Assembly: GCF_004087835.1 (NCBI RefSeq)
Contig: NZ_CP035119.1
Location: 992,001-1,056,000, forward strand
Direction: 5' to 3'
Length of the DNA stretch: 64,000 nucleotides
Source of the DNA: Halorussus pelagicus
Lineage (GTDB): Archaea > Halobacteriota > Halobacteria > Halobacteriales > Haladaptataceae
In this document: piece by piece, positions 1 to 64,000 of the stretch
Layout: the number at the start of each line of letters is the position of its first letter
Numbering within the stretch: the first letter of the stretch is position 1
Made by a program: the position numbers and the translations under genes
The notes under the pieces: model-generated
What the model was told of the DNA's origin: nothing
Database searches by the model: none
What the model saw: the letters and a program-made list of their open reading frames with translations, nothing else

Positions 1-62
1 ACCGTGGTTATCGCACTCTTCCGCACGAACGACCGCCGTGTCTGTTTTGACATGGCATTCAT
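1..62 (-). CDS. N-terminus of a Tat-exported protein, cut by the window edge
   Basis: Reading leftward from an ATG at 62-60 (or a second ATG at 53-51), the frame is open to the edge. It encodes a start such as MNAMSKQTRRSFVRKS, which carries the twin-arginine pattern followed by the beginning of a hydrophobic stretch. This is the usual start of a haloarchaeal Tat signal peptide. A TATA-like box lies about 24-26 bp upstream. Only about 20 residues are visible, so the function cannot be named. The first ATG is favoured by promoter spacing. Confidence 0.55.
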   Translation of the reverse strand, partial: MNAMSKQTRRSFVRKSAITT

Positions 63-81
63 TTTGTTAGCAGACTAACTA

Positions 82-89
82 TTAAAATT
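82..89 (-). promoter_or_regulatory. TATA box for the left-edge gene
   Basis: The minus strand reads TTTTAAT here inside a strongly AT-rich stretch (about 65-150). Its centre is about 25 bp from the ATG at 62, which fits a leaderless archaeal transcript. The same AT-rich DNA also lies just downstream of the 162-611 gene and may help end its transcript. Confidence 0.45.
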
Positions 90-161
90 TTCTACTAGAG
101 AAATAACAAAATTTAATAAAAATATTTCTAGATTAATTTAATCGGGGCGAGTTACCCGTCG

Positions 162-611
162 CTACTCGCCGTCGTCAACCTCGGTGACGTTCCACTCGTC
201 TCCGACGGTATCGGTGTTAGTGGCCTCAACGAGGACGACGGACTCGATTTCGACGGTTTCGTCGTACAGGTCGACGACGGCTGCGGTATCGGGGTTCTCG
301 CCCGGTGCCGAAGCGTCCAAGTGAACCCGTCCGTCGGGGGTAACGCCGTGGACTTCGAGCGCGAGTTCGTCGGCGTCACCGAATCTGGAACGGAGTTCGT
401 CTATCGCCTCCCCGTCGTTCGAGACGAGCGTGCGAACCGTCTCGCGCTCGTCGGGGGTCAGCTTACCGTCTTCATCGACTATCTCGACGCCGTCGTGCTG
501 TACTTTCGCGTCTGTCCGAGCGTCTGTCCCCACGTCCGCGGCGACGACGGACCCGGCAACGAGGGCCATCGTGACCGCAAACACGGAGAGCATCAGGGCA
601 TTGCGTTGCAT
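162..611 (-). CDS. Exported acidic protein of unknown function
   Basis: The 149-residue protein starts with a Sec-type signal peptide (residues 1-25, hydrophobic, ending SVVAADV). The mature part is very acidic, with no cysteine and no transmembrane segment. It probably sits outside the membrane or in the pseudo-periplasm. No family is recognised. It is the last gene before an AT-rich spacer and is followed on the same strand by the left-edge Tat-protein gene, so the two could be functionally linked, but nothing in the sequence proves this. Confidence 0.6.
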   Translation of the reverse strand: MQRNALMLSVFAVTMALVAGSVVAADVGTDARTDAKVQHDGVEIVDEDGKLTPDERETVRTLVSNDGEAIDELRSRFGDADELALEVHGVTPDGRVHLDASAPGENPDTAAVVDLYDETVEIESVVLVEATNTDTVGDEWNVTEVDDGE

Positions 612-767
612 GTGTAATCACTCGACGACGGTCCGAGCGAGACGACCGCGGCTTCCACCGGGGCCTCACCGGACCGCGACGGGTATACGTTGGGTGAAAG
701 ACCACATAGATTCCCGTTGGAAAAGAGCGCGAAACCGGTTCGAAACCCGCGTTTAGCGGTGTTTCAC

Positions 768-1355
768 CTACAGAAGGACGATAACGTTCCCCATACCGCG
801 TCGCTTCCGCTCGACGAGATTCTTACTCTCTAAGTTGTCCAGTGTCCGACTGACCGTCGCCTTCGAGAACTCGGTCTGCTCGACAATTTCGCTCTGCGGA
901 CGGACGCCCTCGGCTTCTAACACCGCCTCGTACACCTCGCGCTCGTTGTTTGCGAGTCGTTCGGCAGTCGCTTCCCACTCGTCGAGGCGGGCCTCCGCTG
1001 GTTCAGCGTCCGCGCGCGACATCACTGCTGCACCGCCCGCGGTAAAGGTAGAAGTCGGCCGCGTCGGCGGGGACCGCGATTCGGTGTCCACCTCCTCGTC
1101 AGTGGTCTCGGTCACCGTCCGGCGTTCCACGACTAAGTACGTCCCGCTGATACCGAGAAGAAACGCCGCACCTGCGAGGACGAGAACATCTTGATACGTG
1201 AACACGCCCGCTATCTCGGATATCTCGGTCGTGTTTCCGTCGATAGAGACCATCACCGGAGACGGATTGACGAGTTGAGTCGTGAGAACAAACGACGAGA
1301 CGACGGCGACGACTGCCGCAAGTAGGCGTCGCCTTCGGAACGTTCGCAAGTCCAT
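768..1355 (-). CDS. Membrane-tethered winged-helix transcriptional regulator
   Basis: The 195-residue protein has two predicted membrane segments near residues 10-30 and 55-75. A linker follows, then a C-terminal MarR-like winged helix (about 130-195) with a recognition-helix-like stretch SKATVSRTLDNLESK and a basic wing. Such haloarchaeal proteins are thought to be membrane-bound regulators, with the short loop between the helices facing outward. It is divergent from the exported/anchored protein at 1490, which is a possible target. The ligand is unknown. Confidence 0.65.
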   Translation of the reverse strand: MDLRTFRRRRLLAAVVAVVSSFVLTTQLVNPSPVMVSIDGNTTEISEIAGVFTYQDVLVLAGAAFLLGISGTYLVVERRTVTETTDEEVDTESRSPPTRPTSTFTAGGAAVMSRADAEPAEARLDEWEATAERLANNEREVYEAVLEAEGVRPQSEIVEQTEFSKATVSRTLDNLESKNLVERKRRGMGNVIVLL

Positions 1356-1489
1356 ATCGAACCGTCAGTCGTTAAACGTTATAATATCCGCTATCCTTTA
1401 GAGTGAAAAAGAAACGAAACGCGTTGCAAACCCGTTTCGAACCGGTTTCACCGGAAACGCATATCTGGCCTTTCACACAATGTAGAGCT

Positions 1490-2116
1490 ATGATTGATAC
1501 AAGCCAACTCCCGGTCGTCGTGGGGTTGGCAGTTCTCGGCGTCGGACTCGCGGGACTCGGAACCGCAATCGGCGTTCCCAGTCCGACCGCGGACGGTCCC
1601 GCCTCCGAGTTCGCGTTCGAGGGTCAAAACCTCACCTACTCCGACGGTGAGACGGAGGTGGAGATAGTCAACGGTACGTCTCGGGTCGAGACCGTCGAGT
1701 TCGAGTATACCACGGACGGGGTCGAGGTGGCAGTAGACGAGCAGCGTCCGCTCTCGGAGTCCGAGCGCAATCGGGCGCGGGAGATCGCACTCGAAAACGA
1801 AACCGTCCGGCAACGCCTCGACGACCTCGGTGACGGCGAGTACGTGACCACTGTTGACCCGGTTCGGAAGGTGAGCGCGACTGCGAGCGTGAGCGTCAAC
1901 GACGCGACGCCCGCCAACGAAACGGTCAAAACCGACGGGAACGTGACGGCCTTCACTGTCAGCTACGACGAGAAAAGCGACGCCGTGGTCGCCGACCGGG
2001 TGGAACCGTCGTACGTCCCCGACGAGGCGTCCGTTCAGTTCGAGTACCCCGACGGTCGAAGCCTCTCGGTCGTCGTCGATATCGACTCCGAAACCGTGAA
2101 ACACGTCTTCGCTTGA
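1490..2116 (+). CDS. Membrane-anchored exported protein, unknown function
   Basis: The chosen ATG at 1490 gives 208 residues. The open frame extends upstream to 1403, but that part is basic and poor in haloarchaeal coding character. Residues 8-27 form a hydrophobic signal/anchor (LPVVVGLAVLGVGLAGLG), followed by an acidic domain with repeated V-T-x-V beta-like strands. No catalytic motif was found. The gene is divergent from the membrane-tethered HTH regulator, which may control it. Confidence 0.55.
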   Translation: MIDTSQLPVVVGLAVLGVGLAGLGTAIGVPSPTADGPASEFAFEGQNLTYSDGETEVEIVNGTSRVETVEFEYTTDGVEVAVDEQRPLSESERNRAREIALENETVRQRLDDLGDGEYVTTVDPVRKVSATASVSVNDATPANETVKTDGNVTAFTVSYDEKSDAVVADRVEPSYVPDEASVQFEYPDGRSLSVVVDIDSETVKHVFA

Positions 2117-2141
2117 ACTCCGACGAAGAGGCCCGTCCCGA

Positions 2142-3962
2142 CTATCCCGACAGCAGTTGCGGCCCGAACACCATCAGGAGGAGACTCGCCAGCATCACCA
2201 GTCCGACAGTCGTCGTGACCATCGTCGCCAACTGATGGCGCTGGTTCGTCGGAAGCCGCGAGACGATTGCCTCGGTGCTCGTCCGGAGCATGTGTCCGCC
2301 GTCGAGCGGGAACGCCGGGATACAGTTGAAGAAACCGAGGTTGAGGTTCACCCATCCGGTCCAGAACAGCAGGTTCGCCAGCAGGAACAGGCCCCACTCA
2401 CCGAGGAACGAGAGCGGTCCGCCCGCCACGGTGTAGAAGCCGCTGTTCCACGCGACGAAGCCAGCGAAGTTGTACGTCGAACCGAGCGAGATGGTGGCGA
2501 ACGGGAGCAGCAAGACACCGAGGACGCCCGAGAGGAACGAGACGATGGGACCGCCCACGCCACCGATGAGGCTCCCGAACTCGCCGCCTAACAGGTCGAG
2601 GAACTGCTCGGCGGGATAGAGTTGGACGCCGAAGCTACTGAACGTCAGTCCGCTGTATCCCGGCGTCGAGAGGACGCCGACGACGGGACTGCCGTCGTTG
2701 CCTTCGCCGAGCGTGACCTCGTACTCCTCGCGCTGGTTGTACTCGCCGGGGTCACTCTCGGCGTAGGCGGTCACGGTGATATTGTCGCCGACCTCGTAGT
2801 CCTCGGTCGTCGCGCTCAGGTCCGAAGCGTTGAGGATGCGCTCGCTGTCGATGGCCGTGATAACCACGGTGCTGTCGGCGGGCATCCCGTCGCTCGCACC
2901 GGGACCGTCGGACTTGACGGTCGCCAGCACGCCGACCGGCCCGGTGGCGGTCTCACCGCTCTCGGTCCGAAGCGTGACGACGGGGGTGTCCTCGACGGCC
3001 GAGCGGAACTCGCTCTCGGTGTGGACCGTCGTCCCGTTGATTTCGGTCACGGTCGTGGTGTTGTCCCGTTGCACCGAAATCGCGGACGCAAAGGGCGAGT
3101 CGGGGTGGACGCCCGTGACCAGAAGCGACTGGCGGAGTTCCTTCTGGCCGCCGTCCGCGAGCGTGACCGTCACCGTCCGGTCGTCCGTGCGCGAGAGCAC
3201 TGTCTGTAAGTCGTCGTTGCCCTCGACGGCGTTTCCGTTCACCGCGACGATGCGGTCGCCCTCGCCGATGTCGGCGCGGTCGGCGGCCGACCCGTCGAAC
3301 GACCCCCCGATGGTCGCGCCCGGCGCGACCGCGACCGACCCGACGACCGGTCCGAACAGCAGGAGGAAGGCGACGACTGTGACCGCGAAGTTGTTGGTGA
3401 CGCCCGCCGCGAACATCCGGCTCTGGCTCCCGCGGTTGGCGTTCTGGCGACTCTCCTCGTCGGGTTCGACGAACGCGCCGATGGGGAGAATAGCGAGCGT
3501 CGCCAGCCCCATCGAGCGAATCTCGATGTCTTCGACCCGACACATCAGCCCGTGGCCGCCCTCGTGGACGACGAGTCCAACGAGCAGGCCGAACAGGATT
3601 TCGGGCGCGACCGACAGCGGGAGGAACTGGTTGACGCCCGGAATCACGAGAACGTTCTGCGGTTCTGTCGCCGCGGTAGCGGGCGGCGGATTCCGGACGA
3701 TTACGACCGCCTGCACGACGAGCAGGAGGAACGACCCGAGCATCACGACCAGCGCGATGCCGAGACCGAAGTTCCCCCACGCCCGCCAGAGTCGCTTCGG
3801 GGTGGCGAGCCAGTCGAGAAACTTCTTGCCGCGCTGGGTGTGAATCGTCAGAATCGGCCCCTGCGTCCCGATGTACGACGGCAAAAGCCCTTTCGAGCCG
3901 AGCAACAGCACTCCGAGCCAGTAGAGGGCAACTCCGACGACTACCCACACGAGCGTGTTCAT
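2142..3962 (-). CDS. Site-2 protease family (M50) membrane metalloprotease with PDZ
   Basis: The 606-residue multi-pass membrane protein has the zinc motif HEGGH at residues 133-137 and the second metal motif PLDGGH near 553-557, the M50 signature. A PDZ-like domain (about 215-275, with GEGDRIVAVNG) and further soluble sequence are inserted between the catalytic helices, as in RseP-type proteases. The role is intramembrane cleavage of membrane-bound substrates; the substrate is unknown. It lies downstream of lysS on the same strand, so it may be co-transcribed at low level. Confidence 0.88.
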   Translation of the reverse strand: MNTLVWVVVGVALYWLGVLLLGSKGLLPSYIGTQGPILTIHTQRGKKFLDWLATPKRLWRAWGNFGLGIALVVMLGSFLLLVVQAVVIVRNPPPATAATEPQNVLVIPGVNQFLPLSVAPEILFGLLVGLVVHEGGHGLMCRVEDIEIRSMGLATLAILPIGAFVEPDEESRQNANRGSQSRMFAAGVTNNFAVTVVAFLLLFGPVVGSVAVAPGATIGGSFDGSAADRADIGEGDRIVAVNGNAVEGNDDLQTVLSRTDDRTVTVTLADGGQKELRQSLLVTGVHPDSPFASAISVQRDNTTTVTEINGTTVHTESEFRSAVEDTPVVTLRTESGETATGPVGVLATVKSDGPGASDGMPADSTVVITAIDSERILNASDLSATTEDYEVGDNITVTAYAESDPGEYNQREEYEVTLGEGNDGSPVVGVLSTPGYSGLTFSSFGVQLYPAEQFLDLLGGEFGSLIGGVGGPIVSFLSGVLGVLLLPFATISLGSTYNFAGFVAWNSGFYTVAGGPLSFLGEWGLFLLANLLFWTGWVNLNLGFFNCIPAFPLDGGHMLRTSTEAIVSRLPTNQRHQLATMVTTTVGLVMLASLLLMVFGPQLLSG

Positions 3963-4033
3963 CGCGTGAAAGAAAGGACGCGCCGGTCAAAGGCGTTTGG
4001 GAACGGCGTGACTCGACCGGGAACGAACCGTCG

Positions 4034-4348
4034 CTACTCCGCGGTCTGCCAGTCTTCTTCGAGTTCTTGCTGTTCGCTCCCCGACTTTCGGCGCTGGCGG
4101 AGCTTTCGGGCCGCGGCGACGCCTGCCGCAGTTCCCCCGAGAACGACGAGTCGGCGACCGTACTTCCGGACGCGACTCTTGCCGCCCGACTCGGCCTGCT
4201 CGTCGGTCTGCTCGTCGGTCTCGACCTCCATCGACTCGGCGACCTCCTCGGGGTCTACCTCGGTCTCGCTTGCTCGCAGTTGGTTCTCTTCGACCGATTC
4301 GACGCGCTTCAACGCGGGCTTCTCCAGATTGAGTTCGATTATCGCCAT
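4034..4348 (-). CDS. Small acidic protein with a C-terminal basic membrane-like segment
   Basis: The 104-residue protein has an acidic, probably disordered N-terminal half (rich in E and Q). A short hydrophobic stretch RRLVVLGGTAAGVAAARKL follows near 67-85, flanked by basic residues. It could be a peripheral or single-pass membrane protein. No family is recognised. It sits between lysS and the M50 protease gene on the same strand. Confidence 0.55.
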   Translation of the reverse strand: MAIIELNLEKPALKRVESVEENQLRASETEVDPEEVAESMEVETDEQTDEQAESGGKSRVRKYGRRLVVLGGTAAGVAAARKLRQRRKSGSEQQELEEDWQTAE

Positions 4349-4457
4349 ACTAACACCTTGGGTCGGTGCGGGCTTAACGTTGCCGCCCGACTCGCTGACG
4401 AAAGAAAGGGGAGCTAGCCACTTTGTTATGGTGGCCCTGAAGCGCGGTAAGGTCGCC

Positions 4458-6281
4458 CTACGACTCGCGTCGGAGGCGCGCCAGCACGAACTCCTCGTCG
4501 AGTTTGGCGAGGAACGGGCCGAGTTTCGGTCCCTCCTCGTCGTCGAAGAAGAGGCGATAGCCGACCGAAAAGAAGTCGCCGATATCGATGTCGTGGCGCT
4601 TGGCCGTCTCGTAAATCTCGCCCTGAATCTCGTCGGGTTCGTCGTGGTCCGCCACGAAGTCCGCGAGGTCGTCCAGCGCGGCCTCGGTCTCGGCGTCCAA
4701 CTCCACGGCGGGCATCTCGGCGCGCTTGAGTTCGTAGTCGAACTCGTTTTGGGTTCTGCGCGCCCACTCGCGGGCGCGGACGACCCGCGAGAGCGCGAAC
4801 TCCGTGACCCACTCGGGCGCGTCGTCGGGAACGTGGCCCTCTCGCCGAGCGATTTCCTCCCGGAGGTCGGGGTCGTCGGTCATCCCGAGGACCGCCGCGA
4901 AGGTGTAGGGCAGGCGGACGCGCTCGCCGAACTCGTCGTCCGCGAGCGCGTCGAGTTGCGCGCGCCGGTCGTCGTCGGTGGCGGGCACGCTCTTGGCATC
5001 AGGGGCCGAGAGCGGTTCGCCGTCGGCGTCGAACCGGGCCGCGAGCGTCGGCCGAATCGTCGGCGGATAGGCGGCGGCCGCGATGTCCGCGGCCTTCTCG
5101 TCGGCGTCGGTCGTCTCGGCGTCCGCGTCGCGGTCCTCGCCGTAGTAGGTACGCTCGAACGCGTCGAAGTCGTCCACGAGGTAGTCGAAGTGTTCGACGC
5201 TGAAGTCCCGTGCCTTGCTCGGGTCCTTCGTGAAGAAGTACCGGAGAACTTCGGGTTCGATCATCTCCAGCACGTCTTGGACCATGACAACGTGGCCCGA
5301 CGACGAGGAGAACGCCTCGCCGTCGAGGGTGAACCACTCGTAGGCCATCGGCACCGGGGGTTCGATGTCCAGCACGTTTCGGGCCACGTCGGACCCGCTG
5401 GGCCACGAGCCTTCGGCGTGGTCCTTGCCGAACGGTTCGTGGTCCACGCCCAGCACCTGCCACTGGCCGGGCCACTCGAAGCGCCACGGGAGTTTCCCCT
5501 CGCGGAACGTCGCAGTGCCCTCGTGGCCACAGCCCTCGATGGTCTGGTCGCCCGCCTCCATGTCGGTACAGACGTACTCGACGGTTCCCTCGTCGATGTT
5601 CGCCTCGGTGACGGTCTCGGTTATCTTGCCACACTCCTCGCAGATGGGGTTGAACGGAACGTACTCCTCGTCCACCTTGTCCTGATAGTGCGAGAGGACT
5701 TCGCGGGCTTGCTCCTGATTGTCAAGGAGATAGCGGGTCAGGTCCTCGAACTCGCCGTCCTCGTAGAGTTCGGTGTTCGAGACCATCTCGACGGGGATGC
5801 CGAGCAGTTCGGCGCTGCGCTCGATGAGGTTCGAGAAGTGTTCGCCGTAGGAGTCACAGCACTCGAAGGGGTCGGGAATCTCGGTGTAGGGCTTGCCGAG
5901 GTTGCGCCCGAGCGCCCCGGCGTTCACGTCGCCCAACTCCACGATGTTGCCGTCCAAGTCGGCCAGCTTTCGAGGGAGCTTTCGGAGCGGGTCGCGGTCG
6001 TCGGCGGTGAACACCTGCCGGACCTCGTAGCCCCGACTGCGGAGGGCCTCGGCGACGAAGTAACCCCGGACGATTTCGTTCATGTTTCCGAGGTGGGGCA
6101 CCCCGGAGGGCGAGATGCCGCCCTTGATGACGATGGGTTCCTCTGGGTCGCGGTCGAGAATCTTTTCGGCGACCGACTCGGCCCAGAAGGCGTGTGGCTG
6201 GGGACCTTGGAGGACGTAGGGGTCGTCGTCGGCGTGCATCTCGCGTACGGCGTCCCCGTCGGTGGCTGACTCGTCGCTCAT
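4458..6281 (-). CDS. lysS: Lysyl-tRNA synthetase, class I
   Basis: The 607-residue protein belongs to the class I LysRS found in most archaea. The HIGH-type motif appears as PHLGN at residues 62-66. The KMSKS-type loop is a serine-rich stretch (FSSSSGH) near 326-331. Four cysteines in the zinc-like insertion (C-E-E-C near 217, later C...C) are visible. The enzyme charges tRNA-Lys in the cytoplasm. The start ATG overlaps the stop of pyrH (ATGA), so the two are translationally coupled. Confidence 0.93.
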   Translation of the reverse strand: MSDESATDGDAVREMHADDDPYVLQGPQPHAFWAESVAEKILDRDPEEPIVIKGGISPSGVPHLGNMNEIVRGYFVAEALRSRGYEVRQVFTADDRDPLRKLPRKLADLDGNIVELGDVNAGALGRNLGKPYTEIPDPFECCDSYGEHFSNLIERSAELLGIPVEMVSNTELYEDGEFEDLTRYLLDNQEQAREVLSHYQDKVDEEYVPFNPICEECGKITETVTEANIDEGTVEYVCTDMEAGDQTIEGCGHEGTATFREGKLPWRFEWPGQWQVLGVDHEPFGKDHAEGSWPSGSDVARNVLDIEPPVPMAYEWFTLDGEAFSSSSGHVVMVQDVLEMIEPEVLRYFFTKDPSKARDFSVEHFDYLVDDFDAFERTYYGEDRDADAETTDADEKAADIAAAAYPPTIRPTLAARFDADGEPLSAPDAKSVPATDDDRRAQLDALADDEFGERVRLPYTFAAVLGMTDDPDLREEIARREGHVPDDAPEWVTEFALSRVVRAREWARRTQNEFDYELKRAEMPAVELDAETEAALDDLADFVADHDEPDEIQGEIYETAKRHDIDIGDFFSVGYRLFFDDEEGPKLGPFLAKLDEEFVLARLRRES

Positions 6282-7003
6282 CGCTCGTCTCGGGCCCAGT
6301 AGGTCATCTGGTCGTCCGCGCCCTCGGGCACGATGTCGGTGCCCTCGTGTTCGCCGAACCGGACCGCGTCGGCGATGCGCTCGGGTTCGGTGCCGTCGAG
6401 GACGATGGTGCGCACGCCCGACCGCTCGATGAGTTTCGCCGCGAGCAGGTCCACCGGGGCGGAGCTTCCGGCGTTCATCTCCAGTCCCGCGATGACATCC
6501 ACGAGTTCGCCCGCAGTGAGTTCGTCAAACTTCCGGGCGTCGTCGGTCTCGTTGGGGTCGTCGCTGAAAACGCCGGGAACGCTGGTCGCGTAGACGAGCA
6601 GGTCGGCGTTGGTGTACTCCGCGAGCGCCGCGCTCACGGCGTCGGTGGTCTGGCCCGGCGTGACCCCACCCATCACGGCGATGTCGCCCCGATGCATCGC
6701 GGCCCCCGCGGACTCATAGTCCTCGGGCGGACTCGGCGCGGCCTGTTCGGAGAGCGCCGCGATGAGCAGGCGCGCGTTCAGTCGCGTCACGTCGATGCCG
6801 ATGTCGTCGAGTTCTATCTCGTTGGCTCCCAACTCGCGCGCACTGGCGATGTACTCGCGGGCGACGCCGCCACCGCCGACAACGGTTCCGACGGTACAGC
6901 CTTCGGCGGCGAGGTCCTCGATTACGTCGGCGTGAGCGCGCACTCGTTCGGAACCGAGGTCCGGCGCGAGTACGCTCCCACCGATGGAGACGACTACTTT
7001 CAT
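6278..7003 (-). CDS. pyrH: Uridylate (UMP) kinase
   Basis: The 241-residue protein begins MKVVVSIGGSVLAPD, the amino-acid-kinase glycine loop, with VVGGGGVAREYI near 55 and a ligand loop around DALSQAAPSPPEDY-like sequence. It phosphorylates UMP to UDP in pyrimidine synthesis. The open frame extends to 7519, but the conserved family start is the ATG at 7003. A TATA-like CCTTAAGG lies at 7030-7037. The gene overlaps lysS by four bases. Confidence 0.9.
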   Translation of the reverse strand: MKVVVSIGGSVLAPDLGSERVRAHADVIEDLAAEGCTVGTVVGGGGVAREYIASARELGANEIELDDIGIDVTRLNARLLIAALSEQAAPSPPEDYESAGAAMHRGDIAVMGGVTPGQTTDAVSAALAEYTNADLLVYATSVPGVFSDDPNETDDARKFDELTAGELVDVIAGLEMNAGSSAPVDLLAAKLIERSGVRTIVLDGTEPERIADAVRFGEHEGTDIVPEGADDQMTYWARDER

Positions 7004-7138
7004 TCTGTCGCGGAATAACCCGGACGCGGCCTTAAGGATTGCCAACTGTCGGGAGCGACTGCTCCGCGTTTCGTCACTGTCCGGCGTTCCGGAGAAACCA
7101 CCGAAGGCTACAAGCGCGCGCCGGTGCAAAATCGCGGT

Positions 7139-7945
7139 ATGCACGTACTGAGCGTCGTCGGTCCCGAGGCGGCCGCACGCGCCGTCGCAGACCGACTCGC
7201 GGACGGACTCGGCGAGACCGACCGGGTCGCGGAGATTTGCCGGACCGAAACCGACGCCGAGCGCCGCGACGACCCCGCGGACGCGACGTACGAACTCGAC
7301 TCCGAGGGGTGGACGGCCGCCGGGCGTGACCGGTCGCTGTCGGACTTGCTCGCGGACCTCGCGCCCGACTACGACTACGCGCTCCTCGTCGGGTTCCCCG
7401 AGGCCGACGTGCCCCGAGTGGTGGTCGAAAGCGAGCGTAGCGACGACGATGCGCCGGGGGAGACCATCGTGCGCGCCGACGCGACAGAGGAAATCGACCT
7501 CGCCGAGGTCCGGGCGCAACTCGACGACACGGAACCCTACGAGACGCTCGACTCGCTGGTCGCCGAGGTCAAGCGGTCAGACGACGCGTCCTATTCGGGT
7601 GCCATCGCCACGTTTACAGGGCGAGTTCGGGCGAAAGAGAGCGAGGACGACGACCCGACCGAGTACCTCGAATTCGAGAAGTACGAGAGGGTAGCCGACG
7701 AGCGGATGGCCGCCATCAGCGCCGAACTGGAAGAGCGCGAGGGCGTCCTCGACGTGGTGATGCACCACCGCACCGGCCTCATCGAGTACGGGGAGGACAT
7801 CGTGTTCGTCGTCGTGCTGGCGGGCCACCGCGAGGAGGCGTTTCGAACGGTCGAGGACGGCATCGACCGCCTCAAAGACGAAGTGCCGATATTCAAGAAG
7901 GAGGTCACGACCGACGAGCAGTTCTGGGTTCACGAGCAGTCCTGA
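7139..7945 (+). CDS. moaE: Molybdopterin synthase catalytic subunit (MoaE) with MobB-like N-terminal part
   Basis: The 268-residue protein has two parts. Residues 1-120 resemble the MobB-type nucleotide-binding segment seen fused in haloarchaeal MoaE proteins (MHVLSVVGPEAA). Residues 135-268 are MoaE: YSGAIATFTGRVR, then MHHRTGLIEYGED, and VPIFKKE with the catalytic lysine region near the end. MoaE inserts sulfur into precursor Z to form molybdopterin. The ATG at 7139 is preferred over an upstream start five codons earlier. It fits with the ModE/ABC importer at 44-48 kb. Confidence 0.87.
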   Translation: MHVLSVVGPEAAARAVADRLADGLGETDRVAEICRTETDAERRDDPADATYELDSEGWTAAGRDRSLSDLLADLAPDYDYALLVGFPEADVPRVVVESERSDDDAPGETIVRADATEEIDLAEVRAQLDDTEPYETLDSLVAEVKRSDDASYSGAIATFTGRVRAKESEDDDPTEYLEFEKYERVADERMAAISAELEEREGVLDVVMHHRTGLIEYGEDIVFVVVLAGHREEAFRTVEDGIDRLKDEVPIFKKEVTTDEQFWVHEQS

Positions 7946-8178
7946 CGCCCGTCTCCGGCGCGTCGGGGTTGCACCGACGCCACTTTTGCGGACCAATGTC
8001 AGTCGCTCGCATGACTTTTTAGACGCAATCTATGAATAGAGAAACAAAGACTTAGAGGTCGCTTTGAACGATAAAAACTTCGTAGAAAACGTCGTAAAAC
8101 GTCTTTTTCACCCGATTTTCTGCCCTCGTGTTGATTTTATGACCGAAACGGTCGGAAAACGACACTAACCGTCTCCCC
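7946..8178. other. Non-coding spacer, AT-rich in its second half
   Basis: The 233 bp between moaE and the small gene at 8209 show no supported gene. The stretch from about 8020 to 8165 is much poorer in GC than its surroundings. It holds T-rich runs such as GTCTTTTTCACC near 8100, which may end the moaE transcript. Confidence 0.5.
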
Positions 8179-8186
8179 TTTATATC
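8179..8186 (+). promoter_or_regulatory. TATA box for the gene at 8209
   Basis: TTTATATC, preceded by a C-rich BRE-like stretch, is centred about 27 bp before ATG 8209. This spacing supports a leaderless transcript and selects that ATG over GTG 8203 or ATG 8215. Confidence 0.6.
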
Positions 8187-8208
8187 ACCCTACGCCTCCT
8201 ACGTGGAA

Positions 8209-8466
8209 ATGACGATGAGCGCAACTACCCAGCCCTCCGACGCCCCGGAACCGCAGTCCAAGGAAAAGCGCCTCAAGCAGTTCCTCCGGAGCAAGGCCGA
8301 CGACGGGGAGATGTACTTCAAGAGCAAGTTCATCGCGGACGAGGTCGGTCTCTCCGCGAAGGAAATCGGCGCGCTGATGGTCAACCTCAAGGACTCGGCG
8401 ACCGACCTCGAAATCGAGAAGTGGTCGTACACGAGCGCGACCACATGGCGCGTCTGCTCGGCGTAA
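8209..8466 (+). CDS. Small conserved haloarchaeal protein, DUF7123-type
   Basis: The 85-residue protein has a winged-helix-like pattern (KFIADEVGLSAKEIGALM) ending in a short beta segment (WSYTSATTWRV). Proteins of this form are conserved in haloarchaea and resemble small DNA-binding domains; the target is unknown. A good TATA box upstream makes the gene convincing. The family name is from memory and was not checked. Confidence 0.7.
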   Translation: MTMSATTQPSDAPEPQSKEKRLKQFLRSKADDGEMYFKSKFIADEVGLSAKEIGALMVNLKDSATDLEIEKWSYTSATTWRVCSA

Positions 8467-8664
8467 CCGCCGGTCCCGTCAGAACCGAATCGTTGCGTGC
8501 GCCGTCCGATTGTCCCCATTCGGACGCGACCATCCCTCTTCCGTGGGACCTCCCCCACGAGTTCCTGTTTCCGACTGCCCCGATAGCCGTCGCTCCGGAC
8601 TCGTCGCGGTACGACGAGTCACGAACCACGCCGTTTTTCTCGCGCGACCTCGTTATCTCCGGGC

Positions 8665-9759
8665 ATGAAGCGGCGTGCGTACCTGCGGTCGCTGACGGCG
8701 GCGGCAGGCACGGTCGGGGTCGGTGGCTGTCTGCGAACCTCCGGGAGCGACCCGACCACCACCACCGAAGAGCCGCAGTTCCGCATCGAGACCGTGACGA
8801 TGAAACTGGAGGTTCCGTGGGGTGTTGGCGTCGCGCCTGACGGCGACTTCTTCGTCACCGAGCGTCCCGGCCGCATCCAGCGCGTCGCCCGCGACACCGA
8901 CCGCAAGGAACAGGTCGCCGACCTCACCGACACGGTGGCGGCCCGCGGCGAGGGCGGCCTGCTCGGGTTCGCGCTCCATCCTGAGGACCCGGACCTCGCG
9001 TACACCTATCAGACCTACGACGGCGAGAACGGTCTCGCCAACCGCGTCATTCGCCATCGCGTCTCCGAGGAGTTCGCCCGCGAGTCGGTCGTCCTCGACG
9101 GGATTCCGGGTGCCTCCATCCACGACGGCGGCCGCATCGCGTTCGGTCCCGAAGGGAACCTCTTCGTCACGACGGGCGACGCCAGCGAGGGGTCGCTCGC
9201 ACAGGACCGCGACTCACTTGCCGGGAAGGTACTCAGGCTGACGCCCGAGGGCGAACCTCATCCGGACAACCCCTTCGACAACGCCGTCTTCACCTACGGC
9301 CACCGAAACCCGCAGGGGCTGGCGTGGCGCGACGGAACCCTCTACGCCACGGAACACGGGCCGTCCACCGACGACGAAATAAACGTCCTCCGCGCGCGGA
9401 ACAACTACGGCTGGCCGGACGCGAAGGGACCGAGCGACGACGACGAGTTCACCGACCCCGTCGCGTCCTACACGCCGACCGTCGCGCCCGGAAGCGCAAC
9501 CTTCTACGACGGTCCGGTCGAGGACTGGCGGGGAGACTTCTTCTTTGGCACGCTCGCGGGAACGCACCTCCGGCGTGTGCGAATCGACGACGGCGGGGAA
9601 GTCGTCGAACAGGAACGACTGCTCGATGGAGAGTACGGCCGTCTTCGGACCGTATTCACTGGACCGGACGACCACCTCTACGTCACGACCAGTAACGACG
9701 ACGGTCGGGGGACGCCCGCACCCCAAGACGACCGCGTACTCCGAATTCAGCCGGTCTGA
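8665..9759 (+). CDS. PQQ-dependent sugar dehydrogenase-like lipoprotein
   Basis: The 364-residue protein begins with a Tat-type lipoprotein signal (MKRRAYLRSL, lipobox VGGC with Cys about 22). A six-bladed propeller of the soluble aldose sugar dehydrogenase/GSDH family follows. Recognisable blocks are VPWGVGVAPDGDFFVTERPG, the HDGGRIAFGPEGNL blade and GHRNPQGLAW. Members oxidise sugars with PQQ, or act as sugar-binding propellers, outside the membrane. It is convergent with the arylsulfotransferase-like gene. Confidence 0.82.
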   Translation: MKRRAYLRSLTAAAGTVGVGGCLRTSGSDPTTTTEEPQFRIETVTMKLEVPWGVGVAPDGDFFVTERPGRIQRVARDTDRKEQVADLTDTVAARGEGGLLGFALHPEDPDLAYTYQTYDGENGLANRVIRHRVSEEFARESVVLDGIPGASIHDGGRIAFGPEGNLFVTTGDASEGSLAQDRDSLAGKVLRLTPEGEPHPDNPFDNAVFTYGHRNPQGLAWRDGTLYATEHGPSTDDEINVLRARNNYGWPDAKGPSDDDEFTDPVASYTPTVAPGSATFYDGPVEDWRGDFFFGTLAGTHLRRVRIDDGGEVVEQERLLDGEYGRLRTVFTGPDDHLYVTTSNDDGRGTPAPQDDRVLRIQPV

Positions 9760-9804
9760 GTTCCGTCCTCCTGGCGTTCTTCGTTTGGTATGCTCGCCGT
9801 CGTG

Positions 9805-11073
9805 CTACACGTCACGGACGATAGCAGTGCCCACTTCGAGCACGAACAGCAGCACACAGACCGCCAGTCCCGCGAGCGTCAGGAGTTCGGGGAGCTTCAT
9901 CCACGCCGGGAAGACGAACGCGGCGTAGGCCTCCACCTGCTTGAGCGAGCTTTCGACCGAGTTGACATCGCTGTGGCGACTGCCGAGTTCGGTTCCGGGG
10001 ACCGTCTCGTGGTCCTCTTCGGGCACCGAGAGTCGGTCGGCGGTGTAGGGCATCTGGACGCCTTCGTACGTCCAGACGACCTCGCTGCGTTCGTTTATTT
10101 CCACGACGCGGTTGTTGAAGGTGTCCACGATGAGCGTGTTGCCGTTCGGGAGACGGTCGGCGTCGCGGGGCCAGTGGAGCAGGCCTCGGCCGCCGTACTG
10201 CCAAAGGACTTCGTCGGTCGTCGCGTTCAGTTCGACCACGCGGTCGTTTCCGCTGTCGGCGACCAGCACCGTTCCGTTTCGTAGCTTATAGGGGTTGTGC
10301 TGGTGGTCGAGAGTGTCCGTTTCGCCGGGTTCGCCGACGACGTTCGTGATATTCTTCGTCTCAGGGTCAACCTCGATTACTACGTCGAAGTTCCGGACCG
10401 AGAGCTGGAAGTTGCCGTTGTCCAACTTGTCGATGTCGTTCATGTGGGTCCAGTCGGCCTCGCCGCCGGGGTCGTCGGGACCGCCGTACTCCTCGTGAAA
10501 CTTGGTGCCCTCCGAGAGGTGGTTTTCGGCCTGCCACTCCCAGACGATTCCGCCGGACTGGTTCACCGTGAACGCCCGGTCGTTGCCCATATCCACGATG
10601 GCGGTGTTACCGTTGTCGAGTCGGTCCACGTCGTGGACCTCGTGGTGGGTGATGTACTCGTCGTACCACGAGTGTTCCCAAACGACTTCTTTGGTCTCGT
10701 AGTCGAGTTCGAGGACCTTCGACTCGATGCACTGGTCGGACGCGACGACGAGTTGGTCGTCCGGGCAGTCCTCGGGCGAAAGCTTGGTCGTCACGCCCAC
10801 CAGGAAGTTGCCGTTGTCCAACTGTTCACCGTCGAACACCCGCGAGTTCGGCGGGTCGTACTTCCAGACGACCTCGTTGTCCTCGTTCACTTCGAGTAGT
10901 TTACCGTCGAGACCGTAGCTCTGGACGCTGATGAGCGTGTGGCCTTCGTACGGCCCGTCGGCCGCCGAGGTCGCCGACACGCCCTGATTCGCGGCCAACC
11001 CCTGCGCGCCGAGCGCCAGTCCTAGCAGAAGTGCGACCCACGCGAGATAGCGCATCCGACGACGTCGCTTCAT
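9805..11073 (-). CDS. Arylsulfotransferase (ASST)-like beta-propeller, membrane-anchored
   Basis: The 422-residue protein has a signal/anchor at 8-28, then repeated propeller blades with the D-x-L-x-N-G-N pattern (DRLDNGNTAIVD, DRLPNGNTLIVD). A C-terminal transmembrane helix lies near 395-415. The family is arylsulfate sulfotransferase/PQQ-like propellers that face the outside. Whether it transfers sulfate is not shown by the sequence. A homologue at 53361-54815 has a different anchoring tail. An internal Met at residue 7 could also start. Confidence 0.75.
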   Translation of the reverse strand: MKRRRRMRYLAWVALLLGLALGAQGLAANQGVSATSAADGPYEGHTLISVQSYGLDGKLLEVNEDNEVVWKYDPPNSRVFDGEQLDNGNFLVGVTTKLSPEDCPDDQLVVASDQCIESKVLELDYETKEVVWEHSWYDEYITHHEVHDVDRLDNGNTAIVDMGNDRAFTVNQSGGIVWEWQAENHLSEGTKFHEEYGGPDDPGGEADWTHMNDIDKLDNGNFQLSVRNFDVVIEVDPETKNITNVVGEPGETDTLDHQHNPYKLRNGTVLVADSGNDRVVELNATTDEVLWQYGGRGLLHWPRDADRLPNGNTLIVDTFNNRVVEINERSEVVWTYEGVQMPYTADRLSVPEEDHETVPGTELGSRHSDVNSVESSLKQVEAYAAFVFPAWMKLPELLTLAGLAVCVLLFVLEVGTAIVRDV

Positions 11074-11236
11074 GCTTTCTACTGTCCACTCGCCGGATTA
11101 AGCGTTGCCGGTCTGTGACGACGGACACACCGCAGTCGAGTCCCGTCAAGCACGTCTGATTGAATCGGTCCAGTCGAACCGGTCCCGTCTCGACACCGAC
11201 AGAAGAGAAAAGTACCATGACATCATATACCAAGAT

Positions 11237-11509
11237 ATGGGCGTTTGGGGTTGGGTCGTCCTCTACGTACTCCTCTTCTCGCTCGTCCAGTTGCTCATCT
11301 ACCGATATCTTCGCAGCGACGAGGACGCACCGCTGTTTCGCTCGACGCCGACGAACCGCGAGTCGATATCCATCGAGGATGTCCGGGACTTCGAGGACCG
11401 ACAGCGAAGCGACGACCCCTCGGTCGTCGTCTGCCCGCGGTGCGGCGCGGAGAACGACACCGGCTACACCTACTGCCGGAACTGCGTGAGTCCGATGGCG
11501 GCGCCGTAA
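11237..11509 (+). CDS. Single-pass membrane protein with C-terminal zinc ribbon
   Basis: The 90-residue protein has an N-terminal membrane helix (residues 4-21) and a C-terminal zinc ribbon CPRCGAENDTGYTYCRNC (about 66-83), with two CxxC knuckles. The ATG at 11237 is chosen because upstream sequence in the open frame (from 11105) is not protein-like. The zinc ribbon should face the cytoplasm. The function is unknown; it lies 47 bp before the Nmad3-like gene on the same strand. Confidence 0.68.
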   Translation: MGVWGWVVLYVLLFSLVQLLIYRYLRSDEDAPLFRSTPTNRESISIEDVRDFEDRQRSDDPSVVVCPRCGAENDTGYTYCRNCVSPMAAP

Positions 11510-11556
11510 CTCCTAACGACAGTCCTTTCTCGGTGGCACACCTCGACACATTTCGA

Positions 11557-12270
11557 ATGCCACGCGCCGTCGCCATCAACGTCGGAGCCAACACGAACGC
11601 GCCGGGCGTCCGCGGACCCATCTACCCCGACGGCCGCTTCGAGTTCGTTCCGATTCCCGAGGACGCACCGACCGACCGCGCTGTCCCGACGTACGCCGAA
11701 CTCACCCTCGACACTGAACTGCCCGAGGGGACCGCCGACACACCGGTCCACCTCGACCCGGAGTTCGCCGAGTACCCCGAGTGCGAGACCTACACCTACG
11801 GCGACCCCCACGGCGTGAAAGCCCGACCGCTCCTCGATTTGCGAGAAGGCGACTACGCGCTGTTCTACGCGACGCTGACGACCCGCGACGAACCTGAAAA
11901 GGAGTGGATTTCGCCCGACTGGGGCGCGTACCTCGTCGGGCAGTTCCGACTCGCGCGCGACCCGCTTTCCGGCGAGGAGTACGCTGACCTCCCCGCCGCG
12001 GAACGCCGACGCTTCCGGAACAACGCCCACGTCAAGCGCGAGGAGTTCGACGCCGCGGTCCTACTGGCGGGCGACGACGAGGACTCCGGTCTCTACGAGA
12101 CGGCGGTCCCGCTGAGTTCGCCCGAGCAGGGTTCCGAGGCGAACCGCATCGTCACCGACCTATCGAGCGACTCCGGGAAGGGTCCGTGGTGGCGTCGCCC
12201 GATGGCGTTCGGCGAGGACGAGACTGCCGAACTGTTGGGACGAAACGATTCTCCGAGTTTGCGCTCGTGA
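11557..12270 (+). CDS. Nmad3-like protein (putative nucleotide-modification-associated)
   Basis: The 237-residue protein begins MPRAVAINVGANTN and contains PIYPDGRFEFVPIPE (about 22-36). This resembles the SPI-x-PDG-x(5)-PIP start of the Nmad3 family, which has been proposed from gene context to associate with DNA base modification. A later block KEWISPDWGAYLVGQF is also typical of haloarchaeal members. The family's activity is not established. No methylase or phage gene is nearby. The frame is open further upstream, but the family start is the ATG at 11557. Confidence 0.6.
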   Translation: MPRAVAINVGANTNAPGVRGPIYPDGRFEFVPIPEDAPTDRAVPTYAELTLDTELPEGTADTPVHLDPEFAEYPECETYTYGDPHGVKARPLLDLREGDYALFYATLTTRDEPEKEWISPDWGAYLVGQFRLARDPLSGEEYADLPAAERRRFRNNAHVKREEFDAAVLLAGDDEDSGLYETAVPLSSPEQGSEANRIVTDLSSDSGKGPWWRRPMAFGEDETAELLGRNDSPSLRS

Positions 12271-12577
12271 GGGGGCAACTGAGTCGGCGTGTAGCGTTCA
12301 AATCGTAGAGTTCTGATCGGCAGTCAGATTCTAACGGAATCTGAGACGCTTCGCGTGTTCATCGTACCCTCGCGTCCTACATCCCTGGGGACAGTACCGT
12401 CGAGAACAACGAGATGCAGTGGACGCGTTCTGGGTGCATTGCGATACCGGTTCGACACGTCCCACCACCAACGCGTGAACTCGCCCCATTAATTCTAAAA
12501 TCAGAGCCTCGAATACAATATGGGTGCAGTATGTTAAGCATTAAGAAATATATACGACGATACTTAATTTAGAAACG
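12271..12577. other. Intergenic region, lower GC, with one perfect hairpin
   Basis: The 307 bp hold no convincing gene. A perfect 8-bp inverted repeat with a 5-base loop (TCAGATTC-TAACG-GAATCTGA) lies at 12324-12344 and could be a terminator or RNA hairpin. GC falls sharply after about 12480, marking the left side of the low-GC patch that carries the next two genes. Short frames in 12360-12490 resemble no family I recognise. Confidence 0.5.
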
Positions 12578-12585
12578 TTTAATAT
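12578..12585 (+). promoter_or_regulatory. TATA box for the Cys-rich preprotein gene
   Basis: TTTAATAT is centred about 25-27 bp before the TTG at 12606. The spacing fits a leaderless transcript starting at or next to that TTG and supports it as the true start. Confidence 0.5.
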
Positions 12586-12605
12586 GCAGAGATAGTGATC
12601 TCGCG

Positions 12606-13430
12606 TTGATATCTGAGAAAAAAGATATCACCAGACGGAAGATGTTGCTGGCTGCGAGCGGCCTCGGTAGTACAATGGTTGGGTATCCCGTGGCAGCCGC
12701 GGGTGACACCGGGGATTCAGACGAGACGACGACCGAGGATGATGAGACTACCGAAGAAGAACTGAAGAAGAGTCTCGAGGAGATGGACCTGCATTTGGCA
12801 AGCCAAGCCGCTGGGGTCCAGTCCAACGCGGTAGATCAACCTTCGAACTCCGCCGATGACGCGAAAATATACGTTGGACAGAACAAAAACGCGAAGACGG
12901 CAACAGCCAAACCGTACGCGATTGAGAGTTTCGAGGAGTTCAAGAATCGAGAGGCTCCGGTGGGGTTCAGCCCGGATAACTCTCAGGGTTGGTCAAGCCC
13001 TTCGACGAACGTCGTTTCCACGTCGTCTGATAATAAAACATACGTCAAAAGAACAACTACCCTGAACTTTGACGGGATACCAAAGTTCGAGTTCGGTGTT
13101 GGGTTAGGAGTGAAGTTCAGTTTCGACTTCAAGGGCGTTTCAGCGAGTATTACGGTTGACCTCTATCTCGGTGCTGCCACGATCACCGTTTCCAGTTTCG
13201 GAATTGGAGTCGGTGTCACGGACAAGGGGCTTTGTCTCAAAGACTGGAGTACCAAATATTACGGCGTGAAGATGACCGGAAGCATCTGCGTGAGCGCCAG
13301 TCTCACGGAGTCTAGCCTTTCCATCGGTCTCTCGCCGAAGGTCTGTGCAAACCCGTGTCCGACGAAAGGATTTAATTGCCCGATTTGTAAAGGTGTGAGC
13401 CTCAACGGAATTTCGATTCCCGTCCCCTAA
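12606..13430 (+). CDS. Tat-exported preprotein with Cys-rich C-terminus (halocin-like candidate)
   Basis: The 274-residue protein probably starts at TTG 12606: an in-frame stop lies at 12594, and the next ATG (12642) would remove the twin-arginine motif DITRRKMLL. The acidic linker (about 33-60) is followed by a beta-rich glycine region (about 150-205). All six cysteines (210, 228, 247, 251, 258, 261) lie in the last 65 residues, ending in an NPCPTKGFNCPICKG block. The layout of Tat signal, spacer and Cys-rich tail recalls the halocin C8 precursor, though the sequence is not obviously the same. The function is inferred only from layout. Confidence 0.6.
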   Translation: MISEKKDITRRKMLLAASGLGSTMVGYPVAAAGDTGDSDETTTEDDETTEEELKKSLEEMDLHLASQAAGVQSNAVDQPSNSADDAKIYVGQNKNAKTATAKPYAIESFEEFKNREAPVGFSPDNSQGWSSPSTNVVSTSSDNKTYVKRTTTLNFDGIPKFEFGVGLGVKFSFDFKGVSASITVDLYLGAATITVSSFGIGVGVTDKGLCLKDWSTKYYGVKMTGSICVSASLTESSLSIGLSPKVCANPCPTKGFNCPICKGVSLNGISIPVP

Positions 13431-13626
13431 TGCGATTCTGGTGAGCTGATTCAAGTCAGCGGCTCTTCCCACTTTTTCTTACAGAATGTAATAATCGAAA
13501 CCGCAATCCCGTTGTTGAAACGCCAATTATAATCGCCCTACATTCTAATCCCATAAGATATTAGCATATAAGATTGCTAGCTTCTTTGTCGATAGATACT
13601 AACGGTGTCAAATCCTGCACCCACGT

Positions 13627-14436
13627 ATGGTTGGCATAGGTGCGCTTATTATATACGCGCTGCTGCTCATACCTGCGATATACTACGGGAACCTGCTAGT
13701 GAAGAGTTGCAGGATATACTACAAACTGTACTTGGCAAACCATTACGACCGCGGAGAAATAATCGATGGCGAACCGGCAGCGATTGAAGGAACTGTTAGC
13801 GTAGACGAGTCTGCGTATGCGGCCGACTCCGTGGTTGAAAATACCGGCTCGAAGGTTGGGTCCTATCTCTGGCGGTCTACGTTTCCGACGATGCTAAACA
13901 GCATAGATCTCAAGAACAGAGAAGTAAAAGAACATACGGTCACAGACGAATCCGGGATGGAGTTTGGCGGATTCATCGTCGCCAAAGACGGCAAAAAGGT
14001 CCGCGTCGATTTGAGTTGGCTTCTCGACGTTCACGACGGTACTCGGTTGTCAGAGTTGACTATCTCCAGCACAAGAACCCCGCGTAAGTTCCGTCCACAT
14101 CTCTGGAAATCACCGTTCGTTCACATTTCGGAGGCGAAGACGACGCGGACGGTAGAAGAGGTGAACGATATTATCAACGGGTACGACGACATTCCACCGA
14201 GCGAACACCATATCGAATCGAAGCCGATACGCGACGGTACAACTCTCGCGGTATGTGGCAACATTCGAATCGAGGACGGTTCACCTGTCATCTATGGGTC
14301 CGATTCGTTACCGCTGGCGATCTCGGATCAGGGGTTCGAGGGACTTCGTCGAAAGATTCTGTTCCGAATCGGAAAATACAGCTTTGTAACCTTCCTGTGG
14401 TTGGGAGTCGTTGCGACGATCTGGGTTTATTCCTGA
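13627..14436 (+). CDS. GIDE/BAM-like membrane protein
   Basis: The 269-residue protein has an N-terminal transmembrane helix (about 3-22), a soluble middle domain and a C-terminal helix (about 248-267). The arrangement and the blocks GEPAAIEGTVSV and EFGGFIVAKDGKKVRVD resemble the beside-a-membrane (GIDE) domain, which in eukaryotic MULAN precedes a RING finger. No RING is present here. The gene follows the Cys-rich preprotein by 196 bp of AT-rich DNA and could be an immunity or membrane-stress partner, but that is speculation. Confidence 0.6.
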   Translation: MVGIGALIIYALLLIPAIYYGNLLVKSCRIYYKLYLANHYDRGEIIDGEPAAIEGTVSVDESAYAADSVVENTGSKVGSYLWRSTFPTMLNSIDLKNREVKEHTVTDESGMEFGGFIVAKDGKKVRVDLSWLLDVHDGTRLSELTISSTRTPRKFRPHLWKSPFVHISEAKTTRTVEEVNDIINGYDDIPPSEHHIESKPIRDGTTLAVCGNIRIEDGSPVIYGSDSLPLAISDQGFEGLRRKILFRIGKYSFVTFLWLGVVATIWVYS

Positions 14437-14660
14437 GGTCAGTTTTCTCAGCGTAGTCTTGATGTTTTGTGGATTCACCGACAGTCGTCGTCTAGTTGCT
14501 GAGCGGTTTGCGGTGGGTGCGGTAGTCTTCGCGTTGGCGTGGGTTCAATCGACGTGCAGTCTCGTCGGCGTCGATTTTCCGAGGTACCCGATGAGCGTTT
14601 CCCATCGATTTAGTGGATCACTAGCTTTTGCCGAAAATCGGGCCGAGAAGGGTTGTGTGA

Positions 14661-14731
14661 TGCGCCGACCGGGAGTTGAACCCGGGCTATGAGCTTGGGA
14701 AGCTCATGTCCTACCACTAGACCACCGGCGC
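14661..14731 (-). tRNA. tRNA-Gly (anticodon CCC)
   Basis: A full cloverleaf is visible on the minus strand. The acceptor stem is GCGCCGG paired with TCGGCGC (one G-U), the D arm contains GTGGTAGGAC, the anticodon stem-loop is TGAGC-TTCCCAA-GCTCA, the T arm is CCGGG-TTCAACT-CCCGG, and the discriminator is A. The anticodon is CCC. CCA is not encoded and there is no intron. The gene is 71 nt long. Confidence 0.93.
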
Positions 14732-14863
14732 GCGCTCGTTTCACTCGCTTGCGCCGCGCATCGACGGACTTCGTCCGCCTCAACACCGGCGCACTGCGCT
14801 CACTTCGTTCGCTCGTGCGCCGAGGCTCGAAAACGCGTCGCGTTTTCTCACCACCGGCGCGCG
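14721..14863. repeat. Palindrome cluster bounded by a 14-bp direct repeat of the tRNA-Gly 5' end
   Basis: ACCACCGGCGCGCG occurs at 14721-14734 (the 5' end of the tRNA plus flank) and again at 14850-14863. Between the copies lie several hairpin-forming runs: GACGGACTTCGTCCGC, GCGCTCACTTCGTTCGCTCG and AAAACGCGTCGCGTTTT. A third partial copy, CACCGGCGCACTGCGCTC, lies near 14786. No gene is seen here. It may be a repeat hot spot or a trace of integration at the tRNA. Confidence 0.5.
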
Positions 14864-14973
14864 ACGACTCCATTCATCTTTTCTCTTGCCCGCCACTTCA
14901 ACGTAGCGCTTCAACCCCACCCACGACCGCGCGCGCCTGCCCATTCGTCCAGAAATATCGACCTGACACACGT

Positions 14974-14981
14974 CTTTTAGT
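14974..14981 (+). promoter_or_regulatory. TATA box for nadE
   Basis: CTTTTAGT is centred about 27 bp before the nadE ATG at 15004, which fits a leaderless transcript. Confidence 0.55.
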
Positions 14982-15003
14982 CGTCGCCTTCGTAGTCGTC
15001 ACC

Positions 15004-15801
15004 ATGCTCGACCTGCGACTCTCGGAGTCGGAACTCGAAGCGCGCCGGGACCACCTCGTCCAGTTCATCCGCGACACGGCCGACGCCGCGGGCACCGACC
15101 GAGCGGTCCTCGGTCTCTCGGGGGGCATCGATAGCACGCTCACGGCCCATCTCGCTGTCGAGGCGCTCGGCGAGGACAATCTCCACGGTCTCGTGATGCC
15201 GGGCGAGGTCAGCAGCGAGGACAACATGAGCGACGCCGAGTGGGTCGCACAGGAGTTAGAAATCACCTACGACATCTTCGAGATAAACCCCATCGTGGAC
15301 CAGTTTCTCGACACCTACTCGGAGGCGGAAGGCGACCAGTTGGCGGTCGGCAACGCCCGCGCCCGAACGCGGGCCGTCCTGAACTACCTCGTCGCCAACC
15401 ACGAGAACGCGCTGGTACTTGGCACCGGCAACCGGAGCGAGGCGCTGGTGGGCTACTTCACGAAGTACGGCGACGGCGCGGTGGACTGCCACCCAATCGG
15501 GAACCTCTACAAACAGCAGGTCCGGCAACTCGCCGCGCACGTCGGTGTCCCCGACGAACTGGTCGAGAAACCACCGACAGCCGGTCTCTGGGCGGACCAG
15601 ACCGACGAAGAGGAGTTGGGCATCGACTACGATAGCCTCGACGCCATCCTCGCGCTCCACGTTGACGGCCCGCTCTCTGTCGCGGCGACCGCCACCGAAC
15701 TCGACGACGTGACCGAAGAACAGGTCCGAACAGTCGGAGAGATGTACGAACGGAGCGAGCACAAGCGTCGCGTGCCGCCGTCGCCCGACCCGCTCGACTG
15801 A
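15004..15801 (+). CDS. nadE: NAD+ synthase, ammonia-type
   Basis: The 265-residue protein carries the PP-loop SGGIDS at residues 39-44. Further family blocks are VGNARARTRAVLNYLAN-like sequence, GTGNRSEALVGYFTKYGDG and KPPTAGLWADQTDEEE. It amidates deamido-NAD with ATP and ammonia; no glutaminase domain is present. The open frame runs 105 codons further upstream, but the family start and the TATA spacing both choose ATG 15004. Confidence 0.93.
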   Translation: MLDLRLSESELEARRDHLVQFIRDTADAAGTDRAVLGLSGGIDSTLTAHLAVEALGEDNLHGLVMPGEVSSEDNMSDAEWVAQELEITYDIFEINPIVDQFLDTYSEAEGDQLAVGNARARTRAVLNYLVANHENALVLGTGNRSEALVGYFTKYGDGAVDCHPIGNLYKQQVRQLAAHVGVPDELVEKPPTAGLWADQTDEEELGIDYDSLDAILALHVDGPLSVAATATELDDVTEEQVRTVGEMYERSEHKRRVPPSPDPLD

Positions 15802-15836
15802 GCGCGGTCCGTCCATTCCTGCCCTCCGTCACGGGG

Positions 15837-15844
15837 TTTATCAA
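15837..15844 (+). promoter_or_regulatory. TATA box for the M50 gene at 15869
   Basis: TTTATCAA is centred about 28 bp before ATG 15869, consistent with a leaderless transcript. Confidence 0.55.
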
Positions 15845-15868
15845 CGCTCGAACCGTAGCGAATCTCGA

Positions 15869-16993
15869 ATGGGTTCGACCGACCCGCCCGAAGACGGTCC
15901 ATCGCTGGAGCGCCTCAGCGCCGTATTTCGCGTCTACGAAGCCCACCGCGACGGCGACCGACTCGTGTACTACGGCGAACCGCTGGTCTCCCAAGAGCGC
16001 CTGCTCGAAGCGACGTGGCCGCTCTTCCGCGAACACGGCTACGAAGTGCAACTGACCACCGAAACCGGCGAGTACGTCCTCGTCGCCGAACCCACCGACA
16101 ACAGCATCGACGGGATTCCGTGGACCAACGTCGCCCTGTTCGTGCTGACGGTCGTCTCGACGCTGTGGGCCGGGCGAGCGTGGTACCACATCGACCCGCA
16201 GACGCTCTCCCAGAATCCGCTGGCAATTCTGCAGGCATGGCCGTTCATGGCGGCGGTTCTCGGCGTCCTGGCCACACACGAACTCGGCCACTACGTCATG
16301 ACGCGCTATCACGGCGTGGACGCGAGTCTTCCCTACTTCATCCCCATGCCGAGTCTCATCGGGACGATGGGCGCGGTTATCCGGATGAAAGGCCAGATGC
16401 CCGACCGGGAAGCGCTATTCGACATCGGCGTCGCCGGACCGCTGGCAGGCTTGGTGGCCACCATCGCCGTGACCGCCATCGGTCTCTCGCTCCCGCCCGA
16501 AACGGTTCCCCAGAGCGTGATGGCCAACCCGAACATGATCGAAATCGAGTTCGGCTATCCGCCGCTGCTCGAACTCATCGCCGCGATTCTGGGCGAACCG
16601 ACGAGTTACGGGCCGGGCCAGTCGGTCAACCCGGTCGTCATCGGCGGGTGGGTCGGGATGTTCGTCACGTTCCTCAACCTCATCCCGGTTGGTCAACTCG
16701 ACGGCGGCCACATCGTCCGGGCAATCGTGGGCGAACAACAGGAGCGAGTCGCCGCGCTCGTCCCGGTCGCGCTCTTCGGACTCGCGGCCTACGTCTTCTA
16801 CATTGAGGAGGTCAGCAACGCCTCGGTGCTGTGGGTGTTCTGGGGCCTGCTGGCGACTTACGTCGCCTACGTCGGCCCGGCCAACCCCATCGACGAGGAG
16901 GGACTGGACGCCAAGCGGAAGGTCATCGGCGTCCTGACGTTCGTGCTGGGAATTCTCTGTTTCACGCCGGTTCCCATCGAGATAATTACGTGA
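15869..16993 (+). CDS. Site-2 protease family (M50) membrane metalloprotease
   Basis: The 374-residue protein has a soluble N-terminal domain (about 1-85), then six or so membrane helices. The zinc motif HELGH is at 137-141, and the second motif PVGQLDGGH is near 270. A hydrophobic hairpin with PMPSLIGTMGAVIRM lies between them. There is no PDZ domain. This type is common in haloarchaea and plants (EGY-like). It cleaves membrane proteins; the substrate is unknown. A decayed M50 relative follows at once. Confidence 0.87.
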   Translation: MGSTDPPEDGPSLERLSAVFRVYEAHRDGDRLVYYGEPLVSQERLLEATWPLFREHGYEVQLTTETGEYVLVAEPTDNSIDGIPWTNVALFVLTVVSTLWAGRAWYHIDPQTLSQNPLAILQAWPFMAAVLGVLATHELGHYVMTRYHGVDASLPYFIPMPSLIGTMGAVIRMKGQMPDREALFDIGVAGPLAGLVATIAVTAIGLSLPPETVPQSVMANPNMIEIEFGYPPLLELIAAILGEPTSYGPGQSVNPVVIGGWVGMFVTFLNLIPVGQLDGGHIVRAIVGEQQERVAALVPVALFGLAAYVFYIEEVSNASVLWVFWGLLATYVAYVGPANPIDEEGLDAKRKVIGVLTFVLGILCFTPVPIEIIT

Positions 16994-17088
16994 CCCCACG
17001 GGACCGTTGCACTAGTACCTTTCCGCGCACGGCGATAGAGAGATAGTCCGTCCAGCAGAGACAATCGCGGTTACTGCGAAGGGTTGCT

Positions 17089-17340
17089 ATGTGAAACTAC
17101 AGAGTCGCAACGATTTGGGGCATTCCGATCAACGTCTCGTTGCTGGTCTTTCTCCCCGTACTCGCGTGGCTCATCGGAATCGCCGCGGCCGTCGGCCTGT
17201 TCGTCAGCGTCACGGTCCACGAACTCGGCCACTCGTGGGCGGCCAGCCGATACGGTGGCGAGACCGAATCCATCACGCTCTGGATTCTCGGCGGTCTCCA
17301 CAGTTCTGGCTATCAGTCGCGTGTGGAGAAACGCTTCGCT
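17089..17340 (+). pseudogene. Decayed M50 metalloprotease (second family type)
   Basis: The frame from ATG 17089 reads M-stop-NYRVATIWGIPINVSLL, then hydrophobic helices, VTVHELGHSWAASRYGG and SITLWILGG. This is the start of the M50 branch that often carries CBS domains. Three defects are visible: a TGA at codon 2, a shortened segment between the first two helices (PVLAWLIGIAAAVGLF), and loss of everything after ILGG, where the sequence runs into the end of thiL. It is probably not functional. Confidence 0.75.
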
Positions 17341-17344
17341 CCGC

Positions 17345-18223
17345 CTACTCGCCGCCGTGGGTGTACCCGCGGTCGGCCAACCGCTCGCCGTCCATCTCGA
17401 CGCCCGATTCCGTCACTTCTCCAATCGTCGAAATCGGCGTCGGCGATTCGGAACGAATCGCCGACAGCTCGCGCTCGGGCACGGTGAACACTAACTCGAA
17501 ATCCTCGCCGAAGAAGACCGACCGTTCCCGAACCTCGCCCTCATCGTCGGCCACCTCGCGGACCGCCTCGTCCACCGGGAGCGCGTCGAACTCGACGGCG
17601 AACCCGCAGTTGCTCGCCTCGGCGAGTTGGTGGAGCGACCGCGCGAGACCGTCGCTGGAGTCCATCATCGCGGTGGCGTCGGCGGCGATCGCGCGGCCCG
17701 CCCCGACTCGTGGCTCGAAGCGAAACAGGTCGTTGGCGCGGTCCATTTCTCCGTCCGCGAACAGTCGGAGCGCCGCGCCGGTGCGCCCGAGCGTCCCCGT
17801 GACGCAGACGATTTCGCCCGGACTCGCGCCCGAGCGACCCACCGGGTTGTCGGTCCGGCCAAGCGCCGTCGTCGCGGCGGTGAACTCCCGACTCTCGTCC
17901 AAGTCGCCGCCGACGTACTCCGCGCCGACCGCCTCGCACACGTCGCTCGCGCCCGCGACGAACTCTCCGAGGTCGCCCTCGGCGAACTCCGGGGCGGCGT
18001 AGACCGCGACGGCGGCGGTAGCCTCGGCACCCATCGCGGCCACGTCCGAGAGCGACGCGCCGACTGACCGCCAGCCAGCGGTGTACCGGGTGGTCCCGGC
18101 CGGGAAGTCGGTCGTCTCGTGGAGCATGTCGGTGGTGAGGACCTGTCCGTCCACGACGGCGGCGTCGTCGCCTGCGTGAGAGAGTCTATCGCCGAGAAAC
18201 GACAGTGCGGCCCGCTCGTCCAT
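17345..18223 (-). CDS. thiL: Thiamine-monophosphate kinase
   Basis: The 292-residue protein shows ThiL motifs: GDDAAVVDGQVLTTDML near the start, an acidic metal site, GWRSVGASLSDVAAMGA, YVGGDLDES, MDSSDGLARSLHQLAE and FFGEDFELVFT. It phosphorylates thiamine monophosphate to the diphosphate. The open frame extends to 18349, but MDERAALSFLGDRL is the natural start. Its 3' end directly abuts the M50 pseudogene, which suggests that a deletion ended between the two genes. Confidence 0.9.
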   Translation of the reverse strand: MDERAALSFLGDRLSHAGDDAAVVDGQVLTTDMLHETTDFPAGTTRYTAGWRSVGASLSDVAAMGAEATAAVAVYAAPEFAEGDLGEFVAGASDVCEAVGAEYVGGDLDESREFTAATTALGRTDNPVGRSGASPGEIVCVTGTLGRTGAALRLFADGEMDRANDLFRFEPRVGAGRAIAADATAMMDSSDGLARSLHQLAEASNCGFAVEFDALPVDEAVREVADDEGEVRERSVFFGEDFELVFTVPERELSAIRSESPTPISTIGEVTESGVEMDGERLADRGYTHGGE

Positions 18224-18404
18224 GCCCGGTAGTTGTCGGGTGGGCGGGAAAGGTCTACGGTCTCGGAAGCGGGGACGGGGCGTCGGTGAACGGACAGTCG
18301 GGGTCGGACACGGGTCGAAGTCGAATCCACTGTGGGAACGTCTCACCAAGCCTATCGCCCGTCTCCGGTGGCTTCAAGCCGCGGCCGGTCGTCGGTCGGA
18401 GTCG

Positions 18405-19448
18405 ATGGACGTAGACTTGGGAGACGCGCGCTCGATACTCGCCGGGGTCGGTGCTGGCGTCATCGTCCTGCTGGCGCTGTACGCCTTTGTCGGCGTGGAA
18501 GCCGTGCTGTCGGCGCTCTCGGGGGCCGACCCCGCTGTCGTCGCGCTCGTCAGCGTCGTGTCGGTCGGTTGGTTGTTCGCGTGGGGGATGGCGCTCCGGA
18601 CCGTCCTCTCGGTCATCGCCGTCGAGGTGTCGGTCTGGCGGGCGTTTCTCCTCCTCTCCGGCGCGACGTTCGCCAACAATATCACACCGTTCGGGCAGGC
18701 GGGCGGCGAACCCTTTAGCGCCCTGCTCGTCTCGCGCTCGACCGACACCGAGTACGAGAACGGACTGGCGGCCGTCGCCAGCGTGGACACGCTCAACTTC
18801 GTCCCCTCCATCACGTTCGCGCTGTTGGGCGTCGGCTACTACGCCACGCGGTTCACCGTCGGCGACCGGATGGAGGTCGCGGCCGTCGCGCTCTTCGCGC
18901 TGGCGCTCGCGGTTCCGGCGGTCGCTTACTTCGGATGGCGAAATCGGTACCGCGTCTCGGACATCGCGGTTCGGACCGCGGTGTCGGTCGGCCGACTCGT
19001 CGGCCGGGTCGTCCCGCGACTCGACCCGCCCCGCGAGTCGCACGTCCGGGACCGCATCGACGGCTTTTTCGCCGCGCTGGAGCGCGTCGCTGGCGACCGC
19101 CACCAGTTGGCGCTCGCGCTCTCGTTCTCGGCGCTCGGCTGGCTTCTGCTCTCGGTGTCGCTGTGGCTCTCGCTGGGCGCGCTCGGCTACTGGGTCCCGC
19201 TCGCGGCCGCGCTGTTTATCGTCCCGCTCGGGAGCGTCGCCAGCATCACGCCGCTTCCGGGCGGACTCGGCGGCGTTGACGCCGTGTTGATTCTGCTCAT
19301 CGTGCCCGTCACCGGCGTTGACGCCGGGACCGCGGCGGCCGCGGCGGTCCTCCACCGCGGAGCGACCTACCTGCTTCCGGTGTTGCTCGGCGGGAGCGCA
19401 ACGGCGATGTTAGAGGCCGATAACGTCCAGCGGTCGGCCAGCGACTGA
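18405..19448 (+). CDS. Flippase-like / lysylphosphatidylglycerol-synthase-type membrane protein
   Basis: The 347-residue protein has about eight membrane helices and the family hallmark NNITPFGQAGGEPF (about 85-100). The late block GSVASITPLPGGLGGVDAVL is also present, as in the YbhN/AglD-type UPF0104 family. The members are integral membrane proteins linked to lipid or polyprenol carrier movement; the exact substrate is unknown. The ATG at 18405 gives a normal family length. Confidence 0.8.
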   Translation: MDVDLGDARSILAGVGAGVIVLLALYAFVGVEAVLSALSGADPAVVALVSVVSVGWLFAWGMALRTVLSVIAVEVSVWRAFLLLSGATFANNITPFGQAGGEPFSALLVSRSTDTEYENGLAAVASVDTLNFVPSITFALLGVGYYATRFTVGDRMEVAAVALFALALAVPAVAYFGWRNRYRVSDIAVRTAVSVGRLVGRVVPRLDPPRESHVRDRIDGFFAALERVAGDRHQLALALSFSALGWLLLSVSLWLSLGALGYWVPLAAALFIVPLGSVASITPLPGGLGGVDAVLILLIVPVTGVDAGTAAAAAVLHRGATYLLPVLLGGSATAMLEADNVQRSASD

Positions 19449-19525
19449 TTCCGACAACTGCCGACATCGGGTTCCCACCAGTCCGTGAGCGACGACCTAC
19501 CGACCGCCACGTTTTGGAACGATGC

Positions 19526-19533
19526 CTTTAAGC
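19526..19533 (+). promoter_or_regulatory. TATA box for rps19e
   Basis: CTTTAAGC is centred 27 bp before ATG 19557, so the rps19e transcript is probably leaderless. This also argues against the upstream in-frame start at 19485. Confidence 0.6.
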
Positions 19534-19556
19534 GCCGCGGACGGGAATCCGTGGGT

Positions 19557-20012
19557 ATGACGACGCTCTACGACGTTCCCGCGGACGACCTCATCGACGC
19601 GGTCGCCGCAAAGCTGGAGGACCGAATCGAAGAACCCGACTGGGCCGAGTACGCCACGACCGGCGAGAGCCGCGAACTCCCGCCCGAGCAGGACGACTTC
19701 TGGTACCGACGCGCGGCCAGTCTGCTCCGAAAGGTCGCCACCGACGGTCCCGTCGGCGTCGAGCGCCTTTCGACCCAGTACGGCGACAAGAAGGGCGGCT
19801 CGAACCGCTATCAGGTCGCGCCCGAACACCGCACGGACGGGAGTCGGAACATCATCCGGACCATCCTCCAGCAGCTCGAAGGCGAAGACCTCATGGACAC
19901 CGAGGGTAGCGCGGGCCGCATCGTGACCGGCGACGGTCGCAGTCTCCTCGACGACACCGCGGGCGAGGTCATGGAGGACCTCGACCGACCGGAACTCGAA
20001 CGCTACGCCTAA
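19557..20012 (+). CDS. rps19e: 30S ribosomal protein S19e
   Basis: The 151-residue protein begins MTTLYDVPADDLIDAVA and contains WYRRAASLLRKVATDGPVG and YGDKKGGSNRYQVAPEH, which are hallmarks of archaeal/eukaryotic eS19. It is a small-subunit ribosomal protein absent from bacteria. It heads a tight cluster with pdcd5, a PP-loop ATPase and hisS, a common archaeal arrangement. Confidence 0.94.
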   Translation: MTTLYDVPADDLIDAVAAKLEDRIEEPDWAEYATTGESRELPPEQDDFWYRRAASLLRKVATDGPVGVERLSTQYGDKKGGSNRYQVAPEHRTDGSRNIIRTILQQLEGEDLMDTEGSAGRIVTGDGRSLLDDTAGEVMEDLDRPELERYA

Positions 20013-20113
20013 TCGACGAGCGCGAGGACACTTTTCGGCGCGTCACTGGCCGACCAAGTAGCGTCGCCGCTCCGTAATCATTTTTGGCCGCGGACCGTAA
20101 CTACGAGATAACC

Positions 20114-20455
20114 ATGAGCGAACAGCCCGACGACGAGCGACTCGAAGAACTGCGCAAGAAGAAGATGCAGGAGATGCAAGAGCAGGGCGACCAAGGCGAG
20201 GCCCAAGAGCAGGCCCAGCAACAGGCCGACGCTCAGAAACAGGCGATGCTCCGCAAGCACCTCACCGACGGCGCGCGCAAGCGCCTCAACTCCGTCCGGA
20301 TGAGCAAGCCCGACTTCGCCGACCAAGTGGAGCGACAGGTTCTCGCGCTCGCCCAGAGCGGCCGGGTCAGCGGCAAGATAGACGAAGACAAGATGAAGGA
20401 ACTGCTCCGCGAACTCAAGCCCGATTCGAAGAGCTTCAACATCCGGCGTCGGTGA
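20114..20455 (+). CDS. PDCD5 family DNA-binding protein
   Basis: The 113-residue protein has an N-terminal charged helix ([15 protein letters not shown]) and a three-helix core with [20 protein letters not shown] and [16 protein letters not shown]. This is the PDCD5/TFAR19 family found next to S19e in archaea. Members bind DNA; the cellular role is unclear. The stop is one base before the PP-loop gene start. Confidence 0.92.
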
Positions 20456-20456
20456 G

Positions 20457-21116
20457 ATGGACCTCGGGCTACTCTACAGCGGCGGGAAAGACTCGACGCT
20501 GGCCGCGCTCCTGCTCGAAGACTTCTACGACGTGACGCTCGTCACGGCCACGTTCGGCGTGGCCGACGCGTGGGACCACGCCCGCCGGACCGCCGAGGAA
20601 CTCGGCTTCGAGTTCGAGACGGTCGATCTGGACCCCGACGTGGCTGAAGAGGCCGTCGGTCAGATGGTCGAAGACGGCTACCCACGCAACGGCATCCAGC
20701 AGGTTCACCTCCACGCGCTGGAGCGAGTCGCCGAGATGGAGTTCGACGCGGTTGCCGACGGCACGCGCCGCGACGACCGTGTGCCCTCCGTCTCGCGGGC
20801 GCAGGCCCAAAGCCTCGAAGACCGCCACGGCGTCAACTACATCGTCCCGCTCGCAGGATTCGGTCGGGGAGCGGTGGACTCGCTCGTAAACGAGACGCTT
20901 GAGGTGACGACCGGGCCGAGCGAACAGATTCCGAAGGCCGACTACGAGGACGAACTCCGCGACTTGCTGGCCGACGAACACGACGAAGACGCCGTAGCGG
21001 AGGTGTTCCCCGAACACACCCAGACCTACGTTCGAGGATTCGCGCGGGCCGACGGCGACGACGCCGCGGCCGATGAGACTCCGAGGGTCGAGTCCGGCAC
21101 GCCCGACGCGAAGTAA
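20457..21116 (+). CDS. PP-loop ATP-pyrophosphatase (asparagine-synthase-like, archaeal)
   Basis: The 219-residue protein begins MDLGLLYSGGKDST, with the PP-loop SGGKDS at residues 8-13. Further conserved blocks are GTRRDDRVPS and GPSEQIPKADYEDELR. The family activates a substrate carbonyl with ATP, as in tRNA thiolation or diphthamide amidation enzymes. The substrate cannot be named. Its position between pdcd5 and hisS suggests an RNA- or translation-linked job. The C-terminal tail (about 195-219) is acidic and probably disordered. Confidence 0.75.
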   Translation: MDLGLLYSGGKDSTLAALLLEDFYDVTLVTATFGVADAWDHARRTAEELGFEFETVDLDPDVAEEAVGQMVEDGYPRNGIQQVHLHALERVAEMEFDAVADGTRRDDRVPSVSRAQAQSLEDRHGVNYIVPLAGFGRGAVDSLVNETLEVTTGPSEQIPKADYEDELRDLLADEHDEDAVAEVFPEHTQTYVRGFARADGDDAAADETPRVESGTPDAK

Positions 21117-21150
21117 AAGTTTCAAGCGCGCGCTCGCCCAACACTTCTCC

Positions 21151-22458
21151 ATGTACGACCGCATCAAGGGCTTCCGCGACTTCTACCCCGGCGAGATGGG
21201 CGCGCGCCGCGAGATGTTCGACGCGCTCGAATCGACCGCACGCCAGTACGGCTTCCGGGAAGTCGGGACGCCCGCCCTCGAACGGACGCAGATGTACGTC
21301 GATAAGAGCGGCGAGGAAATTGTCGAAGAGCTGTACAGCTTCGAGGACCAAGGCGGCCGCGACGTGGCGATGACGCCGGAACTCACGCCCACGGTCGCCC
21401 GGATGGTCGTGGCGAAACAGCAGGAACTCAGCAAGCCCATCAAGTGGTTCTCGTCCCGACCGTTCTGGCGCTACGAGGAACCCCAAAGCGGGCGTAAACG
21501 CGAGTTCTACCAGACCAACGTGGACATCTTCGGGTCGTCCGCGCCCGAGTCGGACGCCGAACTGCTGGCGTGTGCGGCCGACGCGCTGACCGGTCTCGGT
21601 CTCACGAGCGACGACTTCGAGTTCCGGGTCAGCCACCGCGACATCCTCGGCGGCCTGCTCGAAGCGTTCGACGCCAACGTGGACACCGAGGCCGCGATTC
21701 GCGCCGTGGACAAAAACGAGAAGGTCGGCGACGACGAGTTCTACGGGCTGTTGAACGACGCCGGACTCTCCTACGACCAAGCCCGAGAGTTCGACGACCT
21801 GCTCGACACCCCCGAAGGGGAACTGGACGACCTCGTGGCGTTCGCCGGAACCGACCGCGTCGAGAACGCGGTCGGAAACCTGACCGACGTACTGGACGCC
21901 GCGGCGGACTTCGGCGCGCGCGACTACTGCACGCTCTCGCTGGACACCGCGCGCGGACTCGACTACTACACCGGCGTCGTCTTCGAGTGCTTCGACTCGA
22001 CCGGCGACGTGAACCGCTCTATTTTCGGTGGCGGTCGCTACGACGACCTCATCGAGGGCTTCGGCGGGCAACCGACTCCAGCCGTCGGGTTCGCTGTTGG
22101 CGACGCGACGCTGACACTTCTCCTGCAACGCGCTGGCGTCTGGCCCGACGAGGAACTCGCTACCGACTACTACGTCCTACAGGTCGGCGACACCCGCGAC
22201 GTTGCGGCCGACATCACCCGAGAACTCCGCGGTGAGGGCCACGTCGTCGAGACCGACGTGTCCGGCCGGAGCTTCGGCGCGCAACTCGACTACGCCGACT
22301 CCATCGGCGCGGCGACGGTCGTCATCGTCGGCGAGCAGGACCTCGCGGACGGGAACGTGACGATCAAGGACATGGACTCGGGCGAGCAGACGCAGGTGCC
22401 CGTCGAGGAGTTCCCGCCCGAAGACGTTTCGCGGCCGACCTACGAGGACTTCGAGTAG
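21151..22458 (+). CDS. hisS: Histidyl-tRNA synthetase
   Basis: The 435-residue class II synthetase begins YDRIKGFRDFYPGEM. Motif 2 is FWRYEEPQSGRKREFYQ. The His-binding motifs are RGLDYYTGVVFE and the class II motif 3 block GGGRYDDLIEGFGG. The C-terminal anticodon domain (about 335-435) contains the expected alternating beta strands (DYYVLQVGDTRDVA). It charges tRNA-His. The ATG at 21151 is the family start. Confidence 0.95.
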   Translation: MYDRIKGFRDFYPGEMGARREMFDALESTARQYGFREVGTPALERTQMYVDKSGEEIVEELYSFEDQGGRDVAMTPELTPTVARMVVAKQQELSKPIKWFSSRPFWRYEEPQSGRKREFYQTNVDIFGSSAPESDAELLACAADALTGLGLTSDDFEFRVSHRDILGGLLEAFDANVDTEAAIRAVDKNEKVGDDEFYGLLNDAGLSYDQAREFDDLLDTPEGELDDLVAFAGTDRVENAVGNLTDVLDAAADFGARDYCTLSLDTARGLDYYTGVVFECFDSTGDVNRSIFGGGRYDDLIEGFGGQPTPAVGFAVGDATLTLLLQRAGVWPDEELATDYYVLQVGDTRDVAADITRELRGEGHVVETDVSGRSFGAQLDYADSIGAATVVIVGEQDLADGNVTIKDMDSGEQTQVPVEEFPPEDVSRPTYEDFE

Positions 22459-22503
22459 GTCGCAAGTTCAACCTTTTTGGTACCCCCACGCATATTCTCG
22501 GAT

Positions 22504-22878
22504 ATGCGCGACCGTTCGGTCCAGTTCGAGAAGAAGCGACTCCTCGCGGTGCTGTCGGTACTGACCTTCGGCCTGACCTCGTTTTTCGCGGTCGTGGGTC
22601 TGGAGTTTCTGGTTCCGACGACGTTCGTCCTCGGGTTCTTCGTGGTCGTTCCGCTGGTCGCGCTCCTCGGCGATGCGCTCCCGATAGTCGAAAGCGAGAC
22701 CGACGGCGTAGAGGTTGAGCGAGAATCGGCCGCTGACGGGCCGGTAGACGAACTCCGAAAGCGCTACGCGCGGGGCGAACTCACCGACGAGGAGTTCGAG
22801 CGACAACTCGAACGACTGTTGGAGACCGAAGACGTCGAGGCGACGAGGACGAGAGAGCGCGCATTCGACCGGGAGTAA
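22504..22878 (+). CDS. Two-helix membrane protein with SHOCT domain
   Basis: The 124-residue protein has two adjacent membrane helices (about 12-55) and a C-terminal SHOCT-like motif DELRKRYARGELTDEEFERQ. That motif is a short helical oligomerisation segment common in archaeal and bacterial membrane proteins. The function is unknown. The frame is open nine codons further upstream, but MRDRSVQ fits the family better. Confidence 0.75.
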   Translation: MRDRSVQFEKKRLLAVLSVLTFGLTSFFAVVGLEFLVPTTFVLGFFVVVPLVALLGDALPIVESETDGVEVERESAADGPVDELRKRYARGELTDEEFERQLERLLETEDVEATRTRERAFDRE

Positions 22879-23092
22879 GCGAACGCCGCCGAGAGAGAAC
22901 GACGAGCGAGAGCGACCGGTCGGAGTCCCGATAGCCACGGCTACCGCTGTGGCGAACAGACGGCACGGACCGCCCGCGAGGAGGGCTGCCGTACTCCCGC
23001 TGGTCTCCCCGCGGCGACGTTCAGGTCACGGGTTGGGTTGGTCCCGCCTTCCGGTGTAAACGTTCGTGCGGCGACGGCGACCGTTCCGCCGA

Positions 23093-23100
23093 TTTAAATA
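23093..23100 (+). promoter_or_regulatory. TATA box for truA
   Basis: TTTAAATA is centred 27 bp before ATG 23124, so the truA transcript is probably leaderless. The 214 bp before it, back to 22879, show no supported gene. Confidence 0.62.
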
Positions 23101-23123
23101 CGTCGGCGATAGACGACGAACCG

Positions 23124-23915
23124 ATGCGCGCGTTTCGAGTCGCCTACGACGGCCGCCCGTTTCGCGGGTTCCAGCGCCAACCCGACGTGCCGACCGTCGA
23201 GGACGCGATTTTCGACGCGGCGAACGCGCTCGGCGTCGCCGACGGGAAACCGGAGGGGTACGCTGCGGCGGGGCGAACCGACGCCGGAGTGTCGGCGGTG
23301 GCCCAGACCGTCGCGTTCGACTGCCCCGATTGGCTGACGCCCGCCGCGCTGAACAGCGAACTCCCCGCGAGCGTCCGGGCGTGGGCGAGTGCCGACGCGC
23401 CCGCGGCGTTCCACGCGACCCACGACGCCGAGTCGCGGGCGTACGTCTATCACTGCTACGCGCCCAACGCCGATTTCGGTCGGGCCGAGGACGCTCTCGC
23501 GGAACTCCGGGGAGAGAACGACTTTCACAATCTGACGCCCGACGACGAGAATACGGTCCGGGACCTGCACGGGGAGGTCCGGCGGGAGGGAGCGTATCTG
23601 GTCGTCACCCTGCGAGCGGGCGGGTTCGTCCGCGAGATGGTCCGCCGCGTGGTCTCGCTCGTCCGGGCGATAGCGACCGGCGACGCGCCGGTGGCGAAAG
23701 TCGAGCGTGTGTTGGGTCCCGAAAAAATCGACGGTCCAGAGGGCGTCGCGCCCGCTCCCGCGTATCCCCTCGTGCTGGTCGATGCCCGGTATCCGGCGCT
23801 CGACTTCGCGGTGGACGAGGACGCCGCCGCGAGCGCGCGCGAGATTTTCGAGGGGTTGCGCGAGGAGCGCACGACGGGCGCGCGAGTGGCGAACGAAATC
23901 ACCCGGCGACTGTGA
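23124..23915 (+). CDS. truA: tRNA pseudouridine synthase A
   Basis: The 263-residue protein has the TruA signature around the catalytic aspartate, AAGRTDAGVSAVAQ. Early it has YDGRPFRGFQRQ, and later GGFVREMVRRVVSLVRAI. It makes pseudouridine in the anticodon arm (positions 38-40 in the family). The gene follows the hisS cluster on the same strand, with its own promoter. Confidence 0.93.
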   Translation: MRAFRVAYDGRPFRGFQRQPDVPTVEDAIFDAANALGVADGKPEGYAAAGRTDAGVSAVAQTVAFDCPDWLTPAALNSELPASVRAWASADAPAAFHATHDAESRAYVYHCYAPNADFGRAEDALAELRGENDFHNLTPDDENTVRDLHGEVRREGAYLVVTLRAGGFVREMVRRVVSLVRAIATGDAPVAKVERVLGPEKIDGPEGVAPAPAYPLVLVDARYPALDFAVDEDAAASAREIFEGLREERTTGARVANEITRRL

Positions 23916-23961
23916 CCGTCGTCTCGCTACTCCCACCCGTCAAGCCAGATACCGGCCGCCT

Positions 23962-24138
23962 TCAGCCCTCCTCGTAGTCGCCAGCGCGCTCGAACCCCGC
24001 GGCCACGAGGTCGGCCGCCCGACGCTCGCCCGGTGACCCGCCCATCCGGTCGCCGATTTCGGTCAGTTTCGCCAGGAACTCCCACGGGGAGTCGTCGCGC
24101 CAGGCCTCGCCGAGAGCGGCCGCTGTCTGGGGGTTCAT
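23962..24138 (-). pseudogene. N-terminal remnant of an M28-type peptidase
   Basis: A 58-codon open frame from ATG 24138 reads MNPQTAAALGEAWRDDSPWE, then EFLAKLTEIGDRMGGSPGE and RRAADLVAAG, and stops. This matches the start of haloarchaeal M28 family metallopeptidases (the D/N-R-M-x-G-S-x-G-E block). Those proteins run to over 400 residues and carry the zinc site further on. Here nothing of the catalytic domain remains before truA. It is likely a truncated relic, though a short expressed peptide cannot be excluded. Confidence 0.6.
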
Positions 24139-24266
24139 GGTCGAGGAGTGCGGTCCCCGACGGTGAAAAGCCTCGGGCTAAGTGGTCTCGATTGCGGGGT
24201 TCGACGGTGAACATCCGCGAGAGGAGTGTAACTGCGAATCTCCGTCTGGAGGGGTAGGTTCGATAG

Positions 24267-24298
24267 AGCTAGCTTCAGGCGTGAGCCAATCAGACCGC
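24267..24298 (+). repeat. Copy 1 of a 32-bp intergenic repeat
   Basis: A 32-base element beginning AGCTAGCTTCAGGCGTGAGC ends in AATCAGACCGC. It recurs at 29914-29945 with a single base difference. Both copies are in the same orientation and intergenic. It contains a palindromic AGCTAGCT core and a short stem with a GNRA-like loop (GGC-GTGA-GCC). It lies in the non-coding stretch 24139-24437, where no gene is seen. The nature of the element is unknown. Confidence 0.7.
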
Positions 24299-24437
24299 TA
24301 GACCGACCGTACGCGCCAGATTGTGGCTGTAGACGAGCGCGGAATCGCGGCCGTCCGGGCGCGGACCCCTTGCGAACTGTCGGAACACGCATTCGGAATG
24401 ACAAAGGCTTACATCCGCCGTTTCCTAACGGAGTGAT

Positions 24438-26228
24438 ATGAGTTCGGTTCCCGAACGGTCGGAGATAGACACCGAGTACAAGTGGGATTTAGAGAGCATC
24501 TACGCGAGCGACGACGAGTGGGAGTCGGCCTACGAGGAGGTCGAGGACCGCCTCGACGAGTTGTCCGCCTACGAGGGGCAGGTCACCGACGACGGCGAGA
24601 CCCTGCTTTCGGTCCTCGAACTCCGAGAGGATATCTCCCGAACCGTCGAGAAAATCGCCAACTACGCCCGGATGCGCAAAGACGAAGACACCGCCGACCA
24701 GCACTATCAGGCGCTGGCCTCGCGCGGGATGTCGCTGGCCTCGGAGGCCAACAGCGCGAGCAGTTTCGTCGAACCCGAGATTCAGAGTCTCGACCGCGAC
24801 GAACTCGACCACATGATCGAGGAGACTGACGGACTGGAGGTTTACGACCACTACCTTCATGACGTGCTTCGGACCGCCGAACACACCCGCTCGGCCGAAG
24901 TCGAGAACGTGCTAGCGGAACTCGGCGAGGTTACCGGCGCGTCGGGCGACATCTACAGCATGCTGATGAACTCCGACATGGAGTTCCCGACCGTCGAGAA
25001 ACCCGACGGCGACTCGGTCGAGATTACCCAGAGCAACCTCACGAAGCTCCTGAAGAACTCCGACCGCGAGTTCCGCCAAACCGTCTACGAGGGCTTTTTC
25101 GACCGACTCGGCGAGTTCCACAACACCATCGGCACGTCCTACAAGAACAGCGTGAAGGCCGACGTGCGCCTCGCGCAGATTCGGGACTACGAGACCGCCC
25201 GCGAGGCCGCGATGGACGGTCCCAACATCCCCGCAGACGTGTACGACAACCTCGTGGGCACTGTTCGGGACAACCTCGACAAACTCCACCGCCACGCCGA
25301 ACTGAAACGGGAGAGTCTTGGCGTCGATGAACTCCGGATGTGGGACCTCTACATGCCCATGACCGAGACCGAGACGCCGGATATCGAGTACGAGCAGGCC
25401 CGCGAATACGTCGTGGAGGCGCTGGGCGCGCTCGGCGACGACTACCAGAATCGCGTGAAGGAGGGCTTCGAGTCTCGATGGGTGGACGTGTACGAGACCG
25501 AGAACAAGCGCTCGGGCGCGTACAGTAGCGGCACCTACGACACCCAGCCGTTCATCCTGATGAACTATCAGGACGACATCTCCTCGATGTTCACGCTGGC
25601 CCACGAACTCGGCCACTCGCTTCACAGCCAACTCACCAGCGAGAACCAGCCCTACGTCTACGGCGACTACGAAATCTTCGTCGCGGAGGTCGCCAGCACC
25701 GTCAACGAGGCGCTGTTGACCCACCATCTGCTCGACACCGTCGAGGACCCGACCTTCCGGCGACACGTCCTCAACGAGTATCTGGAGCGGTTCCGCTCGA
25801 CGCTCTACCGCCAGACCATGTTCGCGGACTTCGAGCATCAGGCCCACCAGTTGGTCGAGGACGGCGAGGCGCTGACGCCCGAGGCGGCCGACGAAATCTA
25901 CGGCGACCTCAAAGCGGAGTTCTACGAGCCAGCGGTCGTGGACGACCGCATCGCCCGCGAGTGGGCGCGGATTCCCCACTTCTACCGGCCCTACTACGTC
26001 TACCAGTACAGCACTGGCATCAGCGCGGCCGTCGCGCTCGCCGACGGCATCTTAAACGAGGGCGAGGAGGCCGCCGACCGTTACCTCCAGTTCCTCCAGA
26101 GCGGGTCCCGAGAGTACCCCCTCGAACTGCTCGAAACCGCGGGCGTCGATATGTCCTCGCCCGAACCCATCCAGCGCGCCCTCGACGTGTACGACGACTA
26201 CCTCGACGAGATGGAATCGCTCGTCTGA
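24438..26228 (+). CDS. pepF: Oligoendopeptidase F (M3 family)
   Basis: The 596-residue cytoplasmic protein has the M3 zinc motif HELGHS (His 389, Glu 390, His 393) and the third ligand region YEIFVAEVASTVNE. A C-terminal block IPHFYRPYYVYQYSTG is typical of PepF. It degrades short peptides, probably downstream of the proteasome, whose PAN ATPase is encoded 1.9 kb further on. The ATG at 24438 is family-typical. Confidence 0.93.
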   Translation: MSSVPERSEIDTEYKWDLESIYASDDEWESAYEEVEDRLDELSAYEGQVTDDGETLLSVLELREDISRTVEKIANYARMRKDEDTADQHYQALASRGMSLASEANSASSFVEPEIQSLDRDELDHMIEETDGLEVYDHYLHDVLRTAEHTRSAEVENVLAELGEVTGASGDIYSMLMNSDMEFPTVEKPDGDSVEITQSNLTKLLKNSDREFRQTVYEGFFDRLGEFHNTIGTSYKNSVKADVRLAQIRDYETAREAAMDGPNIPADVYDNLVGTVRDNLDKLHRHAELKRESLGVDELRMWDLYMPMTETETPDIEYEQAREYVVEALGALGDDYQNRVKEGFESRWVDVYETENKRSGAYSSGTYDTQPFILMNYQDDISSMFTLAHELGHSLHSQLTSENQPYVYGDYEIFVAEVASTVNEALLTHHLLDTVEDPTFRRHVLNEYLERFRSTLYRQTMFADFEHQAHQLVEDGEALTPEAADEIYGDLKAEFYEPAVVDDRIAREWARIPHFYRPYYVYQYSTGISAAVALADGILNEGEEAADRYLQFLQSGSREYPLELLETAGVDMSSPEPIQRALDVYDDYLDEMESLV

Positions 26229-26285
26229 GGACGTACACGCGGTTTGTCCGACGACTCGTTTTCAATCGTTGGGAACGCGGGGTTC

Positions 26286-26294
26286 TATTTAATT
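26286..26294 (+). promoter_or_regulatory. TATA box for the transducer gene
   Basis: TATTTAATT is centred about 28 bp before ATG 26318, which fits a leaderless transcript. Confidence 0.58.
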
Positions 26295-26317
26295 AACCCG
26301 GACGTGTATAGCGCCGT

Positions 26318-28027
26318 ATGAAAGACGGACCCCTCGCTCGCTACGAGTCGGCGCTCTGGTGGACGATGGACCGCCTCGGCGTCACCGAATCGGTCGAACG
26401 CAAGGTGTTGGCCGCGGTCGCCATTCAGTTCGTTATCTCGCTCGCGCAGGCCGTCCTGCCGTTTTTGGTCTCCGGTGTCGCCAGAATCGCGCTCACGGTC
26501 GCGCTCTTACTCGGGGCGGTCGTCGCGTTCGCTAACACCGTTCTCATCGCTCGCCGGGACATCACCAAACCCATCGAGGCGCTGGACCGGGCGGCCGACG
26601 CCATCGCCAACGGCGACCTCGACGCGCCGGTTCCCGAGGCCGACCAGCGCGACGAAATCGGCGGTCTCGTGGCGTCGTTCAGCGACATGCGGGCCTACCT
26701 CCGGGTCGTCTCCGAACAGGCCGCCGCGCTCTCCCGACAGGAGTTCGACGCGCCCGTACTGGAAGAGGAGGTGCCCGGCGAGTTCGGGGCCTCCTTGGAC
26801 CGGATGGCCGAGAGTCTGCGGCAGTACACCGCCGACCTCGAAGCGACGACCGACGAGTTGGAGGCGACGACCGCCGACCTCGAACGCCGCTCGGAGAACC
26901 TCCAGCGACTCGTCGCGGCGTTCGGCGACGCCGCCGAGGACGCGAAGACTGGGGACCTGACCGCCACCATCGATGGCGACGTCGCCGAGGAGGACCTCCA
27001 CGAGGAGGTCGTGGCGAACTACAACGCTCTGCTCTCGACGCTCGCGGACGCGGTGGGCGAACTCGCCGCGTTCGCCGACGAGGTGGCGACCGCCAGCGAG
27101 TCGGCCGACGCCGAAGTCCGGGAAGTCAGCGAGTCCAGCGACGAGGTGGCCTCGGCAGTCGGCGAGATTTCGGAGGGCGCGGCTCGCCAGACCGACCGCC
27201 TCAACGAGGCCGCCGCCGAGATGAACACGCTCTCGGCGACTATCGAGGAAATCGCCGCGTCGGCCGACGAAGTAGCCGAGACCGCGGGGACAGCGACCGA
27301 CCGCGCGCGCTCGGGGCAGGAGGCCGCCCACGAGGCCGCCGCCGAACTCGACAAGGTCGAAGACGGCATCGACCGGACCGCTGAGGCGGTCGAGGAGTTG
27401 GTCGCCGACATCGCGGAGATCGACGAAGTGGTCTCGTTCATCGACCAAGTGGCGACCGAGACCAACCTGCTCGCGCTGAACGCCAGCGTCGAGGCGGCCC
27501 GCGCGGGCGAGCGCGGCGACGGGTTCGGCGTGGTCGCCGACGAGGTCAAGTCCCTCGCGGAGGAGACCGGCGAGGCCGCCGACGAGATTACCGACCGCAT
27601 CGAGCGCATCCAGGCCGACTCCGAGGAGACGCTGGCGGACGTGCGCGAGACCCGCGAGCAGGTCACTCATAGCGTCGAGACCGTCGAGAACGCGCTCGGC
27701 GACTTCGAGGACATCGCGGACGTGGTGGGCGAGGTGGACGCCAGCGTCAGCGAAATCAGCGATGCGACTGACCAGCAGGCCCAGTCCGCCGAGGACGTGG
27801 TGGCGATGGTCGAGGAAGTCGCGGCCATCAGCGAGGAGACGACCGCCGAGTCCGAGACCGCGGCCACGGCGACCGACCAGCAGGCGACCGCCCTGTCGGG
27901 CGTCTCCGAGCAGTTGGCGTCGCTGGCGTCGAAAGCCGACGAACTCGACGCGCTTCTGGGCGAGTTCCGGCTTCCTGAGGGCGCTCACGGGGTCGAGACC
28001 GAGCGACGACCGGCGAGCGCGGACTGA
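26318..28027 (+). CDS. Methyl-accepting taxis transducer, Htr-like, no extracellular domain
   Basis: The 569-residue protein has two closely spaced membrane helices (about 28-75) with almost no external loop. A HAMP domain follows (about 76-130, PIEALDRAADAIANGDLD), then a second HAMP-like segment (about 190-250, AKTGDLTATIDGD) and the long coiled-coil signalling domain. The tip is FIDQVATETNLLALNASVEAARAGE with GFGVVADEVKSLAEE. It signals to CheA/CheW. The layout matches sensory-rhodopsin transducers, but no rhodopsin gene is nearby. It may sense an intramembrane or energy signal. Confidence 0.88.
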   Translation: MKDGPLARYESALWWTMDRLGVTESVERKVLAAVAIQFVISLAQAVLPFLVSGVARIALTVALLLGAVVAFANTVLIARRDITKPIEALDRAADAIANGDLDAPVPEADQRDEIGGLVASFSDMRAYLRVVSEQAAALSRQEFDAPVLEEEVPGEFGASLDRMAESLRQYTADLEATTDELEATTADLERRSENLQRLVAAFGDAAEDAKTGDLTATIDGDVAEEDLHEEVVANYNALLSTLADAVGELAAFADEVATASESADAEVREVSESSDEVASAVGEISEGAARQTDRLNEAAAEMNTLSATIEEIAASADEVAETAGTATDRARSGQEAAHEAAAELDKVEDGIDRTAEAVEELVADIAEIDEVVSFIDQVATETNLLALNASVEAARAGERGDGFGVVADEVKSLAEETGEAADEITDRIERIQADSEETLADVRETREQVTHSVETVENALGDFEDIADVVGEVDASVSEISDATDQQAQSAEDVVAMVEEVAAISEETTAESETAATATDQQATALSGVSEQLASLASKADELDALLGEFRLPEGAHGVETERRPASAD

Positions 28028-28041
28028 CGGCGACGAAAGGC

Positions 28042-28047
28042 TTTTTT
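28042..28047 (+). terminator. T-tract terminator after the transducer gene
   Basis: Six Ts (GGCTTTTTTGCGG) lie 15 bp after the stop at 28027 and before the PAN promoter. Archaeal terminators are mostly T-tracts without a required hairpin. Confidence 0.45.
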
Positions 28048-28075
28048 GCGGTGAAACGTCCGAGACCCAAAGGCA

Positions 28076-28083
28076 CTTTTAAG
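28076..28083 (+). promoter_or_regulatory. TATA box for PAN
   Basis: CTTTTAAG is centred about 31 bp before ATG 28111. A short upstream ATG at 28099 opens a five-codon-plus frame that stops at once, so it is not the gene start. Confidence 0.5.
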
Positions 28084-28110
28084 CGGGTGACCTACGCATG
28101 AGTAGCAACG

Positions 28111-29346
28111 ATGTCGCGTAGCCCACCTCTCCCCGACCAACCGACACTCGAACTCGACCCCGAAATGACAGACCGGGAGCGGCTCGCGGCGCTCCGCGAA
28201 CACTTCGCCGAGATCGTGGACGTGAACGACACGCTCGAAGCCCGACTCGACGACGCCCGCGAGCGCCGCGAAAACCTCGGTGACGAGGTTGACAGACTCG
28301 AACGAGAGAACGAGACGCTGAAGACCACCTCGCTGTACGTCGCCACGGCCGAGGAACTCACCGACGACGGTATCGTCATCAAACAACACGGCAACAACCA
28401 AGAGGTCCTGACCGAGGTCTCGCCCAAACTCCGCGAGCAGATAGAGTCGGGCGACCGCGTCGCGGTCAACGACTCGTTCACCGTCCAGACTATCTTGGAA
28501 GCCGAGAAGGACGCTCGCGCCCAAGCGATGGAGGTAGACGAGTCGCCGGAAGTCACCTATGACGAAATCGGCGGTCTCGAAGAGCAGACCCGCGAGGTCC
28601 GCGAAGCCGTCGAGCAACCGCTCGAAAACCCCGAGCAGTTCGAGGCGGTCGGCATCGAACCGCCCAGCGGCGTCCTGCTCCACGGACCGCCGGGCACCGG
28701 CAAGACGATGCTGGCGAAGGCCGTCGCCAACGAGACCGACGCCACCTTCATCAAGATGGCCGGGTCGGAACTCGTCCAGAAGTTCATCGGCGAGGGCGCG
28801 AAGTTGGTCCGAGACCTCTTCGAGTTGGCGAGCGAGCGCGAGCCAGCCATCGTCTTCATCGACGAAATCGACGCCGTGGCCTCCAAGCGCACCGACTCGA
28901 AAACGTCGGGCGACGCCGAGGTTCAGCGGACGATGATGCAACTGCTCAGCGAGATGGACGGCTTCGAGGACCGCGGCGAGATTCGCATCGTGGCGGCAAC
29001 CAACCGCTTCGACATGCTCGATCGCGCCATCCTCCGCCCCGGCCGGTTCGACCGCCTCATCGAGGTTCCCGACCCCGACGCGGAGGCTCGACGCAAGATT
29101 CTCGAAATCCACACCCGCGACATGGGTCTCGCCGACGACGTGGACTTCGAGGCGCTGGCCGAGGAGACCGCGGGCAAGAGCGGCGCGGACATCGAGAGCG
29201 TGACCACCGAGGCGGGCATGTTCGCCATCCGCGACGAGCGCACGGAGGTCTGCCAATCCGACTTCGAGGACGCCCTCGACAAACTCGACGAGGACGACGA
29301 GACCGGTATCGTCACCAAGGGGTCGCTGCCGAGCTACGCCTACTGA
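28111..29346 (+). CDS. pan: Proteasome-activating nucleotidase (PAN)
   Basis: The 411-residue AAA ATPase has an N-terminal coiled coil (about 20-75), an OB domain (about 76-135) and the AAA core. Walker A is GPPGTGKT at 192-199, Walker B is FIDEID at 249-254, and the second region of homology is [20 protein letters not shown]. It unfolds substrates for the 20S proteasome. The C-terminus is SYAY, so the penultimate residue is Ala, not the Tyr of a canonical HbYX docking motif. Haloarchaea often carry two PAN paralogues; which one this is cannot be told. Confidence 0.93.
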
Positions 29347-29371
29347 GCGTCGGGGTTCGGGGAGTTCGACC

Positions 29372-29377
29372 TTTTTT
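29372..29377 (+). terminator. T-tract terminator after PAN
   Basis: A run of six Ts (CGACCTTTTTTCGC) lies about 25 bp after the PAN stop codon and is a plausible end of the transcript. Confidence 0.45.
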
Positions 29378-29487
29378 CGCTTCCGACGAGCGACTTCTGG
29401 GCACGCGACGCTCGTCGGCGCGTTCTACAGCGTGCGCTCGGCGTGACACGTCTCGAAAACGACGGCAAGAAAACTCGGAGAACGCCC

Positions 29488-29763
29488 TCAGTCGTCGTCC
29501 ACGACGACTTCGACCGGCCCTTCCTCGGCGGTCATCTGTTCTTGCTCGCCCTTGCGCTCGTGCCAGAGGAGCGTGCCCGCGACCGCCAGCACTATCCACG
29601 ACCGCCAGTTGGCGAGGTTGAGCGTGTAGCCGATGCCGAATGGTTTCTCGACGAGCATGCCCTCGTCGGGTTTCCAGTACGACGAGAGCATTCGCCCGAT
29701 GCTCGGTCGTTCGAAGTTGTACGGCATCCCGAATAGCTCGCCACTGCTGGGTTTGTCTGCCAT
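29488..29763 (-). CDS. Small membrane protein of the DUF5808 type
   Basis: The 91-residue protein contains GMPYNFERPSIGRMLSSYW and the block KPFGIGYTLNLANWRSW followed by a membrane helix (about 52-68). This matches the DUF5808 pattern, in which a glycine-rich FGxGxTLNxANPRSW motif precedes a helix. The C-terminal tail is acidic and cytoplasmic. The function is unknown. It is convergent with PAN. Confidence 0.7.
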   Translation of the reverse strand: MADKPSSGELFGMPYNFERPSIGRMLSSYWKPDEGMLVEKPFGIGYTLNLANWRSWIVLAVAGTLLWHERKGEQEQMTAEEGPVEVVVDDD

Positions 29764-29913
29764 ATGAGAAGCCTACGTCGGAAAGGAATAAAGTGCTTTG
29801 GCTACGGCGTCGGGCACTCGGCGTCCGGAGCGAGGTTCGGCGTCGTATCGGGAAGAAGGATGTTCCTGCTGAAAGATGGCATTTAGCTATGACACGGACT
29901 GTGAAAACCAAGA

Positions 29914-29945
29914 AGCTAGCTTCAGGCGTGAGCCAATCATACCGC
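29914..29945 (+). repeat. Copy 2 of a 32-bp intergenic repeat
   Basis: This copy differs from the one at 24267-24298 only at base 28 (T instead of G). Here the preceding base extends the palindrome to GAAGCTAGCTTC. The flanking sequences on both sides are unrelated between the two copies, so the shared unit is sharply bounded. It lies in the 358-bp non-coding stretch 29764-30122. Confidence 0.7.
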
Positions 29946-29997
29946 CACCGCACGGCACCGCACCGCGACGGCCACGTCCTCCCCAACCGATTGCGTT

Positions 29998-30077
29998 GTC
30001 TGCGAACCGCGTTCGCAGACTACTCATCCCTCGCGCGCTGATGGCGCGGCCACTCCGGGCCGCGCCAGCGCGCGCCG
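29998..30077. other. Two strong hairpins in a non-coding stretch
   Basis: GTCTGCGAAC-CGC-GTTCGCAGAC (29998-30020) is a perfect 10-bp inverted repeat. A second, bulged one at 30033-30073 pairs GCGCGCT and GGCGCGGCC with GGCCGCGCC and AGCGCGC around a six-base loop. They lie downstream of the 32-bp repeat and beside the end of the convergent enoyl-CoA hydratase gene. They may be a terminator for that gene or part of a structured RNA. Confidence 0.45.
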
Positions 30078-30122
30078 GAGTAGGACGTTAGGAGCGCGCC
30101 GCGGTGGAGCGATACCGCGCGC

Positions 30123-30842
30123 TCACGACTCCCGTCGGTCGGCGATGGCGTCGGCGTGGCGCTCCACGAGGTGGCCAAAGACCTCGGCCTCGCGGCGCTC
30201 CTGCTCGGCGGGCGGCGAATTGTCGCGCATCCGCACTTTGACCGCGCCGAGCGTCTCGGGGTCGTTGGCGGCGAGTTCGTCGGCGACCGCCCGCGGGTCG
30301 TCGGTCACGCGCGAGACGAGTCCCATCCGGCGGGCCTCCTCGGCGTTGACGGTCCGGCCAGAGAGCGCGAGGTCCAGCGCTTCGCCCTCGCCGACGATTC
30401 GGGGCAGGCGAACCGTCCCGCCCCACGCGCCGAACAGGCCGAGTTTCACGCCCGGTTCCGCGAAGGTGGCCGCGGGCGTGGCGACCCGGAGGTCCGCGGC
30501 GAGCGCCAACTCGACGCCGCCGCCCCGCGCCGCCCCGTCGATGCCCGCGACGACCGCGCTCTCGGCGTCCTCGATTGCGTCGGCGACGCGCTGGCCGCGC
30601 TCGGCGAATCGCTCGGCGGCCGCCCTATCGAGGTCGGCCACCACGTCGAGGTCCGCGCCCGCGCAGAACGCCGGACCCGCACCGCGGAGGTAGACGACCG
30701 GCTGGTCGGTCTCGCTCACGGCCGCTCCGAGTGCGTCGAGGGCGTCGGGCGTGAGCGCGTTGCGTCGCTTGGGCCGGTCGAGGGTCACGACACGGACTCG
30801 CTCGCGGTCCCGGATTCGAATCGCGGACGTATCAGAGTTCAC
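30123..30842 (-). CDS. Enoyl-CoA hydratase/isomerase family protein
   Basis: The 239-residue crotonase-fold protein shows the oxyanion-hole blocks GAGPAFCAGADLDVV and DGAARGGGVELALAADLRVA. The later block GLFGAWGGTVRLPRIVGEG is also typical. The start codon is GTG at 30842; no ATG alternative gives the conserved beta strand (RVRVVTLDRPKRRNAL). It acts on an acyl-CoA, probably in fatty-acid or aromatic breakdown. It is divergent from the DUF7114-type gene. The exact substrate is unknown. Confidence 0.87.
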   Translation of the reverse strand: MNSDTSAIRIRDRERVRVVTLDRPKRRNALTPDALDALGAAVSETDQPVVYLRGAGPAFCAGADLDVVADLDRAAAERFAERGQRVADAIEDAESAVVAGIDGAARGGGVELALAADLRVATPAATFAEPGVKLGLFGAWGGTVRLPRIVGEGEALDLALSGRTVNAEEARRMGLVSRVTDDPRAVADELAANDPETLGAVKVRMRDNSPPAEQERREAEVFGHLVERHADAIADRRES

Positions 30843-30912
30843 GGCTGGTCACGTTCGCATCTCGAAGCCGGTTTCCAAAGGTCTTTGGCGATTCCGTCAT
30901 AAGACCCGCATA

Positions 30913-31596
30913 ATGGAAGCGGCCGTCCGGGCACGAAAAGCGGGACGACAGGCGGTGCGAGACGTGTCGCCCGACCCCCTCCGCGAACGAATTGGTAACT
31001 TACTTGACGAGTCAGCGATGGTGCCGGGGGTGCTGGCGCTCGCGTCTGCACGCGCAGTCGAGGGCGCAGGTCCGGCACCCACCGACGCCGGACCGGTCGG
31101 CATCGAAGAGCGCGCCGCTGGCGTCCAACTCATCTACGAGGGACTGCGCCTCACGCGGGCGCTCGCCGACGACCCGCCGTGGGAGCGCGACCAGCACCAC
31201 ACCGAGAGCAACATCGACATCCTCGCGGCCGACGTGATGGTCGCCCGCGGATTCTCCCTGTTGGCTCGGACCGAGGCGGCCGACAAGGCCGTCGAGACCG
31301 TTCAGTCGTTCGGCCACGACGAGACCGACGGCCAGCAGGGCCGGACGGTCCCGGCGCGCGCGCTGGAGACCGACGTTTTCGAACTCGCGGTGGTCGCGGG
31401 AACCACCGCGTTCGGCGCTAATCCCTCCGACGCGCTGGTGGCCTACGCCGGGAATCTCGCCGAGTCGCTCGACGGCGACCGTCCGGAGGCCCCCGACTCG
31501 GTTCCCGAGGCAGTCGAACAGGCGGTCACCGATGCGCCGAACCCCCAGCGGTTCGGCTCGGCCGACGACCCTCAACCGTCGGCGACCGACCCGTGA
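30913..31596 (+). CDS. DUF7114-type protein, possible isoprenoid-synthase-like helical fold
   Basis: The 227-residue protein is almost all helical. The block NIDILAADVMVARGFSLLART (about 98-118) recalls the LAGDxLLARA helix of polyprenyl synthases and of heptaprenyl diphosphate synthase component I. The catalytic DDxxD motifs are missing, so it is more likely a regulatory or degenerate relative. The family number is from memory. The chosen ATG gives the expected start; upstream frame sequence is antisense to the hydratase gene. Confidence 0.55.
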   Translation: MEAAVRARKAGRQAVRDVSPDPLRERIGNLLDESAMVPGVLALASARAVEGAGPAPTDAGPVGIEERAAGVQLIYEGLRLTRALADDPPWERDQHHTESNIDILAADVMVARGFSLLARTEAADKAVETVQSFGHDETDGQQGRTVPARALETDVFELAVVAGTTAFGANPSDALVAYAGNLAESLDGDRPEAPDSVPEAVEQAVTDAPNPQRFGSADDPQPSATDP

Positions 31597-31675
31597 CCCC
31601 CGCTCCCTGTCCCGAATCGAAACACCTAAACAGGTTTCCGGGCATACGATGAAATGCGTCGGAGAGACGCGGTGC

Positions 31676-31747
31676 GCCTGGGTAGCTTAGAGGTAAAGCG
31701 CGTCCTTGGTAAGGACGAGAGCCCGGGTTCAAATCCCGGCCTAGGCT
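31676..31747 (+). tRNA. tRNA-Thr (anticodon GGU)
   Basis: The cloverleaf is complete. The acceptor stem is GCCTGGG with CCTAGGC (one G-U), the D arm has GCTTAGAGGTAAAGC, the anticodon stem-loop is CGTCC-TTGGTAA-GGACG, the T arm is CCGGG-TTCAAAT-CCCGG, and the discriminator is T. The anticodon GGT reads ACC/ACU. There is no intron and no encoded CCA. The gene is 72 nt long. Confidence 0.94.
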
Positions 31748-31900
31748 CTTCTTGCGGATAACTGTTCTTTGGAGAGTGTCGTCTCTTTCCCACCGCGAAA
31801 ACGGTCGAGCCGTCGCTTCTCGACCTACATCGTCGGTCCGGCGTCGAAGACCGCGGGGTTCTTTTCGCTCTCGGCGGTTCGTCTCGCCTGCACGAGGTTG

Positions 31901-32788
31901 CTACTCGTCCCGTCCGCGTGCGCCCGACGATTCGTCTCGCCCGCTGACGACCGGATACGTCTCGGGCACGGCGAACCCGCTTTCTCGAAGGCGTTCGGCG
32001 TCCTCGACTAAATTGTGGTAGAACGGTTTGCCCCGGTCGGTCAGATACGCCGCGCCGTACCGGATGAGGTCGCCCCGAATCGTCTCGCCCGCGACGGTCA
32101 CCTCGGCGGTCCGATAGCGCTCCGCGAAGTCGGGGTCCGAGAGGTCGAGTCTCGCGGGGAGGTCCACCCGCGGCAGGTCGTGGGCGACCGCCATGTTCCG
32201 GTAGGCGAACGCCGCGTCGAGACCGCCAGCCTCCAGCGTCCGGAGGAGTTGGGTCTCGGGGAACACGTCGGCGTTCGCCCGGATGTCCGCGGCGGGCGCG
32301 CCCTCTCGGCCCGCGAGGTCGAGCGCGAGTAGGGTCCGATAGCCCAGCGGGTCGCGGGCGGGGTCGGTCCGCCCGACCGCGATGTCGTCGCGCGCGAGCG
32401 CGGTCCGCCAGTCGTCCCGAATCGCGTCGGCGAACTCCGAGTCGGGATCGTAAACCACCGTCAGCGCGTTGCTTGCGAAGACGGCGTGCCACCCCGCGAA
32501 CTCCGAGACGAGTTCGGGGGCCGCGAGCGCGAGCGCGTCGGGGTCGCGCGCCCCCGACCGGACCAGTTCGGCCGCCGCCAGACTCCCGTGGGCCTCGGTC
32601 GTCGCTCCGTCCACCTCGCCCGCGACGGTCTGGAGGCTTCCGGCGACCAGCGCGCTCGCCGGGCCGGAGTCCGTCGGCGTTGCTCCAGTCGCGTCGCTCT
32701 GGGTTCGGAAGTCCGACCCTGTGATGCGGACTCCGAGCGCGCCGCCAGCGACTGCGCACCCCGAGAGCAGGAGGGTTCGTCGTCTCAC
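31901..32788 (-). CDS. Orphan oxyanion (molybdate/tungstate-type) ABC substrate-binding protein
   Basis: The 295-residue protein starts at GTG 32788 with a Tat-like signal (MRRRTLLLSGCAVAGG). It aligns by eye with the binding protein at 44871-45917: HAVFASNALTVVY, DDIAVGRTDPARDPLGYR and DAAFAYRNMAVAHDLP match the corresponding blocks there. The family binds molybdate, tungstate or related oxyanions outside the membrane. No permease or ATPase lies beside it, so it may feed the importer at 46-48 kb or have another job. The C-terminal tail after about 270 is charged and variable. Confidence 0.75.
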   Translation of the reverse strand: MRRRTLLLSGCAVAGGALGVRITGSDFRTQSDATGATPTDSGPASALVAGSLQTVAGEVDGATTEAHGSLAAAELVRSGARDPDALALAAPELVSEFAGWHAVFASNALTVVYDPDSEFADAIRDDWRTALARDDIAVGRTDPARDPLGYRTLLALDLAGREGAPAADIRANADVFPETQLLRTLEAGGLDAAFAYRNMAVAHDLPRVDLPARLDLSDPDFAERYRTAEVTVAGETIRGDLIRYGAAYLTDRGKPFYHNLVEDAERLRESGFAVPETYPVVSGRDESSGARGRDE

Positions 32789-32918
32789 GTCGGAGTATCG
32801 TCGCCGGGGTCACAAAAAGAGGTGTCGGTGTTCGAGACGTTTGAGGACCACCGTCGCGGTCCCGACGAGTAGGTGTTAGAGGTCGAGCGCGCGGTGTGAG
32901 GAAAACGGCGCTTCTCGT

Positions 32919-33500
32919 CTACGAAGTCGTCGAGACGCCACTCTCCGCACTCGGCTTCCGCCAGTAGTAGAGACCGACGTTGAGCAGGACGCCGACGGCG
33001 AGCAGGCCCCAGTTGAACCACGGGTTGTTGTACCAAATCACGTCGATGCCGAACGACTGGCGGTAGAGCGGCCAGAGCGGTTCGACCGCCTCCGCGATAT
33101 CCGGGGCCGAAAGCATGTCGGCGAAGACGTGCGCGACGCCGGAAACGAACACCATCACGAACCCGAGCGAGTAGGCGTTCGCTTCCGCGGCGTCCGAGAA
33201 CCACTCGGAGTCGTCCAGCGTCGTCTTCAGCACCCAGCCGACCAGCGGGCCGACGACGGCCGCGAGGATGGTGACCGTGAACACGGTGTGGAAGACGCCG
33301 TGGTGTTTCACCGTCGGGAGCCAGTTCGAGAGAACGAGGTCCACGTCGGGCATCATTCCGAACCAGAAGCCGACCCCGACGAACGTCGCGGCGGTCTTCC
33401 GGCGGTCGATGACGAACCACGCGGGTGCGAGCCAGATGAGCGCCATACCGAGGTGTCCGGACACGTCTACCATGTCCGAAACGTCGGGAGAGTCGTTCAT
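32919..33500 (-). CDS. YdjM-type membrane-bound metal-dependent hydrolase-like protein
   Basis: The 193-residue protein has several membrane helices with histidine and aspartate blocks: DVSGHLGMALIWLAP, GMMPDVDLVLSNW and KHHGVFHTVF, then AHVFADMLS. This set is the signature of the YdjM/LexA-regulated metal-dependent hydrolase family (DUF457). Its activity is not known. The start at 33500 (MNDSPDVSDMV) is chosen; a longer frame upstream is basic and proline-rich. Confidence 0.77.
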   Translation of the reverse strand: MNDSPDVSDMVDVSGHLGMALIWLAPAWFVIDRRKTAATFVGVGFWFGMMPDVDLVLSNWLPTVKHHGVFHTVFTVTILAAVVGPLVGWVLKTTLDDSEWFSDAAEANAYSLGFVMVFVSGVAHVFADMLSAPDIAEAVEPLWPLYRQSFGIDVIWYNNPWFNWGLLAVGVLLNVGLYYWRKPSAESGVSTTS

Positions 33501-33670
33501 ACCCTTGGTGGCAGTTCGACCACGCCCCCGATTCCGTCGCTCGACCTCGCCGTTCGACAACGGGCGCGGGAGTCCGGGCATGTCCGTAACGACCGGCGAG
33601 CGGCCGGTAGCCGTGACTCCGAACAGGTTCGACGGCCGTTTTCACTGCGTGGGAATCAGGGCCACCTCCA

Positions 33671-33678
33671 TTTATGTA
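33671..33678 (+). promoter_or_regulatory. TATA box for the halocyanin gene
   Basis: TTTATGTA is centred about 26 bp before ATG 33700, consistent with a leaderless transcript. Confidence 0.55.
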
Positions 33679-33699
33679 GCCCGAAAAGTGCAAGTGACG

Positions 33700-34224
33700 A
33701 TGAACCGAGACACCCTTGACCGACGGACGATGTTGAAGACGATGGCCGCTGGCGCGGCGACTATGACTATTGCTGGCTGTTCGAGCGGCGGTTCGGGAGA
33801 CAGTAGCGACGGCGATTCCGAGGGCGAGAATTCGGACGGCGACGGCGACTCCGGAGGCGACAGTTCCGGAAGCAACTCGATGAGCTTCGACGGCTGGTTC
33901 GACAACGTATCGAACTACGACAGCGTTAGCGACAAGACCGGAAGCTCCGAGGTAACCGTCAAGGTCGGCGCTGAAGGCAACAACGGGAACTTCGCGTTCG
34001 GTCCCGCCGCGGTCAAAGTCTCGACGGGGACGACGGTGGTCTGGGAGTGGACCGGCAAAGGTGCCGTCCACAACGTTGTCGCCGACAACGGCGACTTCGA
34101 GAGCAAGCAGACCCAAGAGGAAGGGTTCACGTTCAAGCAGACGTTCGACAGCGCGGGCACGTACAAATACTACTGCACGCCCCACAAGGCGATGGGCATG
34201 AAGGGCGCAATCGTCGTAGAGTAA
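33700..34224 (+). CDS. Halocyanin-type blue copper lipoprotein
   Basis: The 174-residue protein begins with a Tat lipoprotein signal (DRRTMLKTM, lipobox IAGC, Cys 27). A long Ser/Gly/Asp linker (28-60) and a plastocyanin-like domain follow. The type 1 copper ligands are visible: His 124 (GAVHNVV), Cys 159 (YYCTPH), His 162 and a Met at 165 or 167. It is a lipid-anchored electron carrier on the outer face of the membrane. The partner oxidase is not in the window. Confidence 0.92.
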   Translation: MNRDTLDRRTMLKTMAAGAATMTIAGCSSGGSGDSSDGDSEGENSDGDGDSGGDSSGSNSMSFDGWFDNVSNYDSVSDKTGSSEVTVKVGAEGNNGNFAFGPAAVKVSTGTTVVWEWTGKGAVHNVVADNGDFESKQTQEEGFTFKQTFDSAGTYKYYCTPHKAMGMKGAIVVE

Positions 34225-34463
34225 CCACTCACTACATCGAACCCATCGAACCGTTCCGGCAGAATCAGGGCTACGACATCAACGAGGGACTGGTCAATCT
34301 CCTCGTCTTCTCACATGCCCCAAACACCGACCTCGACGGGATCGGCGACAACATCGACTCCGGCTGTCACCAAGACGACGTTCCGACAGCCTGTGGCTAC
34401 TCCCGGTCGCTTACTAGCTGTACGAAACTCGGCGTCGAACAGCACATGCAGGATAACTTCTGA
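34225..34463 (+). other. Possible coding remnant, not recognised
   Basis: After the halocyanin stop, one frame stays open for about 80 codons and reads protein-like (THYIEPIEPFRQNQGYDI, then DDVPTACGYSRSL) up to a stop at 34461-34463. There is no start codon of its own after halocyanin; the frame runs back into that gene out of phase. It could be the tail of a lost gene. I recognise no family. Confidence 0.25.
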
Positions 34464-34486
34464 GGTAGCGTTCGACCGCTAAGAAA

Positions 34487-35128
34487 TCAGACGGAGGAGT
34501 CTCGTTTACCCCCGACGTACTCCTTGACGATTTTCTCCTCGACTCTGTGTAGCGTCTCGCTCGCGGTCGATTTCGCCACGCCCGCCACCTCTGCCAGTTC
34601 GGTCAGCGAACACTCCCGCGGGGTGTCGTAGTAGCCTTCGTTGACGGCGGCAGAGAGGAGTTCGCGCTGGCGCTGGGTCAACAGACTCTCGGAGTTGACC
34701 ATCTCGCGGACGTACTCCACGTCGAACTCCATCCCGAAGGCTTGGAGTTGCGTGGTGAACGACGACAACCGGTCGCGCGAGGCGGTGAGTTCGACCTCGG
34801 CCTGCCCGCCCGCGATGGTGAACGGAAGTTCCAGCGGGAGACCAGACTCCTGCACCGAGAACAGCAACAGCGGCGCGGTCGTCTCGAACTCCACGAGGGC
34901 CGAGTCGTCGGAGGCTTGCTGGAGGTCGAGTCGGGTGATGTCCTCGCGGTCTTCCATCGCGGTCACGACCGCCGGGAGGTCTTCGGCCGAGATTTCGAGC
35001 AGGCCGACGCCGGTCTCCTCGGCGGGGAAGGCCGCGAGGACGCGGAACTCGGCCTCGGGGTGGGCCATCGAAACCTCCGAAATCCACACGTCTTCGGGGA
35101 GCGTGATGTGTAGCTTCGCGGTTGGCAT
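34487..35128 (-). CDS. Bat-type HTH-10 transcriptional regulator
   Basis: The 213-residue protein has an N-terminal sensor-like region and the C-terminal bacterioopsin-activator HTH domain (about 155-213). The latter reads LTQRQRELLSAAVNEGYYDTP then SLTELAEVAGVAKSTASETLH. No PAS or GAF domain is evident. Such regulators are numerous in haloarchaea; the targets here are unknown, though the convergent halocyanin gene is one neighbour. Confidence in the family is high and in the target low. Confidence 0.85.
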   Translation of the reverse strand: MPTAKLHITLPEDVWISEVSMAHPEAEFRVLAAFPAEETGVGLLEISAEDLPAVVTAMEDREDITRLDLQQASDDSALVEFETTAPLLLFSVQESGLPLELPFTIAGGQAEVELTASRDRLSSFTTQLQAFGMEFDVEYVREMVNSESLLTQRQRELLSAAVNEGYYDTPRECSLTELAEVAGVAKSTASETLHRVEEKIVKEYVGGKRDSSV

Positions 35129-35256
35129 CTCTGTGTGCTCCTTCCGGACCCACGCCCGGATAAGCCTTCCCGAACATGTTCGTAATCGTTGGTGCCGTTC
35201 CCGCCGCTCCGAACGAACGTATTCGGGACAACACCGGTGGGCCGCATAGCCCCCGT

Positions 35257-35337
35257 ATGCAGACCCGCTTCACCGAGCGAGCGGTCGAGCGCACTGACGA
35301 GAACGTCGTCCTGACCGCCATCTGGCGCGAAAAGTAG
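35257..35337 (+). CDS. Very short open frame, possible small protein or gene remnant
   Basis: ATG 35257 opens a 26-residue frame (MQTRFTERAVERTDENVVL then TAIWREK) with normal haloarchaeal codon use. It stops 31 bp before the convergent DUF7511-type gene. No promoter is clear. It may be the end of a lost gene or a real microprotein. Confidence 0.25.
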   Translation: MQTRFTERAVERTDENVVLTAIWREK

Positions 35338-35367
35338 AATCGTCGGGACGGCCCGCCCGCAACGGAG

Positions 35368-35586
35368 TTACCGCATCTCGTCGCAGTCGATGTACGACCC
35401 TTCTTCAGCGGTTATCCACTCGGTCACGAGCACCTCGTCGTCGGCCGCTGGCGGGAAAAGGGTGCATTCGTCGGGTCGCTCGTCGTGTTCCTCCACGACC
35501 GCCCGGAGACCGAAGTGACGGTCGGAGGGCGATTCCTCGGTCGGCAGCGAGTAGTCGTCAGGGTCGGGGAAAGCGACGTTGGACAT
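35368..35586 (-). CDS. Small DUF7511-type protein
   Basis: The 72-residue protein contains ECTLFPPAADDEVLVTEWIT and the tail SYIDCDEMR. These match the pattern shared by haloarchaeal DUF7511 proteins (CTLYPxxADxxELVTxWITA...MR). The function is unknown. It lies just downstream of the minus-strand uspA-type gene and could be co-transcribed with it (24 bp gap). Confidence 0.7.
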   Translation of the reverse strand: MSNVAFPDPDDYSLPTEESPSDRHFGLRAVVEEHDERPDECTLFPPAADDEVLVTEWITAEEGSYIDCDEMR

Positions 35587-35609
35587 AGTTGGAGCGGGGG
35601 AACGGCGGT

Positions 35610-36092
35610 TCAGTTGTCGGAACTGGCGTCTATCGCGGTGTCGATGGCCGACGAGTCGGCGTCAGCGTCGGCGATATCGACGGTCAACACGGGCACCGAC
35701 GAGAGCGTAACGACCTTCTGAGAGACGCTACCGAGCATGTTTCGCGTCGGGTCCGACCCGTGCGTGCCCATGACCACGAGGTCGGCGTCGCGCTCCTCGA
35801 CCGACGCCAGAATCTCGTCGGAGGGGTTGCCCTCCCGAATCTCGGTCGAAACTGACGACTCCGCGGCGTCGAACGCGGACGCGATGTCGTCGGTCGCGCG
35901 CTCGCCCTCCGCCCGGAGTTGGTCGGTCACGTCGGGAATCCGGTCGTCGTCGAGCGTCAGGAACGCTCGGTCGTCCACGACGTAGAGGACGTGAACGTCC
36001 GCGCCGCGACGCTCGGCGATGTCGCGGGCGTGTTCGACCACCGTCTCCATTGCTTCGCTCCCGTCGGTCGGAAGCAACAGCGTATCGTACAT
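35610..36092 (-). CDS. Universal stress protein, UspA family
   Basis: The 160-residue protein begins MYDTLLLPTDGSEAME and has the ATP-binding-type G-2x-G-9x-G(S/T) block near GTHGSDPTRNMLGSVSQKV. It is cytoplasmic and stress-related. The ATG at 36092 is preferred to the adjacent GTG because of the upstream TATA box. It is divergent from a second UspA gene at 36305. Confidence 0.9.
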   Translation of the reverse strand: MYDTLLLPTDGSEAMETVVEHARDIAERRGADVHVLYVVDDRAFLTLDDDRIPDVTDQLRAEGERATDDIASAFDAAESSVSTEIREGNPSDEILASVEERDADLVVMGTHGSDPTRNMLGSVSQKVVTLSSVPVLTVDIADADADSSAIDTAIDASSDN

Positions 36093-36119
36093 CACGTTCG
36101 TTACTCTGTCGTTGGAGGG

Positions 36120-36128
36120 TATATATTA
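36120..36128 (-). promoter_or_regulatory. TATA box for the minus-strand uspA-type gene
   Basis: The minus strand reads TAATATATA here, about 31 bp from ATG 36092. It lies in the divergent intergenic region between the two UspA genes. Confidence 0.6.
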
Positions 36129-36275
36129 GGGGCGTTGTTCTCACGCGATGAAAACGACGGGCGGTCGTCCCGACGACCGCTCGATTCCGCGGTCGAACTC
36201 TCGACTCGCGGGGTTGAGCCGGACATAAAATCCAAACTGGTAACTTTTACCGGATTCTGGGAACTGTATATGCAA

Positions 36276-36283
36276 CTAAATAC
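36276..36283 (+). promoter_or_regulatory. TATA box for the plus-strand uspA-type gene
   Basis: CTAAATAC is centred about 25 bp before ATG 36305. A second AT-rich stretch, CTGTATATGC, lies just upstream near 36265. Confidence 0.5.
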
Positions 36284-36304
36284 TGGTAATACCAACATTC
36301 AGTC

Positions 36305-36778
36305 ATGAGCATACTTGTTCCCTTCGACGGGTCGGACCTCGCAGTTGCCGCGCTCGTGCGCGCGACGACGCTCGGTGACGCCTTCGACGAGACCGTCGTC
36401 GCAGTCACCATCATCCCGGAGAGAGACGCCGAGTACGCCCGCGACCACGACTGGCTCGGCCCGAACGAAGAGTTCGACATGGGCGAGATAGTGGCTCAAC
36501 TCCACGAGCAAGTCGCCGACGTCGCGCCCGAAGCCGACTTTCACCACGAAGTCGTCGGCCGGTACGCCTCCGCGGGCCGCATCGCCAAGAAACTCCGACG
36601 GACCGCCAAGAGCGCCGACGCTTCGCTGGTGGCCATCGGGAGCGACAACGCCGGGCACATGGTCTCGTCCATCCACAGCGTCGGCAGTTCCGTCGCGTCC
36701 GACGAGGCGTTCGACGTACTCATCGTCCGGAGTTCGCTCCCGCCCGACGCCTCGCCCACCGACTCACCGGGGTGGTAG
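36305..36778 (+). CDS. Universal stress protein, UspA family
   Basis: The 157-residue protein begins MSILVPFDGSDLAVAALVRA and ends its fold with DASLVAIGSDNAGHMVS and SSVASDEAFDVLIVRS. The phosphate-loop glycines are less canonical than in its divergent neighbour. It is a cytoplasmic UspA-type stress protein. The two genes share a 210-bp AT-rich promoter region, which suggests related control. Confidence 0.87.
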   Translation: MSILVPFDGSDLAVAALVRATTLGDAFDETVVAVTIIPERDAEYARDHDWLGPNEEFDMGEIVAQLHEQVADVAPEADFHHEVVGRYASAGRIAKKLRRTAKSADASLVAIGSDNAGHMVSSIHSVGSSVASDEAFDVLIVRSSLPPDASPTDSPGW

Positions 36779-36900
36779 CCGGATTGGCAGCGACCGAACC
36801 TCGCCCTCGGCCGCGCGCTGGCCGATTTTCAGCACTTGGGAATCGGTGGCCTGTTATACCCTCTCGGACCGCCAAGCGACATCTGTAGGAGTGATTCGCT

Positions 36901-37473
36901 ATGGCCACCGACACGTCCAACTTCCGAACCGAAGCGAACGTCTTCGAGAGCGACCTCGGGGGCGTCACCGTCCGAGGGAGAGCACATAGCCTGAGCGCGT
37001 GGTTCGTCCTCGCGCTCCGCCTGATGATCGGCTACGCCTTCTTGGACTCGGGATGGACCAAGATTACGGCCGCCGAACCGTTCAGCGCGGCGGGCTACCT
37101 CACCAACGTCACGGCCGCCAGTCCCCTGTCGGGCCTGTTCCACTGGATGGGCCAGACCGCGTGGTTCGTGGAGTTCGTCAACGTCGCGGTTCCGTGGGGC
37201 GAGTTCCTCATCGGCGTCGCCCTGCTCGTGGGTGCGCTAACGCGCCTCGCGGCGTTCTTCGGCGCGTTCATGATGTTGCTGTTCTACTTCGGCAACTGGG
37301 ACGTTGCCCACGGCGTCGTGAACGGCGACCTCGCGTACATGATGGTGTTCCTCGCGGTGGCGGCGTTCGGCGCGGGCCGCCTCCTCGGACTGGACGCGCT
37401 CATCGAGAAGTACGACGCTGGCGGCGAGTGGCTGGTCGAAAAGTACCCGAAACTTCGGTACGTCCTCGGGTGA
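36901..37473 (+). CDS. DoxX family membrane protein
   Basis: The 190-residue protein has four membrane helices. The first starts ALRLMIGYAFLDSGWTKI, followed by WFVEFVNVAVPWGEFLIG and then a helix with FYFGNWDVAHGVVNGDLAYM. This is the haloarchaeal DoxX type, named after a thiosulfate:quinone oxidoreductase subunit. Most members have no shown activity. The downstream creatininase-type gene starts 82 bp later. Confidence 0.83.
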   Translation: MATDTSNFRTEANVFESDLGGVTVRGRAHSLSAWFVLALRLMIGYAFLDSGWTKITAAEPFSAAGYLTNVTAASPLSGLFHWMGQTAWFVEFVNVAVPWGEFLIGVALLVGALTRLAAFFGAFMMLLFYFGNWDVAHGVVNGDLAYMMVFLAVAAFGAGRLLGLDALIEKYDAGGEWLVEKYPKLRYVLG

Positions 37474-37554
37474 GCGGTGCGGGCGACCGACGACGGCCGC
37501 GGGACGAGCCTTCCCGGCCACAGATTTACTGTCTCCGAGATACACATCGAGAGT

Positions 37555-38331
37555 ATGACAGTACAACCTTCTGACAGCGACGAGTCGTCGGTACGGTTGG
37601 CGGAACGGACGTGGACGGAAATCGAGCGCGAACTCGAAGACGGGACGCGAACCGCGGTGGTAGCCGTCGGGTCGGTTGAGCAACACGGACCGCACCTCCC
37701 CGTGGTGATGGACGCGCTCACTGGCGACGAACTCGCCGAGCGAATCGCCGACGAACTCGGTGACGCGCTGGCCGCACCGACGATTCGGCCCGGCTGTTCG
37801 GGCCACCACATGGAGTTTCCCGGCACCATCACGATTCCGCCCGAGACCCTGATGGACCTGATTCGGGGGTACTGCCGGTCGCTGGACGAACACGGCTTCG
37901 AACACGTCGTCCTCGTCCCCACCCACGGCGGCAACTTCGCGCCGGTCAACACCGTCGCGCCGGAACTCGGCCGGGAACTCGACGCGAACGTCGTCGCGCT
38001 CGCGGACCTTCCCGAACTCATGGAGTTACAAAACGAGGGACTTCGGGACGCGGGCGTCGAGTACGAGCAACCGGTCGTTCACGCCGGAGCGGTCGAGACG
38101 GCCATCGTGCTGGCCGTCGCAGAGGAACTGGTCCGGACCGACGAACTCGAAGCGGGCCACGAGGGAGAGATTTCGACGGCCCGACTCCTCAGCGAGGGGT
38201 TCGCGTCCATCACGGAGAACGGCGTCCTCGGCGACCCGCGAGAGGGGACCGCCGAGGCCGGGGAGGCGATTTTAGAGCGGATAGCGAACGCCTACGTCGA
38301 GCGAATCGAGCGCGAGCGAGCGGCGGTCTGA
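37555..38331 (+). CDS. Creatininase family amidohydrolase
   Basis: The 258-residue protein shows the metal-binding blocks of the family: VGSVEQHGPHLPVVMDAL, GCSGHHMEFPGTITI, VPTHGGNFAPV and VVHAGAVETA. Members include creatininase, mycofactocin-system and riboflavin/F420-pathway amidohydrolases; which substrate is used here cannot be told. The ATG at 37555 is preferred to the in-frame start at 37477, which adds a non-conserved extension. Confidence 0.85.
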   Translation: MTVQPSDSDESSVRLAERTWTEIERELEDGTRTAVVAVGSVEQHGPHLPVVMDALTGDELAERIADELGDALAAPTIRPGCSGHHMEFPGTITIPPETLMDLIRGYCRSLDEHGFEHVVLVPTHGGNFAPVNTVAPELGRELDANVVALADLPELMELQNEGLRDAGVEYEQPVVHAGAVETAIVLAVAEELVRTDELEAGHEGEISTARLLSEGFASITENGVLGDPREGTAEAGEAILERIANAYVERIERERAAV

Positions 38332-38334
38332 CTC

Positions 38335-38610
38335 TCACTCGGCGTACAGCGAGTAGAGGATGATGGCGAACCCGACCGCGGTGAGCGCGCTCTCGACGGC
38401 GAGCGCCGACGTTCCGGCGGTGTCCAGCAGGCGGTCCACGACGCCCGCAAGGAGCGACCCGAGCGTGACCGCTCCGAACCCCAACGCCAGCGCCCTGAGC
38501 GGTGGCGACCCCGTCCGTCGGTACGCCTTGAACGCGAAGTAGGTGATGAGACCGCCGAGGACGAGCGTGATCGTCTTGAGCGCGACGACGGTTGAGGTGA
38601 TGTGAACCAT
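38335..38610 (-). CDS. Small three-helix membrane protein (DUF7521-type)
   Basis: The 91-residue protein has three hydrophobic helices (about 8-28, 38-60, 68-88) joined by short charged loops (AYRRTGSPPLRAL). It lies 2 bp after the stop of the HTH gene, so the two are surely one transcript. This regulator plus small-membrane-protein pair is common in haloarchaea. The function is unknown. Confidence 0.72.
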   Translation of the reverse strand: MVHITSTVVALKTITLVLGGLITYFAFKAYRRTGSPPLRALALGFGAVTLGSLLAGVVDRLLDTAGTSALAVESALTAVGFAIILYSLYAE

Positions 38611-38612
38611 CG

Positions 38613-38990
38613 TCAGGTCTCCTTGCGGACCTCGGCCCAGAGGCCCGCGAGCTGTTCTTCGGCCGACTGGGTCGGCCGGGTAATCGACACCTCGAACTGG
38701 CGCTGGTCGTCCAGAAACACCGATACCTCTTCGAACGCCACGGTGTACTCCGAGGTGTGGTGGCCGTCGTTCCGGATGGCGGTCTTCTCGGTGAGAATCG
38801 AGGCGTCGGTGAGACGTTCTAGCTTGCGATACGTAGTCGAAGTCGGAATGTCACACTGAGAGGAGATCTCGCTGGCGGTCATGGGTTCGTCGAGTTGGCG
38901 GACGATCCGACGGCATTCCGGGTCGTCCAAGGCGTCGAGGACCGGTTGAAGTTCCGGTAAATCGCTGTCTCCAAAAGGTTCGCGGACCAT
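38613..38990 (-). CDS. Winged-helix transcriptional regulator (ArsR-like)
   Basis: The 125-residue protein has a winged helix at about 20-85 with DDPECRRIVRQLDEPMTASE and CDIPTSTTYRKLERLTDASI. A C-terminal dimerisation-like helix follows. There are no metal-binding cysteines, so it is not a classical metal sensor. It is probably co-transcribed with the small membrane protein downstream, which may be its partner or target. Confidence 0.8.
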   Translation of the reverse strand: MVREPFGDSDLPELQPVLDALDDPECRRIVRQLDEPMTASEISSQCDIPTSTTYRKLERLTDASILTEKTAIRNDGHHTSEYTVAFEEVSVFLDDQRQFEVSITRPTQSAEEQLAGLWAEVRKET

Positions 38991-39170
38991 CTACCGGGTT
39001 TCGCCGTGACAGAAGTATAAGCCGTTCGACTTCGAAGCCGGGCGGGGACGGGTACAACTGACTGCAACGCTCTGCAACGAACACCCCAATGGGTATACGA
39101 AGACCCAGTAGCGTGAGCGAAGTCGTTACGATACCGTTCGCAACACTATGCCCGACCCCACCACGGCGAG

Positions 39171-39266
39171 TGCGAGACCTGGACAGCGTACACCGTCAGC
39201 GAAGCCCGTGAATCGCTTCACGAGGGGATAGACGTGGTCCTGCTCGACGGGCACGTCTCGCGCTGA
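39171..39266 (+). pseudogene. Fragment of a response-regulator receiver domain
   Basis: The stretch encodes ETWTAYTVSEARESLHEGID followed by VVLLDGHVSR and a stop. This matches the middle of receiver domains (TAYxxxEALexLdexIDVVLLDrxMP), including the phospho-acceptor Asp in LLDG. The N-terminal DD pair and the rest of the domain are absent. It is a relic about 31 codons long in the 363-bp gap before the TrkA gene. Confidence 0.5.
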
Positions 39267-39353
39267 GGGCATCCTCGTCTTGTGGTGGCGCGACAGTCGG
39301 ACCGGACCCATCCGACGCGAACGCTTTTGTCGCTACTCGGAGTAGGCGTACCC

Positions 39354-40019
39354 ATGCAGTTTGTTATCGTTGGTTCAGGACGGGTCGGACTGCGAACCGC
39401 CCGCATCCTTCAGGAGGAGGGCCACGGGGTTACGCTCGTGGAGAACGACGCCGAAAAGGCCGAACACGCCCGAAAAGAGGGTTTTCTGGTCGTCGAAGGG
39501 GACGGAGCCAGCGAGGAGATTCTCGAACAGACCGACCTCGGTACTGCCGACGCCGTCGGCGGTCTGACCGGCGACCTCAACGTCAACTTCGCGGCGTGCA
39601 TGATCGGCAAACACCACGGCTGTCGGACGGTCTTGCGAATCGACGAGGACTACCGCGAGGACATCTACCACAAGTTCGCCGACGACGTGGACGAGGTGGT
39701 CTACCCCGAACGCCTCGGCGCGGCCGGAGCCAAGACCGCACTGCTCGGGGGCAACTTCAGCGTCATCGCCGACCTGACGGCAGAGCTACAACTAATGACC
39801 GTCGTCATCTCCGACGACTCGCCGGTCGTCGGCAAGCGGGTCAGCGCGGTGGAACTCCCCGAGGACGCGCGCATCTACGCCCACGGCAGAGCGCGCGAGC
39901 GCATGACGATTCCGCTCCCGAACGCCACCGTCGAGGGCGGCGACCAACTCGCGCTCATCGCCGACCAGACCGTGCTGTCGGCGGTCCGCGAGCAGTTACA
40001 GGGCGAAGCGGCCGACTGA
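39354..40019 (+). CDS. TrkA-type potassium uptake regulator (RCK domains)
   Basis: The 221-residue protein begins MQFVIVGSGRVGLRTARIL, a Rossmann NAD-binding loop. A TrkA-N domain follows (to about 135, with VEGDGASEEILEQ and LTGDLNVNFAACMIG), then a TrkA-C domain (about 145-215). It gates a K+ transporter or channel by binding nucleotides. No membrane subunit gene is beside it. The ATG at 39354 gives the canonical start. Confidence 0.88.
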   Translation: MQFVIVGSGRVGLRTARILQEEGHGVTLVENDAEKAEHARKEGFLVVEGDGASEEILEQTDLGTADAVGGLTGDLNVNFAACMIGKHHGCRTVLRIDEDYREDIYHKFADDVDEVVYPERLGAAGAKTALLGGNFSVIADLTAELQLMTVVISDDSPVVGKRVSAVELPEDARIYAHGRARERMTIPLPNATVEGGDQLALIADQTVLSAVREQLQGEAAD

Positions 40020-40638
40020 CGGTGCGAAGAAGCTGAGTCGCGGAGAGAGGTACAAGCTCCCGAAAAATACGGCGGAGGGCAGTGGGTAGCGCGAGGTCAG
40101 TGGTTGGCACCCCGAGACGAGAACTTTCGTGGGAGGGTTGGTGACACTCTGGCGAGAGGCCAACTCGCCGCCATAGCCTCCGGCACCGTCGGGACGCCGA
40201 CCGGGAGACTGCTGCACGCTTCGCGCCCGAGCCGCCGGGCGCGTTCACTACTTTGGCGGATTCGGACTTTGTTATGGGGCATCTGACCGCGACGTAGGCT
40301 TCGACACGTCGGCGACTGCGGTCGGTCAACTACGGTCTGTCGCACTCGTAGGCGGTGGTTACTCGGCGGAAACTCCTCGTTCGCGCGCCAAATGGGGAGT
40401 GGGAGAGGGTGTGGGAGAGTGGTGGTGTGCCGGGCGCGCGGTGTGGGAGGATGGGGGAGAGGCCGTCAATGCGCGCCCAATCGGGGCTGTGAACGGTAGG
40501 AACTTAAAACTACGTCAGACGGACGCCGGACGAGTGCGAGTGTGCCGTCCCGCGGTTCTGCGACTCCGGGGCGTCGATTCGGAGCGTCGGGTTGCCGAGT
40601 GGCTCACCTTCAAGGTCGGTCGGCCCGAGTCGCCAGAC
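40020..40638. other. Long non-coding stretch with a G-quadruplex motif
   Basis: The 619 bp between the TrkA gene and the DapA-family gene hold no convincing gene. A TATA-like CTTAAAACTA lies near 40504-40513, which would leave a leader of roughly 100 nt before ATG 40639. Upstream of it is a purine-rich, G-run stretch (about 40394-40465). I looked for RNase P and SRP RNA signatures and did not find them. Confidence 0.55.
40394..40415 (+). promoter_or_regulatory. Canonical G-quadruplex motif
   Basis: Four G-runs are separated by exactly three bases each: GGGG-AGT-GGG-AGA-GGG-TGT-GGG. More GGG/GGGGG runs follow up to about 40465. The motif is on the coding strand, about 90 bp upstream of the presumed TATA box of the DapA-family gene. 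Its effect is unknown. Confidence 0.6.
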
Positions 40639-41505
40639 ATGCACGGAACCGGCGTACCGCTGATTACGCCTTTCGACGCGGACGGAAACCTTGACGAACG
40701 GCGACTCCGCGAAGTCGTCCGGTGGGTCGAGGACGGCGGTGTAGACTTCATCGTCCCCTGCGGGTCGAACAGCGAGGCCGAACTGATGAGCGTCGAGGAG
40801 CGCGCTCGCGCGGTCGAACTGGTCACCGATGAGACTGAGCTGCCCGTCCTCGCGGGCACCGGCCACCCCGGTCTGAGCGAGACGCTCCGCCAGACCGACC
40901 TCGCTGCGGAGGCCGGTGCGGACGCCGCGCTGGTCGTGACGCCGTTTTACTACGACCACGACGACGAGGCGCTGGAGACCTACTACCGCGAGGTGGCCGA
41001 CGAGAGTCCGATTCCGGTCTACCTCTACAGCGTGCCAGCCTACACCGACGTGACGCTCGACCCCGCCGTCGTCGGGCGACTCGCGGCCCACGACAACGTC
41101 GCCGGAATGAAAGATTCGAGCGGCGACGTAGAGACGTTCCAACGCGAGCGCAGACTGACCGCCGACGAGGAGTTCGACCTGTTCGTCGGGAGCGGAAGCG
41201 TCTACGCCCACGCGCTCGCGTCGGGCGGCGACGGCGGCATCCTCGGACTGGCGAACGTCGCGCCCGAGCGCGCCAGCGAGATTTTCAAACTCCATCAGGC
41301 GGGCGAGGACGCTACTGCCCGGCAACTCAACGCCGAACTGGTCGAACTCAACCGCGCGGTGACCTCGCGGTTTGGCGTGCCGGGCGCGAAGGCCGCGATG
41401 GCCGAGCGCGGCGTCGATGCGGGGTATCCGCGCAAGCCCCACCGAGAGGTCGGCGACGACGTGCGCAAGGAAATTGTGTCCCTCGTGGACGAGATGACGC
41501 CGTAG
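40639..41505 (+). CDS. DapA/NanA-family (dihydrodipicolinate synthase-like) aldolase
   Basis: The 288-residue TIM barrel begins MHGTGVPLITPFDADGNLD. Family blocks are FIVPCGSNSEAELMSVEER, VTPFYYDHDDEALETYYREV, YLYSVPAYTDVTLDP with the conserved Tyr, and VAGMKDSSGD with the Schiff-base Lys. It could make dihydrodipicolinate or cleave a sugar-acid; the isolated position (no lysine genes nearby) leaves the substrate open. The conserved N-terminus chooses ATG 40639 over the longer frame from 40399. Confidence 0.85.
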   Translation: MHGTGVPLITPFDADGNLDERRLREVVRWVEDGGVDFIVPCGSNSEAELMSVEERARAVELVTDETELPVLAGTGHPGLSETLRQTDLAAEAGADAALVVTPFYYDHDDEALETYYREVADESPIPVYLYSVPAYTDVTLDPAVVGRLAAHDNVAGMKDSSGDVETFQRERRLTADEEFDLFVGSGSVYAHALASGGDGGILGLANVAPERASEIFKLHQAGEDATARQLNAELVELNRAVTSRFGVPGAKAAMAERGVDAGYPRKPHREVGDDVRKEIVSLVDEMTP

Positions 41506-41521
41506 GAGGAGAGGTTCGATT

Positions 41522-42730
41522 TTACCTCGTCACCGTGACGTTCGCGTCGGTTCCCGACGCGCTCAGTCGGTCAACGGCGTTTGCTCCGCCAACAAAGACG
41601 ACGACCGTCTCGTCGCTCACCCGCTCGAAGCGGAACCGTCTCTCGCCCGCGTCCCACTCGCGTTCGCCGACGCTGTCGCCGCGACGGTCCATGTACGCCG
41701 CGAACGCGTCGGTGAACTCGGTGGCATTGCGTTCGTCGTCCCAGCGAATCGTCCAGACGTAGCTCCGCTGGTTCGACTCGTTCGCGTCGTAGTCCCACAC
41801 GGTTGCGAGACTGTCGTTCCCCCACCCGGCCGCCGCGCGGGCGGCCCGCGACTCGGTAAGTTGTCCGCCGAGCATGCTTCGGACGAATAGCTCGCCGAGG
41901 GTGTCTCGCTGTCCGGTCTCGCCGCCGTCGCCGGGTTCGACCGTCACGGTGAGCGGCGCGGGGCGTTCCTCCGAACGGTTATCGTGTATCAACTGTTCGG
42001 TCGTCTGCGGTGGCTGTCGATACACGTCGGGTAGGTTCACCGGCGAGTCGAGAGTCCGGTCGAAATACCGTCCGCCGAAGACGTAGGGACCGAGAACGTA
42101 CCGCATGAGTGGGCGAGATTGTCGATACTCGCGGGCGAATCGTCGAATCTCGCTGTCGTTGTCGAGATAGCGGTCGGCGTACGCCTCCGAGACGGACACC
42201 GCTGTTCCCTCCCGCATCGCTCGTCGGAGTTGTACCGCGTCGGTCGTCTCGCCCTCGACGAACCTCGTCATCGATTGGTCATACCGCTCGTCGGTGTACG
42301 TCACGGCGTGTGCGTATTCGTGGGCGAGAGCGAGTTGCAACTGGGATTCGGTCGTCGCGTTAGCGGGTCTCCCGTCGTGAAGGACGACGATGACCTCGTG
42401 AGCATCGGGGTTGTAAACCGCCGTTGGGGGAGAAGCCGTGGCGTCGTTCACGCCGAGTAACACCCCGTGGAAGGGGTGCGGAAGGCTGTATTCGCTCTCC
42501 CCAAATCGCGTCGCGTTGACGGTCCGGAGCGACGGTTGCGAGACGTTGCTGTCGAGGAGCGTCGCCACCCGGTCGTACACGCGACTCTCGTTCATCGGGA
42601 GCGCGTCCGGTCCGGCGCTGGGCGTCTGCGTTTCCAGTGTGGACTGCTCGGTCTTCGGACCCGGCGTTACCGACGCCGTACAGCCCGATAGAACGAGCAG
42701 AAGTGCGCAGACGACGGAGGCACGTCGCAT
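41522..42730 (-). CDS. Exported lipoprotein with HEYAH zinc-protease motif
   Basis: The 402-residue protein has a lipoprotein signal (VCALLLVLSGCTAS, Cys 17). A gluzincin-like site lies near residues 135-165: LALAHEYAHAVTYTDERYD, with a downstream glutamate in SVSEAYADRYLD that could be the third ligand. The rest is acidic and of no known family. It is likely a membrane-anchored extracellular metallopeptidase, but activity is inferred from the motif only. Confidence 0.65.
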   Translation of the reverse strand: MRRASVVCALLLVLSGCTASVTPGPKTEQSTLETQTPSAGPDALPMNESRVYDRVATLLDSNVSQPSLRTVNATRFGESEYSLPHPFHGVLLGVNDATASPPTAVYNPDAHEVIVVLHDGRPANATTESQLQLALAHEYAHAVTYTDERYDQSMTRFVEGETTDAVQLRRAMREGTAVSVSEAYADRYLDNDSEIRRFAREYRQSRPLMRYVLGPYVFGGRYFDRTLDSPVNLPDVYRQPPQTTEQLIHDNRSEERPAPLTVTVEPGDGGETGQRDTLGELFVRSMLGGQLTESRAARAAAGWGNDSLATVWDYDANESNQRSYVWTIRWDDERNATEFTDAFAAYMDRRGDSVGEREWDAGERRFRFERVSDETVVVFVGGANAVDRLSASGTDANVTVTR

Positions 42731-42803
42731 ATCCAGTCAATCAATTGTGGCAAGGAAAAGGGTTTAGTTTCAATCAAATTCGAAAGCGAACGCTTCCGGC
42801 AGT

Positions 42804-44003
42804 TCACTCCCCCTTTGAGAGCGTCTGCAAGACGCCGCTGACGAAGGGCCGCGGGTCGTCCAACCGCAGAAAGTCGAACCGTGGCTGTCGAACCACCGAC
42901 TCGCCGATTTCCCACGCAGTCTCGCCGAGTCCGGGTCGCTCGACGTACGGCGACTCGTCGTTGAGGACGCTGGTGAGGTAGCCGAGTTCGCCGTAGAGCA
43001 GGTGACTCCCGACGCCGAGTTCGTAGTCGGGGTCGATGTCGGCTTGGCGGCCTTGCGACTGAAGCCAGTAGTACAGCGGGAAGTCCGCGCCCGCCCGGAC
43101 TGTCGAGGGGAGCGACTGCCACATTCGGGGGTTGATTTCGGTCAGGTAATACTCGCCAGTCTCCTCGTGTTCCATGTACTCGATGCAGGCCAATCCGTGC
43201 CAGTCGAGTGCGCCGAGCAGGTCGCGGGCGACTGCTTCGAGGTCCGGGTCGTACATCGATTCCCGGTACACGCCGCCGCCGCCGGTGTAGGAGTTGCCCC
43301 GAATCTGGCGGTGCTGGAACGTGGCGACCGGATCGCCCTCGTCGTAGAGGGCCGCGAACATGTACTCGTCGCTGGAGGGGACGAACTCCTGCACGATGGG
43401 GACGTGGTTCATCTCGGCGACCAACTCGTCGCGGTCGGGTTCCTCGTCCGGCCGGACGTGCGTGACGTGGTTGACCTCCTCGCAGTCGTCGGGCGCGTGG
43501 GTATCGACGTAGCGGTCGGCGAGCAGGTTGTACCGCGATTTGATGATGTGGTCGCCGGTCCAATCGTCCACGTCGTCGAGCGACCGAGTTTCGGGCACCG
43601 GGACGCCCGCGGCCTCGGCGGTCTCGGCGAGTTTCACGCGGTCGTGAACGCGCTCCAGCGCGTCCATCGGCGGGACTTCGACGGCCGCGCGCTCGGCGAA
43701 CTCCTCGCGGTAGCGCGACAGGAGATAGGCGTCGTACTCCCGAATCGGAATCACGCACTGCACGTCCTCGCGCGCGGCGAGACCGAGGAGCGCGTCCTTG
43801 TACGCCAGCAGGTCGTGGTCTGGCGAGGGGAGCCGGGGCGTCTCGTCGCAGAACCGCGAGGCGAACACCGGAACGCGGTCGTGTTCCGAGGCCGCGATGG
43901 TGCGGACGCCGCGCCGACTCAGCGACCGCAGGCATGGGTAACTGTACGGCGCGACGCCCGTGGGTACGAGGACCGAGGGCGCGTTGGTGTCAAATGAGGG
44001 CAT
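42804..44003 (-). CDS. ATP-grasp carboxylate-amine ligase-like protein
   Basis: The 399-residue protein has an N-terminal Rossmann-like part (VLVPTGVAPYSYPCLRSLSRRG), a central ATP-grasp with VPIVQEFVPSSDEYMFAALYDE and the metal/ATP site YYLTEINPRMWQSLPSTV. It ligates a carboxylate to an amine, as in carbamoyl-phosphate-like and D-Ala ligases; the substrate is unknown. A TATA-like ACTAAAAC lies about 28 bp upstream on the minus strand (44027-44034). Confidence 0.82.
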   Translation of the reverse strand: MPSFDTNAPSVLVPTGVAPYSYPCLRSLSRRGVRTIAASEHDRVPVFASRFCDETPRLPSPDHDLLAYKDALLGLAAREDVQCVIPIREYDAYLLSRYREEFAERAAVEVPPMDALERVHDRVKLAETAEAAGVPVPETRSLDDVDDWTGDHIIKSRYNLLADRYVDTHAPDDCEEVNHVTHVRPDEEPDRDELVAEMNHVPIVQEFVPSSDEYMFAALYDEGDPVATFQHRQIRGNSYTGGGGVYRESMYDPDLEAVARDLLGALDWHGLACIEYMEHEETGEYYLTEINPRMWQSLPSTVRAGADFPLYYWLQSQGRQADIDPDYELGVGSHLLYGELGYLTSVLNDESPYVERPGLGETAWEIGESVVRQPRFDFLRLDDPRPFVSGVLQTLSKGE

Positions 44004-44122
44004 ATGCTCGCGTTCGAAGGCCTTGCGTTTTAGTATGTGCTGGCAACCCGGATTTTCAGTCGCTTCAGGGAGGTCTTTCGGCGTCGTAGGGTCGGTTTAC
44101 GATGTGGGAATTCGGTTGTAGC

Positions 44123-44809
44123 CTACTCTCGCGGACTCGCTCGCGTCGCGGTCGCCTTGAACGACGCCACCACCTCCGACCCCGCCCGGAGGTCCAGTTT
44201 CTCGACGCTCGACATCGTGACCAGCGCGGCGAGTGTCGCGTCTCCCTTCACGTCCACGAGGACGCGCGCGACCTGCTCCCCGGCGTCGATTGCCGCGACG
44301 GTCCCCGAGAATCGGTTCCGGGCGCTCGTTGCTTCCGCCGCCGGAGCGTCGTCGGGCGCGTGGAGCGTCACGGCGTCGGCTCGGACGGCGACCTGCACGA
44401 CCTCGGCGTCGGTCTCGGGCGCGAGCGCGCGGACCCGTCCGGCCGGGGTCTCGACGGTGGCCAACTCGCCCTCGCGGGCGACAGTGGATCCCGAGAGGAC
44501 GGTCTCGTCAACTTCGGCGGTGCCAGTGAACTCCGCGCGCAGTCGCTCGAATCTAGCCAGCAAGTCGCGGGCCTCGTCGGTGAGTCGGGAGCCGCCACCG
44601 CCCGACCCGCCGCGCTGGCGGACCACCAGCGGCCCGAGCGCGTCTTCGAGCGCGGTGAGTCGCTGGTGAGCGCGCGAGTACGACCGACCGAGCGCGTCCG
44701 CGGCGCGGTTGAGCGACCCCTCCGCGTCGATTGTCCGGAGGAGTTCGGCGTCGGCGGCGTCGAACTCCACCTCGTCGGCCCGGAGGTGGGCCTCGAATCC
44801 GGCGTCCAT
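44123..44809 (-). CDS. ModE-type molybdate-responsive regulator
   Basis: The 228-residue protein has an N-terminal winged helix of the LysR/ModE kind (SLNRAADALGRSYSRAHQRL, then ALGPLVVRQRGG; about 20-85). A C-terminal TOBE/MOP-type ligand domain follows (about 160-228, SARNRFSGTVAAIDAGEQVA and TMSSVEKLDLRAGSEV). It should sense molybdate or tungstate and repress the divergent importer. A perfect palindrome lies between the two genes. The start at 44809 gives a normal N-terminus; a start nine codons earlier is possible. Confidence 0.87.
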   Translation of the reverse strand: MDAGFEAHLRADEVEFDAADAELLRTIDAEGSLNRAADALGRSYSRAHQRLTALEDALGPLVVRQRGGSGGGGSRLTDEARDLLARFERLRAEFTGTAEVDETVLSGSTVAREGELATVETPAGRVRALAPETDAEVVQVAVRADAVTLHAPDDAPAAEATSARNRFSGTVAAIDAGEQVARVLVDVKGDATLAALVTMSSVEKLDLRAGSEVVASFKATATRASPRE

Positions 44810-44812
44810 GCC

Positions 44813-44831
44813 CGTACGCAGGAGGCGTACG
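44813..44831. promoter_or_regulatory. Putative ModE operator palindrome
   Basis: CGTACGC-AGGAG-GCGTACG is a perfect inverted repeat with 7-bp arms and a 5-bp spacer. It sits 3 bp upstream of the ModE-type start codon and just upstream of the presumed TATA element (GTTATCTC near 44840) of the importer gene. One bound protein could thus control both directions. No experimental site is known to me for this sequence. Confidence 0.55.
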
Positions 44832-44870
44832 AGCAAAACCGTTATCTCTCGGGCGATAGAACGAGGGGTT

Positions 44871-45917
44871 ATGTCTCAAGAGGAACAACGCTCCCGTCGC
44901 AGTTTACTGAAGGCGACCGGGGCGCTTGGCGCGGTCGGACTCGCGGGATGTATGGGTAGTCAGTCAGGTGGCGACGAGACGACCGCCGAGGGCGCTGGCG
45001 GAGACACCGCTTCCGGCGCCGACTCGATGACTATCTTCCACGCGGGGAGTCTCGCGCCGCCGTTCAGCGCGGCCGAACCGGACTTCGAAGACGAGTACGG
45101 CGTCGCGGTCGAGCGCGAGGCCAAGGGGTCAGTCGGTTCGACGAAGAAGATAACGACGCAGGGCCGGAACGCCGACGTGCTGGGCGTCTCGGACTTCCGG
45201 CTCATCCGGGACATGCTCCTCGATGAGTACGGCAGTTGGTACGCCGTCTTCGCCACGAACGCGATGTCGCTCCAGTACCGCGAGGACTCGCCCGGCGCGG
45301 ACGAAATCGGCCCGGACAACTGGTGGGAGATTCTCTCGCGCGACGACGTGACCATCGGCCACAGCGACCCGGCGGTAGACCCCGGCGGCTATCGGGCGGT
45401 CATGTCGATGCAGTTGGGCAAAGAGCAGATGGACGGCGAGCGACTCTACGACCAGCAGACCTTCGAGAAGATTCGGGACAACATGACCGTCCCGACCGGG
45501 ACCGAGACCAAACTGGAGGGCCAACTCAAGTCCGGCAAACTCGACTACGCGCTCTACTATCGCTCTATCGCCTCCCAGTCGGGACTGCCCTACGTGGACC
45601 TCCAGCCTCACGTCGATCTCTCGAAACTGAACCAGACGTACGCCAGCCACTACGCGAAGGCCAAAGTCGAGGCTGGCGGAAACAGCTACGTCGGCGCGCC
45701 CATCGCTTACGGCATCACGGTGCCGAGCGTCGCCGAGGCACCCGTCAGGGGTGCCCAGTGGGTCGAGCATATGATAACCGACCCCGGCCGGAAGGCCTTG
45801 GAGAGCAAGGGCCTGATTCCCAAGCAACCGGCGGTCGTCACGAAGGACGGCGACGTGCCCGACCGCGTGGCAAAACACGCCGAAGCAAAGACTTCAGTGG
45901 GTCCGCTCGAACTGTAG
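44871..45917 (+). CDS. Molybdate/tungstate ABC transporter substrate-binding lipoprotein
   Basis: The 348-residue protein begins with a Tat lipoprotein signal (RSRRSLLKATGALG, lipobox LAGC, Cys 28). The binding fold contains TIFHAGSLAPPFSAAEPDFE, NAMSLQYREDSPGADEI, and HSDPAVDPGGYRAVM, close to the WtpA/ModA type. It captures the oxyanion outside the cell. It heads an operon with permease (3-bp gap) and ATPase (1-bp overlap) genes. Molybdate and tungstate cannot be told apart by eye. Confidence 0.88.
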   Translation: MSQEEQRSRRSLLKATGALGAVGLAGCMGSQSGGDETTAEGAGGDTASGADSMTIFHAGSLAPPFSAAEPDFEDEYGVAVEREAKGSVGSTKKITTQGRNADVLGVSDFRLIRDMLLDEYGSWYAVFATNAMSLQYREDSPGADEIGPDNWWEILSRDDVTIGHSDPAVDPGGYRAVMSMQLGKEQMDGERLYDQQTFEKIRDNMTVPTGTETKLEGQLKSGKLDYALYYRSIASQSGLPYVDLQPHVDLSKLNQTYASHYAKAKVEAGGNSYVGAPIAYGITVPSVAEAPVRGAQWVEHMITDPGRKALESKGLIPKQPAVVTKDGDVPDRVAKHAEAKTSVGPLEL

Positions 45918-45920
45918 ACC

Positions 45921-46973
45921 GTGAGTACCGACACGGAGGCGGGGAGCGAGGCTCGCACGTCGCGGGGAGCGACCGCCCCGGCCGCCGGACTCCGCGACCG
46001 ACTCGGCACCGGCACCGCGATTCTGGCGGTCGTCTCGGTTCAGCTCGTCGCGTTCGCGGCCGCGGTGGCGGTCGGCTATCCCGGCGCGTACGCCGGGTTC
46101 GCGGTCCTCTCGGCGGCGGCGCTCGCGGTCGCCCGCGACCGCGGCACCTTCGGCGTCCTCGCGGCGACGCTCGGGACCGTCCTGTTGGTCGCGCTCGGCC
46201 TGCCGCTTCTGATGATGGTCGCGCGCCAGAACCCCGCCACGGTCGCGGAGATGGCCGCCGACCCCGGCGTCCAGCAGGCGCTGTATCTCTCGGTGTACGC
46301 GCCCCTCCTCGCGGCGATAGCGAGCGTCGCGCTCGGGGTCCCGCTCGCGCTCGTCCTCGCTCGCGGCTTTCCGGGCCAAGCGCTCGTCGAGAGTCTGGTG
46401 GACCTTCCGCTGGTGGTCCCCCACAGCGTCGCCGGTCTCGCCATTCTGTTTGGCTTCGGGAAGGGCGGCGCGTTCGGCGGCGTGCAGTTCACGATTCCAG
46501 TCATCGACTTCACGTTCAAATTCACCGTCCTCCAGACGATGCTCGGGATGGTGCTGGCGATGACGTTCGTCTCCGCACCGTTCGCCGTGAACGCGGCCCG
46601 TGAGGCGTTCGAGTCGGTCCCGACGCGCGTCGAGTGGGCCGCCCGGACCCTCGGCGCGAACCGCTTCGAGACGTTCCGGCGCGTCACCGCCCCGCTGGCG
46701 TGGCGCGGCGTCCTGACCGGCGGCGTGCTGGCGTGGGCGCGGGCGGTCTCGGAGTTCGGCGCGGTCGCCATCGTCGCCTACAGCGTGGACTTCTTCTACC
46801 TGCCCGAGGGCGAGACCGCGAGCGCCCAGCACGCGCCCGTGTTCATCTACAACACGTATCTCTCGTCGGGTCTCGAACAGTCGGGGGCGGTCGCGGTCCT
46901 CCTACTGGCGCTCTCGGCGGTCATCTTCCTGCTGGTCCGGACGGTCGCCTACGACGACGGAGGGTGGCCCTGA
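45921..46973 (+). CDS. ABC importer permease (molybdate/tungstate type)
   Basis: The 350-residue protein starts at GTG 45921, 3 bp after the binding-protein stop. It has an N-terminal extension with several helices (about 30-90), then the permease core of about six helices. The EAA-type loop reads VEWAARTLGANRFETFRRVTA (about 235-255), contacting the ATPase. AREAFESVP and GVLAWARAVSEFGAVAI are also typical. It forms the membrane channel of the importer. Confidence 0.88.
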   Translation: MSTDTEAGSEARTSRGATAPAAGLRDRLGTGTAILAVVSVQLVAFAAAVAVGYPGAYAGFAVLSAAALAVARDRGTFGVLAATLGTVLLVALGLPLLMMVARQNPATVAEMAADPGVQQALYLSVYAPLLAAIASVALGVPLALVLARGFPGQALVESLVDLPLVVPHSVAGLAILFGFGKGGAFGGVQFTIPVIDFTFKFTVLQTMLGMVLAMTFVSAPFAVNAAREAFESVPTRVEWAARTLGANRFETFRRVTAPLAWRGVLTGGVLAWARAVSEFGAVAIVAYSVDFFYLPEGETASAQHAPVFIYNTYLSSGLEQSGAVAVLLLALSAVIFLLVRTVAYDDGGWP

Positions 46974-48013
46974 TGTTGGAAATCGACGTGTCGGCGACGT
47001 TCACCGCCGAGGGTGCCGACCAGTTCCGCGTCGCGGCCGACCTCTCGGTCGCTGACGGCGAGACGCTGGTCGTCCTCGGGCCGAGCGGGTCGGGAAAGAG
47101 CCTCCTGCTCGAAACCGTCGCGGGATTCCACGACCACGAGGGTCAAATCGCGCTCGCGGGCCGCGATTTGACCGACCAATCCCCAGAAAACCGCGGTCTT
47201 GGTTTCGTCTTCCAAGACTACGCGCTGTTTCCCCACATGTCGGTCCGGGAGAACGTCGCCTTCGGCGGGAAGTACCACGACACCCGCGACCCCGACGAGT
47301 TGCTCGCGGAGTTCGGCGTGGCGGATTTGGCCGAGCGCTACCCGCCGACCCTCTCGGGCGGAGAGTCCCAGCGAGTCGCGCTGGCCCGCGCGCTCGCGGT
47401 CCGACCCGACGCCTTCCTGCTTGACGAACCCCTCTCGGCGCTGGACGTGCCGACTCGCCAGACGCTCCGAGAGGTGCTGGCCGACGTGCTGGCCGACGAG
47501 ACGGCGATGTACGTCACGCACAACCGGACGACGGCGCGGGCGGTCGCCGACCGCGTGGCGGTCATCCGCGGCGGCGAAATCGTCCAGAGCGGCGCGCCGG
47601 ACGCAGTGTTCGAGCGCCCCGACACGCCCTTCGTCGCCCGATTCACGGGCGCGAACTGCCTCGAACTCGACGAGGGCGCGCTCGCAGTTCCGGACGGACA
47701 CCTTCGTTTCGACCCGCCAGACGAGTCGGCCGCGAGCGACGACTCGCCCACGCATCTCGCGGTCCGGCCCGAACACGTCGAGTTGGACCCCGCGGACCCC
47801 GACTTCACAGTCCCGATAGAGCGCGTCGTCCGCGAGGACGGCCGGTACCGAATCGCGCTCGACGTGGCGGGCCAGCGACTGGACGCCTACGCCGCCGGAC
47901 CGCTCGGAAGCGAGCGGTCCGGCAGTCGAGCCGAGGGAGACGACTCGCCCAAGAGTGAGGAGGTCGGCGTCGCGCTCCCCCGAGACCAAGTGACCCTGCT
48001 CGCTGACAGCTAG
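46973..48013 (+). CDS. ABC importer ATP-binding protein (molybdate/tungstate type)
   Basis: The 346-residue protein has Walker A GPSGSGKS at 36-43, the signature LSGGESQR from residue 127, Walker B FLLDEP near 148-153, and a switch histidine in MYVTHNRTTA. A C-terminal TOBE-like domain (about 245-346) is typical for oxyanion importers. It powers the permease from the cytoplasm. Its ATG shares the last base of the permease TGA. Confidence 0.9.
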   Translation: MLEIDVSATFTAEGADQFRVAADLSVADGETLVVLGPSGSGKSLLLETVAGFHDHEGQIALAGRDLTDQSPENRGLGFVFQDYALFPHMSVRENVAFGGKYHDTRDPDELLAEFGVADLAERYPPTLSGGESQRVALARALAVRPDAFLLDEPLSALDVPTRQTLREVLADVLADETAMYVTHNRTTARAVADRVAVIRGGEIVQSGAPDAVFERPDTPFVARFTGANCLELDEGALAVPDGHLRFDPPDESAASDDSPTHLAVRPEHVELDPADPDFTVPIERVVREDGRYRIALDVAGQRLDAYAAGPLGSERSGSRAEGDDSPKSEEVGVALPRDQVTLLADS

Positions 48014-48132
48014 GGATTCACCCACTTCGAGCCGACGACGAGCGATTCTGTCGGCTCGGTGCAAGAAAACTACTTACGAGAGGATTCGAAACCCCACCGC
48101 ATGGCACGCGAACAGCGAAGCGGGGTGGTACG

Positions 48133-49947
48133 GTGAGCATCGTGAGCGGTACGCTCGGGAAGGTCGCGGCCGTCCTCGCGGTCGGACTGGTCGTCTCGGC
48201 CGCAGGGGTCGGCGCGGCCATCTCGACGGGGGTCGTGAGTACCCAACCGCCGACGGTCGAGTCGATAGACAACGAGTGGGGCGAAATCTCCGAGGAGCGT
48301 ACGGGTATCGAGACGAACATCGTCGTGGACAACCCGAACGAAATCGGCGTCCCCGGCGTCGCCGGGGTCTCCTACGACGTGTCGATGAACGACGTGACGA
48401 TGGTCTCGGGGAAGAGCGGCAGTCTCTCGCTGTCGCCCGGCCGCAACGAGATGACGCTCCGGACCCACATCGACAACGACAAGATTCCCGCGTGGTGGGC
48501 CAGTCACATCAACAACGGCGAGGCGACGACGCTCTCGGTCGAACCGTCGGTGAACGCCGCCTTCCTCTCGACGGGCCTGCCCGCCCAAGAGCGGACCTTC
48601 GAGACGGACATGCTCTCGTCGTTCGAGAGCGATACCGGCCAGTCGGTCGAAGTGAACGGCCGGACCGTGCTGGCGGTCGAGAAGACCAGCGCCTCGTGGG
48701 GGACCGCGACCGAGAACGAGACGCCGCTCCGGTTCGCCGGAACGGTCCGCAACCCCAACGGCGCGCCCGTCGAGTTCTCGAAAATCGGCTACGAGGTGTC
48801 GATGAACGACGTGACCGTCGCCGAGGACACCACGGGCCAACCGGTCGAAATTGCGCCGAACTCGACCGGCACCATCCGAGTCAACTCCTCGCTCGACAAC
48901 CGGAAGTTGGACGAGTGGTGGGTCAGCCACCTCCGGAACGACGAGACGACGCGGCTGAACGTCTCGGTGTTCGCCGTCTCCGAGACCGACTCGGGCACCG
49001 AGCGCGTCCCGCTCCCGTTCCTGAGCGAGCAGGTCGAGTTCGAGACGGACATCCTCGCGGGCGGGCAAGCGACCACCAACCCGGTCGAATCCGACGAGGG
49101 GTTCGGCTTCGAACCGCCGCGAATTAGCTCGGTCGAGCGCGACTGGTCGGCGACCGACTCGGGAACCCGGTTCTCGACGAACGTCGTCGTGGAGAACCCC
49201 AACGACGCCGATTCCGCGCTCGGCGAGGTCACGCTTGACGCCGACTACCGCGTGCGGATGAACGACGTGACGCTGGTCGAGGACGGCGCGGAGACCACGC
49301 TCACGTCGGGAGCGAACGACTTCGAGTTCGCGGGCGACGTGAGCGACCGGACCATCAAGCGGTGGTGGGTCAGCCACGTCGAGAACGGCGAACGGACCGC
49401 GCTGACGACCGCTGGCGGCGCGACCGCCGACCTCGGGTTCGCCAGACTTCCGGTGCCCCTCCCCGGCGAGAACCGAACGTTCGAGACCGACATGCTCGGC
49501 GGTCTCTCGGAGACCGACCAGACCGTCTCGGTCCGCGGGCGGACGATGGCCCGACTCCACGACATGAACTCGACGTGGGGCGAGGCGACGACCGACCGAA
49601 CCGAGATGCTGGTCTCGGGTAACGTGACCAACGAGCGAAGTCAGTCCCTGACCGTCGAGACGTTCGGCTACGAGGTCCGAGCGAACGACGTGGTGCTGGC
49701 GGACGACGAGACGCGCGTCGGCACGACGATTCCGGGCCAGACGACCCGGAGCATCGAGACGGCGGGCTACCTCGACAACGACCGGATTCCGGACTGGTGG
49801 GTCAGCCACCTCGACCGCGGCGAGATGACCGAGCTGTCGGTGTCCTACTACGTCGTGGTTGAGTACCGCGGCCAGCAGTTCACCGTGGAACTGGACGAGA
49901 TGAGTTACACGAACACCGTCGAGACGAACGCTTTCGGCGACGAATAG
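48133..49947 (+). CDS. Exported protein with four tandem LEA-2/WHy-like repeats
   Basis: The 604-residue protein starts at GTG 48133 with a signal/anchor helix (about 8-32). It has four repeats of about 140-150 residues. Each repeat runs through an N-P-N-x-x-x beta-sandwich block (VDNPNEIG, VRNPNGAP, VENPNDAD), then MNDVTxxE, then a near-identical ending such as WWVSHLRNDETTRL (around residues 120, 262, 411 and 555). The LEA-14/WHy fold is linked to desiccation and stress. Acting outside the membrane is inferred from the N-terminus. Confidence 0.78.
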   Translation: MSIVSGTLGKVAAVLAVGLVVSAAGVGAAISTGVVSTQPPTVESIDNEWGEISEERTGIETNIVVDNPNEIGVPGVAGVSYDVSMNDVTMVSGKSGSLSLSPGRNEMTLRTHIDNDKIPAWWASHINNGEATTLSVEPSVNAAFLSTGLPAQERTFETDMLSSFESDTGQSVEVNGRTVLAVEKTSASWGTATENETPLRFAGTVRNPNGAPVEFSKIGYEVSMNDVTVAEDTTGQPVEIAPNSTGTIRVNSSLDNRKLDEWWVSHLRNDETTRLNVSVFAVSETDSGTERVPLPFLSEQVEFETDILAGGQATTNPVESDEGFGFEPPRISSVERDWSATDSGTRFSTNVVVENPNDADSALGEVTLDADYRVRMNDVTLVEDGAETTLTSGANDFEFAGDVSDRTIKRWWVSHVENGERTALTTAGGATADLGFARLPVPLPGENRTFETDMLGGLSETDQTVSVRGRTMARLHDMNSTWGEATTDRTEMLVSGNVTNERSQSLTVETFGYEVRANDVVLADDETRVGTTIPGQTTRSIETAGYLDNDRIPDWWVSHLDRGEMTELSVSYYVVVEYRGQQFTVELDEMSYTNTVETNAFGDE

Positions 49948-50020
49948 GTCCCGACCCTTTTTGCGAGTAGTTCGCACACGGCCGGTAGCGATTTTTGCTC
50001 GGCGGCGCTCGCTTCGAGCA

Positions 50021-50461
50021 ATGCCAGCAGTCCGCGACCTGACGCCGGAGGACGCCCCGGAACTGACCGCGCTCTACGCGGAGTACGACTGGTGGGAAGA
50101 CCGCGAGGTCGAGGGAGTCCGCGACGCGCTGGCCGAAACCGAGGTCGCCGTCGGCGTGTGGAGCGACGGCCGACTCGTCGCCGCGGCGCGAGTCCTGACC
50201 GACTACAACTACTACGCCAACGTCTTCGACGTTATCGTCGCGGCCGACCGCCGGGGCGACGGTCTCGGCGAGGTCCTGATGGAAGCGGTCCGCGACCACC
50301 CGGACTTGCAGTCGGTTCCGGGCCTCTCGCTACTCTGTCGGGAGGGTCTGGTTCCGTTTTACGAGTCGGTGGGATTCGAACTGTTCGGTCCCGAGTTCGA
50401 GGTTCCCGAGGGCACCACGGAGGAACTGGTCAGGATGACGTACGCGCACGACGAGTCGTGA
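50021..50461 (+). CDS. GNAT family N-acetyltransferase
   Basis: The 146-residue protein has the GNAT fold: ELTALYAEYDWWEDREVEG, VFDVIVAADRRGDGLGEVLM (the acetyl-CoA pyrophosphate loop R-x-x-G-x-G) and LVPFYESVGFELFG near the C-terminus. It acetylates an unknown small molecule or protein. The ATG at 50021 matches the conserved start. Confidence 0.88.
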   Translation: MPAVRDLTPEDAPELTALYAEYDWWEDREVEGVRDALAETEVAVGVWSDGRLVAAARVLTDYNYYANVFDVIVAADRRGDGLGEVLMEAVRDHPDLQSVPGLSLLCREGLVPFYESVGFELFGPEFEVPEGTTEELVRMTYAHDES

Positions 50462-50552
50462 CGCGGGCGCTCGGTGTTACGGGCGACCAGTTCCAAAGAC
50501 GAATCGGGGAGAGTCGAGAGGACTTTTCACCGCACGCGCCCCATCTCCGAGC

Positions 50553-50678
50553 ATGAACTGGGCCGACCTCTTCGAGCGCGCCGCGGAGTCCGAAACCGAC
50601 GTGGAGACGATACGCGCGACGCTCGACGCGCGCAGGGAGAACGCCGCCGAAGACCCCGAGGAGGGCGACGATGCCTGA
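50553..50678 (+). CDS. 41-residue acidic protein overlapping the PIN-like gene
   Basis: ATG 50553 opens a 41-residue frame (MNWADLFERAAESETDVETI, then RATLDARRENAAEDPEEGDDA). It overlaps the next gene by 8 bases (ATGCCTGA). It is helical, amphipathic and acidic. The tight coupling to a PIN-like protein suggests an accessory or antitoxin-like partner, but short acidic proteins of this form also occur alone. It is too short for most gene finders. Confidence 0.5.
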   Translation: MNWADLFERAAESETDVETIRATLDARRENAAEDPEEGDDA

Positions 50679-51150
50679 GACGCCCGAGACGAACCCGGCC
50701 CGAATCGTCGCGGACGCCGACGTGCTCGCCGCGGACCTGCTGGTCGGCGGGACCGCGCGCGAGGCGCTGGACGCCGTCCGTGGCCACTCGTGGGTCGAAC
50801 TCGTCGCCAGCGACCACCTGCTCGACGACGCCGAGGCCGTCGTCGCCGACCTGGCGGACGCCGACCTCGCGGCGGCGTGGCGCGAGCGAATCGAAGAGGT
50901 ACGCGTCGAAGTCGAGCATCCCCGCGGCGACCACCCGGCGCTGGCGAGCGCGTACCGGGGGCAGGCCGCCCACATTCTGAGTTACGACGAGGGACTCCGG
51001 AGCGCAGACGCGAGCGCGACGTTCGGGTCGCGCCTGAACGTCAGCGTCAAGACCCCCGAGGGGTTCGCCGCGCTGTTCGACGCCGAATCGCTCTACGAGG
51101 CCGTCGAGGGCGGGGAATACCCCGGTCCGGACCGAGAGTTGCGGGAGTAG
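50671..51150 (+). CDS. PIN-like (DUF7384-type) protein
   Basis: The 159-residue protein resembles a PIN nuclease fold. An early acidic motif lies in IVADADVLAADLLVG (two Asp), a middle block has SDHLLDDAEAVVADL, and a late acidic block has ILSYDEGLRSADASATFG. The acidic set matches PIN active-site positions, but activity is not shown. The family number is from memory. It is coupled to the 41-residue gene upstream, with which it could form a toxin-antitoxin or RNA-processing pair. Confidence 0.6.
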   Translation: MPETPETNPARIVADADVLAADLLVGGTAREALDAVRGHSWVELVASDHLLDDAEAVVADLADADLAAAWRERIEEVRVEVEHPRGDHPALASAYRGQAAHILSYDEGLRSADASATFGSRLNVSVKTPEGFAALFDAESLYEAVEGGEYPGPDRELRE

Positions 51151-51290
51151 CGCGGCGTCTCCGACGACGGATATCTGGGAAATAGACCGCTCTTCTACAG
51201 AACTCGATTCCGGTAACGCCGACTACAGAAACATTATTCAGATTGCACTTTTGGGAGTCGGCGCTCCCATCGACAGGTGAGGGCAGAGCG

Positions 51291-51449
51291 ATGAAACTAT
51301 ACGCGCAACTCCGTGGCGGTCGCATCGCCGCGGGACTCACTCGGCTCACGCTCCCGGTCCTGCTCGTCGCGTGGGCCGCCCCAATCCGCGCAACGTTCGC
51401 GCTTCCGCTGGTCGTCGTCCGCGCCGTGGTTGCACTGCTCAAACGGTGA
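51291..51449 (+). CDS. Small basic membrane protein
   Basis: The 52-residue protein has a hydrophobic segment (about 20-48, TLPVLLVAWAAPIRATFALP) with basic residues at both ends. It could be a single-pass or hairpin membrane peptide. The ATG at 51291 follows a purine-rich GAGGGCAGAGCG stretch. The function is unknown; it stands alone between the PIN-like and DUF5787 genes. Confidence 0.45.
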   Translation: MKLYAQLRGGRIAAGLTRLTLPVLLVAWAAPIRATFALPLVVVRAVVALLKR

Positions 51450-51565
51450 GTCCGAGAGGGTTCAGTCGGGATAAGGCGCGCCTCGGAGACGAGGCGGAAC
51501 CGACGACTTCCGCGATGCGCGCGGGCGAGCGAGACTTTTTGTCCTCGCGGTCCCGAGTCGAGTCC

Positions 51566-52528
51566 GTGCGAGAGTACCCCTTCGAGTTGGCGCTGTGCGC
51601 GCACCTCGAAGCCCGCGCGGAGGCCGTCGTCGCCCGGCAAATCGGCGGCGGGGTCCGCGCGCCGTCGAACCGCGTCCTCGACGTGCTGTTGGTCGAACCC
51701 GGCCCGGAGATGGACGAGCGCGCCGCGCTGACGCCCGAGCGGATTCCGGACCCGGCCATCGAGAGCGATGTGGGGGTCGGGCAGGCGCGCGACCCCGCAA
51801 GAGTCATCGACGCCCGGCCGGAGCGCGCTCGGAGCATCGCCGAGCGCGCGGTCGAAATCGGCTTCTTCGAGCGCGCGGTGGGCGGCGGCGTCCGGCGGGC
51901 CGCGCGCTACCCCGACGACTGGTTCGGGCGACTCGTCGCCATCGAGAACAAACCGGACCTTGGCGACCCCGGCGACCTCCGTCTCCAACTCCGAAAGGAC
52001 GTAAGCGTCGCGCTTGCCGACGAGGTAATCCTCGCCACCGAGAGCTACGTCACCGGCGCGCACCTCAACCGGATTCCCGAGGCAGTCGGCGTCTGGCGAT
52101 TCGACCCCGAGTCGGGCGAGCGCAAGGTGGTCCGGGAGGCGACGGCGCTCGACGCCGACGACTGGGGCGTCGAACTCCTCGACGAGCATCCGCTCCGGAC
52201 CGATGTGGCCGCGGTGCCGCCCGAGGCGAAGGCCCGCCAGCGCCGCCGGATGGCCGAGCGCGCCTACGGCAAGGGGTGGCGACCCGACGCGCTCCCGGCC
52301 TGCGCGGAGGCACAAGCGGTCGCCCGCGAGGGGAGCGAGGGCCTGCCGTTCTGCCGCTGGAAGGGCCGGATCGTGAATCCGGCGCGTTGCGGCCCGGACT
52401 GTCCGAGCCACGACCCCGCCGAGGCTCCCGCAGTGGACCCCGACGAGGCGCGCGACGGCCGGACGCCGTGGGTCGCCGACCCGGAGGGGAAGGCGCGGCG
52501 GCAGTCGGGATTGGACCGGTTTGGGTGA
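51566..52528 (+). CDS. DUF5787 family protein, predicted Cas4/RecB-like nuclease
   Basis: Starting at GTG 51566, the 320-residue protein matches the haloarchaeal DUF5787 pattern (REYPFELALCAHLE, RYPDDWFGRLVAIENKPDLG). It shows a PD-(D/E)xK-type set: Asp 39 (RVLDVLLVE), Glu 127-x-Lys 129 (ENK) and a following QL-x(n) helix (Gln 141), with Cys 11 at the N-terminus and Cys 246, 263, 275 and 279 at the C-terminus. One N-terminal plus three C-terminal cysteines is the Fe-S arrangement of Cas4 and AddB. The nuclease call is inference. No CRISPR is near. Confidence 0.65.
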   Translation: MREYPFELALCAHLEARAEAVVARQIGGGVRAPSNRVLDVLLVEPGPEMDERAALTPERIPDPAIESDVGVGQARDPARVIDARPERARSIAERAVEIGFFERAVGGGVRRAARYPDDWFGRLVAIENKPDLGDPGDLRLQLRKDVSVALADEVILATESYVTGAHLNRIPEAVGVWRFDPESGERKVVREATALDADDWGVELLDEHPLRTDVAAVPPEAKARQRRRMAERAYGKGWRPDALPACAEAQAVAREGSEGLPFCRWKGRIVNPARCGPDCPSHDPAEAPAVDPDEARDGRTPWVADPEGKARRQSGLDRFG

Positions 52529-52603
52529 CGTTCACCGAACAATGTCCACCGGTACCGCACGAACGACCGAGGTATTTTTGCGCCGAAGGTCGAACGTCCG
52601 AGC

Positions 52604-53245
52604 ATGTACGACCGGATTCTGGTCCCGACCGACGGCAGCGAGCAGCGCCCGGTAGTCACGCAGGCGATGAGCGTTGCCGAACTCGCCGACGCCACGGTTC
52701 ACGCCCTCTACGTCGTGGACGAGCGCGCGCTGGACTACCAGCCCTCCGAGTCCGGGCGCGAGGAGACCCGCGAGGCGCGCCGCGAGGAGGGCGAGGAAGC
52801 GACCCGACAGGTCGCGGAGGCGGGCGAAGATCGCGGCGTCGAAGTCGTCACGGCCATCGAAGAGGGGAAACCAGCACAGGCCATCGTGGACTACGCCGAC
52901 GAAGAGGACGCGGACATGGTCGTGATGGGAACTCACGGCCGGTCGGGCGTGGACCGCTACGTCCTCGGGAGCGTGACCGAACAGGTCGTCCGGACCAGCG
53001 AGGTGCCGGTGTTGACGGTCAACCTCGCGCGCCAACGCCGGGCGGTCCGCGACGGCGAGGCCGCAGTCGAGCGCGCCGAGCAGGTCGTCGCCGACGAGGG
53101 CCACGAGGTCGCCGCCGTGCCCGAGGACCCCTATCGGGAGAGCAATACGTGGCTCGTCCGGGTCGAGACGACCACGGGCGAGACGTTCAACGTCCACATC
53201 GACGCCGCCTCCGGCGACGCGCGACTGGCCCGAATCGGAACGTAG
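52604..53245 (+). CDS. UspA domain fused to a C-terminal PepSY-like domain
   Basis: The 213-residue protein has a normal UspA domain (about 1-145, MYDRILVPTDGSEQRP, VVMGTHGRSGVDRYVLGSVT). A C-terminal extension (about 150-213) follows with NTWLVRVETTTGETFNVHID and AASGDARLARIG. This looks like a PepSY domain, more often found in exported proteins. There is no membrane segment, so the fusion is cytoplasmic. The pairing is unusual. Confidence 0.8.
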   Translation: MYDRILVPTDGSEQRPVVTQAMSVAELADATVHALYVVDERALDYQPSESGREETREARREEGEEATRQVAEAGEDRGVEVVTAIEEGKPAQAIVDYADEEDADMVVMGTHGRSGVDRYVLGSVTEQVVRTSEVPVLTVNLARQRRAVRDGEAAVERAEQVVADEGHEVAAVPEDPYRESNTWLVRVETTTGETFNVHIDAASGDARLARIGT

Positions 53246-53360
53246 AGTGAGGTTTTCGCGCCGAGTAACTACGGCGGCCCCACGCCAAACATAGAGTTTT
53301 CGCCGAGTAATCGCGCTCTAACCAGTAGGTAAAAACCGACGACCGCCGATAGTCGGTCCC

Positions 53361-54815
53361 ATGCAAGCGACCTCCCGGCGGCCGCTCGCCGCCGCAGTAG
53401 CCGTGTTGTGCTGTCTGTCGATGGTGGTCCCGGTCGCGGGTGCGCCGAGCGCCGATGCGCGCCCGGTCGCGTCCCAAGGGTCACCCGGTCCCTGCGCGGG
53501 AACCGTGACCTCACCAGCGAACGGTACGACTGTCATCAGCGTGCAGGGCTTCGAGTTCGGGCAGGACGGTGGCAAGCGCCCGGCGAAACTCGTCGGCGTC
53601 GGTCCGAGCGGCGACATCGAGTGGGTCCACCAGAGCGCCGAGAAGTACGATGTCGTCTGGGGCTACGACGTGGACCCGATGGACAACGGCAACCTCTTCG
53701 TCACCGCGACGACCCGCGGCCACGAGACGCTGGTCTACGAGTTCGACCCCGACACACAGGAGCGCGTCTGGTCGAAGACCTTCGACCTCGGCGACACCCA
53801 CGACGCCGACCTCATCAACGACGGGGAAGCGATTTTGCTGGCGAACATGCGCAACTACAACGCCAGCGCCGAGCGCAACGACGACCGCATTTTCGTCTAC
53901 AACCGCACGACCGAGGAAATCGAGTGGGAGTGGCGATTCGACGACCACTACGAACCCCAGAACCTCGAAGAAAACTACACCGACGACTGGACCCACGTCA
54001 ACGACGTGGACAAAATCAGCGACGGTCTCTATCTGGCCTCGCCGCGGAACTTCGACCAAGCCATCGTCGTGAACCGCTCGACGAACGACATCGCCATGAC
54101 ACTTGGCGAGGACGGCGAGACGGACATCCTCAACGAGCAACACAACCCCGACTACCTCGAAAGCGGGAACGGGACGCCGACGCTCATCGTCGGCGACAGC
54201 GAGAACGACCGCATCGTAGAGTATGCGAATCCCGACGGGGACCTGACGGACGGCGACGGGTGGAACCGGACGTGGACGCTGACGGGCGACCTGAACTGGC
54301 CCCGCGACGCCGACCGACTGCCCAGCGGCAACACCCTCGTCACCGACTCCAGCAACCACCGCGTGCTGGAAGTGACCCCCGAGGGCGAAGTCGTCTGGGA
54401 GTTCTACGCGCCGTGGTTGGTGTACGACGCCGCCCGCATCCCGGCAGGAGAACACGGCGGCCCGACCGCGATGGACCTCAACGCCACCGGGACTCACGAA
54501 ATCCGCGGCGACAGCGACCTCCACAAGAACCAGAGCCGACTGAGTGAGTGCCACGCGGTCCTCGAAAACGTCAGCGGCCTCGCTAACGGCACCACCGAGA
54601 GCGCGCTGGACGACGAATCCGGCGAGAGCGACGGCGGAACGGACGCGACGAGCGACGACGCCGAATCCACCGGCGAGGAGAGCGACGAAACGAACATCGG
54701 GAGCGACGGCGGAGACGACGACCCGACTTCGACCGGCGTCCCCGGATTCGGACCGCTCGCGGCGCTCGCAGGCCTGTTCGTCGCGCTCGGGACGGGGATG
54801 GGCCGACGTCGGTAG
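53361..54815 (+). CDS. Arylsulfotransferase (ASST)-like propeller with PGF-CTERM tail
   Basis: The 484-residue protein has a signal peptide (about 8-30) and propeller blades with DADRLPSGNTLVTDSSNHRV and GTVTSPANGTTVISVQG. A Ser/Asp/Glu-rich linker (about 410-455) follows, then a C-terminal PGF-CTERM signal (GVPGFGPLAALAGLFVALG plus RRR). The tail is cut by archaeosortase and the protein lipid-attached on the cell surface. It is the paralogue of the protein at 9805-11073. Sulfotransferase activity is not proven. Confidence 0.78.
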   Translation: MQATSRRPLAAAVAVLCCLSMVVPVAGAPSADARPVASQGSPGPCAGTVTSPANGTTVISVQGFEFGQDGGKRPAKLVGVGPSGDIEWVHQSAEKYDVVWGYDVDPMDNGNLFVTATTRGHETLVYEFDPDTQERVWSKTFDLGDTHDADLINDGEAILLANMRNYNASAERNDDRIFVYNRTTEEIEWEWRFDDHYEPQNLEENYTDDWTHVNDVDKISDGLYLASPRNFDQAIVVNRSTNDIAMTLGEDGETDILNEQHNPDYLESGNGTPTLIVGDSENDRIVEYANPDGDLTDGDGWNRTWTLTGDLNWPRDADRLPSGNTLVTDSSNHRVLEVTPEGEVVWEFYAPWLVYDAARIPAGEHGGPTAMDLNATGTHEIRGDSDLHKNQSRLSECHAVLENVSGLANGTTESALDDESGESDGGTDATSDDAESTGEESDETNIGSDGGDDDPTSTGVPGFGPLAALAGLFVALGTGMGRRR

Positions 54816-55007
54816 CGAGGTCGTCGTTCCGTCACTGGTGAGCCCCTTTACCAGGGGATTGGTTGGATAGATCACCAACTGTCGGAATAAGATTTTTCCC
54901 CGACTTACAACAGGCACCTAATGGTAACATAACCCACTGCTAAAGTAATAAAACTATATATTAAAAATATCAAATTTTAAAATTTTTTCACTGTATGCTT
55001 TAATCGC

Positions 55008-55754
55008 ATGTCCGATAATAGCAACGTCGGTCGGCGCAAGTTCCTGACAACCTCCGGAGTCGCTCTCGCAGGTGGGGTCACGCTCTCCTCGATGACTTCC
55101 ACGGCGAAAGCTGAGGAGAGTTTTGACCTGAACAACGACTTCGAGAAAATCCAGACGTACGTTGGTGGCAGTACCAAGGACGGCATGTACGTCGACGTGG
55201 ACTACGACCTGTATCGTCCCTACTCAGACACTGGACTCGACCGTGATGGAGTCCGGGTGGGACGTGCCGTTATCGAGATCGGCGCAGAAGGTCCGTCACA
55301 CAACTACGCCAAAATCAAGATGGACGGGTACAACGACGCCACTCTGTTAGAGGGCGATAACGGAAAAGTGGCAATGGGTCCCGAGAGTACCATCGGTAGC
55401 TCGACGTACACGCTTGGATTCTCCGCGACAAGCGGCGGAAGTATCAGTGTTGGAACCGATACGTCGGTCAGTGTCGAAGCCGCAAGCACTGTGTCCCGCT
55501 CGGAGTCGAGCACTGAGAGCAACCTCGACATCAACAACTACACCGAGTTGGGCAACGAACTGTTCAAGAACGAGTACGACTTCAACGACGGCCTGCGGGA
55601 CGAGTTCGTGTCTATCGACGCGACCGCCGCCTTCAACTCTGACGGAGTGGCCGAGTGGGACGACTGTATCGACTTCACATGGGAGGTCGATACGACGGAG
55701 TCAACCGTGAACGATACGATCACGTACTCGCACGTCGAGGGCGACCTCTCCTAA
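55008..55754 (+). CDS. Tat-exported acidic protein of unknown function
   Basis: The 248-residue protein has a Tat signal (GRRKFLTTSGVALAGG, about 8-35, ending SMTSTAKAEE). A beta-rich acidic and Ser/Thr-rich domain follows. It contains one Cys only (near the end, EWDDCIDF). The upstream region is very AT-rich (about 54900-55005), with a TATA-like TTTAAAAT near 54976-54983. No family is recognised. It may be an exported surface or accessory protein like the two Cys-rich preproteins, but lacks their Cys tail. Confidence 0.6.
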   Translation: MSDNSNVGRRKFLTTSGVALAGGVTLSSMTSTAKAEESFDLNNDFEKIQTYVGGSTKDGMYVDVDYDLYRPYSDTGLDRDGVRVGRAVIEIGAEGPSHNYAKIKMDGYNDATLLEGDNGKVAMGPESTIGSSTYTLGFSATSGGSISVGTDTSVSVEAASTVSRSESSTESNLDINNYTELGNELFKNEYDFNDGLRDEFVSIDATAAFNSDGVAEWDDCIDFTWEVDTTESTVNDTITYSHVEGDLS

Positions 55755-55866
55755 TCCGGCGTTCTACTTCTCCTCTGTTGTTTTCGTATCCACTGATTCT
55801 ACGTGTCGTTTCGGGTGGGACCGGAGGTCGAGCCGCGACAGTGTCCTGAACCCCGTCGAAGTGTGC

Positions 55867-56787
55867 TCAGAGTTCGTACTGCTCGCCGTCCACCGCGAGC
55901 GGTTCCTCGAAGGCTTCCTCGACGGGGTAGTAGTGCGCGAGGTGAACGAGTCGAGTCTCGTCGGCGTCGAGTTCGTCGGCGAGCGCCAGCGCGCCCTCGC
56001 GGGTCATGTGCTTGGTGCCGAAGGTTCGGGGAACCCCGTCCGGCCCGTGGTGGTCTCCGCCCATCGGGTGGTGTTCACAGAGGTGCGCAGGGACGATGCC
56101 GTCGGCGAGCAGGAGGTCGGCGTCGGCCAAGCGTTCGCGGCTCTGCTCGGGCACGTCGTAGTTCGTATCGCCCGTCAGCGATAGCTTTGCGCCGGTTTCG
56201 GGGTCCTCGACGACGACGCCGTAGCAGAGCATCGGCGGGTGTTCGACCGGCACGAGGGTGACTTCGAGGCCGCAGACCTCGAACGGTTCGAGGGGCGCGC
56301 GGTCGTGGACTGTCACCCGGTCGAGGTAGTCGTACTTCGAGCGAATCGTATCGGCGACGCTCTCGCCAGTCAGGGGGTCTCTCTCGTCGGCGTCGTCAGA
56401 CTGCGTCTGACGGGCTGGTGAGCTTTGCTCACCAACGGCGTGGACCGGCAGGTCGTCGAACAGTCGGTAGGCGTTGCCCAGTCCGTCGAGGTGGTCGAAG
56501 TGAATGTGGGTGATGAGGACCTCGTCGGGGAGTCCGACATCGTGAGTCAGAAACTGGTGGCGGAAGTCGGGGCTGGCGTCTATCAGGAGGGCTTCGTCGG
56601 TGCGTTCGTTGCGGACGTGGACCGAGAATCTAGAGCGTTCGACGCCGTCGCTCGCGTCGATTCCGCGCTCGCGCAGTCGGCGACGCGTGGTCTCGCCCGG
56701 ATTGCGGGCCTCGCGGCAGGTGTCGCAGTCGCAGTCGGGCGTGGGCGTGCCGGTCGTGTCTCCGGTTCCGAGCAACGTGACCTGCAT
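55867..56787 (-). CDS. MBL-fold metallohydrolase, PhnP-like
   Basis: The 306-residue protein begins MQVTLLGTGDTTGTPTPDCD with a C-D-C-x-x-C cluster (DCDCDTCREA) as in PhnP-type enzymes. The metal motif is THIHFDHLDG (about 90-100), with further histidines in VPVEHPPMLCYG and LVHLAHYYPVEE and an aspartate in SLTGDTNYD. PhnP is a phosphodiesterase acting on cyclic or linear nucleotides; the substrate here is unknown. It may hydrolyse a phosphodiester in the cytoplasm. Confidence 0.85.
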   Translation of the reverse strand: MQVTLLGTGDTTGTPTPDCDCDTCREARNPGETTRRRLRERGIDASDGVERSRFSVHVRNERTDEALLIDASPDFRHQFLTHDVGLPDEVLITHIHFDHLDGLGNAYRLFDDLPVHAVGEQSSPARQTQSDDADERDPLTGESVADTIRSKYDYLDRVTVHDRAPLEPFEVCGLEVTLVPVEHPPMLCYGVVVEDPETGAKLSLTGDTNYDVPEQSRERLADADLLLADGIVPAHLCEHHPMGGDHHGPDGVPRTFGTKHMTREGALALADELDADETRLVHLAHYYPVEEAFEEPLAVDGEQYEL

Positions 56788-56889
56788 CTAGTTTCGCGTA
56801 GTCGCTTGGGGTACAAAGCTTTCCGGGACGGCGGGTCGGACGCGAAGACCGGGTTCGGGGTGACGGAACGAGCAGTCTCGCTCGGAAAA

Positions 56890-57147
56890 TCATCGGTTGT
56901 GTTCGACCCACCGACACCACTCCTCGAAGTCATCCGCACCACACTGCCGAGCGACGTTCCGTAGCGTCCCGATCTTCACGCTGTCGTGCATCGGGACAGT
57001 GACGACGCGCACGTCGTCCGGATTCGTCGGATGTTCGTACCGGAGTTTGACGTGGCTCCCGGTTCGGTCCGTGAGGTGGAATCGATTCTTCGTAAGGGCT
57101 TTGACAATGTCACGGCCGGAGAAATCCGTGGGCGGCATCTCCGGCAC
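56890..57147 (-). CDS. hicA: Type II toxin HicA
   Basis: The 85-residue protein has the HicA pattern GRDIVKALTKNRFHLTDRTG then SHVKLRYEHP, including the catalytic GSH histidine. It should be an mRNA interferase of the double-stranded-RNA-binding fold. The GTG at 57147 directly follows the hicB stop; an ATG three codons later is the alternative start. The antitoxin-first order is normal. Confidence 0.85.
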   Translation of the reverse strand: MPEMPPTDFSGRDIVKALTKNRFHLTDRTGSHVKLRYEHPTNPDDVRVVTVPMHDSVKIGTLRNVARQCGADDFEEWCRWVEHNR

Positions 57148-57423
57148 CTACCGCATGCAATCGGGCAGTTCGGAGGAGTTCTCGCGGCCGTCCGCAACCT
57201 CGTCGGAGTCGATTCCGAGCGCTTCCAGCGCTTCGCGCTCCTCGTCCCACGAGTCGATTGGTTCTCCCGCATCACCTCGGTGGAGAGCGACCGCCTCGTC
57301 GAGGTTTTCTAAGGCCCCTTCACGAGTCGGCCCTTGAGAGGTGACGCCGGTCTCGGTGTCTCTGGCCACCCACCAGTCGTCTTCCTTCGTGAGCGTAATG
57401 GTCGGTTCGGGACCGGTACCCAT
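57148..57423 (-). CDS. hicB: HicB family antitoxin
   Basis: The 91-residue protein has the partial RNase-H-like HicB fold: TITLTKEDDWWVARDTETG, then TSQGPTREGALENLDEAVAL. A C-terminal part (about 55-91) is acidic and has no clear ribbon-helix-helix DNA-binding domain, so autoregulation is uncertain. It binds and blocks HicA. The ATG at 57423 has a TATA box (GATTATATC on the minus strand, 57447-57456) at the right distance. Confidence 0.85.
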   Translation of the reverse strand: MGTGPEPTITLTKEDDWWVARDTETGVTSQGPTREGALENLDEAVALHRGDAGEPIDSWDEEREALEALGIDSDEVADGRENSSELPDCMR

Positions 57424-57752
57424 CGTCCCCGAGTTACGAGAGATGGGGATATAATCCTGTGGGAGCGCAGTGCGTGCGACGGTTCCGACAGTTCTCAGTG
57501 ATTTTCTCGCCACCTCGACCGACGGGAGAGGTTTCCGGAGATTCATCGAACGAGTTCGAGTGACTATAGAGATCAGAAACAAATGACTGTGACTATTTAG
57601 TCATGATTGTTATGTCAGAGAGACAGATGTATTCGACGTTCGAATATCGGGACCGATAGAGGCACCACATGAACGCGATTTCCGAAGTGACAGCTACTCC
57701 AAGTGAAAAGAACCGACATCCCCGCCAGACGAGAGAGTCGCCGGAAGCCGTC

Positions 57753-59144
57753 TCAGTGGTCGTGAGAGTGCCCGCCGTCCGCGCTCGCGTCACCGGACCC
57801 CGAGATGTCGCCACCGGCCACCAGCGCGTCGTGGTCGCCCTCGATCATGTCGAGGTCCTTGAGGTTGTCGCGCTCCTCGAAGTCACGGACGGCCGCCGTG
57901 AAGTCCTCCTGGGTGAGCGCGGTCCGCTCCTCGGTCAGCGCGTCCAGCACCGCCTCGCGCAGGACCATCCGGAGGTCGCTCCCGGTCAGGCCCTCGGTCT
58001 CCTCGGCGAGTTCGTCGGGGTTGAAATCCACGATGTCCATCGGCCGGGTGATTAGTCGCAGGATGTCCGAGCGCATCCCTCGGTCGGGTTTCGGGAAGTT
58101 GACAATCTCGTCGAAGCGCCGCCACGCCGCGGCGTCGAGTTGGTCGGGGTGGTTCGTCGCGCCGATGAGCAACACGTCGTCCTGAATCAGGCTGATATCG
58201 TCGATGGACTTCAAGAGGGTGTTGACCGCCCGCTTGATGGCGGCGTGTTCGTCGCTCGCGCGGGTCTTGGCGACGAAGTCGAACTCGTCCATAAAGAGGA
58301 TACAGGGCGAGAGTCGCTTGGCTACCTCGAACACCTTCTCGACGTTCTTGGCAGTCTCGCCGAGATACTGGCTGGTGATCATCGAGAGTTTGACCTCCAC
58401 GAACGGGAGGTCCAAGTCGTAGGCCAGCGCCCGAGCGGTCGAGGTCTTGCCGGTCCCCGGCGGGCCGACGAACAGGAGTTTCCCGATTTCGCGCAGTCCG
58501 ATTTGGGCCAGATACTCCCGATGCTCGATGGCCTTCACGATTTTGTGAATCTCGGCCTCTTGGTCCTCGGTCAGCACGAGATCGTCGAGCGTGGTCTCTA
58601 TCTCCTCGGGCGCGCGGATGTCCACGAGGTCCAGCATTTCCTCTTCTTCCTCGTCTGCGAAGTATTGGGTGAGCAGGCCGTCTATCCACGCGCGGTCGGC
58701 CTGCACGGGTCGGTTGGCCTCGCGGGCCGCCTCGTAGTCGGCTTCCTCGACCTCCTCGGCGAAGGCGTACGCCAGCACGGGATTGTGGAGGACTCGCTCC
58801 TCGCCGCGCTCAAGGAACCACTCCTCGGCCATCTCGCGCTGGGTCAGTTCGAGCGCGCCGGAGAACTCGTCGCGGTCGCTGAACATGAGTTCCGAAATCG
58901 CGCTCCACGGGTTCTCGACCCCCGTCGCTCGCCGAGCGGTGTCGATGGTCGCCCGAATCGGGCGCTCGATGCCCAGCGGTGAGTCGTCGCTCCCCGGCCG
59001 GTCCGGACCGTCGTCGGTGGTCCCGTCGGGCCAGAACACCTGCCGGTAGCGCGGGGGAAGGTCGTTCTCGTCTAACTCTCGATTGTCGTTGTAGAGGCTC
59101 GCGGTGAGCAGAAACTCGACGACATCCAGTGCCGCGTCGCTCAT
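57753..59144 (-). CDS. AAA family ATPase (CDC48-like) with haloarchaeal N-terminal domain
   Basis: The 463-residue protein has an N-terminal helical domain (about 1-205), then one AAA module. Walker A is GPPGTGKT (about 235-242), Walker B is ILFMDEFD, and the second region of homology has ATNHPDQLDAAAWRRFDE. The tail is glycine- and histidine-rich (GGHSHDH). It should remodel or move proteins; substrates are unknown. The start ATG 59144 is preferred to an upstream TTG. Confidence 0.8.
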   Translation of the reverse strand: MSDAALDVVEFLLTASLYNDNRELDENDLPPRYRQVFWPDGTTDDGPDRPGSDDSPLGIERPIRATIDTARRATGVENPWSAISELMFSDRDEFSGALELTQREMAEEWFLERGEERVLHNPVLAYAFAEEVEEADYEAAREANRPVQADRAWIDGLLTQYFADEEEEEMLDLVDIRAPEEIETTLDDLVLTEDQEAEIHKIVKAIEHREYLAQIGLREIGKLLFVGPPGTGKTSTARALAYDLDLPFVEVKLSMITSQYLGETAKNVEKVFEVAKRLSPCILFMDEFDFVAKTRASDEHAAIKRAVNTLLKSIDDISLIQDDVLLIGATNHPDQLDAAAWRRFDEIVNFPKPDRGMRSDILRLITRPMDIVDFNPDELAEETEGLTGSDLRMVLREAVLDALTEERTALTQEDFTAAVRDFEERDNLKDLDMIEGDHDALVAGGDISGSGDASADGGHSHDH

Positions 59145-59355
59145 TCCCCGGAGTTTTGACGCCAAAGGTGCTTAAGCGCGTCGAAGGCGTCGTCGGTCCG
59201 GGCCGCCCCGCACGGAGGAAATAACCGGAGCGCGTCAGGTGCGTCACGTCCGTAGACCGACTGTCCGTGCGAGAGCGGCCATCCCGGTCAAGGTCGCCCG
59301 AAACAAATCGAGGGCCTACTACCGAGACACATTCGAATAAATTATTGAGAAATAA

Positions 59356-59363
59356 ATTTAAGT
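59356..59363 (+). promoter_or_regulatory. TATA box for the 12-Cys preprotein gene
   Basis: ATTTAAGT is centred 28 bp before ATG 59388, within AT-rich DNA. A leaderless transcript is expected. Confidence 0.6.
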
Positions 59364-59387
59364 AGTTTTCCTACAGATAAGAAGTGT

Positions 59388-60035
59388 ATGTCGGAAAACA
59401 ACGATAACGGACGAATGAGTCGGCGAACAGTTCTGAAAGGTATCGGCGCTGGAGCGGCGATTGGAATGTCCGGTCTCGGGTCGGCGAGTGCGACCACTGG
59501 GGAAACCAACGACGTGGAGCGCTCCATCGAGATGCGACGCGCCGCCGAGACGTTCGCAACTGACGACGCCATCCAACAGGCGCTGGCAGGCTACGGCGAG
59601 TCGATCAAAGCGCAACTCGAAGCGGAGGGTATCTCGACGGACCTCGACGCCGCGGACTTCGACGAAGTGCGGTCGTTCCCCGATGAGGAAGACGGCGTGG
59701 CGACCGCCCACATCGTCGCCGAACGCGAGGACGCCGACCGCGAAATTGAGGTCCACGTCCTCCCGCAGGCCGACCGCTCGTTCGCCGTCGAGAAGACCGA
59801 CTCAGGCAACCGCCACTTCGAGGACGGCGACGTCCAACCGATGATAGACTGTAGCACAAACACCTACTGTGACGGCTACTGTCAGTGTATGGCACCGACT
59901 CCGGACTGCAGCAAGAACTGTCACGCCGGGTTTGAAATCGAAGAGCGGTGCTGTCTGTACGCGGACGGAAGCTACGACTGCGAAACCCTCAATCAAGACT
60001 GTACGGATAGCTGTCCCGGAACTGACTGCGCCTGA
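59388..60035 (+). CDS. Tat-exported preprotein with 12-Cys C-terminus (halocin-like candidate)
   Basis: The 215-residue protein begins with a Tat signal (MSRRTVLKGIGAGAAIGMSG, ending SASATTG). A Cys-free acidic middle (about 38-150) follows, then a C-terminal part with 12 cysteines in 60 residues: 155, 161, 165, 167, 174, 178, 188, 189, 198, 205, 209, 214. The layout (Tat signal, Cys-free propart, Cys-rich peptide) matches the halocin C8 precursor plan, though not the sequence of that halocin. It may be processed to a disulfide-bonded peptide. It has its own promoter. Confidence 0.65.
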   Translation: MSENNDNGRMSRRTVLKGIGAGAAIGMSGLGSASATTGETNDVERSIEMRRAAETFATDDAIQQALAGYGESIKAQLEAEGISTDLDAADFDEVRSFPDEEDGVATAHIVAEREDADREIEVHVLPQADRSFAVEKTDSGNRHFEDGDVQPMIDCSTNTYCDGYCQCMAPTPDCSKNCHAGFEIEERCCLYADGSYDCETLNQDCTDSCPGTDCA

Positions 60036-60091
60036 ATCGGCCGTTTCGGCGTCGAGACGGTCCGGACCGTCCCCAATTCTTCGAGTCGAAA

Positions 60092-61900
60092 TTACGAGTC
60101 CTCTCTCGGAGTGTCCTCGTCCACGTAGACGACGACCGTACTGATGGTACATCCGCTGTCGTGAAGATATCGCTGGACTTCGTGGCGCTCGTAGCCGTCC
60201 ATGTGCTGGTCGATGTCGCTGGCGCTGTCGTAGCTTTCCGAACAGGTGGCCGCCGCGCCGAGCGTGATGACGACCGGCGGCTTGTCGTCCATGTCGGCGA
60301 TTATCTCCTCGCGGTTCGTGCTGTCGTGTTCCGCGCCGAAGGTTTCGAGGTACCACGCGAAGGGTAGTCGGGCGAACCATCCAGACCCGCGTGGGGTGGG
60401 CGGAACGTCGTGGGATGACTCGTCGGCCGAGTGGAACTTGTCGCCGTAGTACGTCACGTCGATACCCTCGTTGGTCTCTGTCACCTCCCGAATCTCGCCG
60501 AGCAACGGTTTCATCTCGCTCGAAGACTGAGCGTACTGGACGAGTTCGTTGTCGTCGCTCTGGGCGTCGAGGTACGAGGTGCCGACCGCAGTCGCACCGA
60601 CCTGTGCGGTCACCAGAAGCAGTACCAACGCGGCCGCCGTCGCCGAAACCGCGTCGCCGTCGGTCAGGCTATCGACGCCGAGTCGGGCGACGAGCGCGAG
60701 ACCGACGGCGGCCGGAATCACCAGCGGGACGATGATGTGGATGACCTCCCACGGGAAGGGGTTGTCCACGATGACGGGGTAGCCGAGGAGGCTAGCGAAT
60801 CCCCAGTAGGCCGCGAACGACACCACGTCGTTTGGGCGCTCGCCGACGTAGCGGTCCACGACGAACCCGAGGATAGCGAACGCGAGCAGAGCGATAGCCC
60901 CCGCCTCCAGAACCGGCCAGAGCGCCTTCAGCGCGCCGAGGTACGACTCGGAATTGCCCTCGCCCCACTTCCCCAAGAAGTCGTTCCACGAGCCGAGGGT
61001 CGCGTGTTCGATGACCGCCGGGAGCAGGGTCGGGTTCCCGAGCGCCTCGTAGAGACCCGGTACGTCGCTGTCCACGAACTTGCTGGGGTGTTCGGCGATA
61101 CGGTCGGTGTTGCGTGGCGCGTAGAAGAACACGACGATGGCGAAGAACTCGAAGACGGCGAGCGTGAGGTGGGACCACCAGTCTAAGAGTCCGCGCGCGG
61201 TCGCTCTCAGTCGGTCGCCGACGGCCGACAGCAGGCCGCGCTCGCCAGCGCGCTCGGTGAACAGGCGGTGGTCCCAGAGCAGGGCCACGGCTCCGAGCCA
61301 GCAGACCGGATACACCAGCGCGTTCTCCTTGGTCGTGAACGCCAGTGCGAACGCGGCGGTTCCGGCGTAGAGGAAGACCGGCCGCCGGTGGTCGTACGCC
61401 CGGACGAAGAAGCCGAACGCGGCGAGCATGAACCCCGCCAGCAGGAGGTCGTTGCGGTAGAACCGCGAGTAGTAGAGCAGAATTGGGTTGAACGCCAGCA
61501 GGAGCGCCAGCGCGACCGTTTCGGAGTCCCGCAGGCGCTGGCGGAACAGGAGCGCGGTGAGGGGGAGCAGACCCCCGAGTAGCGCGACGATGAACCGCAT
61601 CGTGAAGTCCGAGGCTCCGAACAGACTGAACAGGTGGCCGTCCACGATGGTCAGGAACGGTCCGTGGACAATGGGCCGATACTCGTAGGCGCCGTTTTCC
61701 ATGAAGCGGTAGGCCCAGTAGGCGACGCGGGCCTCGTCCTGATGGGCGACGCGCGTCCCGAGTTCCACGAAGCGCGCGAGGAGCGCGACGGCCGCGATTG
61801 CGACGACGACGAGTTGGGTCCGGGAGGCGTAACCGGTCAGCGTCTCGCGGGCATCAGCGGTCGAGACGGCGGTGTCGGAGGTTTCGGTTTGCGATGCCAT
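60092..61900 (-). CDS. Agl23-like (TIGR03663) flippase-associated membrane protein
   Basis: The 602-residue protein has about ten membrane helices and the GT39/PMT-like start RFVELGTRVAHQDEARVAYW, with the HDE metal-like motif in the first outer loop. This TIGR03663 family is called flippase activity-associated protein Agl23 in haloarchaea and is linked to lipid-linked glycan assembly. The C-terminal soluble domain (about 450-602) faces outside. Family membership is likely but rests on memory. Confidence 0.75.
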   Translation of the reverse strand: MASQTETSDTAVSTADARETLTGYASRTQLVVVAIAAVALLARFVELGTRVAHQDEARVAYWAYRFMENGAYEYRPIVHGPFLTIVDGHLFSLFGASDFTMRFIVALLGGLLPLTALLFRQRLRDSETVALALLLAFNPILLYYSRFYRNDLLLAGFMLAAFGFFVRAYDHRRPVFLYAGTAAFALAFTTKENALVYPVCWLGAVALLWDHRLFTERAGERGLLSAVGDRLRATARGLLDWWSHLTLAVFEFFAIVVFFYAPRNTDRIAEHPSKFVDSDVPGLYEALGNPTLLPAVIEHATLGSWNDFLGKWGEGNSESYLGALKALWPVLEAGAIALLAFAILGFVVDRYVGERPNDVVSFAAYWGFASLLGYPVIVDNPFPWEVIHIIVPLVIPAAVGLALVARLGVDSLTDGDAVSATAAALVLLLVTAQVGATAVGTSYLDAQSDDNELVQYAQSSSEMKPLLGEIREVTETNEGIDVTYYGDKFHSADESSHDVPPTPRGSGWFARLPFAWYLETFGAEHDSTNREEIIADMDDKPPVVITLGAAATCSESYDSASDIDQHMDGYERHEVQRYLHDSGCTISTVVVYVDEDTPREDS

Positions 61901-62336
61901 CGTTCAGGTGTCGGTGCCCCGAGTGGGCGTGCGATGGAGGGCGGTCGGTCGGCGGACGGCGCGAGCGGAGGCAGTCATTGCACAGGTATAGCCGCGGGTT
62001 CGGACAAATAGTTTCTGGACCGACGCGTTCGAAGGGCGTCTTTGGCGGACGTTTCTCACCGGGTGACTGGCTCGCGGAATCGCTTCAACGAAAGCGGGGC
62101 GCGCGAGGGCACATGCTTCGGACTGTCGGGTCTACTCGGAGTGCGACGGGACGTTTTACGACACTGGCCAGCGCCGACCGTTTTGGACACACTCGTCTCG
62201 GACTAGCGATGGAACCCCTCGTCGTAGGGTTCTCCGTCGTCACGACGCTGGCCGCTCAGGCGTTGTTAGGGGACGACGACGCGTAGCAATCGGAGCGCGC
62301 GGAAACTCCGCGCCACGGGGACCGAGTTCTACTGTC
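61901..62336. other. Non-coding stretch with only weak small frames
   Basis: The 436 bp between the divergent Agl23-like and thiolase genes show no supported gene. A 25-residue frame (62209-62286, MEPLVVGFSVVTTLAAQALL) looks like a short membrane peptide but has no clear promoter. No RNA signature was seen. Confidence 0.4.
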
Positions 62337-62344
62337 ATTTAAGA
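62337..62344 (+). promoter_or_regulatory. TATA box for the thiolase gene
   Basis: ATTTAAGA is centred about 28 bp before ATG 62368. A leaderless transcript is likely. Confidence 0.58.
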
Positions 62345-62367
62345 CCGTAGAGACGCGATACAGGGAC

Positions 62368-63510
62368 ATGGGAGACGACACCACTCCAGTCATCGCTAAG
62401 GCCATTCGAACGCCGCAAGGTAAGGAAGACGGCGTCTTCGCTGACACCCGGAGTGAAGACCTCTCGGTACCGCTCGTAGACACCATCCTCGACGAGACGG
62501 GGCTGGACGGCGACCACATCGACGACCTGATGTGGGGCTGTGCCCAGCAGCGCGAGGAACAGGACAACAACGTCGCGCGGGTCATCGCGCTCCTCTCGGA
62601 GTTGGGCGAGGGCGTGCCCGCGACGACCATCAACCGCTGGTGCGCCTCCTCGATGCAGGCCATCATCAGCGCGAGCGACGCCATCCGAGCGGGCCAGCGC
62701 GACGCCATCATCGCGGGCGGCGTCGAGAACATGAGCCGAATCCCGATGAGCCAGGGTTACGGCAACGTCCACCCTCGGATGGCCGAACACTACAACGTCG
62801 GCGAACTCTCGATGGGAATGACCGCCGAGAAGGTCGCCGAGGAGTACGGCGTCTCCCGCGAGCAACAGGACGAGTACGCGCTCCGAAGCCAACAGCGCGC
62901 CGCCGAGGCCACCGAGTCGGGCCGGTTCGACGACGAAATCGTCCCCATCGAGACCGACGACGGACTGGTCGAGGAAGACGAGGGCATCCGTCCGGACACG
63001 TCGATGGAAGCCCTCTCGGGACTCCCCACGGTGTTCAAGGCCGACGGGTCGGTCACGCCCGGCAACTCCTCGCAGATTTCCGACGGGGCGTCCGCGACGC
63101 TCGTCACCAGCGAGGCCTTCGCCGAGGAACACGGTCTCGACGTACTCGCGTATGTCGGTGACAACAACGTCACGGGCGTGGACCCGACCGTGATGGGCAT
63201 CGGCCCGGTCCCCGCGACCAAGGAACTGCTGGAGCGCACCGGCGAATCCATCGAGGAGTTCGACCTCGTGGAACTCAACGAGGCGTTCGCCAGCCAGACC
63301 GTCTACGCCAAGAACGAACTCGGCGTCCCGGACGAGAAGTTCAACGTCAACGGCGGCGCAATCGCCATCGGCCACCCGCTGGGGGCCTCCGGCGCTCGCC
63401 TCCCCGTGACGCTCATCCACGAGATGCAGAAACAGGACGCGACGAAGGGGCTTGCGACCCTCTGCGTCGGGTTCGGGCAGGGCGCGGCGATGACTTTCGA
63501 GCGCCGATAA
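62368..63510 (+). CDS. Thiolase family acyl-/acetyl-CoA acyltransferase
   Basis: The 380-residue protein has the nucleophile Cys 92 ([13 protein letters not shown]), the late catalytic motifs [16 protein letters not shown] (His 336) and [12 protein letters not shown] (Cys 366), and [10 protein letters not shown]. It condenses two acetyl-CoA or cleaves 3-ketoacyl-CoA; the direction is not set by the sequence. It may supply mevalonate-pathway or beta-oxidation units. The start has a promoter at the right distance. Confidence 0.93.
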
Positions 63511-63522
63511 TCGCTCAACCGT

Positions 63523-64000
63523 TCAGCGCTCGCGCTCGACTTCTACCTCGTCGTCGAACTCGGCGTCTTTTTCGGGGAGTTCGTCTTTTCTCTCGGTCGC
63601 TCCGTCGTCGTATTCGGCCAGCATCTCCTCGATGTCGTCCAGTCCGAGCAGTTCCTCCGTCTCGGCGTCGAAGTCGAGGCTGTCGAGTTCGCCGTCGGCC
63701 GCCTTCACGTCGCTTCCCGTCAGGTGCTTCCCGTAGCGACCGACCATCGAGGTGAGTTCTTGGGGCAGGACGAAACTGGTCGAGTCGCCCTGACCGATGG
63801 CGTCGAGCGTCTCCAACCCCTTGTCGATGACCGCGCGCTCGCCCATCGACTCGGCCGAGCGCGCCCCGAGGACGGTCGAAATCGAGTCACCCTGCGCTTC
63901 CAGAATCTGGCTCTGCTTTTCGCCCTGTGCGCGGATGACGCCCGCGGCCTTCTCGCCTTGTGCGCGCTCGACGGCGCTCCGGCGCTCGCCCTGCGCTTCC
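63523..64000 (-). CDS. SPFH/stomatin-like protein, C-terminal part, cut by the right edge
   Basis: The open frame continues to the window edge. It reads [20 protein letters not shown] and then [15 protein letters not shown], the Ala/Gln/Glu-rich coiled coil after an SPFH (band 7) domain. The block [13 protein letters not shown] is the stomatin-type oligomer motif (about 50 residues after). The tail is acidic. The SPFH domain itself and the N-terminal membrane anchor lie outside the window. The protein forms membrane microdomain rings in the family. Confidence 0.85.

Follow-up and report, generated by a model that had tools for sequence, protein, structure and literature searches.

Halocin C8 is made from ProC8, a 283-aa precursor exported by the Tat pathway that gives rise to an immunity part, HalI, and to the 76-aa halocin C8 itself, and an immunity role has been reported for the N-domain of the precursor (PMC11509114). 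Another secreted haloarchaeal precursor, HmHapP (HFX_0892), depends for its activity on halolysin, a serine protease that works outside the cell; this activity resides in the N-terminal 45 aa, which form two helices, and the main text of that report mentions neither cysteines nor disulfides (PMC12893001). The characterised trans-IDS-like prenyltransferases modify tryptophan, with PalQ requiring a terminal Trp, and these enzymes have in common a Gln located just before the second Asp motif (PMC13290415). The window analysed here, a stretch of 64,000 nucleotides from Halorussus pelagicus (contig NZ_CP035119.1, positions 992,001 to 1,056,000), contains at 59388-60035 on the forward strand an ORF for a 215-aa protein, which we refer to as P0001. 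Like ProC8, P0001 is a single-gene precursor with a Tat signal, in which a long Cys-free N-terminal part precedes a C-terminal Cys-rich peptide. An earlier note on this DNA had pointed to a halocin-C8-like plan, and our analysis showed that this plan is real and is common to a large family of precursors.

Architecture and genomic setting of P0001

The first 35 residues of P0001 (59388..59492, +; SRRTVLK ... SASA) form a predicted twin-arginine signal peptide of a type common to its relatives, in which R12-R13 lie within SRRTVLK and are followed by a hydrophobic stretch and then by ASA at residues 33-35, the likely signal-peptidase site and our predicted cleavage point. The corresponding match to the Pfam TAT_signal model is sub-threshold, with 17.1 bits against a cut-off of 22.7. 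Since the signal region has no lipobox Cys, the product would probably be released in free form rather than anchored. Residues 36-154 (59493..59849, +) make up a Cys-free acidic N-domain that has 31 Asp/Glu, 10 Lys/Arg and 0 Cys between residues 37 and 150 and ends in the linker EDGDVQPMID. The stretch from 151 to 215 holds 12 Cys, at positions 155, 161, 165, 167, 174, 178, 188, 189, 198, 205, 209 and 214, and residues 155-215 (59850..60032, +) constitute the Cys-rich tail, the presumed disulfide-bonded mature peptide on the strength of its conserved Cys, their even number and the pattern of selection. This tail is acidic (net -9) and hydrophilic, and Trp is absent from it, including from the C-terminal position. 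The layout described in the earlier note, namely a Tat signal, a Cys-free acidic part and 12 Cys at 155-214, was confirmed on the ORF, and it is not a product of chance, since the same layout recurs in 74 family members and the number of tail Cys is even in 73 of them. The GC3 of the ORF is 0.73. Its start region is AT-rich, and a TATA-like element, TTTAAGTA, was read from the sequence at 59357..59364 (+), ~28 bp upstream of the ATG; together these features are consistent with a leaderless haloarchaeal transcript, of which TTTAAGTA is the probable promoter. AlphaFold models obtained in two jobs of two sequences each reached pLDDT values of 45.6 and 44.1 and were unusable; in these low-confidence models the N-domain of P0001 appeared as two helices and about four strands.

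The P0001 gene is carried by an accessory insertion (59145..60094) of 950 bp, at a site that measures 78-204 bp in 16 other Halorussus genomes, where the P0001 gene is missing and the flanking pair is adjacent. One flank encodes an AAA ATPase-type protein (57753..59165, -) that is 88-97% identical across the genus and has a conserved start at ~59144. The other encodes a PMT-type membrane glycosyltransferase (60092..61900, -) recognised by Pfam PMT_2 and PMT, whose best matches are 67-83% identical in the 16 other Halorussus genomes, with a weaker partial match in an incomplete genome. Both are conserved flanks and not parts of the system. Since the site is empty in 16 congeners, the P0001 gene is an accessory gain and, to judge from this comparison, a recent one made by one Halorussus. 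A few kb upstream of P0001, at 55008-55754 (+) of the window, lies a gene for a 248-aa Tat-signal protein that has one Cys and no Pfam match.

The same genome carries five members of the P0001 family, that is, P0001 and four more. A divergent member with a 10-Cys tail (L076, 2135-2842; G000:C1:1057206-1057838) is located ~1.2 kb past the end of the window and 5 kb from P0001, and another paralog (L079, 4521-5189; G000:C1:1846550-1847179) has 22 tail Cys in ~57 residues, the densest tail found. In addition, the genome contains three halocin-C8-like genes that match TIGR04449 above cut-off (L080, L081 and L082, on G000:C1 near 417137, 2303422 and 1557201).

A haloarchaeal family with Cys-rich tails

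Searches of Pfam, NCBIfam, PHROGs and PADLOC with P0001 and the relatives tested returned nothing beyond the Tat signal and weak matches attributable to chance, and comparison of P0001, two family profiles and the tail alone with PDB sequences gave nothing convincing. The earlier note had been able to name no known family, and this holds across these libraries. RPAP3 came up in a phmmer search with P0001 (E = 0.003) but was absent from the profile searches and was therefore dropped. Searches of plasmid and phage collections gave no relatives, and a short-peptide-pattern search of GTDB contigs and viral contigs led to one locus, L123 of Halorussus aquaticus. Among 99 related genomes, a single-sequence search found relatives with E values down to 4.6e-16. 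A profile search of 391 haloarchaeal genomes then gave matches at E <= 1e-5 in at least 88 genomes, the weak ones on the Tat signal alone, and at 1e-10 or better in at least 38 genomes, both counts being lower bounds as few candidates were scored per genome. With a signal-free profile searched over the whole phylum, the matches were confined to one order, that of P0001; the signal-free model A7 matched P0001 with E = 1.6e-25, P0001 being itself among the 72 rows of the model. A profile of this kind recovers members despite very low sequence identity. From these matches 74 full-length members, P0001 included, and one tailless member were extracted, with the gene boundaries of the relatives set by a simple rule. 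Up to five copies per genome, dispersed, occur in Haloarchaea. At one locus (L010, 1388-1977) the Tat signal and the N-domain lie in different frames; this copy is apparently frameshifted and adjoins near-identical intact relatives.

All 74 members follow the plan of Tat signal, N-domain and Cys-rich tail, with tails that are very dissimilar and whose median length is 51 residues. The N-domain is Cys-free in 72/74 members, P0001 having 0 Cys. Tail Cys numbers range from 6 to 22 (12 in P0001) and are even in 73/74 members, the only odd tail being that of L062, with 7 Cys, whose N-domain carries one more Cys. By a cruder count the number was even in 72/75 (binomial p = 2e-18, a value that treats related sequences as though they were independent). 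Along the N-domain tree the Cys number shifts many times and remains even. The even number points to disulfides, and the family tails are probably disulfide-bonded. The even-Cys rule also opens the formation of disulfides during Tat export in haloarchaea to a direct test. P0001 has a single clear ortholog, L058, which comes from a different taxonomic family, is 45% identical across both parts and retains all 12 Cys.

Ortholog pairs showed purifying selection on the tail, which is often better conserved than the N-domain, as in L021/L122 (81% identity in the tail vs 54% in the N-domain) and L022/L052 (75% vs 47%). Among tandem or close paralogs the tail is the most divergent part, with 36% identity vs 60% for the N-domain in the L094 pair and 38% vs 59% in the L075 pair. 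The dN/dS estimates are rough, synonymous sites being saturated in many pairs. The family is a large one, probably of fast-diversifying secreted peptides, and has no name in the libraries searched; with dozens of members and as many as five in a single genome, it amounts to many testable secreted peptides. No general partner was found among the genes neighbouring family members, and no separate immunity or export gene was conserved beside them. Genes similar to secD/secF and tatC adjoin some members (L083, L084, L090 and L110, L112, L122), an adjacency that probably reflects position rather than function.

A subset of nine members from six genomes adjoins a ~290-aa protein with a DDxxD motif (L092, L099, L100, L114, L157, L158, L159; also L140-L145, L151). 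This protein matches prenyl diphosphate synthases by profile only (E = 1e-6), with no Pfam domain above cut-off. Trp is found in the last two residues of 9/9 enzyme-linked members vs 4/65 others (Fisher p = 6e-9), and the nine fall in about four places of an N-domain tree whose deep nodes lack a support test. The Gln and Asp of FEQFLLDGEQY are invariant in four aligned enzymes. The enzyme looks like an archaeal tryptophan prenyltransferase and the adjoining precursor like its peptide substrate, and the pattern suggests that the tail of the enzyme-linked subset is prenylated. A dedicated enzyme matched to a C-terminal Trp would mean that, for this Trp-ending subset at any rate, the product is probably the tail. 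At L146 (632-1375 and 1495-2358, both -) a copy of the enzyme adjoins a different Tat precursor, which has few Cys and ends in NNSWI. The enzyme model gave no match in the genome of P0001.

Proposed processing of P0001 and alternative readings

P0001 is very probably an exported precursor with the disulfide-rich tail as its product. In the mechanism that we propose, the preprotein would be exported by Tat, as predicted from its signal, and the signal would be cut off after about residue 35. The N-domain, which has no Cys, would act as a pro-domain that aids folding of the tail and holds it in an inactive state or attached to the producer, and the tail would fold with about six disulfides. Cleavage by an extracellular protease of the halolysin type, in the region of the linker (residues 145-154), would then set free a mini-protein of about 61-70 residues, compact and hydrophilic, which may act on competing haloarchaea. 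We put a rough probability of 0.45-0.5 on P0001 being a halocin-like prepropeptide of a separate family, antagonism of haloarchaea included. What puts antagonism ahead of the other readings is a plan resembling that of halocins, together with multiple paralogs that diverge, a patchy occurrence as an accessory gene and the halocin-like genes in the genome. Counted against it were the lack of a conserved immunity or export neighbour, the lack of a terminal Trp or a prenyltransferase neighbour in P0001, an acidic hydrophilic tail unlike classic membrane-active peptides, and an N-domain in which homology of the HalI type is undetectable. The earlier note had proposed a new halocin or a secreted disulfide-bonded effector; the effector is the better supported of these, and the halocin is a function that we infer. 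Candidate archaeal conflict families were reportedly proposed by Makarova et al. in 2019 (mBio).

The released disulfide-rich tail might instead be a pheromone that kin perceive, and not a weapon against rivals. Pherotypes, too, would be expected to have diverse tails and to occur sporadically, and the Trp-ending subset beside an isoprenyl-synthase-like protein has the arrangement of ComQ/ComX and PalQ (PMC13290415). We nevertheless regard this as unlikely, since neither a receptor gene nor one for a histidine kinase was found repeatedly near family members, up to five differing precursors are dispersed in one genome, and the terminal Trp is absent from P0001. About equal weight is given to a role outside conflict, as a protease inhibitor, adhesin or surface component, which disulfide-rich extracellular mini-proteins often are. 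A hydrophilic, acidic tail that does not look membrane-active would suit such a role, but the tail diverges fastest in tandem paralogs, the copies are many and the distribution is patchy, all of which would be uncommon in a structural component. Still less probable is a metallothionein-like metal binder that would be loaded in the cytoplasm and exported by Tat in the folded state. Tat does carry folded proteins, and the tails are very rich in Cys, with CC, CxC and CxxC pairs; metal binding is less easily dismissed for L079, with its 22 Cys in ~57 residues, than for other members. However, the Tat route is commonplace in haloarchaea, where many ordinary proteins use it, and metal binding does not require an even Cys number, yet 73/74 tails have one. 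Moreover, no Pfam metal-binding domain match was found for the tail, and the domain and PDB searches returned no clear metal-binding or structural match of the C-terminus, the kind of match that the earlier note had regarded as telling against its proposal.

It is very improbable that P0001 belongs, as a divergent member, to the halocin C8 family itself, even though the gene plan is the same. The true halocin C8 gene is present in our dataset (L026), and with the signal included the family profile touches the N-terminal part of the halocin C8 precursor (E = 7.5e-7). This match was gone once the signal had been removed, and the N-domain homology that it implied was rejected; the signal-free profile comparison of the N-domains gave a probability of 1% and a score of 16.9 vs 13.2 for the reversed control, and a very remote homology to the HalI part is possible. 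TIGR04449 matched neither P0001 at E values up to 10 nor any of 21 family members at E values up to 1. The Cys pattern is likewise unrelated to that of halocin C8, as the earlier note had said. With a tail that is hydrophilic and acidic and an N-domain for which no homology could be detected, P0001 is, on sequence grounds, not a halocin C8 variant or a member of that family. A resemblance is seen in the pre-tail linker, where a motif of the form [DG][VIF][ST]T[QE] is enriched among members of the P0001 family and also among halocin-C8-like precursors. The form [DEGNSQ][VILF][ST][TVPIS][QE] precedes the tail in 14/74 family members (shuffle mean 1.3, maximum 4) and in 5/15 halocin-C8-like precursors (shuffle mean 0.4, maximum 2). 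The motif was picked after viewing the sequences and serves as a lead only; it perhaps reflects a common maturation protease.

Comparison with halocin C8, HmHapP, ComX/ComQ and PalQ

P0001 differs from halocin C8 in the nature of its tail: the hydropathy of the non-Cys tail residues is -1.28 vs +0.69 for halocin C8, and it has 12 tail Cys where halocin C8 is a hydrophobic peptide with 10. The likeness to HmHapP lies in protease-dependent activation, as proposed here for P0001, and is one of description. The active part of HmHapP is N-terminal, whereas the presumed product of P0001 is the C-terminal tail, and HmHapP was for this reason set aside as a model. P0001 also stands apart from ComQX and PalQ, having neither a Trp in the tail nor the enzyme as a neighbour. 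The enzyme-linked subset, by comparison, resembles ComX/ComQ and PalQ in combining a C-terminal Trp with an adjacent isoprenyl-synthase-like enzyme that has DDxxD and a conserved Gln (PMC13290415), and, unlike those systems, its precursors are Tat-exported, Cys-rich and archaeal. If true, this link to a prenyltransferase would extend peptide tryptophan prenylation to Archaea. As a tentative picture of the whole, the family may be a haloarchaeal conotoxin-like arsenal of Tat prepropeptides, in which one subset would be prenylated at the C-terminal Trp as an archaeal counterpart of ComQX/PalQ, and P0001 would be an unprenylated, recent gain.
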